From: Candidatus Schekmanbacteria bacterium
GTDB taxonomy: Bacteria; CSSED10-310; JACPHN01
Assembly (NCBI GenBank): GCA_016188575.1
Contig: JACPHN010000064.1
Location: forward strand, 1 to 47,732
Direction of reading: 5' to 3'
Length of the DNA: 47,732 nt
The position numbers were made by a program, and so were the translations under genes. Below the pieces are notes generated by a model. It was not told the DNA's origin, ran no database searches, and saw nothing but the letters and a program-made list of their open reading frames with translations. How positions within the stretch are numbered: position 1 is the first letter of the stretch; every line of letters begins with the position of its first letter. Of the stretch, positions 1 to 47,732 are shown in pieces.

Positions 1-1184
1 GCGGCGGTCACCTGGGCCATCATCATCCCCGATTCGAGACCGGGAATCCCCGCCAGAAACGCCGGCAGGCTGGACAGGCTCGGATTCACCATGCGCTCGA
101 CGCGGCGCTCGGACAGAGCACCGAGCTCGGCGAGCGCGATCGCGAGGTAGTCGAGCGCCAGCGCCACGGGCTCGGCGTGGAAGTTCCCGCCCGAAAGCAC
201 CGCGGTGCCATGCTCGTCTGCAAACACCAGCGGGTTATCGGTCGCGCTGTTCATCTCGACGAGCAAGACGCCGCCGACGTGACCGAGAACGCCGTATACC
301 GCGCCGTGCACCTGGGGCATACACCGCAGCGAATAGGCATCCTGAACGCGCCCGCAGTTGGCGTGCGACGCCTTGATGCCGCTGCCGGCGAGCAGCCCGC
401 GCAGATTGCGGGCGGACGCCGCCTGGCCGGGATGGGGGCGCGCGGCCTGGATGCGCGGATCGAAGGCGACGTCAGTGCCGAGCAGCGCATCGACGGTCAT
501 CGCGCCGATGAGATCGGCCGTGCGCGCCAGGCGGTGCGCGCGCAGATACGTCAACGCGCCGATCGCCAGGGTAACCTGCGTGCCGTTGATCAACGCGATT
601 CCTTCCTTCGGCCGCAGGCGATGAGGCACCAGGCCGCAGGCGGTCAGGGCTTCGGAGGCGGCGAGAATTTTGCCGCCGAAGCGCACCGATCCCTCGCCGA
701 TCAACGGTAGCGCGGCGTGCGCGAGCGGCGCGAGATCCCCGCTGGCGCCGACGGAACCCTGCGCCGGAATCAGCGGGTGAATGCCCGCGTTGAGGAAGGC
801 GAGTACCAGATCGACGAGCTCGCGTGACACGCCCGAATGCCCGCGCGCGAGCGATGCACAGCGCAAAAAGAGGATGGCGCGCGTTTCGTTTTCGGTGAGT
901 GGAGCGCCAACACCGGCAGCATGGCTGCGCAGCAAGTTGACCTGGAGCTGTTCGAGGTCTGCAGGTCCAATCCGCACCTGGCTGAGTGCCCCCACTCCGG
1001 TATTGATCCCGTAGACGACGCGATCTCCGCTGAGAACCGCGGCCACGACGGCGGCGGACATCTCAATTGCGGCATGCGCCGCGGCCGACAGGGTGACGCG
1101 CCGCTGCTCGTGAACGACAGCACCAAGGGCTGAAAACGACACCGGCTCGGCGCCGATGGCTACTGGAGGCTTTTCGGACAGCAC
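1..1184 (-). CDS. hutH: Histidine ammonia-lyase (3' end outside window)
   Basis: Deaminates L-histidine to trans-urocanate, the first step of histidine degradation, in the cytoplasm. The first ~394 residues are present. The MIO prosthetic-group triad Ala-Ser-Gly is at residues 147-149 within GSVGASGDLAPLAH, and the conserved NGTQVT and EMNSATDNPL segments follow. Family members run to about 510 residues, so the C-terminal quarter lies beyond base 1. The GTG start at 1184 is preferred because GGGAG lies 7 bases upstream. It is the last visible gene of a minus-strand run behind a response regulator and a coiled-coil protein (44-base gap). Phenylalanine or tyrosine ammonia-lyases share this fold; the sequence reads most like HutH, but substrate choice is inferred. 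Confidence 0.92.
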   Translation of the reverse strand, partial: MLSEKPPVAIGAEPVSFSALGAVVHEQRRVTLSAAAHAAIEMSAAVVAAVLSGDRVVYGINTGVGALSQVRIGPADLEQLQVNLLRSHAAGVGAPLTENETRAILFLRCASLARGHSGVSRELVDLVLAFLNAGIHPLIPAQGSVGASGDLAPLAHAALPLIGEGSVRFGGKILAASEALTACGLVPHRLRPKEGIALINGTQVTLAIGALTYLRAHRLARTADLIGAMTVDALLGTDVAFDPRIQAARPHPGQAASARNLRGLLAGSGIKASHANCGRVQDAYSLRCMPQVHGAVYGVLGHVGGVLLVEMNSATDNPLVFADEHGTAVLSGGNFHAEPVALALDYLAIALAELGALSERRVERMVNPSLSSLPAFLAGIPGLESGMMMAQVTA

Positions 1185-1228
1185 GCTTTGGCTCCCACGC
1201 GTCGGCCGCTCGCCGTCGAGAGGCGCGC

Positions 1229-1732
1229 CTAATGGCCGCCCCGCTGCTCTTTCATCTTGCGCTTCAAGGCCTCGAGCTCGTCTTCCGCCGCGCTTTCGGC
1301 CAACTTTTCGGAAAGGGCTCTCTCCTCCGCGGTCGATCCCACCAGGGCGTCGAGCTGCGCCGCGAGATCGCTCGCATCGACGCTCGGAGTGAAGGCGGCG
1401 TGCCGCTTGACGCGCTCCCGCAGCAGGTCGTTGACCATTTTCTCGGTCTCGGATTCGTGGCGGATCTTGGCGGCCCGCCCTTCCAGCTCGTGCAACCGGG
1501 TCTCGGCTTCCGTGGCCAGGTCCAGGGCGCTCTTTTGCCGCGCCAGGGCCACTCGTCCGCGCCACTTCTCGAGCTCGGGTTCGAGCTCCGCGGCCGCTCG
1601 CTCGAGCTTCTTCTGATAGGTGACCCGACGTAGGTAGTACTCCTGCGCCGCTTCCGGCGTGAGTCCCTCGACATCAAGAGCGTCCGCGTCGAGCCCTACG
1701 TTCGGCGGTCCATCGTCCAACTCATCTATCAT
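1229..1732 (-). CDS. Charged coiled-coil protein, unknown function
   Basis: A 167-residue soluble protein. It starts with an acidic segment (MIDELDDGPP), and residues ~28-115 are a long, highly charged heptad-like helix rich in Glu, Arg, Ala and Leu. A second acidic helix ends in KRKMKEQRGGH. There is no signal peptide, membrane segment or catalytic motif that I recognise. It starts 22 bases after the response regulator and ends 44 bases before hutH, so it is probably co-transcribed with both. A scaffold or partner role for the response regulator is a guess from position only. The ATG at 1732 is chosen because the open frame further upstream is the out-of-frame shadow of the regulator. Confidence 0.75.
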   Translation of the reverse strand: MIDELDDGPPNVGLDADALDVEGLTPEAAQEYYLRRVTYQKKLERAAAELEPELEKWRGRVALARQKSALDLATEAETRLHELEGRAAKIRHESETEKMVNDLLRERVKRHAAFTPSVDASDLAAQLDALVGSTAEERALSEKLAESAAEDELEALKRKMKEQRGGH

Positions 1733-1754
1733 GCTTTGCTCGCTCGCCTGTGGC

Positions 1755-2420
1755 CTAATTCGCTCGCCCGGTCGCCAGGTGCTCGAGCACCTCGCCGTGC
1801 AGTCTCCGCACTCCAGCGGAGAGAATGGCGCGCAGCGCCGCGTGCGAGCCGAACTCGGAGTAGCCGCGGCTCCGCCGCAGCACCTCGCCGCCTGTGGTGC
1901 GCACGGTGCAGCACACGGCCGGCTCGGCGCCGCTGTCGATGCGCGTTTCGATCTCGTAAACGGTATCCGCCAGCGCGATATGCTCGCGGATGCCCTCGAC
2001 CCGTTGCTGCCAATGGTCCACGGGAATAACGGGGACGCGGCGTCGCGCGCGGCGTTCACGCTGCTCGGCGAGCGCCCGCTCGACCGCCTGTAACAGGTCA
2101 TCGGCGGTAAACGGCTTCGGCAGAAACTCCAGGGCACCGGCCTTGATGAACTCGGCACCGAGGTTGCCGCCCTTGCCCGTGATCACGATCGCCACCGTCT
2201 CCTCGTGGTGCTCGCGAATGTAGTGCAAGACCTCCAGACCGCTGCGCTTGGGCATCATGTAGTCCAGAATCGCCAGGTCCGGTCGCACGCTGTCCAGGAT
2301 GCAAACCGCCTGCTCGCCATCATAGGCGGGGTGCACGGTGCACTCAACAACATCCTCGAGAATCAAGGAAACGAGCTCGACGATGTGCTCCTCGTCGTCC
2401 GCCAAGAGAATATCGCTCAC
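1755..2420 (-). CDS. Response regulator with unclassified C-terminal domain
   Basis: Phosphoreceiver protein of 221 residues. Residues 1-120 are a CheY-like receiver: acidic pocket D8/D9, phospho-acceptor D53 in LAILDYMMP, T81 in VITGKG and K102 in FLPKPF. Residues ~125-221 form a domain that is not a recognisable helix-turn-helix, GGDEF or HD-GYP output. It has a predicted beta-rich part (ETRIDSG...CCTVRTTGGEV) and a helical end. The GTG start at 2420 has a strong GGAGGAG four bases upstream. No histidine kinase is adjacent, so this is an orphan regulator. It heads a run with the coiled-coil protein and hutH behind the promoter at 2485-2513, and that position is the only hint to its targets. 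Confidence 0.88.
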   Translation of the reverse strand: MSDILLADDEEHIVELVSLILEDVVECTVHPAYDGEQAVCILDSVRPDLAILDYMMPKRSGLEVLHYIREHHEETVAIVITGKGGNLGAEFIKAGALEFLPKPFTADDLLQAVERALAEQRERRARRRVPVIPVDHWQQRVEGIREHIALADTVYEIETRIDSGAEPAVCCTVRTTGGEVLRRSRGYSEFGSHAALRAILSAGVRRLHGEVLEHLATGRAN

Positions 2421-2484
2421 GACACTCCTCCGCGAATTACGGCGGAAAAGGCATTCACTCGAAAACCAGACGATTCGGTTCTCA

Positions 2485-2513
2485 AGTATATGGCAGCGGG
2501 AGATGCCTGTCAA
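2485..2513 (-). promoter_or_regulatory. Sigma70-type promoter for the response-regulator operon
   Basis: Read on the minus strand: TTGACA, a 17-base spacer, then TATACT. This is one of the best promoter matches in the window. The predicted transcript starts near 2478 and leaves a leader of about 58 bases before the GTG at 2420, which has a strong Shine-Dalgarno. Confidence 0.7.
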
Positions 2514-2669
2514 CGTAGCGAAAAACGGGCTCCTCGGATAGACTCTGGCGGCAACGGCCGCCGCTGCCGCCATCTGCCTCGCCGTGCCGCCAAGCCGCCG
2601 CCTCTGCCCCCGTTCTCGCGGACTCGGGAAGCGCCGCTCCCGAGAAGCTGCCCCAAGGAGTAATCGCAC

Positions 2670-4803
2670 GTGACCGCAAAATTTTTCATCCTGGCTGCTC
2701 TTTTTTTCCTTTCGGTGCTCGGACACTCCTGCTCGCCAGCCGTGCGGGCAAAGAAAGCGCACCCTCCCGGCGATGGACCGGGTGCCCCGGACAAGGCGCA
2801 GGCGCCTGCTGACGCCGATCCCTATCTGTGGCTCGAGGAGATCGAGTCCGCGGAGGCGCTGGGCTGGGCACGCCACGAGAATGAGATGACCGAGAAGCGA
2901 CTGATCGGAGACGCGCGGTTCGCCGACCTCAAGAAAAACGCTCTCGACATCCTGCAGGCGACCGATCGCATCCCCTTCGGGCGGATTCGCGGCGGCTACG
3001 TCTATAACTTCTGGCAGGACGAATCCCACGTGCGTGGACTGTGGCGGCGGTCGCCGCTGGCATCCTACGTCGCACCCGAACCCGCGTGGGAGGACCTTCT
3101 CGACGTCGACGCACTGGCGGAAAAAGAGGGCGAGCCGTGGGTTCTCGCCGCCATCACGCCCGCCCCTGCCCCCTCGCTGCGGTGCATGATCTCGCTTTCC
3201 CGCGGCGGCAAGGACGCCACCGTCAAGCGCGAGCTCGACGTCGCTACCAGGACCTTCGTCGATGGTGGATTCGCGCTGCCGGAGGCCAAGTCCGAGGTGG
3301 CATGGGTGGACGCGGACACGCTCATCGTGGGCACCGACTTCGGCCCGGGCTCGCTGACCGATTCCGGCTATCCCCGCGTCCTGAAGCTATGGCGGCGCGG
3401 AACCGACCTCGCCGCGGCGCCGGTCGTCTACGAAGCCGCCGCGAGCGACGTCAGCGCGTTCACCCTCACGAGCTTCGCACCCGGGGGCAAGACCGTCATC
3501 GTCGGGCGCGCCGAAACCTTCTTCGAGAGCGCCTACGCGCTCCGCGACGACGACGGCACGCTGCATCCCGTGGCCTTCCCCAAGTCATCCGAGCTGCAGG
3601 CGGTGTGCGCCGATCAGGTGCTCGCGAAGCTGCGACAGCCCTGGCAGGTCGGCCAGCGGACGCTTCCTGCCGGGTCCTTGGTGGGATTGAGTATCGCTGA
3701 CATTCGCGCCCATCGCGACGCCGCCCCCCGGGTCGTGGTATTGCCCGAGGAGCGGACCACGATTCAGGAGGTCGTCGCGACGGCGGATCGCTTGCTCGTC
3801 ACGCTGCTGCGCAACGTTCAGGGCGAGGTACGCGCCTATCGAACCGGCACGAACGGCGAGTGGACCTCGGAGACGTTGGCGCTCCCCCAGGCGGGGACGC
3901 TGTCGGCATTCGGCGCGGAGCCGATGTCCTCTGCAGCCCACGACTCTGTATCTGAGCGACGGGATAACGCCGCCGCGCCTGGTCAAGTCGCTGCCGGCGC
4001 GCTTCGACGCCGCGGGGATGACGGTAGAGCAGCTCGAAGCGGCAAGCGCTGACGGCACCAGGGTCCCCTACTTCCTGGTGCACCCGGTGGGATGGAAAAG
4101 CGATGGCTCCAACCCGGTGATTCTCGAGGGTTATGGCGGCTTCGAGGTGCCAATGACGCCGTACTATGGGGCGCTGCGCGGCAAGCTGTGGCTGGAGCGG
4201 GGCGGCGCCTATGCGTTGGCGAACATTCGCGGGGGTGGGGAATTCGGGCCGCAGTGGCACCAGGCAGCGCTCAAGGAGCACCGGCAACGGGCCTTCGACG
4301 ATTTCATCGCGGTCGCGGAAGATCTCATCAAGCGGGGGCACACCTCGGCGCGGCGCCTCGGCATCGAGGGCGGCTCCAACGGCGGGTTGTTGGTGGGTGC
4401 GGTGCTCACCCAGCGCCCTGATCTCCTCAACGCGGTCGTCTGCAGTGTTCCGCTACTCGACATGTTGCGCTACCACAAGCTGCTTGCCGGCGCGAGCTGG
4501 ATGGCGGAGTATGGAGATCCGGACGACGCGGCCATGCGGCCCTTCATCGCCGCCTACTCGCCCTATCAAAACGTGCGAAAGGAACGTCACTACCCCGAGG
4601 TTTTTTTCTACACCTCCACGAAGGACGATCGCGTGCATCCCGGGCACGCGCGCAAGATGGTGGCGAGAATGCGAGAGCAGGGCCATCCGGTGCTCTACTT
4701 CGAGCACATCGAAGGCGGGCACGCCGCGGCCACGAATCAGGAGCAGCGGGCGCGCAGGTTTGCGCTGGAGACGGCGTATTTCATGCAAAAGCTGATGGAC
4801 TGA
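2670..4803 (+). pseudogene. Prolyl oligopeptidase (S9A), exported, split by a frameshift
   Basis: Cleaves peptides after proline. The GTG start at 2670 follows AAGGAG by 9 bases. A hydrophobic N-terminus (FFILAALFFLSVLGHSCS) points to export, perhaps as a lipoprotein although the lipobox is not canonical. The N-terminal part (DPYLWLEEIES and the propeller) is in one frame to about 3930. The sequence then continues at about 3937 one frame over, with TTLYLSDGITPPRL and the hydrolase domain. That half keeps the whole triad: Ser in GGSNGGLL, Asp in TKDDRVHPGHA and His in EGGHAA. A single-base indel therefore splits an otherwise well-preserved gene. It may be a sequencing error or a recent mutation. 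The 3' end overlaps the convergent gene ending at 4781 by 23 bases. Confidence 0.87.
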
Positions 4804-6445
4804 CGCCGACCGGCCTGGCGGCGGCAATGGGCCGGCGGCGGGCGGCGCGCCGGCGGCCCGCGAGCGCCGCGATCTGCGCAGATAGCAACGCCGCCGACAC
4901 GGCCCACCGACCGCCCGCGACGGTAACCGCGGGCACAGTCGCCGGCACGGCAAACTCGATCCGCTTGATCAAGAGCAACGCCGGCTGATCCCCGGCGTAG
5001 TCGAACATGTCCGCGTGATTTCGGTAGTCGCGGCCCGTCTTCGGCCCCGCCGCAGGATCGAGCCCGTCGCCATCCTGCTGCGATACATCCTTGAGCGCGA
5101 AGTAAACGGTCGTGCCCGCCCCGACGCTCGCCTCATCCGACGGCTGCAGCCGAAATGCCGCCCACACCGCGTTGTAACCGGAAGAATACTTCCGGAAGCG
5201 ACCGGTGTCGGTCGCCTCGATCTCGAACTGCGGTGCCGCCTGAATCAGCGCCGGCGTCGCGGCCGCAAACGATGCGTTGGTGATCGCCGCGAATGCGTAG
5301 CGAAGCTCATACGTGCCGTACCCATACCCTTCGCTCTTGTACTTGTCGTTGAAACTGACCTCCCAGAGCCCCGAGTCCGCGCGGAAGGTCACCGCGGGCG
5401 AGGCGATCGTCTCGTCATTCTGCGGCTCGGAGTCCGTGGTGAAGACGACCTCGTCCAGCCATACCGGATACGCCGCCGTGCCGATTCCCGTGTAGGGTCT
5501 GAAGGTGACGTACCAGCGAAAAAGGTTGTTGAAGTAGAGCACGCCGAGGTCACGAATCGCCCGGCCGGGGTAGTGGTAGAGCGAGGCATCGGAAAAGGAG
5601 TTGTTGTGCACGGGATGGCCGTCGAGAAGGACGTGCGCCCAGTCGCCGCCGTTGGTGTAGAGCTCGTGATACCAGTGCCCCGTGACGTCGGGTTCGCTCA
5701 GGTCATTGAGCTGCGGGTGGCCCGGCGGATAGAGGTCGACCTTCGGGATGTAACTGTAGGGGCCGACGCTCATCGTCGCGGCGACGTGCCGGCTCTCCCC
5801 GTCGTTGCGCAGGGTGGCGGGAGCGCGAACGTAGAAGCTGAGCCGGTTCGCTCCCTGGGCGACAGCAAATGGCACTGGCGAGCTCGTGGAGCTGTTGTTG
5901 CCGAAGTACAGCGTCGGGTGCCCCGCCGGGCGCGCCGAACCGATCGGGTCGTAGCCGGCGCCCACGAGCTCCAAGTACTCTTCCTTGCTCGTCAGCTCCA
6001 TTCCGACCGTGACCACCGATGAGTATGCGTCTGCCGGATCTTCGAGCGTTTTTCCGCCGGTGACGGTGAGGCGAAGACTGCGACCGGATACCGCGGTGCC
6101 GGCATCCACTTCGAGGTAGCCGTAGGTTGCGAAGCCCATGTGGACGCTGTTGTAGGTGTTGAAGTAGTAGGAGATCTGATCACGTATCGCGCTGTCGGTC
6201 GTATACGGAGTGAGATTCCAAAAACCGCAGCGCGGTATCGTCTCGTAGGGATTGGTCCGGGAAGAGGAGTAGGTCCACCCGCCGCCGCCCGCCGGAGCTT
6301 CCGACGCACCGGTGGGTGGGAAGTCGTCGAAGGTCTGAAACGGGGCGGCACGTGCCGCAACGGCGCCGATGACCACCCACAGCAGCGCGCCGGCCACCGC
6401 CACCCGGGCCCTTCGCTTCCACTGCAACGCATGCCCTGCGGACAA
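4781..6445 (-). CDS. Secreted protein with C-terminal hydrophobic/Arg-rich anchor, unknown function
   Basis: About 554 residues. I prefer the TTG start at 6445: GAGAGGAGG sits just upstream and the product then opens with a compact signal peptide (KRRARVAVAGALLWVVIGAVAARA, cleaved before APFQ). An ATG at 6508 would only add a basic extension without a ribosome site. The mature region is rich in Tyr, Gly, Ser and Asn, with beta-type segments (YLEVDAGTAVSGRSLRLTVTGGK, GVLYFNNLFRWYVTFRP), as in extracellular beta-sandwich or carbohydrate-binding proteins, but I recognise no family. The end has a hydrophobic stretch followed by GRRRAARRR, like a sorting or anchor tail. The divergent M23 gene at 6675 ends similarly, so the two may be exported by the same route. 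Confidence 0.75.
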   Translation of the reverse strand: MSAGHALQWKRRARVAVAGALLWVVIGAVAARAAPFQTFDDFPPTGASEAPAGGGGWTYSSSRTNPYETIPRCGFWNLTPYTTDSAIRDQISYYFNTYNSVHMGFATYGYLEVDAGTAVSGRSLRLTVTGGKTLEDPADAYSSVVTVGMELTSKEEYLELVGAGYDPIGSARPAGHPTLYFGNNSSTSSPVPFAVAQGANRLSFYVRAPATLRNDGESRHVAATMSVGPYSYIPKVDLYPPGHPQLNDLSEPDVTGHWYHELYTNGGDWAHVLLDGHPVHNNSFSDASLYHYPGRAIRDLGVLYFNNLFRWYVTFRPYTGIGTAAYPVWLDEVVFTTDSEPQNDETIASPAVTFRADSGLWEVSFNDKYKSEGYGYGTYELRYAFAAITNASFAAATPALIQAAPQFEIEATDTGRFRKYSSGYNAVWAAFRLQPSDEASVGAGTTVYFALKDVSQQDGDGLDPAAGPKTGRDYRNHADMFDYAGDQPALLLIKRIEFAVPATVPAVTVAGGRWAVSAALLSAQIAALAGRRRAARRRPIAAARPVGVSPSAFA

Positions 6446-6674
6446 CCGCGCCTCCTCTCCGTGCCACGCCCAGAGCGCGCCGCGCCGCACCTGGCGGACG
6501 CGCGCCATCAGGGAATTCGTAGGCGGCTGCGGGCGCAGATGCAAGAGTGCGCCCGCCTTTCGGGTCACCGTGAGTTGCGCGCCCGGAAGCCAGCGTGTAG
6601 AGGTACCCTTTGCAACCTCGGCCGCAACACGGCACGCCCATATCCCCCACTGCAACACGGAAAGGCGGGCTCCC

Positions 6675-8084
6675 ATGCACGATCAGGCGTCTCGGACATA
6701 CGGGTGTAGGCGGAGACCACGGGCAAACGGCGCACTGGCGCTGGCCATGATGTGGGTGAGCGTCCTGGCGGGGTCGCTCGGCGCGGCCGGCGCGCACGCC
6801 ACGTCCCTTGATCCGGACGGCGGTGGCCGCCACGCAATTCGCAGGACCGCGCCCTGCCTCAGCGCGGCAGCCCGGTTGCGGGTCGCCGCCCGCCTGCGCG
6901 CCAACGTCGAGGCGTTGCGCCGGCGCGGCCTCCTCCCGCCCGGGCGCGCGACCGAGCCCGCTGTGGCTCGCGCTGTGGCGATGTCCTGGCCCGTGGTGGG
7001 CGCTACCGGCCTGACCGCGCCGGGCGTTCACGGCATCGGAGCCTTCGTCGATCACGATGCGACCTATCCAGATCACCTCCGCGACTACTCGTGCGGCGGT
7101 CGCAGCTACGATGTGTCGTCCGGCTATAATCACCAGGGTACGGACATCTTCTCCTGGCCGTTCTCATGGTACCGGATGGATCGCGACGAGATCATCGTGC
7201 TCGCCGCCGCCCCCGGAACGATCGTAGGCAAGGATGACGGCAACTACGACCGCAGTTGCGGTTTCGGCAGCACGCCATGGAATGCCGTCTACGTGCAACA
7301 CGGCGACGGCTCGACAGCGTGGTACGGGCACCTGAAATCCGGCTCGTTGACCACCAAGGACGTTGGAGAAACCGTCGCGGCCGGCGAGTACCTGGGCGTC
7401 GTCGGCAGCTCCGGGTCCTCGACCGGTCCTCACTTGCACCTCGAGCTGTATGACAGCGCGGACCGGCTCGTGGATCCATATTCCGGCCCGTGCAACGACA
7501 CGATCGGCACAAGCTGGTGGGCGAATCAGCGGGAGTACTATGACTCCGCGATCAACCTGATCGCCATCCACTCGGCGCCGCCCGAATTCCCGGAATGCCC
7601 CGAGCCGGAGGTCCCCAACCTGCAGGACGTGTTCGCGCCCGGTGATGACGCGTATTTCGCCGCCTACTACCGGGACCAGCGGGCGAACGAGAGCAGCACC
7701 TACACCGTCGTGAACGCCGCGGGCACGGAGGTGTGGCGCTGGGACCACAGCTCGCCCGCGGAGTATTATGAGGCTTCCTACTGGTACTGGATGCGGCGCC
7801 TTCCGACAGACGGCGTGCACGGGAAGTGGTGGTATCGGGTAACGTATTTGGGGCGGGAATACGAGCACGAGTTTTGGGTGGGCGACGCCCCGACGCCGAC
7901 ACCGACCGGCGATGTGACGCCGACGCCAACGGCGGGGGGATCCGTGCCGAGCTCGGGGCAGGGGTCCGGGTTGACGCTCGTGGCGCTCATGGGGCTGGCG
8001 CTGGCCGGACTGATACGGCGGCACCGCGGCCGGCGTTGCGTCCCAGCCCGGGCGGCGGTACACTATCGCGCCGCTGAGATGTAG
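6675..8084 (+). CDS. Secreted M23 metallopeptidase with C-terminal anchor-like tail
   Basis: Zinc endopeptidase of the LytM/lysostaphin family, expected to cut peptidoglycan cross-links or another glycine-rich substrate outside the cytoplasm. The 469-residue product begins with a signal peptide (GALALAMMWVSVLAGSLGAAGAHA). The M23 zinc ligands are visible: H153 and D157 in NHQGTDIF, and H253-L-H255 in GPHLHLEL, with GSSGSSTGPHLH before them. Residues ~310-400 form an extra domain of unknown type. A short Thr-Pro linker follows, then PSSGQGSG, a hydrophobic helix and RRHRGRR, a tail like PEP-CTERM or IPTL-CTERM sorting signals. It is divergent from the secreted gene at 4781-6445. The end of the gene contains the promoter of the next gene. 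Confidence 0.85.
   Translation: MHDQASRTYGCRRRPRANGALALAMMWVSVLAGSLGAAGAHATSLDPDGGGRHAIRRTAPCLSAAARLRVAARLRANVEALRRRGLLPPGRATEPAVARAVAMSWPVVGATGLTAPGVHGIGAFVDHDATYPDHLRDYSCGGRSYDVSSGYNHQGTDIFSWPFSWYRMDRDEIIVLAAAPGTIVGKDDGNYDRSCGFGSTPWNAVYVQHGDGSTAWYGHLKSGSLTTKDVGETVAAGEYLGVVGSSGSSTGPHLHLELYDSADRLVDPYSGPCNDTIGTSWWANQREYYDSAINLIAIHSAPPEFPECPEPEVPNLQDVFAPGDDAYFAAYYRDQRANESSTYTVVNAAGTEVWRWDHSSPAEYYEASYWYWMRRLPTDGVHGKWWYRVTYLGREYEHEFWVGDAPTPTPTGDVTPTPTAGGSVPSSGQGSGLTLVALMGLALAGLIRRHRGRRCVPARAAVHYRAAEM
8036..8064 (+). promoter_or_regulatory. Sigma70-type promoter upstream of the SpoIIE-type phosphatase gene
   Basis: TTGCGT, 17-base spacer, TACACT. It lies within the last codons of the M23 peptidase gene. 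The predicted start near 8071 would give a leader of about 60 bases before the ATG at 8132. Confidence 0.5.
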
Positions 8085-8131
8085 AAGGTGCGCGCGGCAC
8101 CTGCGCCGTGACCTGCCGGAGGAGATCGCCG

Positions 8132-9151
8132 ATGCATACCGCGTTGCTGCACAGAGCCCATGACCAGCTACTGGATCGCCGCCGGCGGCTCGCGGATTTG
8201 GTAGGCGAGGTCGGCGACGGCGGCGACCTCGTCACCCTGCTGCGGATGGTTGACGCGGCGCTCGAGCGAATCGACGGGGGGACGTACGGGAGTTGCGCCG
8301 TGTGTCAGGAGACCATCGACGAGGACACCCTGATGCGCCACCCGCTCATCGAATACTGCCTGTGCCGCCTCAACGCGCATCAGGTGGGAGCGCTCGAGCG
8401 TGACTTGCAGCTCGCCGGCCGCGTGCAATTCGCCGTCCTGCCGCCGCCGGCGGTGCGCTTGCCGGGGTGGCTCGGCCATTTTCGCTACGTGCCCCATGGC
8501 GCGGTGAGCGGCGATCTGTGCGATCTCGTTCCCGATCCCTCCGGCGCGGGTCGCTTGACCTTCATCGTCGGCGATGTCTCCGGCAAGGGCGTGGCCGCTT
8601 CCTTTTTGATGGCGCGGCTGAGCGCGCTGTTCCGCAGCCTGGCGGAATCGGGTCGAGCAGTCTCGGAAATCCTGGACACGGTGAATCGGCACATTTCGGA
8701 GACGACCTTGCCCTCGCACTATGCTACGGTGGTCTGCGGCCGGGCCCACGAGGACGGGACGGTGGAGATCGCCAACGCCGGGCACTGTCCGCCGCTCGCG
8801 ATCCGCTCCGGCAAAGTGGCCGAGATCGGCGGCGCCAACGTGCCGATCGGCCTGTTCGAGGCAACGCGATACGCCACCGAGACCCTGTGGCTCGCCCCGG
8901 GCGACAGTCTCTTCCTCTACACAGACGGTTTGACAGAGGCGAGAAACCCAGCGGACGAGGAGTTTGGAGAGGAGCGCCTGCGCGACTATCTGGAATCTGC
9001 CGCGGCGACGAATCCGGCGGCCATGTTGGCGGGATGCTTGCGCGAGCAGCGGGAGTTCGCCGGGCCGGACGCCGCGGGTGATGATCTGACCGTCATGGTG
9101 CTGCGCCGCGACCACGCCGAGGGCGACGCCCGCACGGCTTGGGCGAGTTGA
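8132..9151 (+). CDS. PP2C/SpoIIE-type phosphatase with N-terminal DksA/TraR-like zinc finger
   Basis: Probable Ser/Thr phosphatase of the RsbU/SpoIIE class, usually acting on anti-sigma antagonist proteins in partner-switching pathways. The ATG at 8132 follows GGAGGAG by 7 bases. Residues 1-80 are a helical hairpin followed by a cysteine finger (GTYGSC55-AVC58 ... IEYC76-LC78) that resembles the DksA/TraR C-terminal finger, though the second pair is CxC rather than CxxC. Residues ~90-330 are the phosphatase, with metal-binding aspartates in GD128LCD131 and D148 in GDVSGKG, FLYTDGLTEARN, and D in GDDLTVMVL. No anti-sigma kinase or STAS antagonist gene is adjacent. The combination of finger and phosphatase is unusual. 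Confidence 0.87.
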   Translation: MHTALLHRAHDQLLDRRRRLADLVGEVGDGGDLVTLLRMVDAALERIDGGTYGSCAVCQETIDEDTLMRHPLIEYCLCRLNAHQVGALERDLQLAGRVQFAVLPPPAVRLPGWLGHFRYVPHGAVSGDLCDLVPDPSGAGRLTFIVGDVSGKGVAASFLMARLSALFRSLAESGRAVSEILDTVNRHISETTLPSHYATVVCGRAHEDGTVEIANAGHCPPLAIRSGKVAEIGGANVPIGLFEATRYATETLWLAPGDSLFLYTDGLTEARNPADEEFGEERLRDYLESAAATNPAAMLAGCLREQREFAGPDAAGDDLTVMVLRRDHAEGDARTAWAS

Positions 9152-9212
9152 GGAGCGCGCCGCCGCTGCCAGGATCCTGAGCGCTTCGCCACATCAGGCA
9201 GCGACTCCGGTT

Positions 9213-9244
9213 GCCAAGCTCGGGGCTTGGCGTGCGCCTTTTTT
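9213..9244 (+). terminator. Probable Rho-independent terminator
   Basis: A perfect 7-bp hairpin (GCCAAGC / GCTTGGC, 5-base loop, 9213-9231) is followed after seven bases by a run of six T (9239-9244). It lies about 60 bases after the phosphatase gene and would end that transcript. Confidence 0.5.
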
Positions 9245-9307
9245 CGTCAGGGGCTTTTCCTGCCGCTAGCAGTCGAAGCGGCGGGGAGCTCGAGACGTGC
9301 CACCACC

Positions 9308-9336
9308 TTGACATCCCGCGCCATCGGCAGCACGCT
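9308..9336 (+). promoter_or_regulatory. Possible promoter for the membrane metalloprotease-like gene
   Basis: A perfect TTGACA at 9308-9313 stands 17 bases before a poor -10 (CACGCT). It is the only -35 match in the 279-base gap before the gene at 9431, so it is offered with low confidence. Confidence 0.3.
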
Positions 9337-9430
9337 AGCGGCCGCAGGCCGCGGAAACTCGGCCGGCGCTCAGAGGTTAACACCGGTCAGGTCTCCTGCC
9401 CCATGAACCGCCGTCGTGAGGGATCGTGAA

Positions 9431-10126
9431 ATGAGTTGGAAGCGTCTTCTCGTCAAGTGGCTGCTCATTCTTTCGATCTTTCCGCTCACGACCTTTTATC
9501 ATGAGTGCCTCCACGGCATCGCCGCCGAGCTCACGGGCGGCACCTGGGAAGGGCTCACTTTGAACTTTTACGACTGGCACTACTATGCCGCCAAACCGTT
9601 CGAGCTGCTGACGCTCGGTTTCATCCAGATCGAAAAAATCGCGCCCCCGGACGGACCGTATGCCGCCGGGTTCGCGCGTATTCTCGGTGGGCGCCTGACC
9701 CATCTGGTCAGTGCCGCAGCGCCGAATTTCGCATTCGCGTTTCTTGGCGCGTACCTCCTGCTGGGCTGGCTGCCTTCCCGCTGGGACGCCTCCGTGGGAA
9801 AGGTCAAACAGCTCGCCGAGAAAGTGTGCAGCTCCGCGGTCGGTGCGTATCTGATCTATCAACCGTACGAATATGGGAAGATCACGCTGACCTCGAGTGC
9901 GCTGGCGCCGGGAAACGACTTCGGTCTCATTATCCACTTTCTGGGGCTCGCGGGACAGAACCCCTCGCCATTGCAGGCCATGCTCGGCTGGATCCTCTGC
10001 GTCGGCGCCGCGCTAGCCGCCGCGTTTGGCACGCACACGATCGCGGGTCGCTTGATCGGGTGGCGGGCGCGCCGCGTGGCGACGCGGCAAACGAGCGCCC
10101 GGAAGCGGGCCCCTGCAGCGCCGTGA
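9431..10126 (+). CDS. Integral membrane protein with HExxH motif (M50/site-2-protease-like)
   Basis: 231 residues with about four to five hydrophobic segments (KWLLILSIFPLTTFYH, FAFAFLGAYLLLGWL, DFGLIIHFLGLAG, MLGWILCVGAALAAAFG). H24-E-C-L-H28 at the end of the first segment matches the zinc-protease HExxH. A later segment, LGGRLTHLVSAAAPNFAFAF, resembles the small-residue/Pro-Asn region of M50 intramembrane proteases. The third metal ligand is not obvious, so protease activity is an inference. The ATG at 9431 is chosen over an in-frame GTG at 9416 because GAGG lies 9 bases upstream. It stands alone between a terminator and a kinase gene. The C-terminus is basic and cytoplasmic by the positive-inside rule. 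Confidence 0.7.
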   Translation: MSWKRLLVKWLLILSIFPLTTFYHECLHGIAAELTGGTWEGLTLNFYDWHYYAAKPFELLTLGFIQIEKIAPPDGPYAAGFARILGGRLTHLVSAAAPNFAFAFLGAYLLLGWLPSRWDASVGKVKQLAEKVCSSAVGAYLIYQPYEYGKITLTSSALAPGNDFGLIIHFLGLAGQNPSPLQAMLGWILCVGAALAAAFGTHTIAGRLIGWRARRVATRQTSARKRAPAAP

Positions 10127-10451
10127 GCAGCGCCGCGCTTGACACTCGGCCGGGCCGCTTGTACTCTAGCGATAGTTCGCGGGCGGCCGCTCAGGGCGAT
10201 CAGCAACGCGAATTGCTTCAAACCGCGGAGCCGGGCCTCGATGACATTCGGCAACGCTTCCCACGCAGGGATCGTGCCTGTGCTCTCGCGCCGCACAGCG
10301 GCGCGGCGGCTCGGGCAAGCGGTACTTCCTTCGCGCTCCGCTGCCGCCGCCATCAGCGCCATGTTCACTTCAAACCCTTTCTCGCAGACGGCTCGCCGCG
10401 GCCGCGCCCGCACCCGTGGGACGAGCCCGGTCCCCGTAGCGAAGCAGCGCC
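10127..10451 (+). other. 325-base region upstream of the DUF4388 kinase gene
   Basis: No convincing gene. A promoter-like site lies at 10139-10167, which would give an untranslated leader of about 280 bases. Short open frames here have no ribosome sites and protein-unlike composition. I recognise no riboswitch fold. Confidence 0.4.
10139..10167 (+). promoter_or_regulatory. Sigma70-type promoter, probably for the kinase gene at 10452
   Basis: Perfect TTGACA, 17-base spacer, TACTCT (TA...T conserved). It begins 12 bases after the stop of the membrane protein gene and implies a long leader before the kinase. Confidence 0.45.
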
Positions 10452-12860
10452 ATGAGTAATCGCGACCGCATCGGGCGATATCTGCTCGTCGATGAGATCG
10501 GAATTGGCGGCATGGGTGCCGTCTACCTCGCGTACGACACCATTCTCAAACGCGAGGTGGCGCTGAAAACGATGATGGCGTCACTGATCCGCGATGAGCG
10601 ACTGCGGCGCCGCTTCTTCATCGAGGCCCAGTCGGCCGGGATCCTCCATCACCCCAACGTGGTCACCATCTACGACCTGGGCCACGACGACCACGGCTGT
10701 CCCTACATCGCCATGGAGTTTCTCACCGGCCTGGATCTGGACCAGGTCATCAGCGAGAAGCGCCGCCTCCCGCTGAGCAAGAAGCTCGACATCATCTTGC
10801 AGGTCTGCCGCGGCCTCGCGTACGCGCACGCGAACGGTATCATTCACCGCGACATCAAACCATCCAATGTCCGGATCCTCGACGAGGGTCTGGTCAAGAT
10901 CATGGACTTCGGGATCGCCAAGCTTGACAGCACCGAGGTTACCAACACGGGGTACGTGGTCGGCACCCCGCATTATCTGGCTCCGGAAATTATACGCGGA
11001 CAAAAGGCGGATGCGCGATCCGACGTTTTTTCCGTGGGCGTGCTGCTCTACGAGCTCGTTTCGTTCAAGAAGCCGTTCGACGCCGACAATCCACACGCCA
11101 TCCTCTACCAAATCACCAACGTCGACCCCCAGCCGCTCATCGAGCTGGACAGCTCGATTCCCAAAGCGCTGTCGGACCTCGCCGCCAGGGTGCTCGCCAA
11201 GGACGCCGCCGAACGATATCAGACGTGCGACCACCTTGCCGATCAGCTCCAGCGGGTTTACGCCGCCGCCTATGCCCGGGAATCCCGGATCCTGGCCTCC
11301 CTGCACGCTTCGGAAACCGATATGTCGGGCACTGGACAGGCTTTCGAGCTGAGCACGTCCCTCCGGGAAGCGTTGCGCGATACACCGGCCGAGCCCGACC
11401 TCGCGGACTCCCCCGCCGGGCGGCGTCGCGGGCTGGTCGACGTGAGCGCTACACCGAGCGGCTCCGGCGTGTCCCAGCTCGTCGAAATGCTGCTCGACAA
11501 CCTCCAGCTCTCCATCCCGGATACCAGCAGCACGCGCAATCCGGGCCCGCCGGTGCCTTTTCTGGCGCTCGACGTGCTGGAAGAGATGTGCCGGACTCAC
11601 TACTCGGGCGTGGTGACAGTCAGCCTCGGCAGCAAGAAGAAGAGCTTTGTCGTGCGCCAGGGGTCGCTCATTCTTTGCCAATCCACCGAGCCCGACGATG
11701 ACGTCTGGGCGAGCCTGCTGCGGCGCAATGTGATTTCTGCGACACCGCCGGAGCAGGCATCCTTTCGCAAGGCGTTGTCGATCAGTCTCCTGCAGGGGGA
11801 GCTCAGCCTGGAAGCCTTCAAGTCCGCATACCGTGAAACGCTGGAGTCGGCTTTCCTCGGGCTCTGGGATTGGCCAGGTGCCCTCCTGGAAACTCACCAC
11901 CGCGAAATCGGCAAGACGCCGCTTGTGGTCGTGCCCGCGGCGTCGCTCATTGTGCGCCTGTCCATCGACCGGGTCGACTATGCCACGGTGCGCTCGCCCG
12001 ACAACAGTGGGTTCCTGGTCACGCCGCTCGAGCCCTTCAAGCAGGTGATTTCCACCTTGAGCCTGAAGCCGGAAGAGGGCTACCTTGTGGCGATCATTCA
12101 GTCAGAGTCCGTGAGCTTGCACATTCTGCGCGTGCTGACGGGGCTCTCGGAGGAAACGATCTGCCGGTTCGTGTTCGGGTTGTCGCGCGCGGGAGCGGTC
12201 AAGCTCCAACCGGAGGAATCTCCCGCGGCCCGCATCAGACGCGCCACGCCGATACACGTGCCGCTGCCCGCGGACCTTCCGGTAGATCTGCCCGAAGAGC
12301 TGCCGGCCGAGCCGTCCCGCGCTCGCGCCGCGGGAAACAATCGGGGTTCGGACCCCCCACAATCCATGGGGGGGCCCGCCGCCGGCGGTGGACTGGTCAT
12401 TGTGGATATTGAAAAACAGGACCGCAAGGCCCTCATCCAGAGCCAGCTCGAGGAAGCAGCGGCCCTGCGCAAGCGGGCCGAGGCCAGTCTGGCTGCCGGC
12501 GACTACCAGTCCGCCATCGACTTCTGCAAGCGGGCAACTCGCCTCGTCCCGGATGACGCGGCATTCTACGCGCTGCTGGCCCGAGCTTACGCGGCACATC
12601 CCAAGTCCAAGCGGCATGCGGAGAGGTATTTTCACGAGGCGATCGGCCTGGATCCGTCAAACGTCACGTACCACCTCGAGCTCATTCGCCTGTACTTGCA
12701 AAGCTCGCTGCAAGTAAACGCCCGCACGCATTGCTTGCGCATCCTGCAGATCGAGCCGGGAAATCGCGTCGCCCAGGCGCTGCTCAGGAAGCTCGACGCC
12801 CCGGAAGTGGGGCCGGGCGACTGCTGGTGTACGGGAGCGAATCGCTCCGCGATCGGGTGA
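10452..12860 (+). CDS. Hanks-type Ser/Thr protein kinase with DUF4388-like and TPR regions
   Basis: Signalling kinase of 802 residues, probably cytoplasmic since no membrane helix is visible. Residues ~8-275 are the kinase: glycine loop EIGIGGMG, K39, catalytic HRDIKPSN (D134), MDFG (D152) and an activation segment ending GTPHYLAPE. Residues ~375-560 resemble DUF4388, beginning FLALDVLEEMCRTHYSG with a beta-rich SFVVRQGSLILCQS. This is a module common in deltaproteobacterial regulators. A Pro-rich linker follows, then TPR-type helices at ~665-785 (AGDYQSAIDFCKRATRLVPDD, RYFHEAIGLDPSN). The TPRs suggest docking of partner proteins. It runs convergently into the CsgG-like operon with only 42 bases between stops. 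Confidence 0.92.
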   Translation: MSNRDRIGRYLLVDEIGIGGMGAVYLAYDTILKREVALKTMMASLIRDERLRRRFFIEAQSAGILHHPNVVTIYDLGHDDHGCPYIAMEFLTGLDLDQVISEKRRLPLSKKLDIILQVCRGLAYAHANGIIHRDIKPSNVRILDEGLVKIMDFGIAKLDSTEVTNTGYVVGTPHYLAPEIIRGQKADARSDVFSVGVLLYELVSFKKPFDADNPHAILYQITNVDPQPLIELDSSIPKALSDLAARVLAKDAAERYQTCDHLADQLQRVYAAAYARESRILASLHASETDMSGTGQAFELSTSLREALRDTPAEPDLADSPAGRRRGLVDVSATPSGSGVSQLVEMLLDNLQLSIPDTSSTRNPGPPVPFLALDVLEEMCRTHYSGVVTVSLGSKKKSFVVRQGSLILCQSTEPDDDVWASLLRRNVISATPPEQASFRKALSISLLQGELSLEAFKSAYRETLESAFLGLWDWPGALLETHHREIGKTPLVVVPAASLIVRLSIDRVDYATVRSPDNSGFLVTPLEPFKQVISTLSLKPEEGYLVAIIQSESVSLHILRVLTGLSEETICRFVFGLSRAGAVKLQPEESPAARIRRATPIHVPLPADLPVDLPEELPAEPSRARAAGNNRGSDPPQSMGGPAAGGGLVIVDIEKQDRKALIQSQLEEAAALRKRAEASLAAGDYQSAIDFCKRATRLVPDDAAFYALLARAYAAHPKSKRHAERYFHEAIGLDPSNVTYHLELIRLYLQSSLQVNARTHCLRILQIEPGNRVAQALLRKLDAPEVGPGDCWCTGANRSAIG

Positions 12861-12902
12861 CTCCGCCGGCTTTCGCACGCCGGACGGCTGACGGCGATGC
12901 GC

Positions 12903-13655
12903 TCACGGGGCAATCACGGCCCGTCGCAAGGTCGAGACCGCCTGCTCCACCGCGGCACCGGTTGCGCCTGCGACGCTGCCGGGGTCCAGGCCGCCCAATC
13001 TTTGGAGCGCCGCGGCGGCGCTCGCCCCGAGCTCCAAGTCCACCTCACCCATGCCCATGGCCGCGCCAGCGCGCCCGGAGCTTCGCTCGACGATGCGCAC
13101 CTGGATGCGCACCCTGGTCGCGAGCCGGACGCCGCCGGAAATCCCAGTTACGGTTTCTGCTCGCTGCGTCACGACATCAACGATTTCCCCATACACGAGG
13201 TAGGCCACCGCGGCGGCCGGAGCGTCGGTATTCTCCTGACCTGTAGCTCCGCCCGCCCCCCGCGCGAGCTGTTCCTGAACCCGCTCCGTAACGTCGGCCT
13301 TTTCTTCCACCAGCCGGAACAGACCACTGCCATACAGCGCTTCGACCACGCGCTCCGCCACCCCGAAACCGACTTGCGGCTCGACCAGACCCGGATACGC
13401 GGCAAGAACCGCCGCCGAAATCCCGAGCTCCACAACGTAGGCGCGCACGGGAAGATCCTCCCTCCGCAGCGTCAGACGGTCCGCGTAACCGTCCTCTTGT
13501 CTCCATGGCATCTCTGCTTCCGGGGGTCGGGCCACCGTCCCCGCGCAGCCGAGGCCGAGCACCACCTGCGAGCAGCAGCCGACGCCGACAAGCAGAAGCG
13601 CGAGCGGGCCCCGATTGGCACGAGCCGGAGGCTGCAGCCCACTGTTACCTCCCAT
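12903..13655 (-). CDS. CsgG-like exported lipoprotein, third copy
   Basis: 250 residues. The ATG at 13655 follows GGAGGAGG and overlaps the end of the previous gene by 11 bases. The N-terminus is basic, then hydrophobic, ending VLGLGCAG, a lipobox-like site that predicts lipidation. The mature part shares the first copy's pattern almost phrase by phrase: AAYPGLVEPQVGFGVAERVVEAL, then GLFRLVEEKADVTERVQEQL, then YLVYGEIVDV and a VRIQVRIVERSSG strand. This is the CsgG/LpoB-type alpha-beta fold, in which a leading strand precedes a helix carrying the variable-protein motif and a G-F-x-V-E-E strand. In CsgG such proteins form an outer-membrane export pore. Whether this one does is unknown, and TolB-N or LpoB-like proteins have related folds. 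It is the last gene of the operon. Confidence 0.68.
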   Translation of the reverse strand: MGGNSGLQPPARANRGPLALLLVGVGCCSQVVLGLGCAGTVARPPEAEMPWRQEDGYADRLTLRREDLPVRAYVVELGISAAVLAAYPGLVEPQVGFGVAERVVEALYGSGLFRLVEEKADVTERVQEQLARGAGGATGQENTDAPAAAVAYLVYGEIVDVVTQRAETVTGISGGVRLATRVRIQVRIVERSSGRAGAAMGMGEVDLELGASAAAALQRLGGLDPGSVAGATGAAVEQAVSTLRRAVIAP

Positions 13656-14382
13656 ACGCCTCCTCCCACTCCGGCATTAGCGCGTTAAAGGCGGCCACGA
13701 GCGCCTTGTCGACCGCCTGAGCCGGACCGGCTTCATCGAACGCGACCTCGTTACCGCGATACTCGACCCCCACCCCGTATACGGTCGTCGAGCTTTTTCC
13801 CTCGCCGGGCTTGCAAAGCTGCAGACGATCTGCCCCATGCGCGCAAACCGTCAGCGCGACGCGGTAGCTCCACCGCCGCGCGCTGAAAAAACCCGATACC
13901 TGATCCTGTGTCACGCCCACGTACTCCAGCGTCCCGGCAATGACCCAGTCCGCCGTCGTGGATACCCGCAGGCGCTCGATCTGCTCGAGCGACTCCGCGC
14001 TGGCCTCCGTAAGCCAGTAGCCGGCAGCAGCCTCCTGAATGGACGCCGCCAGCGTTTTCTCCTCGACGAGCGAAAAGGCGCCGCTGTCGTGGACAAACTG
14101 TGCCAGCCGGCCCCGAATACCCATGCCGAGGCGGGCTTCTCGCCACTCGGGGGCATCCACGCGACTGCGCAGACCGAGGACAACGGCGCGCGGAGCCGTC
14201 TTCGGCCCGGCGCCGCCCGGTTCGCCCGCGGCCGGCTGGGCTCCGGCGCCGCTCCTGATCCCGAGGCCGCAGACCACGGCCAGAGCGGCGATTGCCAGGC
14301 AGCGCCCACCGACATGGTTCCAGGCGCACCCGGCGCTACCAGCGTGTGCTCGTCCCAAATGTAATTGCCGTGCTCTTGACAT
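13645..14382 (-). CDS. CsgG-like exported protein, second copy
   Basis: 245 residues. The signal peptide is RCLAIAALAVVCGLGIRSGAGA, cleaved before QPAAG, with no lipobox cysteine, so it is probably periplasmic. The mature part begins with a strand (RAVVLGLRSRV). It continues ARLGMGIRGRLAQFVHDSGAFSLVEEK, the same helix plus G-F-x-L-V-E-E element as in the two neighbouring paralogues, then ADWVIAGTLEYVGV, equivalent to their YVIYGEVYGF. The ATG at 14382 lies 47 bases inside the upstream barrel gene and has no clear ribosome site, so the true start may be a nearby TTG. Overlaps with both neighbours indicate translational coupling. Function is inferred from the family only. Confidence 0.65.
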   Translation of the reverse strand: MSRARQLHLGRAHAGSAGCAWNHVGGRCLAIAALAVVCGLGIRSGAGAQPAAGEPGGAGPKTAPRAVVLGLRSRVDAPEWREARLGMGIRGRLAQFVHDSGAFSLVEEKTLAASIQEAAAGYWLTEASAESLEQIERLRVSTTADWVIAGTLEYVGVTQDQVSGFFSARRWSYRVALTVCAHGADRLQLCKPGEGKSSTTVYGVGVEYRGNEVAFDEAGPAQAVDKALVAAFNALMPEWEEAYGR

Positions 14383-15424
14383 CTTGAAGTCCGAAGAGTC
14401 CGCGCGCGCCCAGTGCCAGGGCGAACCGCGGACTGATGTAGAAGCTGAAAATGCTCCCGACCGTGTAGAACACATCGGAAAAACTGTCGGGCCTGAGCAC
14501 CTTGACGCCGTACACGTCGAAATCGACCGCGAAGCGGTCGGCGAATGGCACGCCGAAGGCCGCGCCGGCTCCGACCGAGGCGGTATCCTCATCCTTGCCG
14601 TAGCTCGCCTGACCGACGACCCCGCCGCTCAGCGCCATGCCATTTGCAAAAAACTTGTTGACATACACCTTGGCATTGCCGCCGAGCAGTGTGGAGTCGA
14701 AGGTGACCGCATCGAGGTGCGTTACCGCCAATCCCAATGTCCATCGCACGATCCGCTCGCGGCCGATCGTATGGCCGAAGAGCATGTTGAGGTTGGACAG
14801 CGACGTCTTGTCCGATGCGCCATCGGGCTCCGCCTGCTGGTGGCTGAGGTTGAACCCGAACAGACCGCCGCCTTCGCTCTGCCGCACCCAGTTGAAGCGC
14901 GCCCCCAGGGTCGTGCCGTCAATGGTCCCGGCCCCGAGCTTGGTGTAATCGAGCGACCAGCTTTCCCGTTCGAGGTTGGTCGTCATCGTCGAGAACTGGT
15001 AGGCTCGCCGCTTCTTGGCCGCCTGCACGCCGGGTTTGACCTCCTCCTCTCCCTCTTCTTCGTCGCCTGCTTCCTCCGCCTCGAGGTCCCGCCGCAGCAG
15101 GCGGGGCGCCGCACCCTGGCGGATCTCGCCCGCGAAGATGTTGTAGGAGCCGATGAAGGTCGGCGCGAGCGTCGAGGTGGCCAGCGGATCGTTCAGCGCC
15201 CGGTCCGGACAGGCGTCGGGCCAGCGCCCGACCTCCTCACAGTTGTCGTCCAGAGCGTCCCAGCATTCCTCCCCGGCCTGGCTGACGCCGTGGCAGTGCC
15301 ACCCGAGCTTGCCTGCTCCGCAGCTTTCGCCGATGCAGTAGTCGCCGTGAGCCGTCCCGGCGAGCAGCGCGAACATTCCGCAGATGACTCCAATTCTCAT
15401 CGGGAAGCGATCGAAGTTCCTCAT
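14336..15424 (-). CDS. Putative outer-membrane beta-barrel protein of the CsgG-like operon
   Basis: 362 residues with a signal peptide (RIGVICGMFALLAGTAHG). A Cys-rich segment follows (DYC...ESC...HCHG...EECW...DNC...ACP), then an acidic/basic linker (EEAGDEEEGEEEVKP). From ~145 to the end come alternating amphipathic strands (SWSLDYTKLGAGTIDGTTLGARFNWV, GGLFGFNLSHQQ, RWTLGLAVTHLDAV, FFANGMALSGGVVGQASYG). The chain ends in an aromatic residue (TSTRW), the signature expected for Bam-dependent barrels. An AAGGA ribosome site lies 6 bases before the ATG, which overlaps the upstream stop (ATGA). It sits among three CsgG-like genes, so it may form the outer-membrane part of the same assembly; that is inference. 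Confidence 0.65.
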   Translation of the reverse strand: MRNFDRFPMRIGVICGMFALLAGTAHGDYCIGESCGAGKLGWHCHGVSQAGEECWDALDDNCEEVGRWPDACPDRALNDPLATSTLAPTFIGSYNIFAGEIRQGAAPRLLRRDLEAEEAGDEEEGEEEVKPGVQAAKKRRAYQFSTMTTNLERESWSLDYTKLGAGTIDGTTLGARFNWVRQSEGGGLFGFNLSHQQAEPDGASDKTSLSNLNMLFGHTIGRERIVRWTLGLAVTHLDAVTFDSTLLGGNAKVYVNKFFANGMALSGGVVGQASYGKDEDTASVGAGAAFGVPFADRFAVDFDVYGVKVLRPDSFSDVFYTVGSIFSFYISPRFALALGARGLFGLQDVKSTAITFGTSTRW

Positions 15425-16116
15425 TGGTTATCCTTCTCCAGTTTCTGGGAAAATCGCTCCAGCAGTGTGGGCACAGCGGCGTCGAGCGCGCGAACGGTCG
15501 CCTGCCCTACGGTGCTCGCAGCAAAATCCGCGGAGCCCGCGCTCACGCCGTCGGCGAGCGCGCCCGTGGCGGTGCCGCGCGCCGAAGCGGGGACGTACTC
15601 GGCGGTCTCCACGTCGATCATGCGAAGCTGGAGCTCGACGCTGGTTTCGCCGCGATCCCCTGCGCCACTCGTCGCGAACCCGTAGACTTCTCCGTAGATC
15701 ACGTAACGAGCGCCGAGGAGCCGCCCGAGCTCGAGGGCGCCTTCGGCCGCAACCGCGCCGCTGGAAGCGAGCCACTGCCGCTGCAGCACATCTTCGACTA
15801 CCTCGGGCTTTTCCTCCACGAAGCGAAACCAGCCCGTCTCGTAGAGCGCGTCCACGATCGCGTTATGCACGCCAAAACCAACCTGCCGCTCCGTGAGCCG
15901 CGGATAGCGAGCCGCGGCCTGCGCGGTCAGGCCCAGGGGCAGCACGGCCACCGGAATCGGGTCACCGCGGCGCGCGGGATACTGCGGGCGCGTCCGCGGC
16001 GGAGGTCCCTCGTCGACGGGGTCCACCGTCCGCGTCCGGGTCGGGCATCCCGAGACCCCGGCCAACACGGCCAAAAGAAGCATCGCCGCCACACCCATAC
16101 GCGCTCGTCCACTCAC
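15421..16116 (-). CDS. CsgG-like lipoprotein, first copy
   Basis: 231 residues. The GTG at 16116 has GGAG upstream. A lipoprotein signal ends at LAGVSGC, followed by a Pro/Arg linker. The mature domain opens with the CsgG-like strand PVAVLPLGL and continues YPRLTERQVGFGVHNAIVDAL, then GWFRFVEEKPEVVEDVLQRQ, then GARYVIYGEVYGF and VELQLRMIDVETAEYV, ending in a long amphipathic helix (TVRALDAAVPTLLERF). This matches the CsgG-family layout, although CsgG itself is about 260-280 residues. It starts 16 bases after the stop of the oligopeptidase gene and its stop overlaps the barrel gene start, so all five genes form one transcription unit. LpoB- or TolB-N-like folds are alternatives. Confidence 0.7.
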   Translation of the reverse strand: MSGRARMGVAAMLLLAVLAGVSGCPTRTRTVDPVDEGPPPRTRPQYPARRGDPIPVAVLPLGLTAQAAARYPRLTERQVGFGVHNAIVDALYETGWFRFVEEKPEVVEDVLQRQWLASSGAVAAEGALELGRLLGARYVIYGEVYGFATSGAGDRGETSVELQLRMIDVETAEYVPASARGTATGALADGVSAGSADFAASTVGQATVRALDAAVPTLLERFSQKLEKDNQ

Positions 16117-16132
16117 GATTTCCTACTCCTGT

Positions 16133-18208
16133 TCACGGCGCCACGCCGAGTTGCCACCACAGAAAACCCAAATCGTCCGCAGCCTGCTCGATCCGCTTGT
16201 TGTGAGGCGTCCCCGGCCCATGCCCGGAATCGCGTTCGACGCGAAGCAGAATCGGCCGAACGCTGGCGGGAGCCGACGTCGCGGCCTGCAGCGCCGCCGC
16301 CATCTTCCGCGCGTGCAGGGGATGCACGCGACAGTCGTTCTCCGCGCTCGTCAAGAGCATCGCCGGGTAGGCGATGTCGGCCGCGACGCGATGGTAAGGC
16401 GAATATCGCCAAAGCCACGCGAATTGCTGCTCGTCCTCCGAGCTGCCGTACTCGGGAATCCAGTACCGCGCCATGAGAAATCGGTGATACCGCAGCATGT
16501 CCAGCAGGGGGACGTGGCACACGACCGCGCGCGCGAGCTCCGGTCGCTGCGTGCCGACCGCCGCGACCAGGAGCCCGCCGTTGGACCGTCCCACCAGACC
16601 GAGGCGCTCGGGGCACGTGTATCCTTCGTCGCAAAGGTATTCCGCAGCGGCGATGGCGTCATCGAACACGTTCTGCTTGTTTTCGAGCATCCCGGCGCGG
16701 TGCCACTCTTCTCCGCGCTCCCCCCCGCCGCGCAGATGTCCGAAAGCGTACACGCCGCCCCGCTCGACCCAGGCGGCGACCTCGGGGCGGAAGGTCGGCT
16801 CCATGGAGATTCCGAAGCCGCCGTACCCTTCCAGGACAGTGGGATTGTCGCCGCAGCGGCGCACGCCGTCCGCGTGAATGATGACCATGCCGACCTTCTC
16901 ACCGTCCCGCGAGCGGTACGTGACGTGCCTGATCACGGGCCGATTGGGGCCGACGGGAACGTCCGCCTGCCACCAGATGTCCATTTCGGCGGAGCGGAAA
17001 TCGACCTTGAAAATCGCGCGCGGCTCGACGTAGCTCTCATGCGCGAGGAATCCGCCGGTGCGGTCCGCATTGGCGCTCAGGGTCGCGCTGCCCGCGCCCG
17101 GCACTGGTAGCTCGCCGAGCGCCGTTCCGTGCAGATCGAAACGGTCGATCCGGCTGACGGCGAAAGACGTGGAGCATACCAGCACCAAGCCGCGCGCAAG
17201 GATAACCGCGCCGATGGCGGCATCCCGCCGTGCGGCCAAGAATGGCCGCCAGCGGTCGCGCTGGGGCGCGTTCAGATCGACGGCGTAGATCATGCCCATG
17301 GGGGCGCCGAGAGTCGTGCGCAGATACAGCGTGTCTCCGTGCACCGGCCCCGCGAAAGTCGCGCGCTCCCCGACGGCGATCTCGCGCCGGAAAAACGCAC
17401 CGGTCCGCCGCCACTCGTCGAGGTCGACGACCCACAGGTCGTTGGCATCGGTGCCGGTCGCGTAGGAGACCAGCAGCCATCGGCCATCGTCACTGATCGC
17501 GCTATCCGGCCCCCAGGTCGTCGAGTACTGTTCCAGAAAGACGGGATCGTGCCGGTAGTGAGTCCCGACGGCGTGAAAGCGGAGCGCGTAGGAGTACGGG
17601 TCGGTGCGCACCGAGCGCGAAAGGTAGAAGAACCCGGTGCCGTCAGCCAGCCACTGGACGCTCTGCACGCTGTTGGGGATGGCGTCGGCGCGCCAGCGCC
17701 CGGTGCCGGCGTCAATCAAGTAGAGCGTGTCGTGCTCGTCGCCGCGGTCGGCGAGACCGACGGCAACGAGGCTTCCAAGCGGGCAAGGTGCAAACCAACT
17801 CAGCGCCGCAAGCCCGCCCGGTTCGAGGCCGGCGGGGTCGAGGAGCAGGCGCGGCGAAGCCGCCGGCCCATCGGCGACCCACAGGCAATTCTGGTTCCGC
17901 CCGGCCTCCAGTCGCCTGAAGAAGAGGCGGTTGCGCCTCATCACGGGGAGCTCCACCAGGTCGGTGCGATAGAGCTCGGCAAGGCGGGTGGCGACGGCTT
18001 CCCGGCCGGGGATGGCGTCGAGACACTTTCGGGCGTAACGGTTCTGCGCTTCCGTCCACGCCGCGACGCGCTGATCGAGGGTCTCACTGGCACTGCCCGC
18101 GCACCCGTCCTCGCCTTCGAGCCACCGGTACGGGTCGCGCACCGGATGCCCAAAGTACACGTCCACGACGTCGTCGGTCGGGGTGACGGGATAGTCGTCG
18201 TTGCGCAC
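16133..18208 (-). CDS. Prolyl oligopeptidase family protein (S9A), intact
   Basis: 691 residues, close to the usual size of prolyl oligopeptidases. The GTG at 18208 is chosen because AGGAGG stands 9 bases upstream; the open frame runs 20 codons further without a ribosome site. The N-terminal PYRWLEGEDG matches the family DPYRWLE start, and a seven-bladed propeller region follows. The C-terminal hydrolase has Ser542 in GRSNGGLLVAAV, Asp in ENDCRVHPLHARKM and His in ERDSGHGPGTPH. It has no signal peptide, so unlike the copy at 2670 it should be cytoplasmic. It heads the CsgG-like operon. A link to processing exported peptides is possible but speculative. Confidence 0.92.
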   Translation of the reverse strand: MRNDDYPVTPTDDVVDVYFGHPVRDPYRWLEGEDGCAGSASETLDQRVAAWTEAQNRYARKCLDAIPGREAVATRLAELYRTDLVELPVMRRNRLFFRRLEAGRNQNCLWVADGPAASPRLLLDPAGLEPGGLAALSWFAPCPLGSLVAVGLADRGDEHDTLYLIDAGTGRWRADAIPNSVQSVQWLADGTGFFYLSRSVRTDPYSYALRFHAVGTHYRHDPVFLEQYSTTWGPDSAISDDGRWLLVSYATGTDANDLWVVDLDEWRRTGAFFRREIAVGERATFAGPVHGDTLYLRTTLGAPMGMIYAVDLNAPQRDRWRPFLAARRDAAIGAVILARGLVLVCSTSFAVSRIDRFDLHGTALGELPVPGAGSATLSANADRTGGFLAHESYVEPRAIFKVDFRSAEMDIWWQADVPVGPNRPVIRHVTYRSRDGEKVGMVIIHADGVRRCGDNPTVLEGYGGFGISMEPTFRPEVAAWVERGGVYAFGHLRGGGERGEEWHRAGMLENKQNVFDDAIAAAEYLCDEGYTCPERLGLVGRSNGGLLVAAVGTQRPELARAVVCHVPLLDMLRYHRFLMARYWIPEYGSSEDEQQFAWLWRYSPYHRVAADIAYPAMLLTSAENDCRVHPLHARKMAAALQAATSAPASVRPILLRVERDSGHGPGTPHNKRIEQAADDLGFLWWQLGVAP

Positions 18209-18246
18209 GATGTAATGCCTCCTGGCTGGCGGTTTCGCGGTTGCTG

Positions 18247-18255
18247 AGCATAACA
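18247..18255 (-). promoter_or_regulatory. Extended -10 promoter for the POP/CsgG operon
   Basis: The minus strand reads TGTTATGCT, that is TGn plus TATGCT, with no strong -35. Transcription would begin near 18240, leaving about 32 bases that include the AGGAGG of the GTG at 18208. Confidence 0.4.
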
Positions 18256-18288
18256 CGGGGTGCGACAAAACTCGACACCGCGCAGGAC

Positions 18289-18317
18289 TTGGAAAACGCC
18301 CGTGGCGCCGCTATGCT
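18289..18317 (+). promoter_or_regulatory. Sigma70-type promoter for the T2SSF-hisG-hisC operon
   Basis: TTGGAA, 17-base spacer, TATGCT. The predicted start near 18324 supports translation from 18361 or 18346 rather than from the earlier in-frame starts that lie in or before the promoter. It is divergent from the promoter at 18247-18255. Confidence 0.5.
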
Positions 18318-18360
18318 GGCCTCACCAACAGTAGCTTTCAATGGCGTGAGCATACCGGCG

Positions 18361-19419
18361 ATGCGATTCGTTCAAGATCTCTTCTTCCCCACTCTGACCG
18401 CGCGCGAGCGCGCCGAGCTCTACGCACGGCTGCGCGATCTGATCGATTCCGGGCTGACGCTGCAGGCGGCGATGCAGCGAGCGGTCGGCAGCGGTGACCG
18501 CAATGCGCGGCTACTCGGCCCGCTGCGCGAGCTCGTAGCGGAGGGCGCGGCCATTTCCGTGGCGATGGAGCAGGTTGTGGGCGACTTCTCACCGCTCGAG
18601 CAGGGGCTGGTCGCCGCCGGCGAGGAGTCGGGTCGGTTGCCCGAGGCTTTCGGACGCCTTTCCGAGCACTTCGAGCGCCTGGACGGCTACGGGAAGCTCG
18701 CCGTGCAGGGCGTCGCGCCGCCGGCAATCGCCCTGATCCTCGCCATCTTCGCCTTTTCCATTCCCAACTTCCTGCTCGGCGGCATCGCCTCCTATCTCAA
18801 CGCGACCGTGGTGCCTCTGGGCGGGCTGGCGATCGTGCTCGCCATTCTCTCCCGAGTGCTCCACGCCGCCGGACAACATGGGGCACCGCGACTCCTGCTC
18901 CATCGGTTCGTACTGGCGGTGCCGTTCTTCGGGAGCCTGTTCCGGCAGGTCGCGCTTGCCAGCTACTGCGACGCGCTGGCCGCGCTATGGGGGGCGGGCG
19001 TGCCCGCCCCGCGCAGCTTCGAGCTGGCCGCCGGAGCGGCGGGTAACACCGTGATCGCCGCACGGCTTCTCGAGGCCGTCCCGCTCGTCGCCTCGGGGAG
19101 CTCGGTCGAGAAGGCCCTCGCGAGCACGCGCTTACTGCCGCCGGAGGTCCTGGACGCGATCGCTGTCGGTGAGGAAACGGGGCGGCTCGAGCATGGCTTG
19201 CAGCGCATGGCGACCACCATGCAGCGCAAGGTCGAAGCCCGCTTGCAAAACACCTTGCCCTCGCTGTGCCGGGCCCTCGCCGTGCCGATCGTGGTGTTCT
19301 ATGTCTTTTTCAAGCTGTGGACATTGATTCCGCTGTTCGTGGCAAAAGGCTCCTCGTACGTCGAGGAAAATGTGCTGACGCGAATTTCGCGCATCCTAGA
19401 CAGACTCTTGAAGAAATAA
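18361..19419 (+). CDS. Type II secretion / type IV pilus F-family (GspF/PilC) membrane protein
   Basis: 352 residues with two T2SSF repeats. Repeat 1 contains LRDLIDSGLTLQAAMQ and GDFSPLEQGLVAAGEESGRLPEAF. Repeat 2 contains ALAALWGAGVPAPRSFELAA and LPPEVLDAIAVGEETGRLEHGLQRMA. Hydrophobic segments lie at ~122-150, ~157-177 and ~312-335. Such proteins are inner-membrane platforms that bind the secretion ATPase. Here no GspE, GspG or other secretion gene is nearby; instead hisG begins two bases after the stop. The ATG at 18361 is preferred because the promoter lies just upstream; the GTG at 18346 is an alternative. Neither has a clear ribosome site. Confidence 0.85.
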   Translation: MRFVQDLFFPTLTARERAELYARLRDLIDSGLTLQAAMQRAVGSGDRNARLLGPLRELVAEGAAISVAMEQVVGDFSPLEQGLVAAGEESGRLPEAFGRLSEHFERLDGYGKLAVQGVAPPAIALILAIFAFSIPNFLLGGIASYLNATVVPLGGLAIVLAILSRVLHAAGQHGAPRLLLHRFVLAVPFFGSLFRQVALASYCDALAALWGAGVPAPRSFELAAGAAGNTVIAARLLEAVPLVASGSSVEKALASTRLLPPEVLDAIAVGEETGRLEHGLQRMATTMQRKVEARLQNTLPSLCRALAVPIVVFYVFFKLWTLIPLFVAKGSSYVEENVLTRISRILDRLLKK

Positions 19420-19421
19420 TC

Positions 19422-20294
19422 ATGTCGTTCGTCGGCCAGACACTCAAGTTGGTCTTGCCCAAAGGCCGGATCGCGGACAAGGTCTACGCGCTTCTTGGAG
19501 AGGTCGGATATCGACTGGAGGCGCTGGATCGCAGCTATCGGCCGAAATGCTCGGTGCCGGGAGTGGAGGTGAAGCTGCTCAAGCCGCAGATTATCCCCAC
19601 GCTCCTGGCGCTCGGGCGTCACGACATCGGATTCGCCGGGCACGACTGGGTGGTGGAGCAGGGCGCGGAGCTCGTCGAGCTCATGGACACGGGGTTCGAT
19701 CCGGTGCGCATCGTGGCGGCGGTCCCGGAGGCGATGGGTGGAAGCTGGCGAGAGCTGGGCAGGCCGCTGGTCATCGCGACCGAATACGAGCGGTTGGCGC
19801 GGCGTTTCGTGGAGGAAAATGGGCTCGACGCGGTCGTCGTCCAGACCCACGGCGCAACCGAGGTTTTCCCTCCGGAAGACGCCGACATGATCATCGACAA
19901 CACGGCGACAGGGCAGACGCTCGCGCAGAATGGGCTCGTGGAAGTAGCGGCGATTCTGGAGTCATCGACGCGGCTACTGGCGCGAAGAGACATCCGGCAG
20001 GCGCCGCCGCCGCTATGGGAACGCATCGAGGACATGGTCGCGCTGGTGCAGGGCGTGCTGCGCGCCAGACACAAGGTTCTGCTCGAGATGAACGTCCGGC
20101 GGGAGCACCTGGAGCAGGTGGTGAGGGCATTGCCGGCAATGCGGTCGCCGACGGTTGCTTCGTTGCACTCGTCTGATGGCTTCGCGATCAAGGTAGCGGT
20201 CGATCGCGCCGATGTGCGCACGCTGGTTCCCGTCATCCGCGCTCTGGGGGCCACGGACATTCTTCAATTCAGCGTGGACATGATCGTTCCATGA
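19422..20294 (+). CDS. hisG: ATP phosphoribosyltransferase, long form
   Basis: Catalyses the first step of histidine synthesis, joining ATP and PRPP. The 290-residue chain starts LKLVLPKGRI, the family N-terminus, and includes HDIGFAGHDWV and the PRPP-binding-like DMIIDNTATGQTLAQNGL. The last ~75 residues (LLEMNVRREHLEQVV ... IRALGATDILQFSVDMIVP) are the regulatory ACT-like domain that marks the long, histidine-inhibited form, so no HisZ subunit is needed. It lies 2 bases after the GspF-like gene and overlaps hisC by the ATGA tetranucleotide. The rest of the his pathway is not in the window. Confidence 0.93.
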   Translation: MSFVGQTLKLVLPKGRIADKVYALLGEVGYRLEALDRSYRPKCSVPGVEVKLLKPQIIPTLLALGRHDIGFAGHDWVVEQGAELVELMDTGFDPVRIVAAVPEAMGGSWRELGRPLVIATEYERLARRFVEENGLDAVVVQTHGATEVFPPEDADMIIDNTATGQTLAQNGLVEVAAILESSTRLLARRDIRQAPPPLWERIEDMVALVQGVLRARHKVLLEMNVRREHLEQVVRALPAMRSPTVASLHSSDGFAIKVAVDRADVRTLVPVIRALGATDILQFSVDMIVP

Positions 20295-21382
20295 CGCTTG
20301 CTTCGCCGCCACCGCGTCCGCGTCCCGTGATTGCGGCGATGGCCGCCTATCGGCCGCCGCTCGAGGGGCGGCGCGGGGCGGCGTTGCGACTGGATTTCAA
20401 CGAACGCTCGGGCCCTGCACCGGTGGCGGCCATGGCGGCGCTGCGAGCGCTCGCGGGGGAAAGCGTTGCCGCATACCCCGAGTACGAGGCGTACGAGCGC
20501 CGCCTGGCGCGTTGGCTCGGCGTGGCGGAGAGCTGTGTACTGCCCACCAACGCCACCGACGAGGGCATTCAGGTGGTCGCCCTGACCTTTGTCGACCCTG
20601 GGCAAAAGGTGTTGCTGGCGGAGCCGACTTTCGCGATGTTCCGCGTCTACGCTCAGATTTCAGGCGCCCAGGTCGTCTCGGTGCCGTACGTGGAACCCGA
20701 TCTCGCCTTTCCCGCGGATCTTTTCCTCCACCATCTGGCGACGGACATGGACATTCGCGTCGCGGTGCTCGTCGATCCCAACAACCCGACTGCCACCGAC
20801 CTTGACAGCGAGCTGGTCGCGCGCGTCTGTGCGACGAGGCCCGACGTGGCCGTATTGGTTGACGAGGCCTACGGCGCCTTTACGAGGCGCACCTCCATTC
20901 CGCTGATTGCGCGCCATGCCAACCTGATCGTGAGTCAGACATTCAGCAAGGCGCACGGGTTGGCGGGGCTGCGTATCGGTCACCTCGTCTCGTGCGCGGA
21001 CAACATCGCCGCGCTACGCAAGGTGCGCTCTCCATACAGCGTCAATATCGCGGCGATGGCCGCTGCCGCCGCGCTCATGGATCAGGAGGTGGAGGACCGC
21101 GACCCCTATGTGCGGCAGTGCCTCGAGGGGCGTGATCTGCTAGCGGCGGGTCTGCGGGTCCGTGGTATCCGCGTGCGCCGCGCGGGCGCCAACTTCGTGC
21201 TCGCGGATTTCGGCGCGGCCGCGGCCGCAGTCGGCTCTGCCTTGCGTGCCCACGGCGTCCTCGTCCGCGACCGCTCCAGCGATCCCGGCCTGGCCGGCCA
21301 CGTGCGCATTACCGCGGCGCCTCCCGATGACATCGCTGGCTTCTTCGAGGTGCTCGATCGGATCGCTCCCACCTGGCGCTAA
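20291..21382 (+). CDS. hisC: Histidinol-phosphate aminotransferase
   Basis: PLP-dependent class I/II aminotransferase of 363 residues that converts imidazole-acetol phosphate to histidinol phosphate. Visible features are LDFNERSGP near the start, AYPEYEAYERRLARWLGV, the cofactor-binding DPNNPTATD, VDEAYGAF, and the Schiff-base lysine K220 in SQTFSKAHGLAGLRIGH, followed by the substrate-phosphate region RKVRSPYSVN. The start overlaps the hisG stop (ATGA), which supports assignment to histidine synthesis rather than another aminotransferase. The reading frame ends shortly before a 500-base region of weak coding potential. Confidence 0.88.
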   Translation: MTLASPPPRPRPVIAAMAAYRPPLEGRRGAALRLDFNERSGPAPVAAMAALRALAGESVAAYPEYEAYERRLARWLGVAESCVLPTNATDEGIQVVALTFVDPGQKVLLAEPTFAMFRVYAQISGAQVVSVPYVEPDLAFPADLFLHHLATDMDIRVAVLVDPNNPTATDLDSELVARVCATRPDVAVLVDEAYGAFTRRTSIPLIARHANLIVSQTFSKAHGLAGLRIGHLVSCADNIAALRKVRSPYSVNIAAMAAAAALMDQEVEDRDPYVRQCLEGRDLLAAGLRVRGIRVRRAGANFVLADFGAAAAAVGSALRAHGVLVRDRSSDPGLAGHVRITAAPPDDIAGFFEVLDRIAPTWR

Positions 21383-21479
21383 AGCCCATGGGCGCGGGGT
21401 TCGATAAGAAGTCGGCGCGGCGCCGTCTTCCGAGGAAACTGGGCGCCAAGCGCCGCCGCCCGAGCAGGAGAGCCGTGGG

Positions 21480-21758
21480 ATGTTTCGCAGAGCCGCAGAC
21501 CAACGATCGGTGCGCGCCTATGCCGAGGTTACGGTGCGCGTCTATTCCTCCGATGGACGAGACCGCAGCGAAAGCCTGTTCGCGCTCATGAAAACCAATC
21601 TGCGGAGCGCGGACGCCCTGGCAGTCGAGCAGGCAGGCACCGGGCACCATGTATGCACGGCATCGCTTCCGGGAACGGATTGGCCGGGCGCCGAACGCGT
21701 CGAGCAGAAACTTGCCGACTTGCTGTCTCAGGTTCAATGGGTGCGCCGAACCGAGTGA
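21480..21758 (+). CDS. Possible small protein, unknown
   Basis: 92 residues (MFRRAADQRSVRAYAEVT...). AGGAG lies 10 bases before the ATG. The predicted content is a beta strand pair (AYAEVTVRVYSSDG), a helix and an amphipathic C-terminal helix (RVEQKLADLLSQVQWV). Codon third positions are moderately GC-rich, a little below the neighbouring genes. It lies in the otherwise empty 503 bases between hisC and the SDR gene. I recognise no family, and it may be a chance frame. Confidence 0.4.
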   Translation: MFRRAADQRSVRAYAEVTVRVYSSDGRDRSESLFALMKTNLRSADALAVEQAGTGHHVCTASLPGTDWPGAERVEQKLADLLSQVQWVRRTE

Positions 21759-21795
21759 CCTCATCGCGCCGGCCCGTGTAGCGGCCGGGCCGACC

Positions 21796-21824
21796 TTGAC
21801 GCCGCGCATCAAACGCTCTACGAT
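21796..21824 (+). promoter_or_regulatory. Sigma70-type promoter for the SDR reductase gene
   Basis: TTGACG, 17-base spacer, TACGAT. Transcription would start near 21831, about 55 bases before the ATG at 21886. Confidence 0.6.
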
Positions 21825-21885
21825 CCGCATTCTCGCACGAGTATTGGCGGCGGCGGCGCGTTCATTTCCTGAATGGAGAAGGAAG

Positions 21886-23097
21886 ATGGCGGAAGAGAGC
21901 ACGAAGGGAGCACCAAGACACGGCGCCGAGGGTGGCAATGCAGGGGGAACGACGCGGCGCTTGCGATCACCCCGGAAAACCGCGGAGACGCCCAAGGGGG
22001 CCGCGAACGGCCTGGAGCGCGGGGGAATTTTCCTTACGGGAGTGCCGGGTTTCATCGGCAAGCGACTGGCGCGGCAACTGCTCGACGTTCACGCCGGCCA
22101 CCCGGCTTTTTTCCTGGTCGAGCCACGCATGATGGCGCAGGCCGAAAAGTGGATCGAAGAGATCCGCGGCGACAGTCCCGAGCGAGCTGCGCAGGTCCGC
22201 CTGCTGGCCGGCGACATCACCGCTTCGAACTGCGGTCTCGAGGGTGCGGCGCTCGAGGAAGTTCTCACGCAAACGCGGCACATGTTCCACCTCGCGGCCA
22301 TCTACGATCTGACCGTAGGACGGTCCATCGCCGTGAAAGTGAATGTCGAAGGCACCCGGAACGTCCTGGATCTCGCGGCGCAGATGCCCAACCTGCTGCG
22401 CCTCAACTACATCAGCACGTGCTTTGTGGCCGGCGACCGAAAGGGCGTCGTCATGGAGAGCGAGCTCGACGAAGGACAGCTCTTCAAGAACTTCTACGAG
22501 GAGACCAAGTTTCTTGCGGAAGTCGAGGTGCGGCGCCGATTCGCTGAAATACCGATCGTGGTGTATCGGCCGGCGATCGTGGTCGGAGATTCCAGGACCG
22601 GAGAGACCGACAAGTTCGACGGGCCGTATTACGCGTTTCGCGCTTCCTACATGGGGCTGCTCGTGGTCCGCCCGGGTGCCTGCAAGGCGCCGGTGAATAT
22701 CGTGCCGGTGGATTTCATTGTCGACGCCATCCGCGCGTTGTCGATCAAGGATGGATTGGACGGGATGACCTTCCAGCTCGTCGATCCTGCGACACCGCGG
22801 GCGACGGAAGTGATCGACATGATCGCCGAGCGCATCGGCTCCCCGTCGCCGAAGCTCCGAGTGCCGGCATTCCTGTTCACCGGCGCGCTGCGCTCGGAGA
22901 AAATCTCGGCGATGCTCGGCATTCCGCGCCAGGTTCTCGACTATTTCAACCATGGCGTCGTTTTCGACACCCAGAACACCCAGTGGGCGTTGGAGGGCAC
23001 GGGCGTGAGCTGCCCGCCGTTTGGCTCCTACATCAATAACTTGCTCGCGTTCTATCGGCAGAAGGCTCTGGCCACGCTGCCCTGGAGGATCGCCTGA
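21886..23097 (+). CDS. Extended SDR family NAD(P)-dependent oxidoreductase (thioester/fatty-acyl reductase-like)
   Basis: 403 residues. A strong GGAGAAGGA precedes the ATG. The first ~45 residues are a charged, disordered leader. Then comes the nucleotide-binding GIFLTGVPGFIGKRLARQLL (GxxGFxG), VRLLAGDIT, HLAAIYDLTVG and NVEGTRNVLDLA, typical of the male-sterility/carboxylic acid reductase R-domain branch. The catalytic Ser is in NYISTCFVAG and the YxxxK pair in FYEETKFLAEVEV. The C-terminal third is a substrate domain of the epimerase/acyl-reductase type. It probably reduces or modifies an acyl-thioester or lipid intermediate, but the substrate is unknown. It is a single gene behind its own promoter. 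Confidence 0.82.
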   Translation: MAEESTKGAPRHGAEGGNAGGTTRRLRSPRKTAETPKGAANGLERGGIFLTGVPGFIGKRLARQLLDVHAGHPAFFLVEPRMMAQAEKWIEEIRGDSPERAAQVRLLAGDITASNCGLEGAALEEVLTQTRHMFHLAAIYDLTVGRSIAVKVNVEGTRNVLDLAAQMPNLLRLNYISTCFVAGDRKGVVMESELDEGQLFKNFYEETKFLAEVEVRRRFAEIPIVVYRPAIVVGDSRTGETDKFDGPYYAFRASYMGLLVVRPGACKAPVNIVPVDFIVDAIRALSIKDGLDGMTFQLVDPATPRATEVIDMIAERIGSPSPKLRVPAFLFTGALRSEKISAMLGIPRQVLDYFNHGVVFDTQNTQWALEGTGVSCPPFGSYINNLLAFYRQKALATLPWRIA

Positions 23098-23234
23098 GGG
23101 TGAAGCCCGGCGCGACCTGGCGCAAGGCATGGCCGCCGTAGATCAGCGCCAGTCCCTGGCGCATGGCGGGTGTGCGGCCACCTCCCTCATTGCGTGACGA
23201 AAGGTCTCGGTGCAATCAGGCGCCGCTTCCCGGG

Positions 23235-23263
23235 TGGAAGTGCCGCCGCAAACGAGATAAGAT
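23235..23263 (+). promoter_or_regulatory. Possible promoter for the zinc-ribbon gene
   Basis: TGGAAG, 17-base spacer, TAAGAT. The -10 is good and the -35 weak. It is placed about 43 bases before the ATG at 23306. Confidence 0.35.
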
Positions 23264-23305
23264 CATGAACGTGTCGCCAGTTGACCCAACAGGGGGAGAA
23301 GCATC

Positions 23306-23524
23306 ATGACAGAGGAACCGTATGAGCCGGTTGGAAGCGAGGCCGAATATACGCTGGAAGTTCCGCTCCGGTGTCCGCACTGCCATCAATCGATCACGAC
23401 TTTCGAAGTGGTCCGGCTGCTCCGCACGCGGGTCAACTTTGTGTCCTCACTGCCGCGGCGCGGGCGTGTGATCATCTGTCCCGAGTGCCGCGGGATCCTC
23501 TCGGCGGAGCTTGGGCTGGCCTGA
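23306..23524 (+). CDS. Small zinc-ribbon protein
   Basis: 72 residues with two CxxC pairs, C23/C26 (LRCPHCHQS) and C58/C61 (IICPECRGI), about 30 residues apart, expected to bind one zinc. Between them is a basic strand-rich region (VVRLLRTRVNFVSSLPRRGR). GGGGAG lies 7 bases before the ATG. It stands alone with its own weak promoter. No family beyond zinc ribbon is recognised; a nucleic-acid or protein-contact role is typical of such proteins but unproven here. Confidence 0.75.
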   Translation: MTEEPYEPVGSEAEYTLEVPLRCPHCHQSITTFEVVRLLRTRVNFVSSLPRRGRVIICPECRGILSAELGLA

Positions 23525-23601
23525 GCAGGTCTGTGCAGGCGAGGAAGGCAGGTGTTGCCTGGGTTCCCCGCCTGTTCGACTGCAAGCTGGGCGGAAGGCG
23601 C

Positions 23602-23658
23602 ATCACGAAGGCCCCCGACCTCGCCTCGCCTCGCCTCGCCAGCGGGGGAAGGGATGAG
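23602..23658 (-). repeat. Dispersed palindromic repeat, copy A
   Basis: Read on the minus strand it runs CTCATCCCTTCCCCCGCTGG, then GCGAGGCGAGG, and ends TCGGGGGCCTTCGTGAT. The same order of blocks occurs at 44624-44720. The minus-strand translation gives HPFPRWRGEARRGRG, the kind of peptide produced by REP-like elements seen widely in GC-rich genomes. On the plus strand it includes three CTCGC units. It lies in the 294-base gap between the zinc-ribbon and kinase genes. Confidence 0.6.
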
Positions 23659-23733
23659 TGACGACCGTCTCGACCGCGGATCCCCTGGTCCGCCTCCGCA
23701 GGTGGGCGATGGCTGCAGGAAATGCCTGCGCTA

Positions 23734-23762
23734 TTGTGTCCGCTCCGGGCCTCATGTAAAAT
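23734..23762 (+). promoter_or_regulatory. Sigma70-type promoter for the NHL-kinase operon
   Basis: TTGTGT, 17-base spacer, TAAAAT. Transcription would start near 23769, about 50 bases before the GTG at 23819. Confidence 0.65.
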
Positions 23763-23818
23763 CGCGGTCGGCGAAATGACGGTCTGGCTAACCCGCCATA
23801 GCCTCTTGCGAGACGCCT

Positions 23819-26308
23819 GTGACTACTGAAACGTTCGGCCGATATCACATTCGGCGCCAGCTCGGCAGCGGCGCCATGGGTGTGGTGTACGAGGCGGAAG
23901 ATCCTCGCATTCGCCGGACAGTCGCCATCAAGGCCTTTCGGACGGGAGCCGCGAGTCAACAAGGGGCCTCGGAGGAGGAGTTCCGCAAGCGGTTCCAGCG
24001 CGAGGCGCAGACGGCAGGCGTGCTCTCGCACCCGGGCATCGTCACCATTTACGACATCGGCGAGCACGAGGGCGCGCCGTACATCGCCATGGAGTTCGTT
24101 GACGGCATGCCCTTGAGCGACTACGTGAAGTCGCACTGGCCGCTGCCGTTTGCCGCGATCTCGCGAATCGTCACCGAGGTGGCCAGCGCGCTGGACTACG
24201 CGCACCAGCAGGGTATCGTGCACCGCGACATCAAGCCGGCAAACATCATGCTAACGTCGACCGGCGCCGCAAAAATCACGGATTTTGGTATCGCTCGTTT
24301 CGACAACTCGGAGCTGACGCAAACGGGCGTGGTGCTTGGGACTCCGGCGTACATGTCGCCTGAGCAGATCAAGGGCAAGCCGCTGGATGGGCGCTCGGAC
24401 ATTTTCAGTCTCGGGGTGGTCACGTACTGGATGCTGACGGGAAAGCGGCCATTCGCGGGCGAGAACGTCATGAGTCTGGTGTATCGGATCGTCAGCGAAC
24501 CGGCGCGCCCCATCCAGGACGTGGACCCCCAGTTTTCCGGGCCTCTCAACGACGTGATGGCGAAGATCCTCGCGAAGTCTCCCGACAGCCGATATCAGCG
24601 GGGGGGCGAGTTTGCGCGCGACCTGTCGGCATGCCTGGCGCGGCTCGGTGACCGCACGGGTGCCGTGCCGGATTTGCCGGAATCGGACAGCAATCGTATG
24701 GGGCCCGCCGCTCGTGCCGACGCTTCGGCACCACAAGCGGCCGCGGCGCCGACAGGGGCGCGCCGGGCGCTGTCTACCGGCGCAGCGGCGCTGACCCCGC
24801 GGGACCAGCAGGCACCGCCGTCCTCTCAATCATCCAGAAACGCGCTCGGTGAGATCACGATGTCCGCTCCGCCGGAGGTCGCGCGCCTGGCGCAAGCCGC
24901 GGCCGTCCCGCCGCAGCCCGACGTCGCCGCACAAGCGACGCCGTACCCGGCAGCCGCCGTGCAATTCGACACGGGCCAGCGAGCCGGGAGCCAAGGCTTA
25001 CCAACCAGCACGGTCGCCGTGCTTTTCGGCGCGCTTGGCGCGTTCTTGGCCGTGGCCGTCGTGATCGGACTGTGGGCCTATCTGCGTTCGCGCGAGCCGG
25101 GCAGCGCACCGGTCGTCGTCGCGACCCCAACGGTTGCCGTTGATGAGCTGGCGCGCGCCGAGCAGTCCGCTTCCGCGCCTCCTACGGCAGGCGCGCCGGC
25201 GACCTCGCCGACTGCCGAGCCCGGGTTTGCCCTGATCCTCGACGAGCCAACCACAACCCCGGGAGCGGAAACCGGCACCGCGCTTCCTTCGGCTCTCGCA
25301 GCGTCCGCGACCGCCCAGGGCGAGGAAACGCCGATTGCCAGTCCGACGCGAGCCGCGCTGCACCCAACAGCCACGCCCCGTGCCGGCGCGAGCCCCTCGC
25401 CTCCGCCGCTAACAACCCCGACAACTGCGATTACCGAACCTGCAAAGCCAACCGCAGTTGTCGCCCTGGAGACCTGGAGCGGGCCGGCATTTGCCTTTTC
25501 GGAACCGTGGGCCATCGCGGCCGGCCGCAGCGGCGAGCTCACCGTGCTCGACAAGGACAAGAAGTCACTCAGCATCATCGCCAATGGTTCCGTGCGCACG
25601 CGCATCGGTTCCGACACTGCCAATCCAGTCGCCTTTGAGGAGCCGGTCGGTCTCGCGGCCGATGCCTCGGGAAATCTCTACGTCGCCGACCCCGATGCCG
25701 GCAGAGTGTTCAAGTTGTCTCGAGCCGGCGCGGTGCTCTGGGTGACTGCCGAGAACAGCGAGGAAAAAGGGAAGCTCGAGGAACCCGCCGGCGTGGCGGT
25801 AACGCGCAATGGCGAAGTTCTCGTCCTCGATGTCGATCGCAAGCTCGTCGTGGTCTTCAACAGCCGGGGCGAATTCATCGCCGAATGGAGCCACCTGGCG
25901 GGGGGGCGCGGCAAGCGCTCCGCCGAATCCCTCAACGACCCGATTGCCATAGCCGTTGGAGGACCGGAAGATCTGGTCTATATTGTGGATGACAAGGAGA
26001 CGGTCAAATGCTATACCTCCAATGGGCAGTACCGGTGGAGCTGGGACAGCACAGGAAGCGGCAAAGGGAAGCTCGAGGGCGTGGAGGCACTGACCGTTGA
26101 CCGCCATGGCCGAGTATTTGTTGCCGACGCATCCGCCAACCGCGTCTACGTTTTCGACGCTCGTGGCAAGATCATCACCGCGTGGGGAGAAAAGGGGAAG
26201 GGAACGGGACAATTCGCTGAGCCGCGCGGCTTGGCGGTCGCCGGCGATGGCCGAGTTTATGTCGTGGATACGGACAACAAGCGAGTACAGATTTTTGGAT
26301 TTCGTTAG
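23819..26308 (+). CDS. Membrane Ser/Thr protein kinase with C-terminal NHL-repeat propeller
   Basis: PknB/PknD-type receptor kinase of 829 residues. Residues ~8-272 are the kinase: QLGSGAMG loop, K38, HRDIKPAN (D137), TDFG (D155) and activation segment GTPAYMSPE. A Pro/Ala-rich juxtamembrane stretch follows, then one membrane helix at ~395-425 (VAVLFGALGAFLAVAVVIGLWAYL). An extracytoplasmic Thr/Ala/Pro linker precedes six NHL-type repeats at ~560-829, for example EEPVGLAADASGNLYVADP and AEPRGLAVAGDGRVYVVDTDNKRVQIF. The layout resembles mycobacterial PknD, whose propeller is the sensor. It starts with GTG at 23819. The stop is 2 bases before the FHA-cyclase gene, a likely partner. Confidence 0.93.
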   Translation: MTTETFGRYHIRRQLGSGAMGVVYEAEDPRIRRTVAIKAFRTGAASQQGASEEEFRKRFQREAQTAGVLSHPGIVTIYDIGEHEGAPYIAMEFVDGMPLSDYVKSHWPLPFAAISRIVTEVASALDYAHQQGIVHRDIKPANIMLTSTGAAKITDFGIARFDNSELTQTGVVLGTPAYMSPEQIKGKPLDGRSDIFSLGVVTYWMLTGKRPFAGENVMSLVYRIVSEPARPIQDVDPQFSGPLNDVMAKILAKSPDSRYQRGGEFARDLSACLARLGDRTGAVPDLPESDSNRMGPAARADASAPQAAAAPTGARRALSTGAAALTPRDQQAPPSSQSSRNALGEITMSAPPEVARLAQAAAVPPQPDVAAQATPYPAAAVQFDTGQRAGSQGLPTSTVAVLFGALGAFLAVAVVIGLWAYLRSREPGSAPVVVATPTVAVDELARAEQSASAPPTAGAPATSPTAEPGFALILDEPTTTPGAETGTALPSALAASATAQGEETPIASPTRAALHPTATPRAGASPSPPPLTTPTTAITEPAKPTAVVALETWSGPAFAFSEPWAIAAGRSGELTVLDKDKKSLSIIANGSVRTRIGSDTANPVAFEEPVGLAADASGNLYVADPDAGRVFKLSRAGAVLWVTAENSEEKGKLEEPAGVAVTRNGEVLVLDVDRKLVVVFNSRGEFIAEWSHLAGGRGKRSAESLNDPIAIAVGGPEDLVYIVDDKETVKCYTSNGQYRWSWDSTGSGKGKLEGVEALTVDRHGRVFVADASANRVYVFDARGKIITAWGEKGKGTGQFAEPRGLAVAGDGRVYVVDTDNKRVQIFGFR

Positions 26309-26310
26309 TT

Positions 26311-27993
26311 ATGGCCCAGTTGCTGGTCGTTGAAGGCGTCAACAAAGGAAAGACGTTTGAGCTCAAGGATGGTGTCACGACCATCGGACGAGATTCGACG
26401 AATTCGATTGTCTTTCTCGAGCTGGCCGTGTCGCGACACCATGCACAGGTCGTGCGCAAGGAAGGCCGCTGGACGCTCGAGGATCTCGGTTCCAAGAACG
26501 GGACTCGTGTCAACGGTGCGCCCATCACTGGCAACGTGGTGCTCAAGCCCGGCGACACCATCGCGCTCGGGAAGGCCACCATGCGCTTCGAGCTGGAAAG
26601 CGAGAGCGGCTCGGAAGTCGTCCTCACCGATCGGCCGCTGGCCGACGATCCCGCCACCATCGTTCGCCCGCTGCGCAGTATTCTCGATTCCGACGAAATT
26701 TCTTCCAGCTCGCTTTCCTACCTCGATGCCCGTGACAGCTCATCGCCCTCTTGGACCCAGCTCCGCGACCAGCAGGACGTGTCCTCGGAGACCTACCTTC
26801 AGCTCGCGGAGCGGCGAACGCAATACCTGGGCATTCTCATTCAGGTGGCCAAGGAGCTCATCACCCCGCAGTCCGTCGACGAGCTGCTGGAAGTCGTGAT
26901 GAACCTCGTGTTCAAGGTGTTTCGGTGCGACCGCGGCTTCATCTTCCTACTCGATGGTGATTCCCAGGAGCTCAGGCCCAAAGTGGTGCGTTACCGGAGC
27001 AACCGCGGCCGTGGCCGGGAGCAGCGCGTCTCCATCTCCAATACGATCGCGCAAAAGGCGATTCAGGAAAAAGTCTCCATTCTGACTTCGGACGCCCTCG
27101 TCGATCCTCGCTTTCACGGCGGAGAGAGCATTCAGCTCTACGGCATCCGTTCGGCAATGTGCGTGCCCTTGTGGAACAAGGATTCCATTCTGGGAATCAT
27201 CCACGTCGACAGTCTGCTTTCGACAGGGCGATTCACCACGGACGATCTCGATCTGCTCACCGCCATGGCCAACCAGGCGGCGATCGGCATCGAGAACGCG
27301 CGGCTGGCCGAGCAGCTCCGGGAAGAAGTGAAGCGCCGCGCCAACCTCGAGCGATATCACACGCCGTGGGTGGTCGAGCGCATTCTCGCCAAGCAAAATG
27401 CCCGCATGGACGTCGTCGAGCAGGAAGCGACCATCCTGTTCAGCGATATTTGCGGCTTCACGAATTTCGCCGAGCATGCCGAGCCGCAAGTGGTGGCTAC
27501 ATTGCTCAACGAGTACTTCACGCTGATGACGGACGCCGTTTTCGAGTTCGAAGGGACGCTCGACAAGTTCATGGGAGACGCGATCATGGCGCTGTTTGGG
27601 TTGCCGTTCACCCATGACAACGACGAGGAGCGCGCGGTGCTCGCGGCACTGAAGATGAACGAGGCGCTCAAGGAATACAACGAGGAGAAACCGCCGCAGT
27701 ACCGGTTCCGGCATCGCATCTCGATCAACACGGGGCGAGTCGTCGCCGGCGACGTAGGCAGCGCCCGCCGCATGGAGTACACGGCGCTCGGTGACGCGGT
27801 CAACTCCGCGCAGCGAATGCTGTCGATCGTGGCGAAACCGGATCAGGTGGTGATCGGCGAGCGCACCTTCGAAAAGATCACGGATCGGTTCATCACGCGT
27901 GCCCTGGGAGTGTTCGAGCTCCGGGGCAAGACGAATCGGGTGAAGGTCTACGAGGTTTTGGGCGCCTGCGATCGGCCGTCGGTGGCACTGTGA
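26311..27993 (+). CDS. FHA-GAF-class III nucleotide cyclase
   Basis: 560 residues, cytoplasmic. The FHA domain spans 1-100 with the phosphothreonine-binding GR27, S41 in AVSRHHAQ and N63-G-T. A linker with many Ser/Asp follows. The GAF domain is at ~175-330 (CDRGFIFLLDGDSQELRP, SAMCVPLWNKDSILGIIHVDS). The class III cyclase is at ~370-550, with metal ligands D379 in ILFSDICGFTNFAE and D423 in LDKFMGDAIMALFG, then ISINTGRVVAGDVG and MEYTALGDAVNSAQR. Both metal aspartates are present, so it should make a cyclic nucleotide, most likely cAMP. The FHA domain is expected to bind the phosphorylated kinase encoded immediately upstream. The stop overlaps the guaA start (GTGA). Confidence 0.94.
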   Translation: MAQLLVVEGVNKGKTFELKDGVTTIGRDSTNSIVFLELAVSRHHAQVVRKEGRWTLEDLGSKNGTRVNGAPITGNVVLKPGDTIALGKATMRFELESESGSEVVLTDRPLADDPATIVRPLRSILDSDEISSSSLSYLDARDSSSPSWTQLRDQQDVSSETYLQLAERRTQYLGILIQVAKELITPQSVDELLEVVMNLVFKVFRCDRGFIFLLDGDSQELRPKVVRYRSNRGRGREQRVSISNTIAQKAIQEKVSILTSDALVDPRFHGGESIQLYGIRSAMCVPLWNKDSILGIIHVDSLLSTGRFTTDDLDLLTAMANQAAIGIENARLAEQLREEVKRRANLERYHTPWVVERILAKQNARMDVVEQEATILFSDICGFTNFAEHAEPQVVATLLNEYFTLMTDAVFEFEGTLDKFMGDAIMALFGLPFTHDNDEERAVLAALKMNEALKEYNEEKPPQYRFRHRISINTGRVVAGDVGSARRMEYTALGDAVNSAQRMLSIVAKPDQVVIGERTFEKITDRFITRALGVFELRGKTNRVKVYEVLGACDRPSVAL

Positions 27994-29540
27994 TCCTCAT
28001 CATCGACTTCGGCTCCCAATACTCGCACCTGATCGGCAGGCGGCTCAGGGAGCTTGGCGTCGCTTTTCAGCGCGTCGCGCCGGAGTCCGCCGCTCCGCTA
28101 CTGGCCGCGCCCTCACTACAGGGGATCATTCTTTCGGGCGGTCCCCGTTCGGTTCTCGAAGACGGCGCGCCACGCTGCCCGGAGGCGGTCTGGTCGGGTC
28201 GGGTGCCGGTGCTTGGCGTGTGCTATGGCATGCAAATCATGTGCCACGACCTCGGCGGCGAGGTGCGCCCCGCGCGCGCCCGGGAGTACGGCCTGGCGCA
28301 CATGACGATCTGCGGTGACAGCGAGATCCTCAACGGCGTGGAGCGCGGCCGCGAGCTCGCAATCTGGATGAGCCACGGCGATCAGTGCGTCGCGGCGCCC
28401 CCCGGTTTTCGCGTCGTCGGCCGCACCGACAACGCCCCCCTGGCCGCCATGGAAGGCGCGGTCAGCGGCGCCCACGGCTCGGCCGCGGCGGTTGGCCTGC
28501 AGTTCCACCCGGAGGTCACACATACTGCCCAGGGCGACCGCATCCTCCAAAACTTCGTCACGAGGATTTGTAGGGTAGATCCGGAAGCTGCCGGACGCGA
28601 TTTCATCGCGCACGCGGTGGCCGAGATCCAGCGCGCGGCGCCCTCTGGACGCGTCCTCTGCGCGCTCAGCGGCGGCGTGGACTCCGCCGTCGTCGCCTTG
28701 CTCCTGCATCGCGCCATCGGCGATCGCGCCCTGTTTGCCTTCGTGGACAATGGCCTGCTGCGCGAACAGGACCGGCCTACGATAGAGAGCGTCTTCGTCG
28801 CTCGCCTCGGCCTGCCCGTCCACGTCATTGACGCTGCCGATCGCTTTCTCACCAGCCTCGAAGGCATCAGCGACCCCGAGCAAAAGCGGCGAATTATCGG
28901 CCACATGTTCATCGACGTCTTCGAGGCCTTTGCGCGGGACTACGTTGACGTCACGCACCTGGCGCAAGGGACCTTGTATCCAGATCGCATCGAGTCCGTC
29001 TCGACTGGGGGACCCGCCGCCACCATCAAGACCCATCATAATGTGGGGGGCCTTCCGAACCGCATGGGGCTGGGTCTCATCGAACCTCTCCGCGACCTGT
29101 TCAAGGATGAGGTCCGCAAGGTTGGTCTGGCACTCGGCATGCCGGACGATGTCGTCTATCGACAACCGTTTCCTGGACCCGGCCTGGCGGTGCGCATTCT
29201 CGGGCCCGTGACCCCTGACGGGCTCGCCAAGCTGCGGCGCGCAGACGCCATCGTGACCGGCGAAATCGCCTCTTTCGCGCGCGTGAGCGAGATCTGGCAG
29301 GCGTTTGCAGTACTGCTACCGCTGCGCACCGTAGGTGTGATGGGTGACGAACGCACCTACGAGAATGTCGTGGCGCTGCGCGTGGTGCAGAGCACAGACG
29401 GCATGACGGCGGACTGGTATCCTCTCCCCCACGAGTTGTTGGGGCGGATCTCGCGGCGCATCATCAACGAGGTCCCCGGTGTCAATCGCGTCGTCTACGA
29501 CATCTCGTCCAAACCACCGGCGACCATCGAGTGGGAATAG
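27990..29540 (+). CDS. guaA: GMP synthase, glutamine-hydrolysing
   Basis: Converts XMP to GMP using glutamine and ATP. The 516-residue length is typical. The N-terminal class I amidotransferase has nucleophile C78 in VLGVCYGMQI and the His/Glu pair in LQFHPEVTHT. The ATP-pyrophosphatase P-loop is LSGGVDSAV, and the C-terminal dimerisation domain ends RVVYDISSKPPATIEWE, the family signature. The GTG start overlaps the cyclase stop by 4 bases, so translation is probably coupled. This puts a housekeeping purine gene in a kinase/cyclase signalling operon. A PhnD-like gene follows after 13 bases. Confidence 0.96.
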   Translation: MILIIDFGSQYSHLIGRRLRELGVAFQRVAPESAAPLLAAPSLQGIILSGGPRSVLEDGAPRCPEAVWSGRVPVLGVCYGMQIMCHDLGGEVRPARAREYGLAHMTICGDSEILNGVERGRELAIWMSHGDQCVAAPPGFRVVGRTDNAPLAAMEGAVSGAHGSAAAVGLQFHPEVTHTAQGDRILQNFVTRICRVDPEAAGRDFIAHAVAEIQRAAPSGRVLCALSGGVDSAVVALLLHRAIGDRALFAFVDNGLLREQDRPTIESVFVARLGLPVHVIDAADRFLTSLEGISDPEQKRRIIGHMFIDVFEAFARDYVDVTHLAQGTLYPDRIESVSTGGPAATIKTHHNVGGLPNRMGLGLIEPLRDLFKDEVRKVGLALGMPDDVVYRQPFPGPGLAVRILGPVTPDGLAKLRRADAIVTGEIASFARVSEIWQAFAVLLPLRTVGVMGDERTYENVVALRVVQSTDGMTADWYPLPHELLGRISRRIINEVPGVNRVVYDISSKPPATIEWE

Positions 29541-29553
29541 CTCCGCGAGCGGC

Positions 29554-30516
29554 ATGGTCGCCCGCAGCCGCGCGTGGCTCCGCTTTCCGCCGCGGTGCGC
29601 GCGATTCATCCTGGTGAGCCTCGCTTGCGGCGTCCTGTCTGCGGCGGCCGGCGCGGTTTGCGCCGCCGCAGAGTCGCTGCCGGCGCCCACGGCGGCTCGC
29701 CCGATTCAGTGCCGCGACGCGATGGTGTACTACTACCCGGACACGGTCGGAAAGGATGTCTCCAAGATCGTCGAGTACTACCAGAAATACCTCGACGCCG
29801 AGGTGCGGCCGGCTCTGGGGCGGAGAATACGCGTCCACTACTTCACCAAGCTCAGCGATCTCGAGCAGTTCATCGACCAGTGTCAGGTATCCGGGACCTT
29901 TCCGCTGTTCGGCGCGTTACATGCGGAGGTTGCCCTCCAGTATCGCTTGCGCTGGAAGCTCTCGATGTACGCCTATGCGATCCTCAAGGACGGCAGCCCA
30001 AACCACAACTTGGTGGTCCTGGTTCGACGGGAAAGCGGGCACGACCGGCTCGGGTCGCTAAAAGGGTCGACGGTGCTGGCGCCCGCGTACTGGGGCCGGA
30101 ACATCGCGCGCTTCGACCGGCAGGTGCTCGATGGCCAGATCGCCCTGTCGGACTTCGGCAAGCTGATCGAGACGCCGTCCTCGATTTCCGCCGTCATGGG
30201 CGTCGTATTTCGCCAGGCGGACGCTGCGATCGCCTCCAATCGCGTCTTCGAGGAGCTGAGAACGCGTTCTCCGGCTTTCTGGCACGCGATCAAGACCGTG
30301 CATACCTCGCGGCCGTTCCCACTTGCCGTGCTGGTCTTCTTCCCTTCGACCTCCGGGCGCGACCGCAGAATCCTGGCGCGCGACGCTCCGAAATCCTACG
30401 ACACGGAGACCGGGCGAATCCATGCCGACTACGAGCAAGGCAGAGGCGCACGGCTCGGCACCTGGATGGATCTGTTCACCGCCGCAGAGCTGACCACCAC
30501 GGCGCTTCCCAGGTGA
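29554..30516 (+). CDS. PhnD-like phosphate/phosphonate-type substrate-binding protein
   Basis: 320 residues with a signal peptide (CARFILVSLACGVLSAAAGAVCAAA). The mature part reads like periplasmic PhnD/SsuA-type binding proteins: MVYYYPDTVGKDVSKIVEYYQKYLDAEV..., a HNLVVLVRRESG segment, RLGSLKGSTVLAPAYWGRN, and MGVVFRQADAAIASNRVFEEL. There is no permease or ATPase partner nearby, so it may be an orphan or serve as a sensor input. It follows guaA by 13 bases and is likely in the same transcript. The last 41 bases overlap the convergent YqgE-like gene. The ligand is unknown. Confidence 0.72.
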   Translation: MVARSRAWLRFPPRCARFILVSLACGVLSAAAGAVCAAAESLPAPTAARPIQCRDAMVYYYPDTVGKDVSKIVEYYQKYLDAEVRPALGRRIRVHYFTKLSDLEQFIDQCQVSGTFPLFGALHAEVALQYRLRWKLSMYAYAILKDGSPNHNLVVLVRRESGHDRLGSLKGSTVLAPAYWGRNIARFDRQVLDGQIALSDFGKLIETPSSISAVMGVVFRQADAAIASNRVFEELRTRSPAFWHAIKTVHTSRPFPLAVLVFFPSTSGRDRRILARDAPKSYDTETGRIHADYEQGRGARLGTWMDLFTAAELTTTALPR

Positions 30517-31225
30517 GCGCCGCCCGCAGCCGCAGCGCCGGATCGACAAGCCGGCGCCACAGAGCCTCGGTGTCGGCATTGCGGATCGTCGCCTCGCCGA
30601 CAGCCAGAAGTCCCCAATCGCGCTGCCCGATCTCCGCTTCGAGCTGTCCGGGCGACCAACCGGAGAAGCCGAGGAACATCCGAAACCAGGGCGACGGTTC
30701 GCCGGCCAGGCGGTCGGTGAGTGCCGACAGCTCGGCGATGGTATGCAGGCCGCCGAGGATCTTGCGCGCGGGGGCCGCGGCCACGCCCAGGTCGACGAGC
30801 ACGATCAGCGCGGTGGGATCGACCGGACCTCCCCAATAGATCGGGTCCGAGCGATTCTGGAGCGCCTTCTCCCGGCTCAGGAGCATGCCGACGGTGTGGC
30901 GCCCTGGCCGATTGAGCACGACGCCGGCGGTGCCGTCGGCGTCGCGGTGGGTGATCAGGATGACCGCTTCGCGAAAGCGGGGGTCTTGCATCTGCCTGGT
31001 CGCCACGAGCACGCGACCGACGTCGATACGCGAGGTAGACTCGACGGCATCGGGGTCGGAGGCGCTCGCGACAGCGGCACCGCCGGCGGCGATACGCAGG
31101 CCGGACACGAAGAGGGCGGCGACCAGAAGCAGGAGGCGCGCCCGGCGGGCGCGCCCGCCGCGGTCACGCCGGCATCGAACAGGCGGTGATTTCAGGGGTA
31201 CGGCTGGCGCTGCTGTCTTTCTCAT
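30476..31225 (-). CDS. YqgE/AlgH family protein with N-terminal signal-like extension
   Basis: 249 residues. The C-terminal ~185 residues are the YqgE/AlgH domain: GRVLVATRQMQDPRFREAVILITHRDADGTAGVVLNRPG, then YWGGPVDPTALIVL and MFLGFSGWSPGQLEAEIGQRDW. Usual family members are cytoplasmic and about 180-190 residues. This one has an extra ~60 residues with a basic Arg-rich start and a hydrophobic helix (LLLLVAALFVSGLRIAAGGAAVASA), which suggests export or anchoring. The ATG at 31225 has GAGG 8 bases upstream and lies before the signal-like region. The molecular function of the family is unknown; AlgH is linked to alginate regulation in Pseudomonas. Confidence 0.86.
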   Translation of the reverse strand: MRKTAAPAVPLKSPPVRCRRDRGGRARRARLLLLVAALFVSGLRIAAGGAAVASASDPDAVESTSRIDVGRVLVATRQMQDPRFREAVILITHRDADGTAGVVLNRPGRHTVGMLLSREKALQNRSDPIYWGGPVDPTALIVLVDLGVAAAPARKILGGLHTIAELSALTDRLAGEPSPWFRMFLGFSGWSPGQLEAEIGQRDWGLLAVGEATIRNADTEALWRRLVDPALRLRAALTWEAPWWSALRR

Positions 31226-31398
31226 CTTACGTGCCTCTACGAGGCCCGGGCGCGCTTGACCCGTGAGGCGCAAGGGTGGGCACCGTGCTCTCGTTGTCGT
31301 TCGCTTCGGGTGTGGCGAGATGCTCGCCGTTCTGGCTCCAAGCCGTGCGCTGCTGCGGCCGTGCGCACGCGATGGAGAAACGCCTTGGGTCTCCGCCG

Positions 31399-32616
31399 CT
31401 ATTTGGGTGGTTCTTCCGCATACGCCACTCGGTAGAGAACCCCTGCCTTGTCATCGGAAATCAGCATGGACCCGTCCGGCAGGATTTCGATGTCCACCGG
31501 CCGGCCCCACGCGTCCGCCCCCTGCAGCCAACCCTCCGCAAACACCGCGTATGAGACCGCCTTGTTGCCTTCCAGGCGAACCTCGGCGATGCGGTAGCCG
31601 CTGGGGGTGGAGCGGTTCCACGAGCCGTGCTCGGCGATGAAGACTTGACCATGATGGACGGCAGGAAACGATGTCCCGCGATAAAAGCGCATCCCCAGCG
31701 ATGCGACATGGGCTCCGAGCCGCTGAGCCGGAGGGCGGAATTGGGAGCAGGAGGTGGCGTTTCCGAGCTCGGGATCGGGGATGTCGCCGCCGTGGCAGTA
31801 CGGGAAGCCGAAGTGGAGCCCCGGAGTTGGTGCGTGATTGAGCTCGTCCGGAGGCGCATCGTCGCCGAGCTGATCGCGGCCGTTATCCGTAAACCACAGC
31901 TCCCCGGTCACCGGATGCCAGTCGAAACCGACCGTGTTGCGGATTCCCTCAGCAAAGACCTCGACCGTTTTTCCTTCCGGATCCATGCGCGTGATCGCAG
32001 CAAAGCGCCGGTCGTCGGACTGGCAGACATTGCAGGGCGCGCCCACGGGCACGTACAGCAGGCCGTCGGGACCGAACCGGATGAACTTCCACCCGTGGTG
32101 CTCCGAGGTGGGATAGTCGGCGCGCACCACGGTGGCCGCGGGCGGGGCGTCGAGTCGGCGCTCGATGTCAGCGAACCGGATGACGCGGCTGATCTCCGCG
32201 ACGTACAGCGCTCCCTCGCGGAAGGCCACGCCGTTGGGCGAGTGCAGCTCGTCTGCGATGATCCACTTCAGCTCGGCGAAACCGTCGCCGTCGGCGTCGC
32301 GCACGGCGTAGACGCGGCGGCCGCGGGTCCCGACGAACACCGTCCCGGCAGTGCCAAGGGTGAGCGAGCGCGCGCCGGGCAGGCCGCGGGCGAATTCGGA
32401 GATCTGAAAGCCCGCCGGCAGCCGAATCAAGTGGATCGGCGCCTTCGGTGTCGGCGTTTGGAGCGGCGCGGAACACGCAGAGGCGAACAGCAGCCACCCG
32501 CACGCGAGATGCCGGGCGATGCTTCCATACTGGCGGCGACGCGCGCGACCAGTGAGATGTTGCCTTTCCGAGCCCGCATCGGCGGTTCGCGGGCCGCTGC
32601 GGTTGACGACTCTCAT
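31399..32616 (-). CDS. PQQ-dependent sugar dehydrogenase-like lipoprotein
   Basis: 405 residues. A long basic leader is followed by a lipoprotein signal ending LLFASAC. The mature part is a six-bladed propeller of the soluble glucose/L-sorbosone dehydrogenase type: GFQISEFARGLPGARSLTLG, LHSPNGVAFREGALYVAE, EHHGWKFIRFGPDGLLYVPVGAPCNVC, RNTVGFDWHPVTGELWFTDNG and RDQLGDDAPPDELN. These proteins oxidise aldoses or related compounds with PQQ and pass electrons to the chain. No PQQ-synthesis genes are in the window. The ATG at 32616 has no ribosome site, but TGTTACATT (extended -10) stands just before it, so the message may be leaderless. It is divergent from the response regulator at 32728. Confidence 0.84.
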   Translation of the reverse strand: MRVVNRSGPRTADAGSERQHLTGRARRRQYGSIARHLACGWLLFASACSAPLQTPTPKAPIHLIRLPAGFQISEFARGLPGARSLTLGTAGTVFVGTRGRRVYAVRDADGDGFAELKWIIADELHSPNGVAFREGALYVAEISRVIRFADIERRLDAPPAATVVRADYPTSEHHGWKFIRFGPDGLLYVPVGAPCNVCQSDDRRFAAITRMDPEGKTVEVFAEGIRNTVGFDWHPVTGELWFTDNGRDQLGDDAPPDELNHAPTPGLHFGFPYCHGGDIPDPELGNATSCSQFRPPAQRLGAHVASLGMRFYRGTSFPAVHHGQVFIAEHGSWNRSTPSGYRIAEVRLEGNKAVSYAVFAEGWLQGADAWGRPVDIEILPDGSMLISDDKAGVLYRVAYAEEPPK

Positions 32617-32727
32617 GAATTGCAAATGTAACACGCCTGAACGAAAATGGCTGTAGGTAGCCCGGTTGGCGGGCACCGGCAACGAGACTGGTTGATGTAT
32701 TGTCAGGACCTTACGGTGGCAAGACGA

Positions 32728-33795
32728 ATGCGGATCCTGGTAGTCGAGGACGAGCCCAGACTCGCGCGGTTGGTCTGCGCGCTGCTGGAGTCGCATGACT
32801 ACGACACGACCGTCCTCCACAGAGGCGAGGAAGTGTTGGGCGCGCTGCGCCGACCTGATGTCGACCTGGTGCTGCTGGATGTGGTGCTGCCCGGCCTGAC
32901 CGGATTCGACATCCTGGCGCAGGCTCGCCGTGCACTTCCCGACCCGGATTCCACGCCGCCGATCATCATGCTGACCGCGAAGGCGCATCCGGACGATATT
33001 TCGCGCGGACTCGACCTCGGCGCCGTAGACTATCTCACGAAGCCGTTCGAGCCCCGCGATCTCTTGGCGAGAATTCACGCCGCGCTCGCTTCGCGCAGAC
33101 GCCGCGCGGATGTACCGGAGACGGCGGCAGAGGAGGCGGGCGCAGCGGACCTCTACGAGGCCGCGGCCGTGCGCGACGCCGCAGCGCCCCCGCGGACCGC
33201 GCGGCTGGCGGCGTTCGTCGGGATGCGCAACGCCTCGTTCATCAGTGTCGAAGCTGCTGCTGCTTGCGGCGCGGCGGAGAGGTCCACCGGGGTCTCGAGC
33301 GCGCTCGAGGCCTTCCTCGCGCGCGTCCTGGCCAGGATCAAGGGGGGCGGCGGCCGCGTGGAGAGGTTTGGGGAAGCGGTGGACGGCGTATTCGCCTCGG
33401 CACCGGGCACGAGCCGCCACGCGCTCGATGCCCTGGACACGGCGCTATCCGTCCGCGACTCCTTGCCGGCGCGGGCGGAGATCGCGGGCCCTGGCGTGGG
33501 TGCCGGTGCCGGTGCCGGCGCGGCTCAAACTCTGATCCTGCGCATCGGGGTCACGTCGGGCCGCGTCGACTTCTCGGCCACCGACAGGCAACACCCGGGG
33601 ACAGCACGGGAGCTGCGTGCGTTGGCCATGGCTGCGCATGAGCTTCGCGCCGCCTGCCCTCCGCAGGGGATCCTGCTGTGCTGGGACACTGCACGACTCG
33701 CACACGACGACTTTGAGCTTGAACCGTTTTCCGCGCTGACCCTCGCGACCCGCCCTACGGCGTCACTGACGTACTTGCTGCTGCGGAAGCAATAA
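32728..33795 (+). CDS. Response regulator with degenerate nucleotide-cyclase-like output domain
   Basis: 355 residues. The receiver (1-122) is complete: E7/D8, phospho-acceptor D51 in LVLLDVVLPG, T83 and K105 in LTKPFEP. An Ala/Glu/Arg linker follows. Residues ~185-345 read as a class III cyclase fold that has lost its catalytic residues: GGGGRVERFGEAVDGVFAS stands where kfxGDaxmaxFg is expected, with the metal Asp replaced by Glu. Next come HALDALDTALSVRDSL, LRIGVTSGRVDFS and CPPQGILLCWDTARL. The first metal-Asp segment (FSDI) is absent. It is therefore probably a binding or regulatory pseudo-cyclase. A GTG at 32716 is an alternative start. No kinase partner is adjacent. Confidence 0.82.
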   Translation: MRILVVEDEPRLARLVCALLESHDYDTTVLHRGEEVLGALRRPDVDLVLLDVVLPGLTGFDILAQARRALPDPDSTPPIIMLTAKAHPDDISRGLDLGAVDYLTKPFEPRDLLARIHAALASRRRRADVPETAAEEAGAADLYEAAAVRDAAAPPRTARLAAFVGMRNASFISVEAAAACGAAERSTGVSSALEAFLARVLARIKGGGGRVERFGEAVDGVFASAPGTSRHALDALDTALSVRDSLPARAEIAGPGVGAGAGAGAAQTLILRIGVTSGRVDFSATDRQHPGTARELRALAMAAHELRAACPPQGILLCWDTARLAHDDFELEPFSALTLATRPTASLTYLLLRKQ

Positions 33796-33906
33796 GACGG
33801 GCGGGCGGGCGCGCGGCGGGGATTGCGATCAACGGTGAACAGGTACGAGTAGGCCCGCCTTGGGTAGCGAAGCATCTCGTTCGCTCTGAGCCGGGACCAC
33901 CTGAAC

Positions 33907-34455
33907 CTACGATCGGCCGCCTGTACTGACCAGCTCCTCTCGACCGACCCGCCAACATTGCTCTTCGCCGCGATCTCCCGTCGGCTCGCGCACAAAACCA
34001 ACCCGGCGTGCCACACGCTGCGACGCGAGGTTCGCCGCCCCGATCATCGCTACCACGCCTGTCAGCTCGGGCTGTGCGAACCCCCACTGCAGCACGGCGC
34101 GGCACGCCTCGCTCGCCAGTCCCTTGCCGCGGTGAGCCGCCGCAACGTGGTACCCGAGCGTGGCCTGGCCCGCCACATCGGGGGCACCGTGAAACCCGAC
34201 GTGCCCGATCAGGAGCGCCGGATGGCGCAGCGCGACCAGCCACTCTTCCCACCCAGGAACGACCCGCCCACTGCCGAAATCACACCACAACATCGGGAGG
34301 CGGTCGGTCAACCGCGGATCGGCCCATCCGGCCGCCACGCCCCACCCGCGTGCGCGCTGCAGCCACGGCGCCCCCGCCAGGACCACCCGCGTCATCTCCC
34401 AGTCCATGGCCACGACCTCGAGGCGCTCGGTGACCACGCGCGCGCTCGCCGTCAC
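33907..34455 (-). CDS. GNAT family N-acetyltransferase
   Basis: 182 residues of the RimJ/RimL type. Core strands are [45 protein letters not shown]; the acetyl-CoA loop is [10 protein letters not shown], followed by [17 protein letters not shown]. The start is the GTG at 34455, whose last bases overlap the stop of the ATPase gene (GTGA), so it is the fourth gene of the transporter operon. A role in acetylating the imported amino acid or a related amine is suggested by position only; the substrate cannot be read from sequence. Confidence 0.85.
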
Positions 34456-35267
34456 CGCGCCCGCCCGCCCAGCACCTGACCGAGAAACGCGGCCGTGCGC
34501 TCGTCGCGCGGCGCGTCGAAAACCTGTCGCGGCGTCCCCGACTCGACGATTCTCCCCCCGTCCAGAAAGCACACGAAGTCGGACACCTCGCGCGCAAACC
34601 CCATCTCGTGGGTAACGACGATCATCGTCATTCCCGACTCCGCGAGATTGCGCATGACGTCGAGCACCTCGCCGATCATCTCCGGGTCGAGCGCCGAAGT
34701 GGGCTCATCGAAGAGCATCACGGCGGGTTGCATCGCCAGTGCCCGGGCAATCGCCACCCGCTGCTGCTGTCCGCCCGAGAGCTGTCGCGGATAGCTGCTC
34801 TCCTTTTCCCCGATGCCGACTCGCGCGAGTAGCTCGCGCGCCCGTTTCTCCGCTGCCGCGCGCGGTTCGCGGCGAACGATGCGGGGAGCAAGCGCGATGT
34901 TGTCGAGCACCGTCAGATGGGCAAACAGGTTGAACGACTGAAAAACCATGCCGACCTCACGCCGGATGCGGTCGACGTCCACGCGGCGCTCGCCAAGCGC
35001 GATGCCGTCGATCACGACCGCACCCGAGTCGAAGGTCTCGAGGTGGTTCAGGCAGCGCAGCAGCGTGCTCTTTCCGGAGCCGCTACGGCCGACCAGCACC
35101 ACGACCTCGCCGCGCCACACGTCGAGGCTGACATCGCGCAACACCTCCACGGCCCCGAACGACTTGCGCACGTTGCGCACCGCGACGAGCGCTTCGCCGA
35201 CTGCCTTGCGGCGCGCACCCGCAGGCATGCTCCTCGCGATCTCGTCGTTCTCCCTGGTCTCAGGCAT
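34452..35267 (-). CDS. Polar amino-acid ABC transporter ATPase
   Basis: 271 residues of the GlnQ/HisP type. Visible motifs are Walker [10 protein letters not shown], the Q-loop in [15 protein letters not shown], signature LSGGQQQR, Walker B VMLFDEP, D-loop SALDPE and switch VTHEMGFA. An N-terminal extension of about 25 residues ([19 protein letters not shown]) precedes the domain. The start overlaps the permease stop by 8 bases. It drives uptake together with the permease and binding protein encoded just upstream. Confidence 0.95.
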
Positions 35268-36090
35268 GCCCCAACCGCCTTTCGAGGTAGCGCGCCAGCA
35301 GCGCCAGCGACAATGTGATCGCGAGATAGAGCACCGCGACGGTGAACCAGATCTCCAGGCTGCGCAGCCCGCGGCTCACCACCATGGTTCCGGTCTGGGT
35401 CAGCTCCTCGATGGCGATCACCGACAGGAGCGACGAGTCCTTGATCAGGCTCATGAACTGCCCGGCGAGCGGCGGGATGCTGCGGCGAAGCCCCTGCGGC
35501 AGGATGACGTAGATCATGGCCTGCGCATGGCTCATGCCCAGGCTGCGCGCCGCCTCTGCCTGACCGGGGTCGATCGACTCGATGCCCGCGCGGAAGATCT
35601 CGGCCACGTAGGCGCCTGCGAAGAAGGCCAACGCCAGCACTCCGGCCGTGAAGCGCGACAACTGAAGCTGGTGGGCAACAAAGAAGTAGATGATGAAGAT
35701 CTGGACGAGCAGTGGCGTGCCGCGGACGAGCTCGACGTAAACGACGGCCGCACCGCGCAGCACGGGCTCGGCCGAAAGCCGCGCCAGGCCCGCCACGAGG
35801 CCGAGAGCGATGCCGAGCACGACCGAGAGAAACGAGAGCTGCAATGTCAGCCACGTCGCTCTCAGCAGCAGCGGCAGGCTTACAGGCACGACTTCCCAGT
35901 GCCAGATATACAGGCGTTCCCGAGCGAACAGGACGGCCAGGGCAATCGCCGCGCCGCTCAGCAGCGCTGCGGTCGCAATGGAGCGGCGGCGAGTGGGTGG
36001 GAAGTCACCGGCAAGGACGTGGCGCTGACGGCGCCTTGGCGGCGCCCGCCGGAGCTCCGGGGCGGGCGCAGGCGTGGCGGGCTCGGTCAC
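35260..36090 (-). CDS. Polar amino-acid ABC transporter permease
   Basis: 276 residues of the HisM/GlnP family, inner membrane. The GTG at 36090 overlaps the binding-protein stop (GTGA). The first ~45 residues are a Pro/Arg-rich cytoplasmic extension. Helices follow: [58 protein letters not shown] and [23 protein letters not shown]. The family EAA-type loop is [32 protein letters not shown]. Only one permease is encoded, so it probably acts as a homodimer. Confidence 0.94.
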
Positions 36091-36968
36091 TTGAGCGCGT
36101 CCTCCCCCACCTCCGCAAGCCATGGCATGTCGACGAAGTAGGTCCGCTGCAGCTTGTCGTAACTGGATTCGACGGGGTCGTCGTGGCGAATTTCTTCGAG
36201 AAAGAGGTTCAGCCAACTGAGAAAGTCGGGATCGCCCTTGCGGATCGCGAAGGCCAGGTTCTCCGTCGTGAATGGCGTAAGTATGGCGCGCACCCGCTCA
36301 GGGTCCCGCCGGGCATAGATCGCCACGTAGGGGGAGTCGTACACCATCGCGTCCGCCCGACCGCTGCTCACCTCCAGCGCCGCCTCCGCCTCGGTCTTGA
36401 ACCGGCGGATCTCGGCTTGCGACAGCAGCCGCGACGCCGCGAAGTCGCCTGTCGTTCCAAGCTTCACGGCGATGACCCGCACCTTGGCGTCGAGCTCGCG
36501 GTACGCCTGCACGCCGTCAGCGCGTGAGCGAGACAGCAGCAGCGTCTGTCCAGTGATGAAGTACGGGTTCGAGAAGTTGACGGCCCTCGCTCTCTCCAGC
36601 GTGCGGGTCATTCCCGACATGATGATGTCGAACTTGCCGGTGTTGAGCGAGGGAATGATCCCGTCCCAGTTGGTATTGACCAGCTCCAGCTTGACCCCGA
36701 GTTTTTCCGCCATCAGGTGGGCGAGCGCGACATCAAACCCGATGAGCTCCCCCTTGCGATCGATCATCTCGAATGGGACGTATCCGGCCTCGAGCCCCAC
36801 GCGCAGCGTCCCGCGCGTCAGAATTTCCTCCAATGCGGAGGTGCGCGCAATCTCGCTACTCGTCAGCCCCGCGCCGCCGGCGGTGCCGGCTCCCGGCGCG
36901 TTGCAGGCGCCGAGAAGGCCGAAAACGGCGAGCGGCAAGATCATGGCGACACGGTTATGTGCACCCAC
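36087..36968 (-). CDS. Polar amino-acid ABC transporter binding lipoprotein
   Basis: 293 residues, SBP family 3. The GTG at 36968 is chosen because AGGAGG is 9 bases upstream; a TTG two codons earlier is too close. The lipoprotein signal ends VFGLLGAC. The domain has LRVGLEAGYVPFEMIDRKGELIGFDVALAHLMAEKLGV, IIPSLNTGKFDIIMSGMT, the ligand-site region TLERARAVNFSNPYFITGQ, and SGRADAMVYDSPY. The ligand is a polar amino acid or derivative, with exact specificity unknown. It is the first gene of a four-gene overlapping operon and begins 75 bases after the large lipoprotein gene. Confidence 0.94.
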   Translation of the reverse strand: MGAHNRVAMILPLAVFGLLGACNAPGAGTAGGAGLTSSEIARTSALEEILTRGTLRVGLEAGYVPFEMIDRKGELIGFDVALAHLMAEKLGVKLELVNTNWDGIIPSLNTGKFDIIMSGMTRTLERARAVNFSNPYFITGQTLLLSRSRADGVQAYRELDAKVRVIAVKLGTTGDFAASRLLSQAEIRRFKTEAEAALEVSSGRADAMVYDSPYVAIYARRDPERVRAILTPFTTENLAFAIRKGDPDFLSWLNLFLEEIRHDDPVESSYDKLQRTYFVDMPWLAEVGEDALK

Positions 36969-37043
36969 CGGCAAATACCTCCTGCGATTTCGAGTCGTCC
37001 TGCTTGTTGATACGGATCCCTTTTCGGGGCAGCTCGGTTGCCC

Positions 37044-38861
37044 TCACGAGCGGCACGCCTGCTTCCACCTGAGCCGCGGCACGTCGACGCCGCCGAGCAC
37101 CTTCTGCATGTATTTCTTCAGGGAGGCGTCGGTCTCCACCGCGGCCGCCGCCGCGAGCGATTCGCGAACCTTCGCCCCGCCCGCGAAATTCTGCTCGAAG
37201 ATGTCTTTGAACGCGGATGATCGCTCGGACCGTTCGCCCTCGCGAATCAGCCAGAGATACCAGTCGGACATCCCGCAAAACGGGGGCCCGGGGGGGAAAA
37301 CGAGCTTCTTCCGCTCCTCGCGCGCCGGTCGATGGCCCAGCAGGCGCTCGTATTCCTGCAGGCCCGATTCGCCATAGCGGGCGATCAGGCAACCGCCGAC
37401 GGTGCCAGGCGCGGGCAAGGCGGGCAGAACCTGCGCGAGGCGTGCGCGCTGATCCGGCAAGGCCACCTCGCACTCCTTGCCGAGAAAGTCGACGTAGTCC
37501 CCGTACAAGGCGTGTCCCTTGACGCCGATCCCGGGAAGGGTGAGGAGCTGCGGCCCAAGCTCTGGATCCGCAAACGCGTCGCCGGCAAAGCCGCCGGGAC
37601 CGTGCAGCAGCGGGTAGAGGTCAGCGGCGAGCTCTCCGTGGTCCCTGGCGGTGATCGCCTTGACCAGCGCGAGCCGCTTGGGAAACAGCAGACCGCGCAC
37701 GGCTTCTGCGAAAAGCGCCCGCTGCTCCGGCAATAGCTCCGGGTAATACGCCGCCAGCAGTGCCGTGTCGGCCTTTTTTGCCGCCACTCGAAGCGCGGTT
37801 TGCAGGCTTTCGGACCACTCTCGTGCGGCGACCTGCGCGGCGCCGTTGGCCTCGTTCTCCAGGATCCCGCGCAACCGCTTCCGGTCTGCGTCGTTCTTCG
37901 CGCGATCCGCATGATGCTCGCGCAGGATCTCGACCCGGCTGCGCGCCCATTCGCGGGCGGCAGCTCCCAGCGCCGCGTCGTCGAGCGCTCGGATCTCGGC
38001 GAGCAGCTCCGCAACGGCGAGCTCGTCGAAGCGACGGTGAACGAGCTTCCTCGCCTCGTCGCCCGCCGCGGTCTGCACCAGGTAGCGGACAACCTCGCCG
38101 AGCTCGCTCGCGGGACGCCTGGCCACCATCTCGCGGGCACGTTCTACGTCTTCCTCGCCATATTCCCCGCCCCGCAAAGCGCAGGCAAGCTGATGACTAT
38201 CCGGCGCCTCCGGCAAGCGCTTCGCCAGGCGGGTCACGGCGGGCTTGTCAGCGGGTGGCGCGAACAGATCCTCGGGGAGCACGTCGAGCGGCCCAAGCTG
38301 CGCCTCCACCTCGAAGAACGGCCCACGCACCGCACGCTCGCTTTCGAGCTTCGCCCAGGCGTACCGCCAGTTCGCCCCCGGCTCGGGGTGCAGCCAGGAG
38401 TACGGGCCCGGCCCTTTCTCCAGGAGCGGGCTGTTGAGCTGGCCGAGCACGATCACGAGCTTCGACTTCGGCGGATGCCCGGTCTGATACCGGTAGGTGC
38501 CGACCGCGTATTGATCGCGCCCTCCCGGATCGAACACGTAGGTGCGACCACCGGCCAGCACTGCGGTCTGCCGCTCCACGGGTTCGCCGCCGCCCGTGAG
38601 CTCCAGGGTGTGCTCGCCGGGCGCAACGTGGAACGCACGCAGCGTGGCCGGCGGCACCCTCTGCTCCTCGAAGCGATCGCGCCCGTCGACGACGAGCGTC
38701 GTCCACCGGTCGAGGCCGTTCACCAGGAGCCGCGCTCTGGCCTCCGGGACGCGCGGGGGGTGCTGGTCCCCCGCCGTCGGGCCGCCACAGGCCGACAGCC
38801 CGATCACCCACAGCGCTGCAAGCAGCTCAGGAAAGCGCCAGCGACTCGCCTTCTCAAGCAT
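37044..38861 (-). CDS. Large lipoprotein, unknown function
   Basis: 605 residues. GGAGG lies 6 bases before the ATG at 38861. The lipoprotein signal ends WVIGLSACGG. Residues ~30-120 look like a small beta domain (ARLLVNGLDRWTTLVVDG ... HVAPGEHTLELTGG ... RTYVFDPGG), similar in feel to PEGA-type surface domains. The rest, ~200-600, is largely helical and charged (EEDVERAREMVARR, LVHRRFDELAVAELLAEIRALDDA, REWARSRVEILREHHADRAKNDADRKR), as in helical-repeat scaffolds. I recognise no enzyme motif. It has its own likely promoter at 38928-38956 and precedes the amino-acid transporter genes by 75 bases. Confidence 0.75.
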   Translation of the reverse strand: MLEKASRWRFPELLAALWVIGLSACGGPTAGDQHPPRVPEARARLLVNGLDRWTTLVVDGRDRFEEQRVPPATLRAFHVAPGEHTLELTGGGEPVERQTAVLAGGRTYVFDPGGRDQYAVGTYRYQTGHPPKSKLVIVLGQLNSPLLEKGPGPYSWLHPEPGANWRYAWAKLESERAVRGPFFEVEAQLGPLDVLPEDLFAPPADKPAVTRLAKRLPEAPDSHQLACALRGGEYGEEDVERAREMVARRPASELGEVVRYLVQTAAGDEARKLVHRRFDELAVAELLAEIRALDDAALGAAAREWARSRVEILREHHADRAKNDADRKRLRGILENEANGAAQVAAREWSESLQTALRVAAKKADTALLAAYYPELLPEQRALFAEAVRGLLFPKRLALVKAITARDHGELAADLYPLLHGPGGFAGDAFADPELGPQLLTLPGIGVKGHALYGDYVDFLGKECEVALPDQRARLAQVLPALPAPGTVGGCLIARYGESGLQEYERLLGHRPAREERKKLVFPPGPPFCGMSDWYLWLIREGERSERSSAFKDIFEQNFAGGAKVRESLAAAAAVETDASLKKYMQKVLGGVDVPRLRWKQACRS

Positions 38862-38927
38862 CGGCCACCTCCCGTCCATCCGCGGATGCCGGCGCGTTCC
38901 CATTTCGCGCCCGTGACGATCGCGTGC

Positions 38928-38956
38928 AGCTTACCATGGGATCAGGGGATAGTGAA
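38928..38956 (-). promoter_or_regulatory. Possible promoter for the large lipoprotein gene
   Basis: Minus strand: TTCACT, 17-base spacer, TAAGCT. It sits in the 109-base gap after the Thr-Pro lipoprotein gene, about 67 bases before the ATG at 38861. Confidence 0.42.
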
Positions 38957-38970
38957 GCCGGGCGGCGGTC

Positions 38971-39798
38971 CTACGGCCGGCACCCCGAATCCGCAAACGG
39001 CCAGCGAATGCAGACGTAGTTGGTGCGTTCCTCCACGTTTCTCACGTTGGTTCTCGCCAGCCCGCTGACCATGAAACACACCTTCTCCCCCTCTCGCGGC
39101 CGCCACGTGTCAAGGGGCGGGACCTTGATGTGGTTTCCGCACACCGACGTCACGCTCTTGCACACCTGGCCCACGCGGAGCCACTCCCAGGTGCCCGCGT
39201 ACCATTTTTCCCCGAGCTGCACGAAGACCCACGGATTGGAGTTGACGACGGCGTCGCCGATTGTGACCCCCGGCCAGGAGCTGGCGCGGTCGTGGTCGAG
39301 GCAGATTTCGTTGCCGCTGAGCTGGACGCCGCCGAGATTGGACGTCTGCCGCCAGTTGGCGACATTGGTGTGCAGCCAGGTTACCGACCCGAGCGGCACT
39401 TCCTCCGGAGTCGCCGTCGGTGTTGGGGATCGCGTCGGGGTGCGGGTGGCGGTCGGGGTTGCAGTGGCGGTCGCGGTGCCGCCGGGGGGTGGGGTGGACG
39501 TCGCGGTGGCGGTCCACGTGGCGGTCGCGGTAGGCGTTTCAGTCGGAGTCTGCGTGGGGGTGTTTGTCGGCGTCGGGGTATCCGTGGGCGTGTTGGTGGG
39601 CGTCGGGGTGGGAGTGGGGGTCGGTGTCGAGGTTGGATGGAGCTTTTCGTCCACCCACTCGTACACGAAGTACTCGCAGCCGGAGCCGGCCACCGCGCAA
39701 CCGAGGGCGATCAGCAGCGCGCCGAGCGCTGCCGCGGAGCTTTTCGCCGCGCGGCGCTGCCGCGCGCCGCGCGGCGATTCGTACAGCGCCGTCGTCAT
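38971..39798 (-). CDS. Thr-Pro-repeat linker lipoprotein with C-terminal unknown domain
   Basis: 275 residues. The signal sequence ends CAVAGSGC, a lipobox. After a short region ([14 protein letters not shown]) comes a linker of about 80 residues built from TP, TA and NT dipeptides (residues ~55-135), as in cell-surface spacers. The C-terminal ~140 residues form a compact domain with several cysteines ([41 protein letters not shown]), probably disulphide-bonded outside the cell. The start overlaps the stop of the aldo/keto reductase (ATGA), so it closes the redox operon. A surface docking or substrate-binding role is possible but not shown. Confidence 0.8.
39420..39640 (-). repeat. Low-complexity repeat encoding the Thr-Pro linker
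   Basis: About 220 bases of degenerate GT/GGGGT-type short repeats on the plus strand, encoding TP/TA dipeptides on the minus strand. It is the kind of tract that changes length by slippage. Confidence 0.7.
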
Positions 39799-41051
39799 CC
39801 CAAAAATCTGCGCGCCAACGCCAGCCGCTCACCGATGTCGATCCGCTGGGGGCAGGCACCGGCCGCCACCGCGTAGTCGTCGGTGTCCAGCGGGCGCCGA
39901 TCCTCGGGAATCGCGCGGTAGGTCGCCCGCCCACGCGCGAGGTCACCATAGGCTTCGGCGTACATCAGCGCTCGCAAGGTATCGGCGACCCGCACGCCGC
40001 GCGGCGCGGCCGGCTCGCAGCGGCTGGCGCATCCCTCGCAGCACAGGTGGGCGGTCGCCGCGGCGATCTGCTGCAGTTGGCGCCGCTCGCCGTGCGACAG
40101 CGACGCCGAGGATTTTGCTGCCGCCACGTTCTCCGCAAGCTTCTCGGTATTCTCCATATCCGCGACCGCCGCCGCGATGCGCTCGTCTTCCCACACTGAC
40201 TTCAGCTTCGCCTGCGCGAGCGAGAAGCTCTGGGACTGAAAGCCGACCACCGCTTCGTCGCGGCGCGGAACCGACCGCTGCACCTTCATTGCAAGCAGCC
40301 CGATACCTGCCTTCGCGCAGCGATCCATCGCTCGGTTGAGCTCGACATCGCCGTATTTCCCGAAGTTGTAGCGGAACATGATGGCGTCTATCCCACCGCC
40401 GGCCGCGGCCTTTTCGAGCAGCTCCACGACGCGGCCTCCATGCGCGGAAAACCCGAAGAAGCGCGTCTTGCCACTGCGCCGCAGGCGATCGCCCATCTTC
40501 AGGTACTCCGGCGCGAGAAAGAGCGGATCGTCGACATAGTGCATGAAGTACATGTCCAGGTAATCCGTGCGGAGCTGGGCGAGGCAGAGGTCGAGGTCGC
40601 TCGCGAATTTCTCGGGGGTGGCATTGTCGCTCGGACCCTTGGAGGTGATCCACAGCTTCTTGCGATCTCCGACTTGTTCGATGAACGGTGCCAGCGTCGC
40701 GTGAGATTGGCCGCCGGCGTATTCGAGCGCGGTATCGACATAGTCGACCCCCTCCTTGAAGGCGCGGTGCAGCGTCTTGTCATAGCGCGCATCGAACGTG
40801 CGTGCGCCCCCCATCAGCAGGATCGGCACCGTAGCCCCCGTGCCGCCGAGCTTCCGGCGCGGAACGCGATCGCCCTCGTGGCGATCCCCGGCAGCGTCGG
40901 AGCGCGGCGTCACCGGCTTCGCGGCGCCGGTGTCATCGGCCCGCGACGGCGTGCTCAGGCCGGCGGCACACGCCGCTCCCGCCCCGGAAATCAGCCGCAG
41001 GAACTGGCGGCGCGTGGCACCTCCGTCGTCGCATCGACTCGTCTTCGTCAC
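39795..41051 (-). CDS. Tat-exported aldo/keto reductase with C-terminal Cys cluster
   Basis: 418 residues. The GTG at 41051 is preferred, six bases after AGGAGG; the ATG at 41057 abuts it. The twin-arginine signal is [19 protein letters not shown]. The AKR barrel keeps the tetrad: Asp and Tyr in DTALEYAGG, Lys in LWITSKG and His in YFMHYVDDP. The end has [16 protein letters not shown] and a later GACPQRI, a Cys cluster suited to a 4Fe-4S centre as in other ferredoxin-tailed AKRs. Export by Tat with cofactor fits an enzyme acting outside the cytoplasm, perhaps fed by electrons from the polyferredoxin encoded 16 bases upstream rather than by NADPH. The substrate is unknown. Confidence 0.86.
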
Positions 41052-41067
41052 CTTCATCCTCCTCGAG

Positions 41068-42777
41068 TTATTGGCCTGGCGTTGCGGGCAAAGCCGCGCC
41101 TGGCGAGGCCGCCGGCGCGTCCCCGGCACCCGCCTGGGCCGCGAGCACCGATCGCCGCCGCAACAGCAGCCGGCGCGCCGCCGATCGCGTCTCCCCGACG
41201 GCGGTCACATAGACCGCGCGGGACGCCGTTACCGGGCACTCGCTCTGGCATATCCCACAGCCGATGCACAGGTCAGGCACGACGAATGGCTTGTTGAGCA
41301 ACACGCGCTGACCGAAGGCGTCAATGACTTCCTCGTCCTCGGTCTGAATCGCTTTCGGGCTGACCGGGCAAACCTCCTCACAGACTACGCACGGAATCTG
41401 CATGGCGTGCGGCAGACAGCGCCCGCGGTCGAAGAACGCCGTCCCAAGCGCGAGCGGACCGCGGCTCCGATACGGCCCCCGACCCAGCTTCTCCTCCACC
41501 GTAATCCGCCGAATCGCGCCGGTCGGGCACACTTCACTGCACAGCGTGCACGTGAGCTGGCAATGCCCAAGGTTGAACACCATCACCGGCGTCCACAGGC
41601 CTTCGGGTCCCGCGATGTCCAGCCCGGCCGGCTGCAACACGTTGGTGGGACAAACCTTGAGGCACTGCTCACACTTGATGCACTTCTTCAGGAATTCGCC
41701 TTCTTCCACCGATCCCGGCGGGCGAATCAGCCCGGGCGAGTAGCTCGCATCCGTATTCAGGCCATTGTTCTTGAGTAATGGGAACGCGAGCATGCCGAGG
41801 GCGCCGGTAAACAGCAACTGCCGCCGGCCAAAGTCCGGCGTTGCGACGACCTGCTCGGGATCCTGGCGCAGCGCAGTGAATCGCAGCGCATCCTCGGGGC
41901 AGTCGTCGATGCAGCTCATGCAGGCGAAGCACTCGCTCAGCCGCAGTTGCCCCGCCGGGTCCGCGGCGCCCTCGCAGCGAGTCAGGCACAGGTTGCAGTT
42001 GGTGCACGCACTGGCATCGCGGTTGATGCGAAAGAGCGCCAGCCGCGACAGGACGCCGAGAAACGCCCCGAGCGGACACAGGGTTCGGCAAAAAAATCGC
42101 GGCACGACGACGTTCAGAGCGACGAGCGTAACGAGCAGCGCGCCAATCCAGAACGACCCGATGAAGGCGCGCGGCTCCCCCGCCGGCGCGAGCTTCACAG
42201 CCGCGAGCGCGGGCAGGTCGAGCCCGGCGCCGGCGAGAGCCGATCGCGTCCCGTCCACCACCCCGTCGAACATCGGCGCAATCGCTGTCGCGAACGACCG
42301 GTGGAGCAAGCAGATCGGGTCCAGCAATCCGACTTGCAGACTGCCGAACGCCGCCAGCACGACGAACACGCCCAGGCCCACGTATTTCAGCGCAAAGATC
42401 GGACGATACCGATTCGCCGCCCAGCGCTCGCGGTGGCTCCTGACGTTGAACAGCCAGCCGATGAGCTGGTGAAGCGAGCCGTACGGGCAGATCCAGTTGC
42501 AGAAGACCCGCCCAAACAGCACGGTCGCGGCGATGATCAGGACCGCCGCGCCGAGGAACCGATAGACGTACCCGGTCGACAGCAACGTCGTCGTGAAAAC
42601 GAGCGGGTCGAGCTCAAGAAACCGCGACACCGGATAGCCCCCGAGCCGCGAGGTCCACGTCGCCCAGGCCGCACCTACGAACAGCCCGAAAAACACCGCC
42701 TGTGAGGCGATGCGCGCGTTCGTGATGCGCAGCATCTGGCGGATCCTGGGGACGGGGTTGCGCGCGCGGGCCATCAT
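41068..42777 (-). CDS. NapH/MauN-like membrane polyferredoxin
   Basis: 569 residues. Four membrane helices lie in the first ~215 residues (IASQAVFFGLFVGAAWATW, FLGAAVLIIAATVLFG, YVGLGVFVVLAAFG, IGALLVTLVALNVVV). They carry the NapH/NosR-type cysteine motifs FCNWICPYGSLHQ and FCRTLCPLGAFLG. The second half holds several ferredoxin motifs: CTNCNLCLTRC, CFACMSCIDDCP, CIKCEQCLKVCP, CTLCSEVCP, CVVCEEVCPV and CIGCGICQSECPV. It should carry electrons across or along the inner membrane from the quinone pool or a ferredoxin. A hydrophobic stretch preceded by GRRQLLFTGALG lies in the middle, possibly an internal anchor. The start overlaps the DUF362 stop (ATGA). Confidence 0.9.
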   Translation of the reverse strand: MMARARNPVPRIRQMLRITNARIASQAVFFGLFVGAAWATWTSRLGGYPVSRFLELDPLVFTTTLLSTGYVYRFLGAAVLIIAATVLFGRVFCNWICPYGSLHQLIGWLFNVRSHRERWAANRYRPIFALKYVGLGVFVVLAAFGSLQVGLLDPICLLHRSFATAIAPMFDGVVDGTRSALAGAGLDLPALAAVKLAPAGEPRAFIGSFWIGALLVTLVALNVVVPRFFCRTLCPLGAFLGVLSRLALFRINRDASACTNCNLCLTRCEGAADPAGQLRLSECFACMSCIDDCPEDALRFTALRQDPEQVVATPDFGRRQLLFTGALGMLAFPLLKNNGLNTDASYSPGLIRPPGSVEEGEFLKKCIKCEQCLKVCPTNVLQPAGLDIAGPEGLWTPVMVFNLGHCQLTCTLCSEVCPTGAIRRITVEEKLGRGPYRSRGPLALGTAFFDRGRCLPHAMQIPCVVCEEVCPVSPKAIQTEDEEVIDAFGQRVLLNKPFVVPDLCIGCGICQSECPVTASRAVYVTAVGETRSAARRLLLRRRSVLAAQAGAGDAPAASPGAALPATPGQ

Positions 42778-43814
42778 GCGATCTCGCGCACCCGCCCCTC
42801 GGTGGAGGCGCTGCCCGTTCCTTTTTCCTCGGCGAGCAGCAGATATCGCGGCAGCTCGGTGGTCCGGGACAGCAGGTGGCGATACGCCCACGCGTCGGCC
42901 GCAACGGGGTCCACGGCCGCCACGACGGCGTCGCCCGGCCGCACGTCCGCCGGGTCGCCGCCGGTCGGACCGTTGCGCATGAGCACGTATGTTCCGTCCA
43001 GGATCGTCAGGGTCGGCCGAATCATGAGGGACAGATCCGACACGAGCTCGTGGATGTCCTGGTGGAACTGATTCCTGCGGCCCCCGAGCAGGCCGTACCA
43101 GTTCTTCATCCCCATGGACGCCAGACACAGATTGTGGTCTTTCACGGGCGCGACGCCGATCACCTTGTTCGCGTTCGTCAGCGGCCGGTGGAAGAACTGC
43201 CAGTTCTCGATCAGGCGCGAATCGGGCGTATTGAGTATGCGAAAGGCATTGGCATCCGGCAAGTAGACTCTGCCGCCGGCGCTCGCGACCGCCGCGGCGA
43301 TCCCCGACTTCGCGAAGCAATCCGCGGGCGATTCGATGGGATTGTCGGCCACCCGGACTTCCTGGGCGCGACAGTCCACCAGGATCAGGCGAATCAGCGC
43401 CGCGAGGATCTCGGGGTTCGTGGTGGCCGCAAGCACCGGCGCCCGGTCAAAAGCGACATTCGGCTTGAGGAGCACGATGTCGCCAGGGGAAACGTAGTGG
43501 GCCAGCCCGCCGAGCGCGTCGAGCGCCTTGCGCAGCCGCGTCATCGCGTCGCCGCCGTGGCCGACTGCGACGTCGGGTGCGCCCACCGGTTTCGCCACCC
43601 GAAAATCGGTCAGGCGAAAGGGCTTGACGGCCGGCACGCTGCGCAGGCCGTCCGCGTCCCGCGCCGCGCCGGGCCAGTCCTCCGGAGCATACGCGGCGTA
43701 GGCCGCGGCCGACGTCACGCCGGCAGCGCCCAGCGCGCGCGTCAGAAATGCCCGCCGCGTCAGTTGCCGCGGCGCGCCGGCAGGCTCACCCGCAGGTCGT
43801 TCACGCCGTGCCAT
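42774..43814 (-). CDS. DUF362 protein with Tat signal
   Basis: 346 residues. The start at 43814 overlaps the previous gene by 14 bases. The twin-arginine signal is LTRRAFLTRALGAAGVTSAAAYAAYA. The domain matches DUF362: VAVGHGGDAMTRLRKALDALGG, GDIVLLKPNVAFDRAP, TNPEILAALIRLILVDC, PVKDHNLCLASMGMKNWYG, IHELVSDLSLMIRPTLTILDG and GDAVVAAVDPVAADAWAY. DUF362 proteins often occur with ferredoxins; no ferredoxin motif is fused here, but a polyferredoxin is encoded next. The catalytic role of the family is not established. Confidence 0.86.
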   Translation of the reverse strand: MARRERPAGEPAGAPRQLTRRAFLTRALGAAGVTSAAAYAAYAPEDWPGAARDADGLRSVPAVKPFRLTDFRVAKPVGAPDVAVGHGGDAMTRLRKALDALGGLAHYVSPGDIVLLKPNVAFDRAPVLAATTNPEILAALIRLILVDCRAQEVRVADNPIESPADCFAKSGIAAAVASAGGRVYLPDANAFRILNTPDSRLIENWQFFHRPLTNANKVIGVAPVKDHNLCLASMGMKNWYGLLGGRRNQFHQDIHELVSDLSLMIRPTLTILDGTYVLMRNGPTGGDPADVRPGDAVVAAVDPVAADAWAYRHLLSRTTELPRYLLLAEEKGTGSASTEGRVREIA

Positions 43815-44937
43815 GCGCGAGCGCCTCCCGCAGCTCCGCCATCGCGGCGTCCGCGCGCTGCCGGGATTCCGCCGCATCGATTCCGAACACGATCGCGCCG
43901 GCGGAACCAACGGCGAAAAATGTGTGCAACACCTGATGCTCCATCACGGTCCACGATCCGGCCGGCGCCACCGTACGGTACTCGTATTCCTGCTCGCCCA
44001 GGAAGCGTTCCAGCAGCTTCTGCGCCGCGGCGGAATCGCCGGCGTCGTGAAGGAAGTAGCGCGCCTGATCGCCCGCCGCGGGCTTTCCGGCGAACCAGAA
44101 GTCGCGCAGGAACCCGAGCTGAAACACATCCTGTCGCTCGTATGTGACGCTGCCGGGCGTGACGCCCGGCGCGGCACCGGAGAGCAGCCTGTAGAGGTGC
44201 GGCACGGCCGCTGCCATCTCCGGCAGCGCCGCCAGCGCTGCCAGGACGGCGCGCGCCTTGGCCACCACGGCGCTGCCGGGCGCGCTGCCGACGATCTTGA
44301 CGTAGCGCGCGCCGACGACCCCAATCGCGCCTACCTGGGTTTCGTAGTAGCGCGCGCCTGCGGACTCCGTTACGGGCGCTGTCGCACCGCGCTGCGCCGC
44401 GAAGATGCCGAGGGCATTGGCGAAGGTGGCGTGATCGTAGAGCTCGACGGTCAGCGAGTCGCCGCCATTGGCGAGCGCGGCGAAGGCCATGCCGCGGCAA
44501 CCGAAGCTGAGATACTGCTCGGCGGCGCCATCGATCTTTTCGAACAAGGTGTCAGGAGTGTACGTCTCGACGCCCTTCTCGAGCCGCCACCCGCCGGCAA
44601 GAATCTCGGGTGGGAACGGCGCCAGGTTCATCTCCCGCCCTCCCACCGCTTGCGCCGGAAGGTGCATCTCCCGCCCTCCCCCCGTTTGCGGGGGGAGGTT
44701 CGGTGGGGGGTCTTCGTGATACAGTTGGTCAGGCATGCTCGACTCCGCGACCGCCGGCGGCGGCAGGAACTGGTCTCGCGCCCGGCCATCCGCACCGCGT
44801 CCGGCGACCCACAGGCAGACGCCGATGAGGCCGAGCCCGCAGCAGATCGTTGCCGCGATCTCACCGCCGCCGACATGACGGCGGAGCACCTTGCGCGGCA
44901 GGGGGTTGAACAGTCTGTGGGGGTCGAATCGTCGCAT
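43801..44937 (-). CDS. DUF6599-like exported/anchored protein with in-frame repeat insertion
   Basis: 378 residues. The ATG at 44937 is preferred (GGGGAAG upstream) over the GTG at 44955. A basic N-terminus and one helix (EIAATICCGLGLIGVCLWVAG) anchor it in the inner membrane. Residues ~75-105 are encoded by a palindromic repeat (NLPPQTGGGREMHLP, AQAVGGREMNLAP), apparently inserted in frame. The main domain has LFEKIDGAAEQYLSFGCRGMAFA and YDHATFANALGIFAAQRG, which I associate with DUF6599, a family seen beside DUF362 and Fe-S genes. It is the first gene of the redox operon behind the promoter at 45007-45035. The function is unknown. Confidence 0.75.
   Translation of the reverse strand: MRRFDPHRLFNPLPRKVLRRHVGGGEIAATICCGLGLIGVCLWVAGRGADGRARDQFLPPPAVAESSMPDQLYHEDPPPNLPPQTGGGREMHLPAQAVGGREMNLAPFPPEILAGGWRLEKGVETYTPDTLFEKIDGAAEQYLSFGCRGMAFAALANGGDSLTVELYDHATFANALGIFAAQRGATAPVTESAGARYYETQVGAIGVVGARYVKIVGSAPGSAVVAKARAVLAALAALPEMAAAVPHLYRLLSGAAPGVTPGSVTYERQDVFQLGFLRDFWFAGKPAAGDQARYFLHDAGDSAAAQKLLERFLGEQEYEYRTVAPAGSWTVMEHQVLHTFFAVGSAGAIVFGIDAAESRQRADAAMAELREALAHGTA
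44624..44720 (+). repeat. Dispersed palindromic repeat, copy B (tandem, inside a gene)
   Basis: Two near-identical 36-base units at 44624-44659 and 44660-44695 share CATCTCCCGCCCTCCC. The second contains a perfect 9-bp inverted repeat, CCTCCCCCC/GGGGGGAGG at 44675-44698, with a 6-base loop. The block ends GGTTCGGTGGGGGG, TCTTCGTGAT, the same end as copy A at 23602-23658. It lies within the DUF6599-like gene without breaking the frame. Confidence 0.65.
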
Positions 44938-45329
44938 GTTCAGGCGCTTCCCCACGACCGGCGGGGTGGGCAGCGAAAGGCGTGGCAGGCGGAGCAGTTT
45001 CTCTGCATACTAGCCGCCTCTGCGGCGCGGCGAAAGGGGTGCCCCTCGGAGCCAGATCGCGCGCCTCAGGCGAACGACTCCCCTGGCTCAATCATTCGTG
45101 AGCGGGTCCGAAACCCCGCCCTTCATGGCGGCATTGCCGCGGAGGCGCTGAATGGCGGCAGCATCACCGGGCCGGTGATCGCCAGGAGCTCCCTCGACTG
45201 CGGGGCATCGGGGAGCAGGGTGGCGTGCAACACCCAGGGCGCGGGGATCTGGGCGGTCGTCGGCGCAGCGAGAACCGCCAGAAATCGATACGGTGAGCCC
45301 AATGGGGACACCACCGCAAAGTCCGCCGC
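44938..45329. other. Intergenic region between DUF6599-like and aminotransferase genes
   Basis: This 392-base stretch holds the redox-operon promoter. The minus strand at 45123-45314 has a 63-codon open frame (PLGSPYRFLAVLAAPTTAQIP...) without a ribosome site. It may be a gene remnant or chance. I see nothing else. Confidence 0.4.
45007..45035 (-). promoter_or_regulatory. Sigma70-type promoter for the redox operon
   Basis: Minus strand: TTTCGC, 17-base spacer, TAGTAT. The predicted start near 45000 is about 63 bases before the ATG at 44937. Confidence 0.5.
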
Positions 45330-46499
45330 TCACCACGAGCCAATCCGCGCCATCAACGCGGCGGTGCCTGCGCGAAACGCTGCTTCCTCGACGATGAGGC
45401 TCAAGACGATGTGACCCGCAGGCAAGTCGAAGAAGTACCCCGGCTGAACCCACACGCCGGCATGGTGCGCCAAATCGGCGCACGCTTCATCCGCATCCAT
45501 GACCACGGGGATGCGAACGATGGCGGACCAGCCCCCCTCGGCATCGAGGATGCGGCACGGACCCGACGTGCCGAGCGCGGCGCGCAAGCTCTCCAGATTC
45601 GCGGTCAGGCGCCGCCCGATCGCGGCAACGACCGCGGAGCGCAGCGACAGCAACGCCGGCAACGCCACCTGCACCGGCGTGCCCACCGACAGGTAGGTGT
45701 CCGCGACGAGCTCCAGGCCCTCGCGCACCCGCGCGCGCGCCGCCGGATCCCCGGACATGACGATCCAACCCAGCTTGAGCTGAGGACAGGCGAGGAGCTT
45801 CGACAGGCCGCCGAGAGAAAAGCCGAGGCTCCCCGTAACCCTGCCCGCCAGGGTGGGGACGCAATCGGCATCGCGCGGCCGCAATGGAAAGTCAGCGAAG
45901 ACCTCGTCACTCACGACAGCAATCCCGTGCACCCTGGCGAGGCGATCCAGCGCGCTCACCTCCGCCGCCTTGAGGTAGCTTCCCGTGGGGTTGTTGGGCC
46001 CTACGGCGATGATCGCGCGCGCGCCGCCCCGCACCCCGCGCTCGACGCTTTCCAGATCGATGCACCAGCGATCCAGGTCATAGACGAGCCCATAGCTGCT
46101 CGCGTCTACGCCGTCCAACTGGAGCAGGTGCGTAAACAACGGATAGCTCGGCGTCGGAACCAGCACTCGTTCGCCGGGATCCGCCAGCAACTTGAGCAGG
46201 AAGCTGTACGCCTCGCTCGTGCTCGCGGTCAGCGCGACGTCGCGCGGCTCCACCGCGACCCCGTGCACCCCGGCGTAGTACGCGCAGACCGCCTCGCGGG
46301 CCTCGAGGCGCCCGAACGATTCGGGCTCGTACGCGGCTACCCGCGGATCGTCCAGCGCCGCGCGGATGTCCGCCGCCGGCAGCGGCAACCCGACTCTTGT
46401 CGGGTTGCTGACCGTCAGGTCGATGACCCGGTCACCCACCGCGGCGCGCAGGCCCGCCAGGGCGTTCGGCATCAGACGCGGAATGCGGTGGGAAATCAT
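45330..46499 (-). CDS. PLP-dependent class I/II aminotransferase
   Basis: 389 residues. It has the fold-type I pattern: VIDLTVSNPTRVGLPLP, LTASTSEAYSFLLKLLADPGERVLVPTPSYPLF, IAVGPNNPTGSYL, VVSDEVFADFPL, and the PLP lysine in FSLGGLSKLLACPQLKLGWI. Its N-terminal region reads like alanine/aspartate-type transaminases of family I, but the amino donor cannot be told. The ATG at 46499 with GAGGACGG upstream is preferred over an ATG 10 codons earlier. It stands between the redox operon and a decayed region, with no obvious pathway partner. Confidence 0.88.
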   Translation of the reverse strand: MISHRIPRLMPNALAGLRAAVGDRVIDLTVSNPTRVGLPLPAADIRAALDDPRVAAYEPESFGRLEAREAVCAYYAGVHGVAVEPRDVALTASTSEAYSFLLKLLADPGERVLVPTPSYPLFTHLLQLDGVDASSYGLVYDLDRWCIDLESVERGVRGGARAIIAVGPNNPTGSYLKAAEVSALDRLARVHGIAVVSDEVFADFPLRPRDADCVPTLAGRVTGSLGFSLGGLSKLLACPQLKLGWIVMSGDPAARARVREGLELVADTYLSVGTPVQVALPALLSLRSAVVAAIGRRLTANLESLRAALGTSGPCRILDAEGGWSAIVRIPVVMDADEACADLAHHAGVWVQPGYFFDLPAGHIVLSLIVEEAAFRAGTAALMARIGSW

Positions 46500-46795
46500 G
46501 ATGAGTTGCCGTCCTCGGAGGGGCACCATCTGCCCGCGGTGCTACAGGCTACCGGGGGCCGACCTGTGCCCCGTGCGGAAACCGCACCGCGCGTCCAGGC
46601 AAAAGCTGCTCTCCGAGCGCCTCTGAGGGCGGATTGGCCAGCGCGGTCTCCGGATCTCATCGTAGCACCGCAGGGCAAAGGATCGCAGCAGAATCAACCT
46701 TTCCTCGCCGGCGGGGACCGCGCGACCCACCGGCTCCGCGCCACCCGCGCCTGGACGCGCCCGGTGCGGCATTCCAGCATCGCCGCCATGCAGCC

Positions 46796-47169
46796 AGATG
46801 CGTCCCGGATCATGGGTTCCTATCGCCTGCTCGCCGCCGCTCTCCCCGTCGCCGCTGTCCTGACCCTCGTGCGTCCGTCTGTGCGGACCGCTTTCCTACC
46901 TCCACCGCGTGGGCATCGTCCATCGCGACCTCAACCCGAAAACATTCTCGTGAGGCCCGACGGCAGACCCGTCATCGTGGATTTCGGGCTCGCGGTCTTC
47001 TTTGGAGGTAGCGAAAACAGGGAAACGCTGCGGAGTCGGAAAGACCCGCCTCAGCGAAGAGGTAGGCGATGCTCTCAAGCCACTTCTTCAAGCCGCGGGT
47101 GCCCCGCCCGTAAGTGAATATCATCACTTGCCTGTAGCCGCCCTCACGGAGCTCGTGGGTATGCCGTGA
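46796..47169 (+). pseudogene. Decayed Ser/Thr kinase-AAA ATPase fusion gene
   Basis: Fragments of one gene in different frames. Near 46891 one frame reads LSYLHRVGIVHRDLN, a kinase catalytic loop. It breaks at about 46933 and continues one frame over as PENILVRPDGRPVIVDFGLAVFF. A single base lost from the Lys codon of HRDLKPEN explains the shift. After about 47010 the sequence jumps to GVGKTRLSEEVGDALKPLL and VSEYHHLPVAALTELVGMP, the Walker A and following region of the ATPase domain that follows the kinase in kinase/AAA/TPR regulators, and then stops at 47167. The kinase C-lobe is missing, so an internal deletion has also occurred. The N-terminal part before 46870 is unrecognisable. Confidence 0.65.
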
Positions 47170-47499
47170 CACCAGCCGCGCAATCGGCGTGTTTGCCTTC
47201 ATGATCTTCAGCGCCGCTCCTCGGCGCAACCGCCCCGGCGGCGCGCGTTGTGTGCCTCGTCGAGGATGAGCAGGACAGGTAGAGATCGACCTCAGTCAGG
47301 CCGGCATCCTTGGATTGGTCGAGGTCGTCTGGTGGCCTGACGTCAGGCGTCAGGCGCGGCGCGAAGCGGAAGCCCCGCAGGAGCGGACGCTGGAAGCGGT
47401 CGCCTGCAAGTGATTGTTTCGCTAGCGCCTACCGGAGACCCTCCCCTCTGCACCCGAGCACCTGCATAGGATGTGCAACTTGGCAGCAATACTGCTTTC
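47170..47499. other. Degenerate or non-coding stretch
   Basis: 330 bases between the pseudogene and the toxin gene. No frame looks like a protein. It probably contains further remains of the decayed kinase/ATPase gene. I see no IS ends. Confidence 0.4.
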
Positions 47500-47732
47500 T
47501 CAGGCCGAGGGCTCTTCTGGCAGTTGCGCCCCATGCCAGACTGCGACTACCCACACCGTCGGGTCCTTGACGCGATAAAAGAAGCGGTAGGGCGAGACAA
47601 TCAGCTCTCGATAGGGCAGGTCAGGGAGCTCTGGGCCCACTCGACTTGACTCGGGGAACTGCTCAAGCCGGCGTAATGCCTCCTCCGCACGCTGCCGAAA
47701 GCGTGCCGCCGCTCCGGGGTTCTCGCGCCGGA
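47500..47732 (-). CDS. RelE/ParE family toxin (5' end outside window)
   Basis: The last 76 residues of a minus-strand gene. They read RRENPGAAARFRQRAEEALRRLEQF, a helical start, then GPELPDLPYRELIVSPYRFFYRV, then TVWVVAVWHGAQLP, the helix-plus-strands pattern of ParE/RelE toxins (typically 90-100 residues). ParE members poison DNA gyrase and RelE members cleave mRNA; which applies is not clear, though the sequence looks ParE-like. The partner antitoxin would normally lie just upstream, beyond base 47732. Confidence 0.75.
   Translation of the reverse strand, partial: RRENPGAAARFRQRAEEALRRLEQFPESSRVGPELPDLPYRELIVSPYRFFYRVKDPTVWVVAVWHGAQLPEEPSA

Follow-up and report, generated by a model that had tools for sequence, protein, structure and literature searches.

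A recurrent gene set of two CsgG-like protein types and a predicted outer-membrane barrel at a Candidatus Schekmanbacteria locus

Gene arrangement of the locus

The DNA analysed here, which we call the window, is a stretch of 47,732 nucleotides from Candidatus Schekmanbacteria bacterium (GCA_016188575.1 JACPHN010000064.1:1-47732). Five tandem genes, designated A (prolyl oligopeptidase), B, C, D and E in this order, occupy its minus strand from 18208 to 12903:

A: 16133..18208, minus strand; prolyl oligopeptidase (S9; PF02897 5.5e-58, PF00326 1.4e-50), a local neighbour outside the conserved module
B: 15421..16116, minus strand; predicted lipid-anchored CsgG-fold protein of 231 aa (PF03783, LpoB, VSGC lipobox), module core
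C: 14336..15424, minus strand; predicted 12-strand outer-membrane barrel with a pre-barrel helix, 362 aa (family profile A8, AlphaFold2 model), module core
D: 13645..14382, minus strand; exported, non-lipidated CsgG-superfamily protein of a second type, 245 aa (orthologues pass PF03783; D profile, tree), module core
E: 12903..13655, minus strand; second B-type CsgG-like protein, 250 aa (BLASTP to B 1e-18; B clade in tree)

A gap of 16 nt separates A from B, and the following junctions are overlaps of 4, 47 and 11 nt. In other words, the five packed minus-strand genes described in an earlier note on this DNA are real, and the note had their coordinates, strand and lengths (231, 245 and 250 residues for the CsgG-like proteins) right. 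No sigma-70-like promoter was found in this region and terminators were not in excess, in a scan that is uninformative in this organism.

The CsgG-like proteins

The earlier note had proposed a profile check of the three exported proteins. B scored above the Pfam cut-offs of both the CsgG model (PF03783; 48.2 bits, cut-off 20.8) and the LpoB model (34.9 bits, cut-off 22.3), so it is not the case that none of the three has a match. E matched no Pfam model; its membership in PF03783 follows from its 37% identity to B, with which its homology is clear (BLASTP 1e-18). The similarity of D to B and E is weak (BLASTP 1e-4 and 4e-5), and the window's D had no Pfam match; two D orthologues, at loci L048 and L074, pass the PF03783 cut-off of 20.8 (22.9 and 21.9 bits), and the relationship of D to B and E is supported through family profiles. 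We conclude that B, D and E are homologous to the CsgG superfamily.

A tree of 40 sequences divides these proteins into separate groups. E falls inside the B clade (98/96), the D-type proteins form a group of their own (90/91) apart from the B-type proteins and from other CsgG, and a third group (97/88) comprises the remaining CsgG proteins, the one from E. coli K-12 among them. The three different CsgG-like subunits of the earlier note are therefore of two kinds, i.e. a B-type and a D-type, with E as a second copy of the former. E was seen in the window's genome only, and no second B-type copy was seen beside B, C and D at any other locus. The common sequence elements reported for the three proteins stand in part: G-x-F-x-x-V-E-E-K is present in B, D and E, but Y-G-E occurs in B and E only, D having A-G-T at this place. 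Near the C terminus most D-type proteins carry a specific motif, roughly K-S-x-G-x-L-F-Q-I-R-x-D-x-V-x-F in the alignment.

The types also differ in their predicted anchoring. The lipobox of B has the standard form VSGC, and a lipobox is present in all 17 B-type proteins scanned. D-type proteins lacked one on scanning, save for one match that looks spurious, and there is none in the window's D. The suggestion that two of the three proteins are lipidated thus stands for B but not for a second protein, since the candidate lipobox of E, G-L-G-C, is non-standard.

The AlphaFold2 model of B, built on an alignment of 10 sequences, has a pLDDT of 76. Its best fold match is CsgG (Z 12.6, rmsd 4.5, 153 residues aligned), and the other matches are PelC (Z 11.0), the FlgT ring (10.9), TolB (9.6) and LpoB (8.2), where entries less than 1 apart in Z are regarded as tied. 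The predicted fold of B is the CsgG/TolB-N fold. D would likewise have, or be related to, the CsgG/PelC/FlgT ring fold, which in its case is judged from the sequence.

The predicted barrel protein

The window's C had no Pfam match, and the first 60 genomes searched yielded no relative; a family profile (A8) recovers a held-out copy from genome G151 at 1.7e-44, and two C relatives match PF13505. C is a member of a barrel family that has no name. The earlier note described C by a Cys-rich head and strands ending in an aromatic residue; a terminal aromatic residue is found in 19 of 19 C homologues, but the Cys-rich head (6 Cys) is a property of the window copy and not of the family.

The AlphaFold2 model of C is based on an alignment of low depth (7 sequences) and has a pLDDT of 65 overall, with block means of 64-89 in the barrel. 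It shows 12 strands over residues 145-361, preceded by helices at 80-101 and 108-123, and an N terminus of low confidence. The model matches the autotransporter translocators EspP (Z 23.4, rmsd 3.0, 247 residues aligned) and NalP (22.3), as well as the COG4313 channel (22.5), KdgM (21.1), NanC (about 21) and FapF (20.2). C is thus predicted to be a 12-strand barrel of the autotransporter/FapF type preceded by a helix, the N-terminal part being uncertain. Second C-family barrels that have no adjoining B or D were seen in two genomes (L092, 5514-6734; L093, 2828-4063).

Recurrence of B, D and C

A profile of B and E, run against 386 genomes, gave, apart from the window itself, a single strong relative; it is in G151, where B-, D- and C-like genes adjoin (pairwise 2e-10 for C and 3e-13 for D). 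A pattern scan with B and E alone found no relative; a contig scan with B, E and the G151 homologue gave eleven loci. B-family members are present in ten of these, which carry the labels Desulfuromonadaceae, other Deltaproteobacteria, KSB1, Bacteroidota, Chitinispirillum and Methylococcales. Additional searches yielded further loci, one around a Desulfuromonadaceae genome (277 genomes), one among 301 genomes of the order to which the Methylococcaceae genome belongs and one among 82 genomes from the phylum of the KSB1 genome. In all there are 19 loci, from Desulfuromonadaceae, other Deltaproteobacteria, KSB1, Bacteroidota, Fibrobacterota, Methylococcales and other groups. Most of them are from metagenome-assembled genomes, several lie at contig ends, and taxon names follow the records; ORFs were called mechanically, and start sites are uncertain, notably that of the L074 caspase discussed below. 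A search of plasmids gave no match, and a sequence search of solved structures gave nothing meaningful.

D adjoins B, or is separated from it only by C, in all 19 loci, and C is contiguous in 15. In L091 C lies about 8 kb off on the opposite strand, and in L075 and L076, where C is not contiguous, the contig stops at the operon. In the Methylococcaceae genome C is found on contig L094, which ends in the type of Cys-repeat gene that opens L078. This Cys-containing repeat protein (CQAPQVLQNGACVTPAPT; L094 3168-3855 and L078 1-870) is situated between C and D, and the assembly breaks there.

The order of the genes is variable: D-B-C in the desulfuromonads and L077, B-D-C in G151, B-C-D in KSB1 and the window, C-B-D in L074 and C-D-B in L118. 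The conserved five-gene order that the earlier note asked about is accordingly found only in a reduced sense, as the set of B, D and C recurs across phyla but its order is shuffled and the five genes are not kept together.

The 19 loci were gathered through B, and there are weaker B-like genes that have neither D nor C beside them, in G136 (L050, 4.9e-36) and G743 (L119, 1.6e-33); the B match in G931 (6.8e-36) is equal in strength to that in G136, and there D and C are both present. For this reason C was tested separately. Among 386 diverse genomes the C profile matched only the window's genome (G000) and G151, and these are exactly the two in which B and D are found. In view of the recurrence and of this separate co-occurrence test, we reject a chance grouping of unrelated genes. 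The set is patchy and rare and is spread over several phyla; G392, which shares its genus with G151, had no match. It is almost certain, in our judgement, that the conserved unit consists of B, D and C and not of all five genes.

Tandem CsgG genes in G234 (L049) were considered as a further member and rejected, as they belong to another cluster in which C and D are absent. In that cluster (4443-10226) the upstream genes resemble FlgT/LPP20 relatives.

Peptidases and other neighbouring genes

A contains both S9 domains with the active-site motifs GRSNGG, DCR and GHG, i.e. it is an S9 prolyl oligopeptidase with a propeller and a catalytic domain bearing Ser/Asp/His motifs, as its sequence indicates. 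The protein begins at the propeller, and an export signal is absent at its start. A second S9 prolyl oligopeptidase, with a lipoprotein-type signal, is present in the window at 2670-4803 on the plus strand; it is split over two frames (propeller 2670-4052, catalytic domain 4018-4803), which is either a frameshifted gene or an assembly error.

The earlier note had put a peptidase at the head of the supposed machine. The prolyl oligopeptidase is present at the window locus only, the other 18 loci having no S9 gene, while an exported caspase-type peptidase occurs in five of them; the idea is not borne out, and the prolyl oligopeptidase in front of the module is a local addition. The caspase domain (PF00656) is adjacent to the trio of B, D and C in L074 and L077; in L076, L078 and L118 it forms a fusion with B, on the C-terminal side of the latter. 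Its His and Cys motifs are kept in L076, L077, L078 and L118, and L074 has YYAGHG and DACFAG. The long Methylococcales fusions were also considered as B joined to the barrel, and this was rejected since Pfam gives B plus caspase. PADLOC found no defence match besides its generic caspase model on the fused or adjacent peptidases. In 13 of the 19 loci no peptidase gene was noticed beside the trio.

An FlgT_N-like gene is present in seven loci (L107 to L111, L071/L091 and L075), with Pfam scores under the cut-off (at best 28.3 against 28.8). In the window's genome an FlgT-like gene lies elsewhere, on contig C103, directly upstream of another CsgG gene; this FlgT-like gene (G000:C103:2937-4736) carries an in-frame TAG.

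The surroundings of the trio vary as well. In L118 (902-17001; G931, of the same taxonomic order as the Methylococcaceae locus L078) C, D and the B-caspase fusion lie, in this sequence, within a cluster of type VI secretion genes, with a VgrG-like gene on one side and FHA, VasE/TssK, DotU and IcmF genes on the other, and the trio is preceded by a protein kinase gene. In L091 a large envelope cluster (4307-18158) around the trio includes a FecR-TPR protein, a CHASE2 cyclase, an LPP20-like protein and a trypsin-PDZ protease. Near the trio of L078 (9260-10162) there are small secreted proteins with Asn/Ser-rich repeats (IKNSTILNASKNQNVTN), whose appearance is that of fibre or curlin-like subunits; they might serve as a substrate. 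The loci have no substrate gene in common.

Comparison with known systems

No description of the B, D and C set was found in the open-access literature on CsgG and related systems. Three systems provide precedents for its parts: in PelBC, the export system of the Pel exopolysaccharide, the PelC lipoprotein ring sits on the PelB barrel (PMC12141448), Fap export of functional amyloid employs the 12-strand barrel FapF with a helical plug together with a periplasmic Cys protease (PMC5557850), and HfaB, the holdfast anchor, is a CsgG relative that serves surface anchoring (PMC6707917).

The likeness to CsgG and HfaB consists in the PF03783 matches of B and some D orthologues and, for B, in the same predicted fold, the lipid anchor and a Tyr-Pro at the pore-loop position; unlike CsgG and HfaB, the module has short or missing hairpins, two protein types with a separate barrel, and no curli genes beside it. 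PelC has the fold predicted for B and is a lipoprotein whose ring sits on a separate outer-membrane barrel, whereas the module has two ring-fold types, a putative ring, a smaller barrel and no Pel genes that we noticed. PelB is a barrel with a TPR domain, and twelve PelC subunits make up the ring; C has 362 aa and no TPR match. FapF/FapD and the autotransporter translocators resemble C in having a 12-strand barrel with a helix before it, and a Cys peptidase is attached in some of our loci; the sequence similarity to C, however, is no more than about 8% in the fold alignment, and Fap has no CsgG-fold partners and a peptidase of family C39, not of the caspase family. The Fap export system further comprises a FapF trimer of barrels with a coiled coil in the periplasm, and FapB/C as substrates; what links C to it is the fold match. 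The flagellar H-ring proteins FlgO/FlgP/FlgT and LpoB share the TolB-N/CsgG-type fold, an FlgT_N-like gene accompanies seven loci and B is over the LpoB cut-off, but here there is a barrel component, no flagellar context was noticed and the FlgT-like gene is not constant.

Possible functions of the module

We consider B, C and D to be one outer-membrane module and probably one undescribed complex. A hetero-oligomeric envelope complex of CsgG-like proteins and a barrel would be a good reading of the clustering and co-occurrence. Because of the PelBC, FapF and HfaB precedents, we favour an arrangement in which lipid-anchored B and soluble, exported D would form a ring or collar beneath the C barrel, as in PelBC, and the ring and barrel together would be a conduit for export or envelope assembly. 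The attached peptidases, caspase-type on B and the prolyl oligopeptidase here, would process or regulate the substrate or the subunits. We give this conduit a chance a little short of even; ring formation, docking, gating, transport, substrate and peptidase roles are all matters that we infer. It is consistent with the presence of D beside B in 19 of 19 loci, the contiguity of C in 15 of 19 and the finding of C in the same two of 386 genomes as B and D, and also with the predicted folds, B matching CsgG/PelC/FlgT and C matching autotransporters/FapF. Against it stand the missing common substrate gene, the lone second C copies in two genomes (L092, L093) and the low confidence of the modelled C N terminus.

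A curli-type (type VIII) channel, in which B and E would build a CsgG pore through which an amyloid subunit passes, could be proposed from the PF03783 match of B, and Tyr-Pro occupies the place of the CsgG pore-loop tyrosine (Tyr51; PMC6957492) in 18 of 18 aligned B-type sequences, E included; it is absent from D, and L118, not among the 18, has Phe-Pro. In the alignments, however, the first hairpin segment, 28 residues long in E. coli CsgG, has only 14 in the window's B, and the second has 17 in desulfuromonad-type B against 38 in CsgG. With one hairpin short in the window's B and the other missing from desulfuromonad B proteins, a CsgG-type pore is not to be expected from B; as B appears to lack two transmembrane hairpins of CsgG length per subunit, a curli-type pore is unlikely. 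The earlier note saw none of CsgA/B/E/F at the locus, and no curlin, CsgE or CsgF was found among ten neighbouring window proteins scanned. The channel as a whole seems to us very improbable. Passage of a polysaccharide by way of the C barrel and a B/D ring seated on it, in the manner of PelBC, would suit the match of B to PelC (Z 11.0) and those of C to KdgM and NanC, two oligosaccharide porins (Z about 21); since no polymer synthesis gene was noticed beside the trio in the loci read, and C has no TPR part, unlike PelB, we regard it as improbable.

Alternatively, the B/D collar may be a scaffold that links the outer membrane, the peptidoglycan and the C barrel without transport, like FlgO/FlgP/FlgT at the flagellum or LpoB with a peptidoglycan synthase. 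The LpoB score of B, the FlgT ring among its best fold matches and the seven FlgT_N-like genes point in this direction; on the other hand, these genes score under the Pfam cut-off, an FlgT-like gene is missing from 12 of 19 loci and lies elsewhere in the window's genome, and a pure scaffold would not usually include a 12-strand barrel, which leaves the proposal rather unlikely. The module might also sense or anchor at the outer membrane and control an exported peptidase in a damage or contact response. The caspases fused to B (L076, L078, L118) or adjacent (L074, L077) with their catalytic motifs kept, the L118 trio among type VI secretion genes and the oligopeptidase gene at the front of the window's operon would agree with such a role, but the 13 loci in which no peptidase gene was noticed beside the trio do not, and the window's oligopeptidase is different in kind and has no export signal; we think this role quite unlikely.

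Implications

CsgG-family matches are often taken as curli, and yet most PF03783 matches in a survey were not curli (PMC3521004). The sporadic set of three proteins gives a defined list of partners and a testable architecture of two ring-fold kinds with a barrel of their own. If this architecture holds, it would carry the PelBC arrangement, a ring seated on a barrel, over to proteins combined in a new way; in some lineages it would also link the outer membrane with a bacterial caspase, whose target could be sought there. Returning to the favoured conduit, one may ask whether it represents an undescribed class of outer-membrane secretion machine, with a mixed ring of two CsgG-fold types on an autotransporter-like barrel and exchangeable peptidases, patchy across distant phyla; we regard this as possible, if somewhat doubtful.

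Follow-up and report, generated by a model that had tools for sequence, protein, structure and literature searches.

The described enzyme closest to the locus reported here is the lactate racemase LarA, in which, according to PMC12611868, a lysine holds the nickel-pincer nucleotide (NPN) cofactor covalently, a histidine completes the nickel coordination and His108 and His174 serve as the acid/base pair. The same work describes single-histidine LarA-type enzymes (9q3j and 9q3k), two-domain proteins that keep His108 and lack the His174 position. DUF362 and the LarA family DUF2088 belong to a common Pfam clan, and DUF362 forms the outgroup in a LarA tree (PMC11770544). In a 2024 study (PMC11796402), larB, larE and larC were found without larA in about 15% of the genomes analysed, cyanobacteria were said probably to produce NPN for a protein still to be identified, and an E. 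coli co-expression system for NPN work was presented. Other described systems that resemble parts of the locus are the NapG and NapH quinol dehydrogenase ferredoxins, the Fe–S aldo/keto reductases and the DUF362 proteins that carry a C-terminal ferredoxin (PF04015 plus Fer4). Our literature search, with subscription papers and preprints mostly outside its reach, found nothing on the operon or on NPN in DUF362 proteins, nothing naming DUF6599 and nothing joining aldo-keto reductase, twin-arginine and polyferredoxin.

The DNA analysed, referred to here as the window, is a 47,732-nucleotide stretch of contig JACPHN010000064.1 from a Candidatus Schekmanbacteria bacterium. Reading of its open reading frames placed five minus-strand genes, touching closely or overlapping, at positions 38971–44937 (Table 1). 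The DUF6599 and DUF362 genes overlap by 14 nt, the DUF362 and polyferredoxin genes by 4 nt and the aldo/keto reductase (AKR) and lipoprotein genes by 4 nt (ATGA), with a 10-nt gap between polyferredoxin and AKR; the compact five-gene set described in an earlier note on this DNA is thus present. The set is more than a chance arrangement: its first four genes occur as a group in distant phyla as well, without the fifth.

Table 1 Genes of the locus, with positions in the window
Gene product	Position	Strand	Start and stop	Pfam evidence
DUF6599 protein	43801..44937	-	ATG 44937, stop 43801	PF20244, E 5.9e-25
DUF362 protein, predicted to be Tat-exported, with modelled LarA N-domain fold	42774..43814	-	ATG 43814, stop 42774	PF04015
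NapH-NapG-like fusion polyferredoxin	41068..42777	-	ATG 42777, stop 41068	several Fer4 families
Aldo/keto reductase (AKR), predicted to be Tat-exported, with C-terminal Cys cluster	39795..41057	-	ATG 41057, stop 39795	PF00248
Thr-Pro-rich lipoprotein	38971..39798	-	ATG 39798, stop 38971	no Pfam match over cut-off

Named genomes were scanned with five aligned DUF362 proteins, the best 80 of the 359 matches were taken as the set of loci, and genes up to 5.5 kb away from the DUF362 gene, if encoded on its strand, were counted as neighbours. The earlier note had raised the question of whether these genes co-occur elsewhere, and they do: among the best 80 of 359 loci, 74 have DUF6599 near DUF362, 69 have the polyferredoxin and 57 have the AKR. 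By record title, the carriers among these 80 loci include Acidobacteriota, Planctomycetota, Verrucomicrobiota, Hydrogenedentota, SAR324 and Desulfobacterales, together with Lentisphaerae, Rokubacteria, Wallbacteria, Armatimonadetes, Sumerlaeota, Gemmatimonadaceae and others. The commonest order in the same set was DUF6599-DUF362-polyferredoxin-AKR (38 loci), and an AKR-DUF6599-DUF362-polyferredoxin order was seen in 13 loci whose titles are mostly Verrucomicrobia. Contig ends lie close to many of the neighbours that are missing from the 80 loci. Intergenic distances within the module have medians of 16–33 nt, and between the four proteins the pairwise identities show correlations with r of 0.88–0.94 (none of 1000 permutations was as high for any pair), as expected if the four genes travel together. 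Across the best 80 of 359 loci, any further neighbour that might name a substrate recurs at most 4 times, and as this holds for all other families the four genes seem to form a module complete in itself. Most of the neighbours recurring up to 4 times come from the same four records (L045, L046, L048 and L055). DUF6599, a Tat-type DUF362 protein, a NapH-NapG-like polyferredoxin and a Tat-type AKR are therefore a conserved operon across many phyla. An Arg-Arg pair was present in 80 of 80 DUF362 and 51 of 51 AKR sequences, which agrees with the export that the earlier note had predicted; for these counts, as for those of the DUF362 triad and the polyferredoxin Cys columns, sequences had to exceed a length limit and contain no N.

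The DUF362 protein of the window (346 aa) matched PF04015 with 137.2 bits (cut-off 24; E 9.9e-40 to 1.3e-39), which was its sole match at E up to 10, with no match to Lar_N (PF09861). A sequence search of the PDB with this protein gave no relatives, and profile-profile comparison of the operon DUF362 (Neff 2.9) with LarA gave no match; the link to LarA comes from structure and from more diverse DUF362 proteins. An AlphaFold2 model, computed from an alignment of 50 of the 80 DUF362 sequences, had a pLDDT of 93.3, and when it was compared with the PDB using Foldseek the best 15 matches were all titled as LarA-family proteins, the 16th being 4nar, which is from Thermotoga and has no function in its title. 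VIA-align gave Z values of 15.5–17.1 against 10 LarA-family entries and 14.7 against 4nar (205–209 residues, rmsd 2.8–3.3 Å), and the next unrelated fold reached a Z of 5.3. The match to LarA ends at model residue 317–319, equivalent to about LarA residue 265–271, and the C-terminal substrate domain is therefore absent from DUF362. As modelled, the DUF362 protein is a "half-LarA" with the fold of the LarA cofactor domain.

Within this fold, H227, K237 and H251 are invariant in all 80 DUF362 sequences (the best 80 of 359). An exact His-x9-Lys-x15-His pattern was found in 15 of the 20 LarA-type proteins that we fetched, and a LarA profile placed the triad residue by residue on the DUF362 relatives L207, L205 and L206 (E-values of 0.00094, 0.01 and 0.21, respectively). 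The motif KxHx9K followed by His is kept in 30 of 30 strong DUF362 matches from diverse genomes, 27 of which carry a ferredoxin motif of their own. We take the NPN-linking lysine and the nickel-binding histidine of LarA to be Lys184 and His200. H227, K237 and H251 are thus a candidate NPN-binding triad, the equivalence for the window protein being suggested by motif and spacing. We found no conserved counterpart of LarA His108: the only histidines present in at least 85% of the 80 DUF362 sequences are H227, H251 and H255. Since the His174 position is kept without a conserved His108, it is improbable that DUF362 works as an ordinary racemase with two bases. It shares the loss of one acid/base histidine with the single-histidine enzymes 9q3j and 9q3k, but the histidine retained is a different one (PMC12611868). 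The statement in the earlier note that DUF362 has no known chemistry can now be replaced, as the LarA fold and the cofactor triad give a chemical lead.

The genes larB, larC and larE serve NPN biosynthesis. Across 290 genomes, DUF362 was present in 165, LarC in 156 and both in 126, giving an odds ratio of 10, although the genomes are not phylogenetically independent and Fisher tests overstate their independence. A Lar_N match weaker than about E 1e-10, as seen in 19 genomes, was not taken as LarA, since some of these matches fall within DUF362 genes. Where no strong LarA was present, 20 of 21 genomes with close-type DUF362 (A4 match at E 1e-60 or lower) had LarC, against 30 of 54 that had other DUF362 only and 19 of 105 that had no DUF362; LarC was present in 40 of all 44 genomes at the same A4 threshold. 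The association of DUF362 with LarC was similar in a one-genome-per-family subset and in a POR-positive subset that still includes 4 POR-negative genomes, POR (PF01558) being a weak control for anaerobes as it occurs in 266 of the 290 genomes. Sixteen genomes carry the closest DUF362, by an A4 threshold of E 1.1e-95 or lower that was set after the data had been seen. Among these, LarC and LarB were found in 16 of 16 and LarE over its cut-off in 15, strong LarA was absent from 7, and a polyferredoxin adjoins DUF362 in 15, DUF362 of the genome G194 lying at a contig end. The single LarE exception is an 83% complete genome. The genome of the window itself encodes LarB, LarC, LarE and one LarA-type gene, and in G238 a Fe–S DUF362 gene overlaps a LarC-type gene. 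As for controls, Synechococcus elongatus and Haloferax volcanii have DUF362 and LarC with no Lar_N match, and Bacteroides ihuae has DUF362 without LarC. LarB was over its cut-off in just 3 of the 39 DUF362-positive, LarC-negative genomes. As LarC and LarB are both missing from 36 of the 165 DUF362 genomes, it is unlikely that every DUF362 protein depends on NPN, or else the cofactor is obtained otherwise; two close-type carriers, G052 (97% complete) and G061 (99%), are without LarB and LarC and have an intact triad (L195 and L201).

The operon protein therefore resembles LarA and its homologues in the modelled N-terminal cofactor-domain fold, in the His-x9-Lys-…-His triad and in the presence of LarB, LarC and LarE in the same genomes; unlike LarA it has neither the C-terminal substrate domain nor the second catalytic histidine. 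It is predicted to be Tat-exported and sits in a Fe–S operon; the known LarA enzymes are isomerases. With the DUF362 proteins of PF04015 plus Fer4 architecture it has the domain and the triad in common, but it is without a ferredoxin of its own, and the neighbouring polyferredoxin may replace the missing C-terminal ferredoxin.

The polyferredoxin of the window is NapH-like over residues 209–300 (TIGR02163, 87.9 bits against a cut-off of 213.05) and NapG-like over residues 336–524 (NF007012, 75.4 bits against a cut-off of 269). Both scores are far below the cut-offs, and we therefore describe it as a NapH-NapG-like fusion and a member of neither family. Hydropathy indicated membrane segments, and the protein has two CX3CP motifs and six ferredoxin-type Cys groups, the Cys columns being kept in 62–64 of 64 sequences. 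The succession of a membrane part with CX3CP and then ferredoxin clusters is shared with NapG and NapH, by analogy with which the second half of the protein should face the periplasm. In contrast to these, the operon protein is fused in one chain, and no Nap-type gene was among its recurrent neighbours.

The AKR matched PF00248 with 69.6 bits (cut-off 24; E 3.1e-19), and its residues were counted in 36 of the 51 AKR sequences. In the catalytic tetrad D108, Y113, K140 and H173, the first three are kept in 36 of 36 and the histidine in 35; in the C-terminal cluster, C340, C343 and C402 are kept in all 36 and C347 in 27, and these cysteines would be enough for a 4Fe-4S site. In comparison with solved AKRs, a conserved Ser is present in 34 of 36 sequences, the Asn that follows it has given way to Cys, Thr, Ser or Ala in all 36, and variation is seen at the phosphate-binding Lys/Arg positions; all of these positions belong to the NADPH site. 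A C-terminal Glu-Asn pair is partly retained. The earlier note had proposed a different electron donor for the AKR, and the lack of conservation at the 2'-phosphate residues favours this part of its argument, but the Asp-Tyr-Lys-His tetrad is kept and NADP binding is possible. Barrel, tetrad and C-terminal Cys cluster are shared with the Fe–S aldo/keto reductases, from which the operon AKR differs in its predicted Tat signal and in its fixed association with DUF6599, DUF362 and polyferredoxin.

The DUF6599 protein matched PF20244 with 88.3 bits (cut-off 27). Its AlphaFold2 model (mean pLDDT 86.6) has a membrane helix at residues 24–46 followed by two alpha/beta domains and gave VIA Z values of 11.6 against 1vr8 and 10.9 against 4esq, the second domain resembling 1vr8 and domains of PknH, TiME and RseB (Z 8–11.6). 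The protein thus models as an N-terminal anchor with two extracytoplasmic domains in a Mog1/PsbP/RseB-like arrangement; it may serve as a scaffold or sensor. Foldseek gave no match for this model at E up to 0.001, and a PDB sequence search with the protein gave no relatives. The Thr-Pro-rich lipoprotein was also considered as a fifth conserved member and was ruled out, its C-terminal domain having no relative in any other locus examined; the suggestion in the earlier note that it presents a substrate at the surface is not supported by those loci.

Taken together, we propose, at what we judge to be about an even chance, that the products of the first four genes make up a single redox complex facing the periplasm, with an NPN-loaded half-LarA, a polyferredoxin and a Fe–S AKR. 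DUF6599 would be its membrane-anchored scaffold or sensor, and the polyferredoxin would carry electrons between the quinone pool and an outside chain of iron-sulphur clusters. DUF362 would be loaded with NPN in the cytoplasm through Lys237 and His251, then exported by Tat, and would there carry out hydride chemistry linked to both the polyferredoxin and the Fe–S AKR, the latter acting as a second catalytic or relay subunit. Exchange of electrons between the polyferredoxin and DUF362 is suggested because the genes are coupled, the soluble partners are predicted to leave the cytoplasm by Tat, and a ferredoxin is built into most relatives of DUF362 while the operon encodes a separate one. We infer NPN occupancy, complex formation and electron transfer, which may run in either direction. 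The substrate is probably a 2-hydroxy acid, a 2-oxo acid or a sugar-type carbonyl.

The same four genes might instead encode a quinone-linked complex in which the DUF362 triad binds another nucleotide or metal, or nothing, with LarB, LarC and LarE co-occurring only because the genomes tend to be anaerobic and Lar-rich. The second histidine of LarA is missing in DUF362, and the 36 of 165 genomes without LarB and LarC, two of which keep the triad in close-type DUF362, would fit such a reading. We nevertheless regard it as rather unlikely, since without strong LarA the frequency of LarC still falls from 20/21 through 30/54 to 19/105 as close-type DUF362 gives way to other DUF362 and to neither, and the association stays within POR-positive genomes.

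Two other explanations centre on the AKR. The earlier note suggested that the polyferredoxin could deliver electrons to the exported AKR. On this reading the AKR would be the terminal reductase, fed directly, and accessory roles in assembly or substrate binding would fall to DUF362 and DUF6599. Retention of the tetrad and the Cys cluster is consistent with this, as are L022, L023 and L037, where the AKR adjoins DUF6599 without polyferredoxin. However, DUF362 is the most conserved soluble part, and no AKR was detected in L030 and L113, where the other three genes lie well inside the contig. A Fe–S cluster alone cannot deliver a hydride, and we consider direct feeding of the AKR improbable. Lastly, the AKR could be redox-neutral and exported with tightly bound NAD(P), as is known for the Tat-exported glucose-fructose oxidoreductase, making the operon a sugar-processing set without quinone linkage. 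Its tetrad is fully retained and its C-terminal Glu-Asn pair partly so, but the NADPH phosphate-binding positions are not conserved and the NapH-NapG-like polyferredoxin in 69 of the best 80 of 359 loci points to external electron transfer, which leaves this explanation very improbable.

Returning to the complex with a half-LarA, its LarA fold and triad make DUF362 a concrete candidate for the missing user of NPN. The wider proposal, that DUF362 proteins are the missing non-LarA NPN users and that the operon half-LarA is an exported redox enzyme, not a racemase, passing hydride between a substrate or the AKR and the polyferredoxin, is put forward tentatively, as somewhat less than an even prospect. 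If true, the half-LarA would be the first respiratory-type oxidoreductase to be based on NPN, the chemistry of this cofactor would reach beyond isomerases into exported electron transfer, and an operon that is widespread but unannotated would acquire a function.

The genes flanking the operon lie on the same strand (see the table). The putative lipoprotein encoded downstream gave zero matches in Pfam or NCBIfam. The top NCBIfam model for the PLP aminotransferase encoded upstream was GntC, from the guanitoxin pathway, at 137 bits, far under the cut-off of 415 bits.

Within the DUF6599 gene of the window, two near-identical copies of a GC-rich stretch of the GGGAGGGCGGGAGATG type were found. Because at least residues 92-95 of the protein, in the repeat region, correspond to a gap in 60 of the 62 aligned relatives, a small repeat may have been inserted in frame in this gene. 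Patterns of this type were not enriched in the window relative to shuffled sequence.

Features within the window and in loci from other genomes
Feature	Location	Strand	Remark
Putative lipoprotein, 619 aa	37044-38903	-	downstream of operon
GC-rich repeat pair, GGGAGGGCGGGAGATG type	44628-44700	-	within DUF6599 gene
PLP aminotransferase	45330-46529	-	upstream of operon
DUF6599-AKR pair	L022:1-1873		no DUF362 or polyferredoxin; short contig
DUF6599-AKR pair	L023:6605-8840		no DUF362 or polyferredoxin
DUF6599-AKR pair	L037:8082-10335		no DUF362 or polyferredoxin
Fe-S DUF362 gene overlapping LarC-type nickel insertion gene	L203:5180-7026	-	genome G238

The DUF6599-AKR pairs of L022, L023 and L037 possibly represent a smaller version of the module. 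DUF6599 also has a roughly 300-aa Tat protein as its neighbour in four further loci (L032-L035), where the match to the DUF362 profile is weak (19-30 bits), and in L038, where the similarly sized Tat protein is DUF362-like by visual judgement only. Pairing of DUF6599 with DUF362 may constitute a basic unit.
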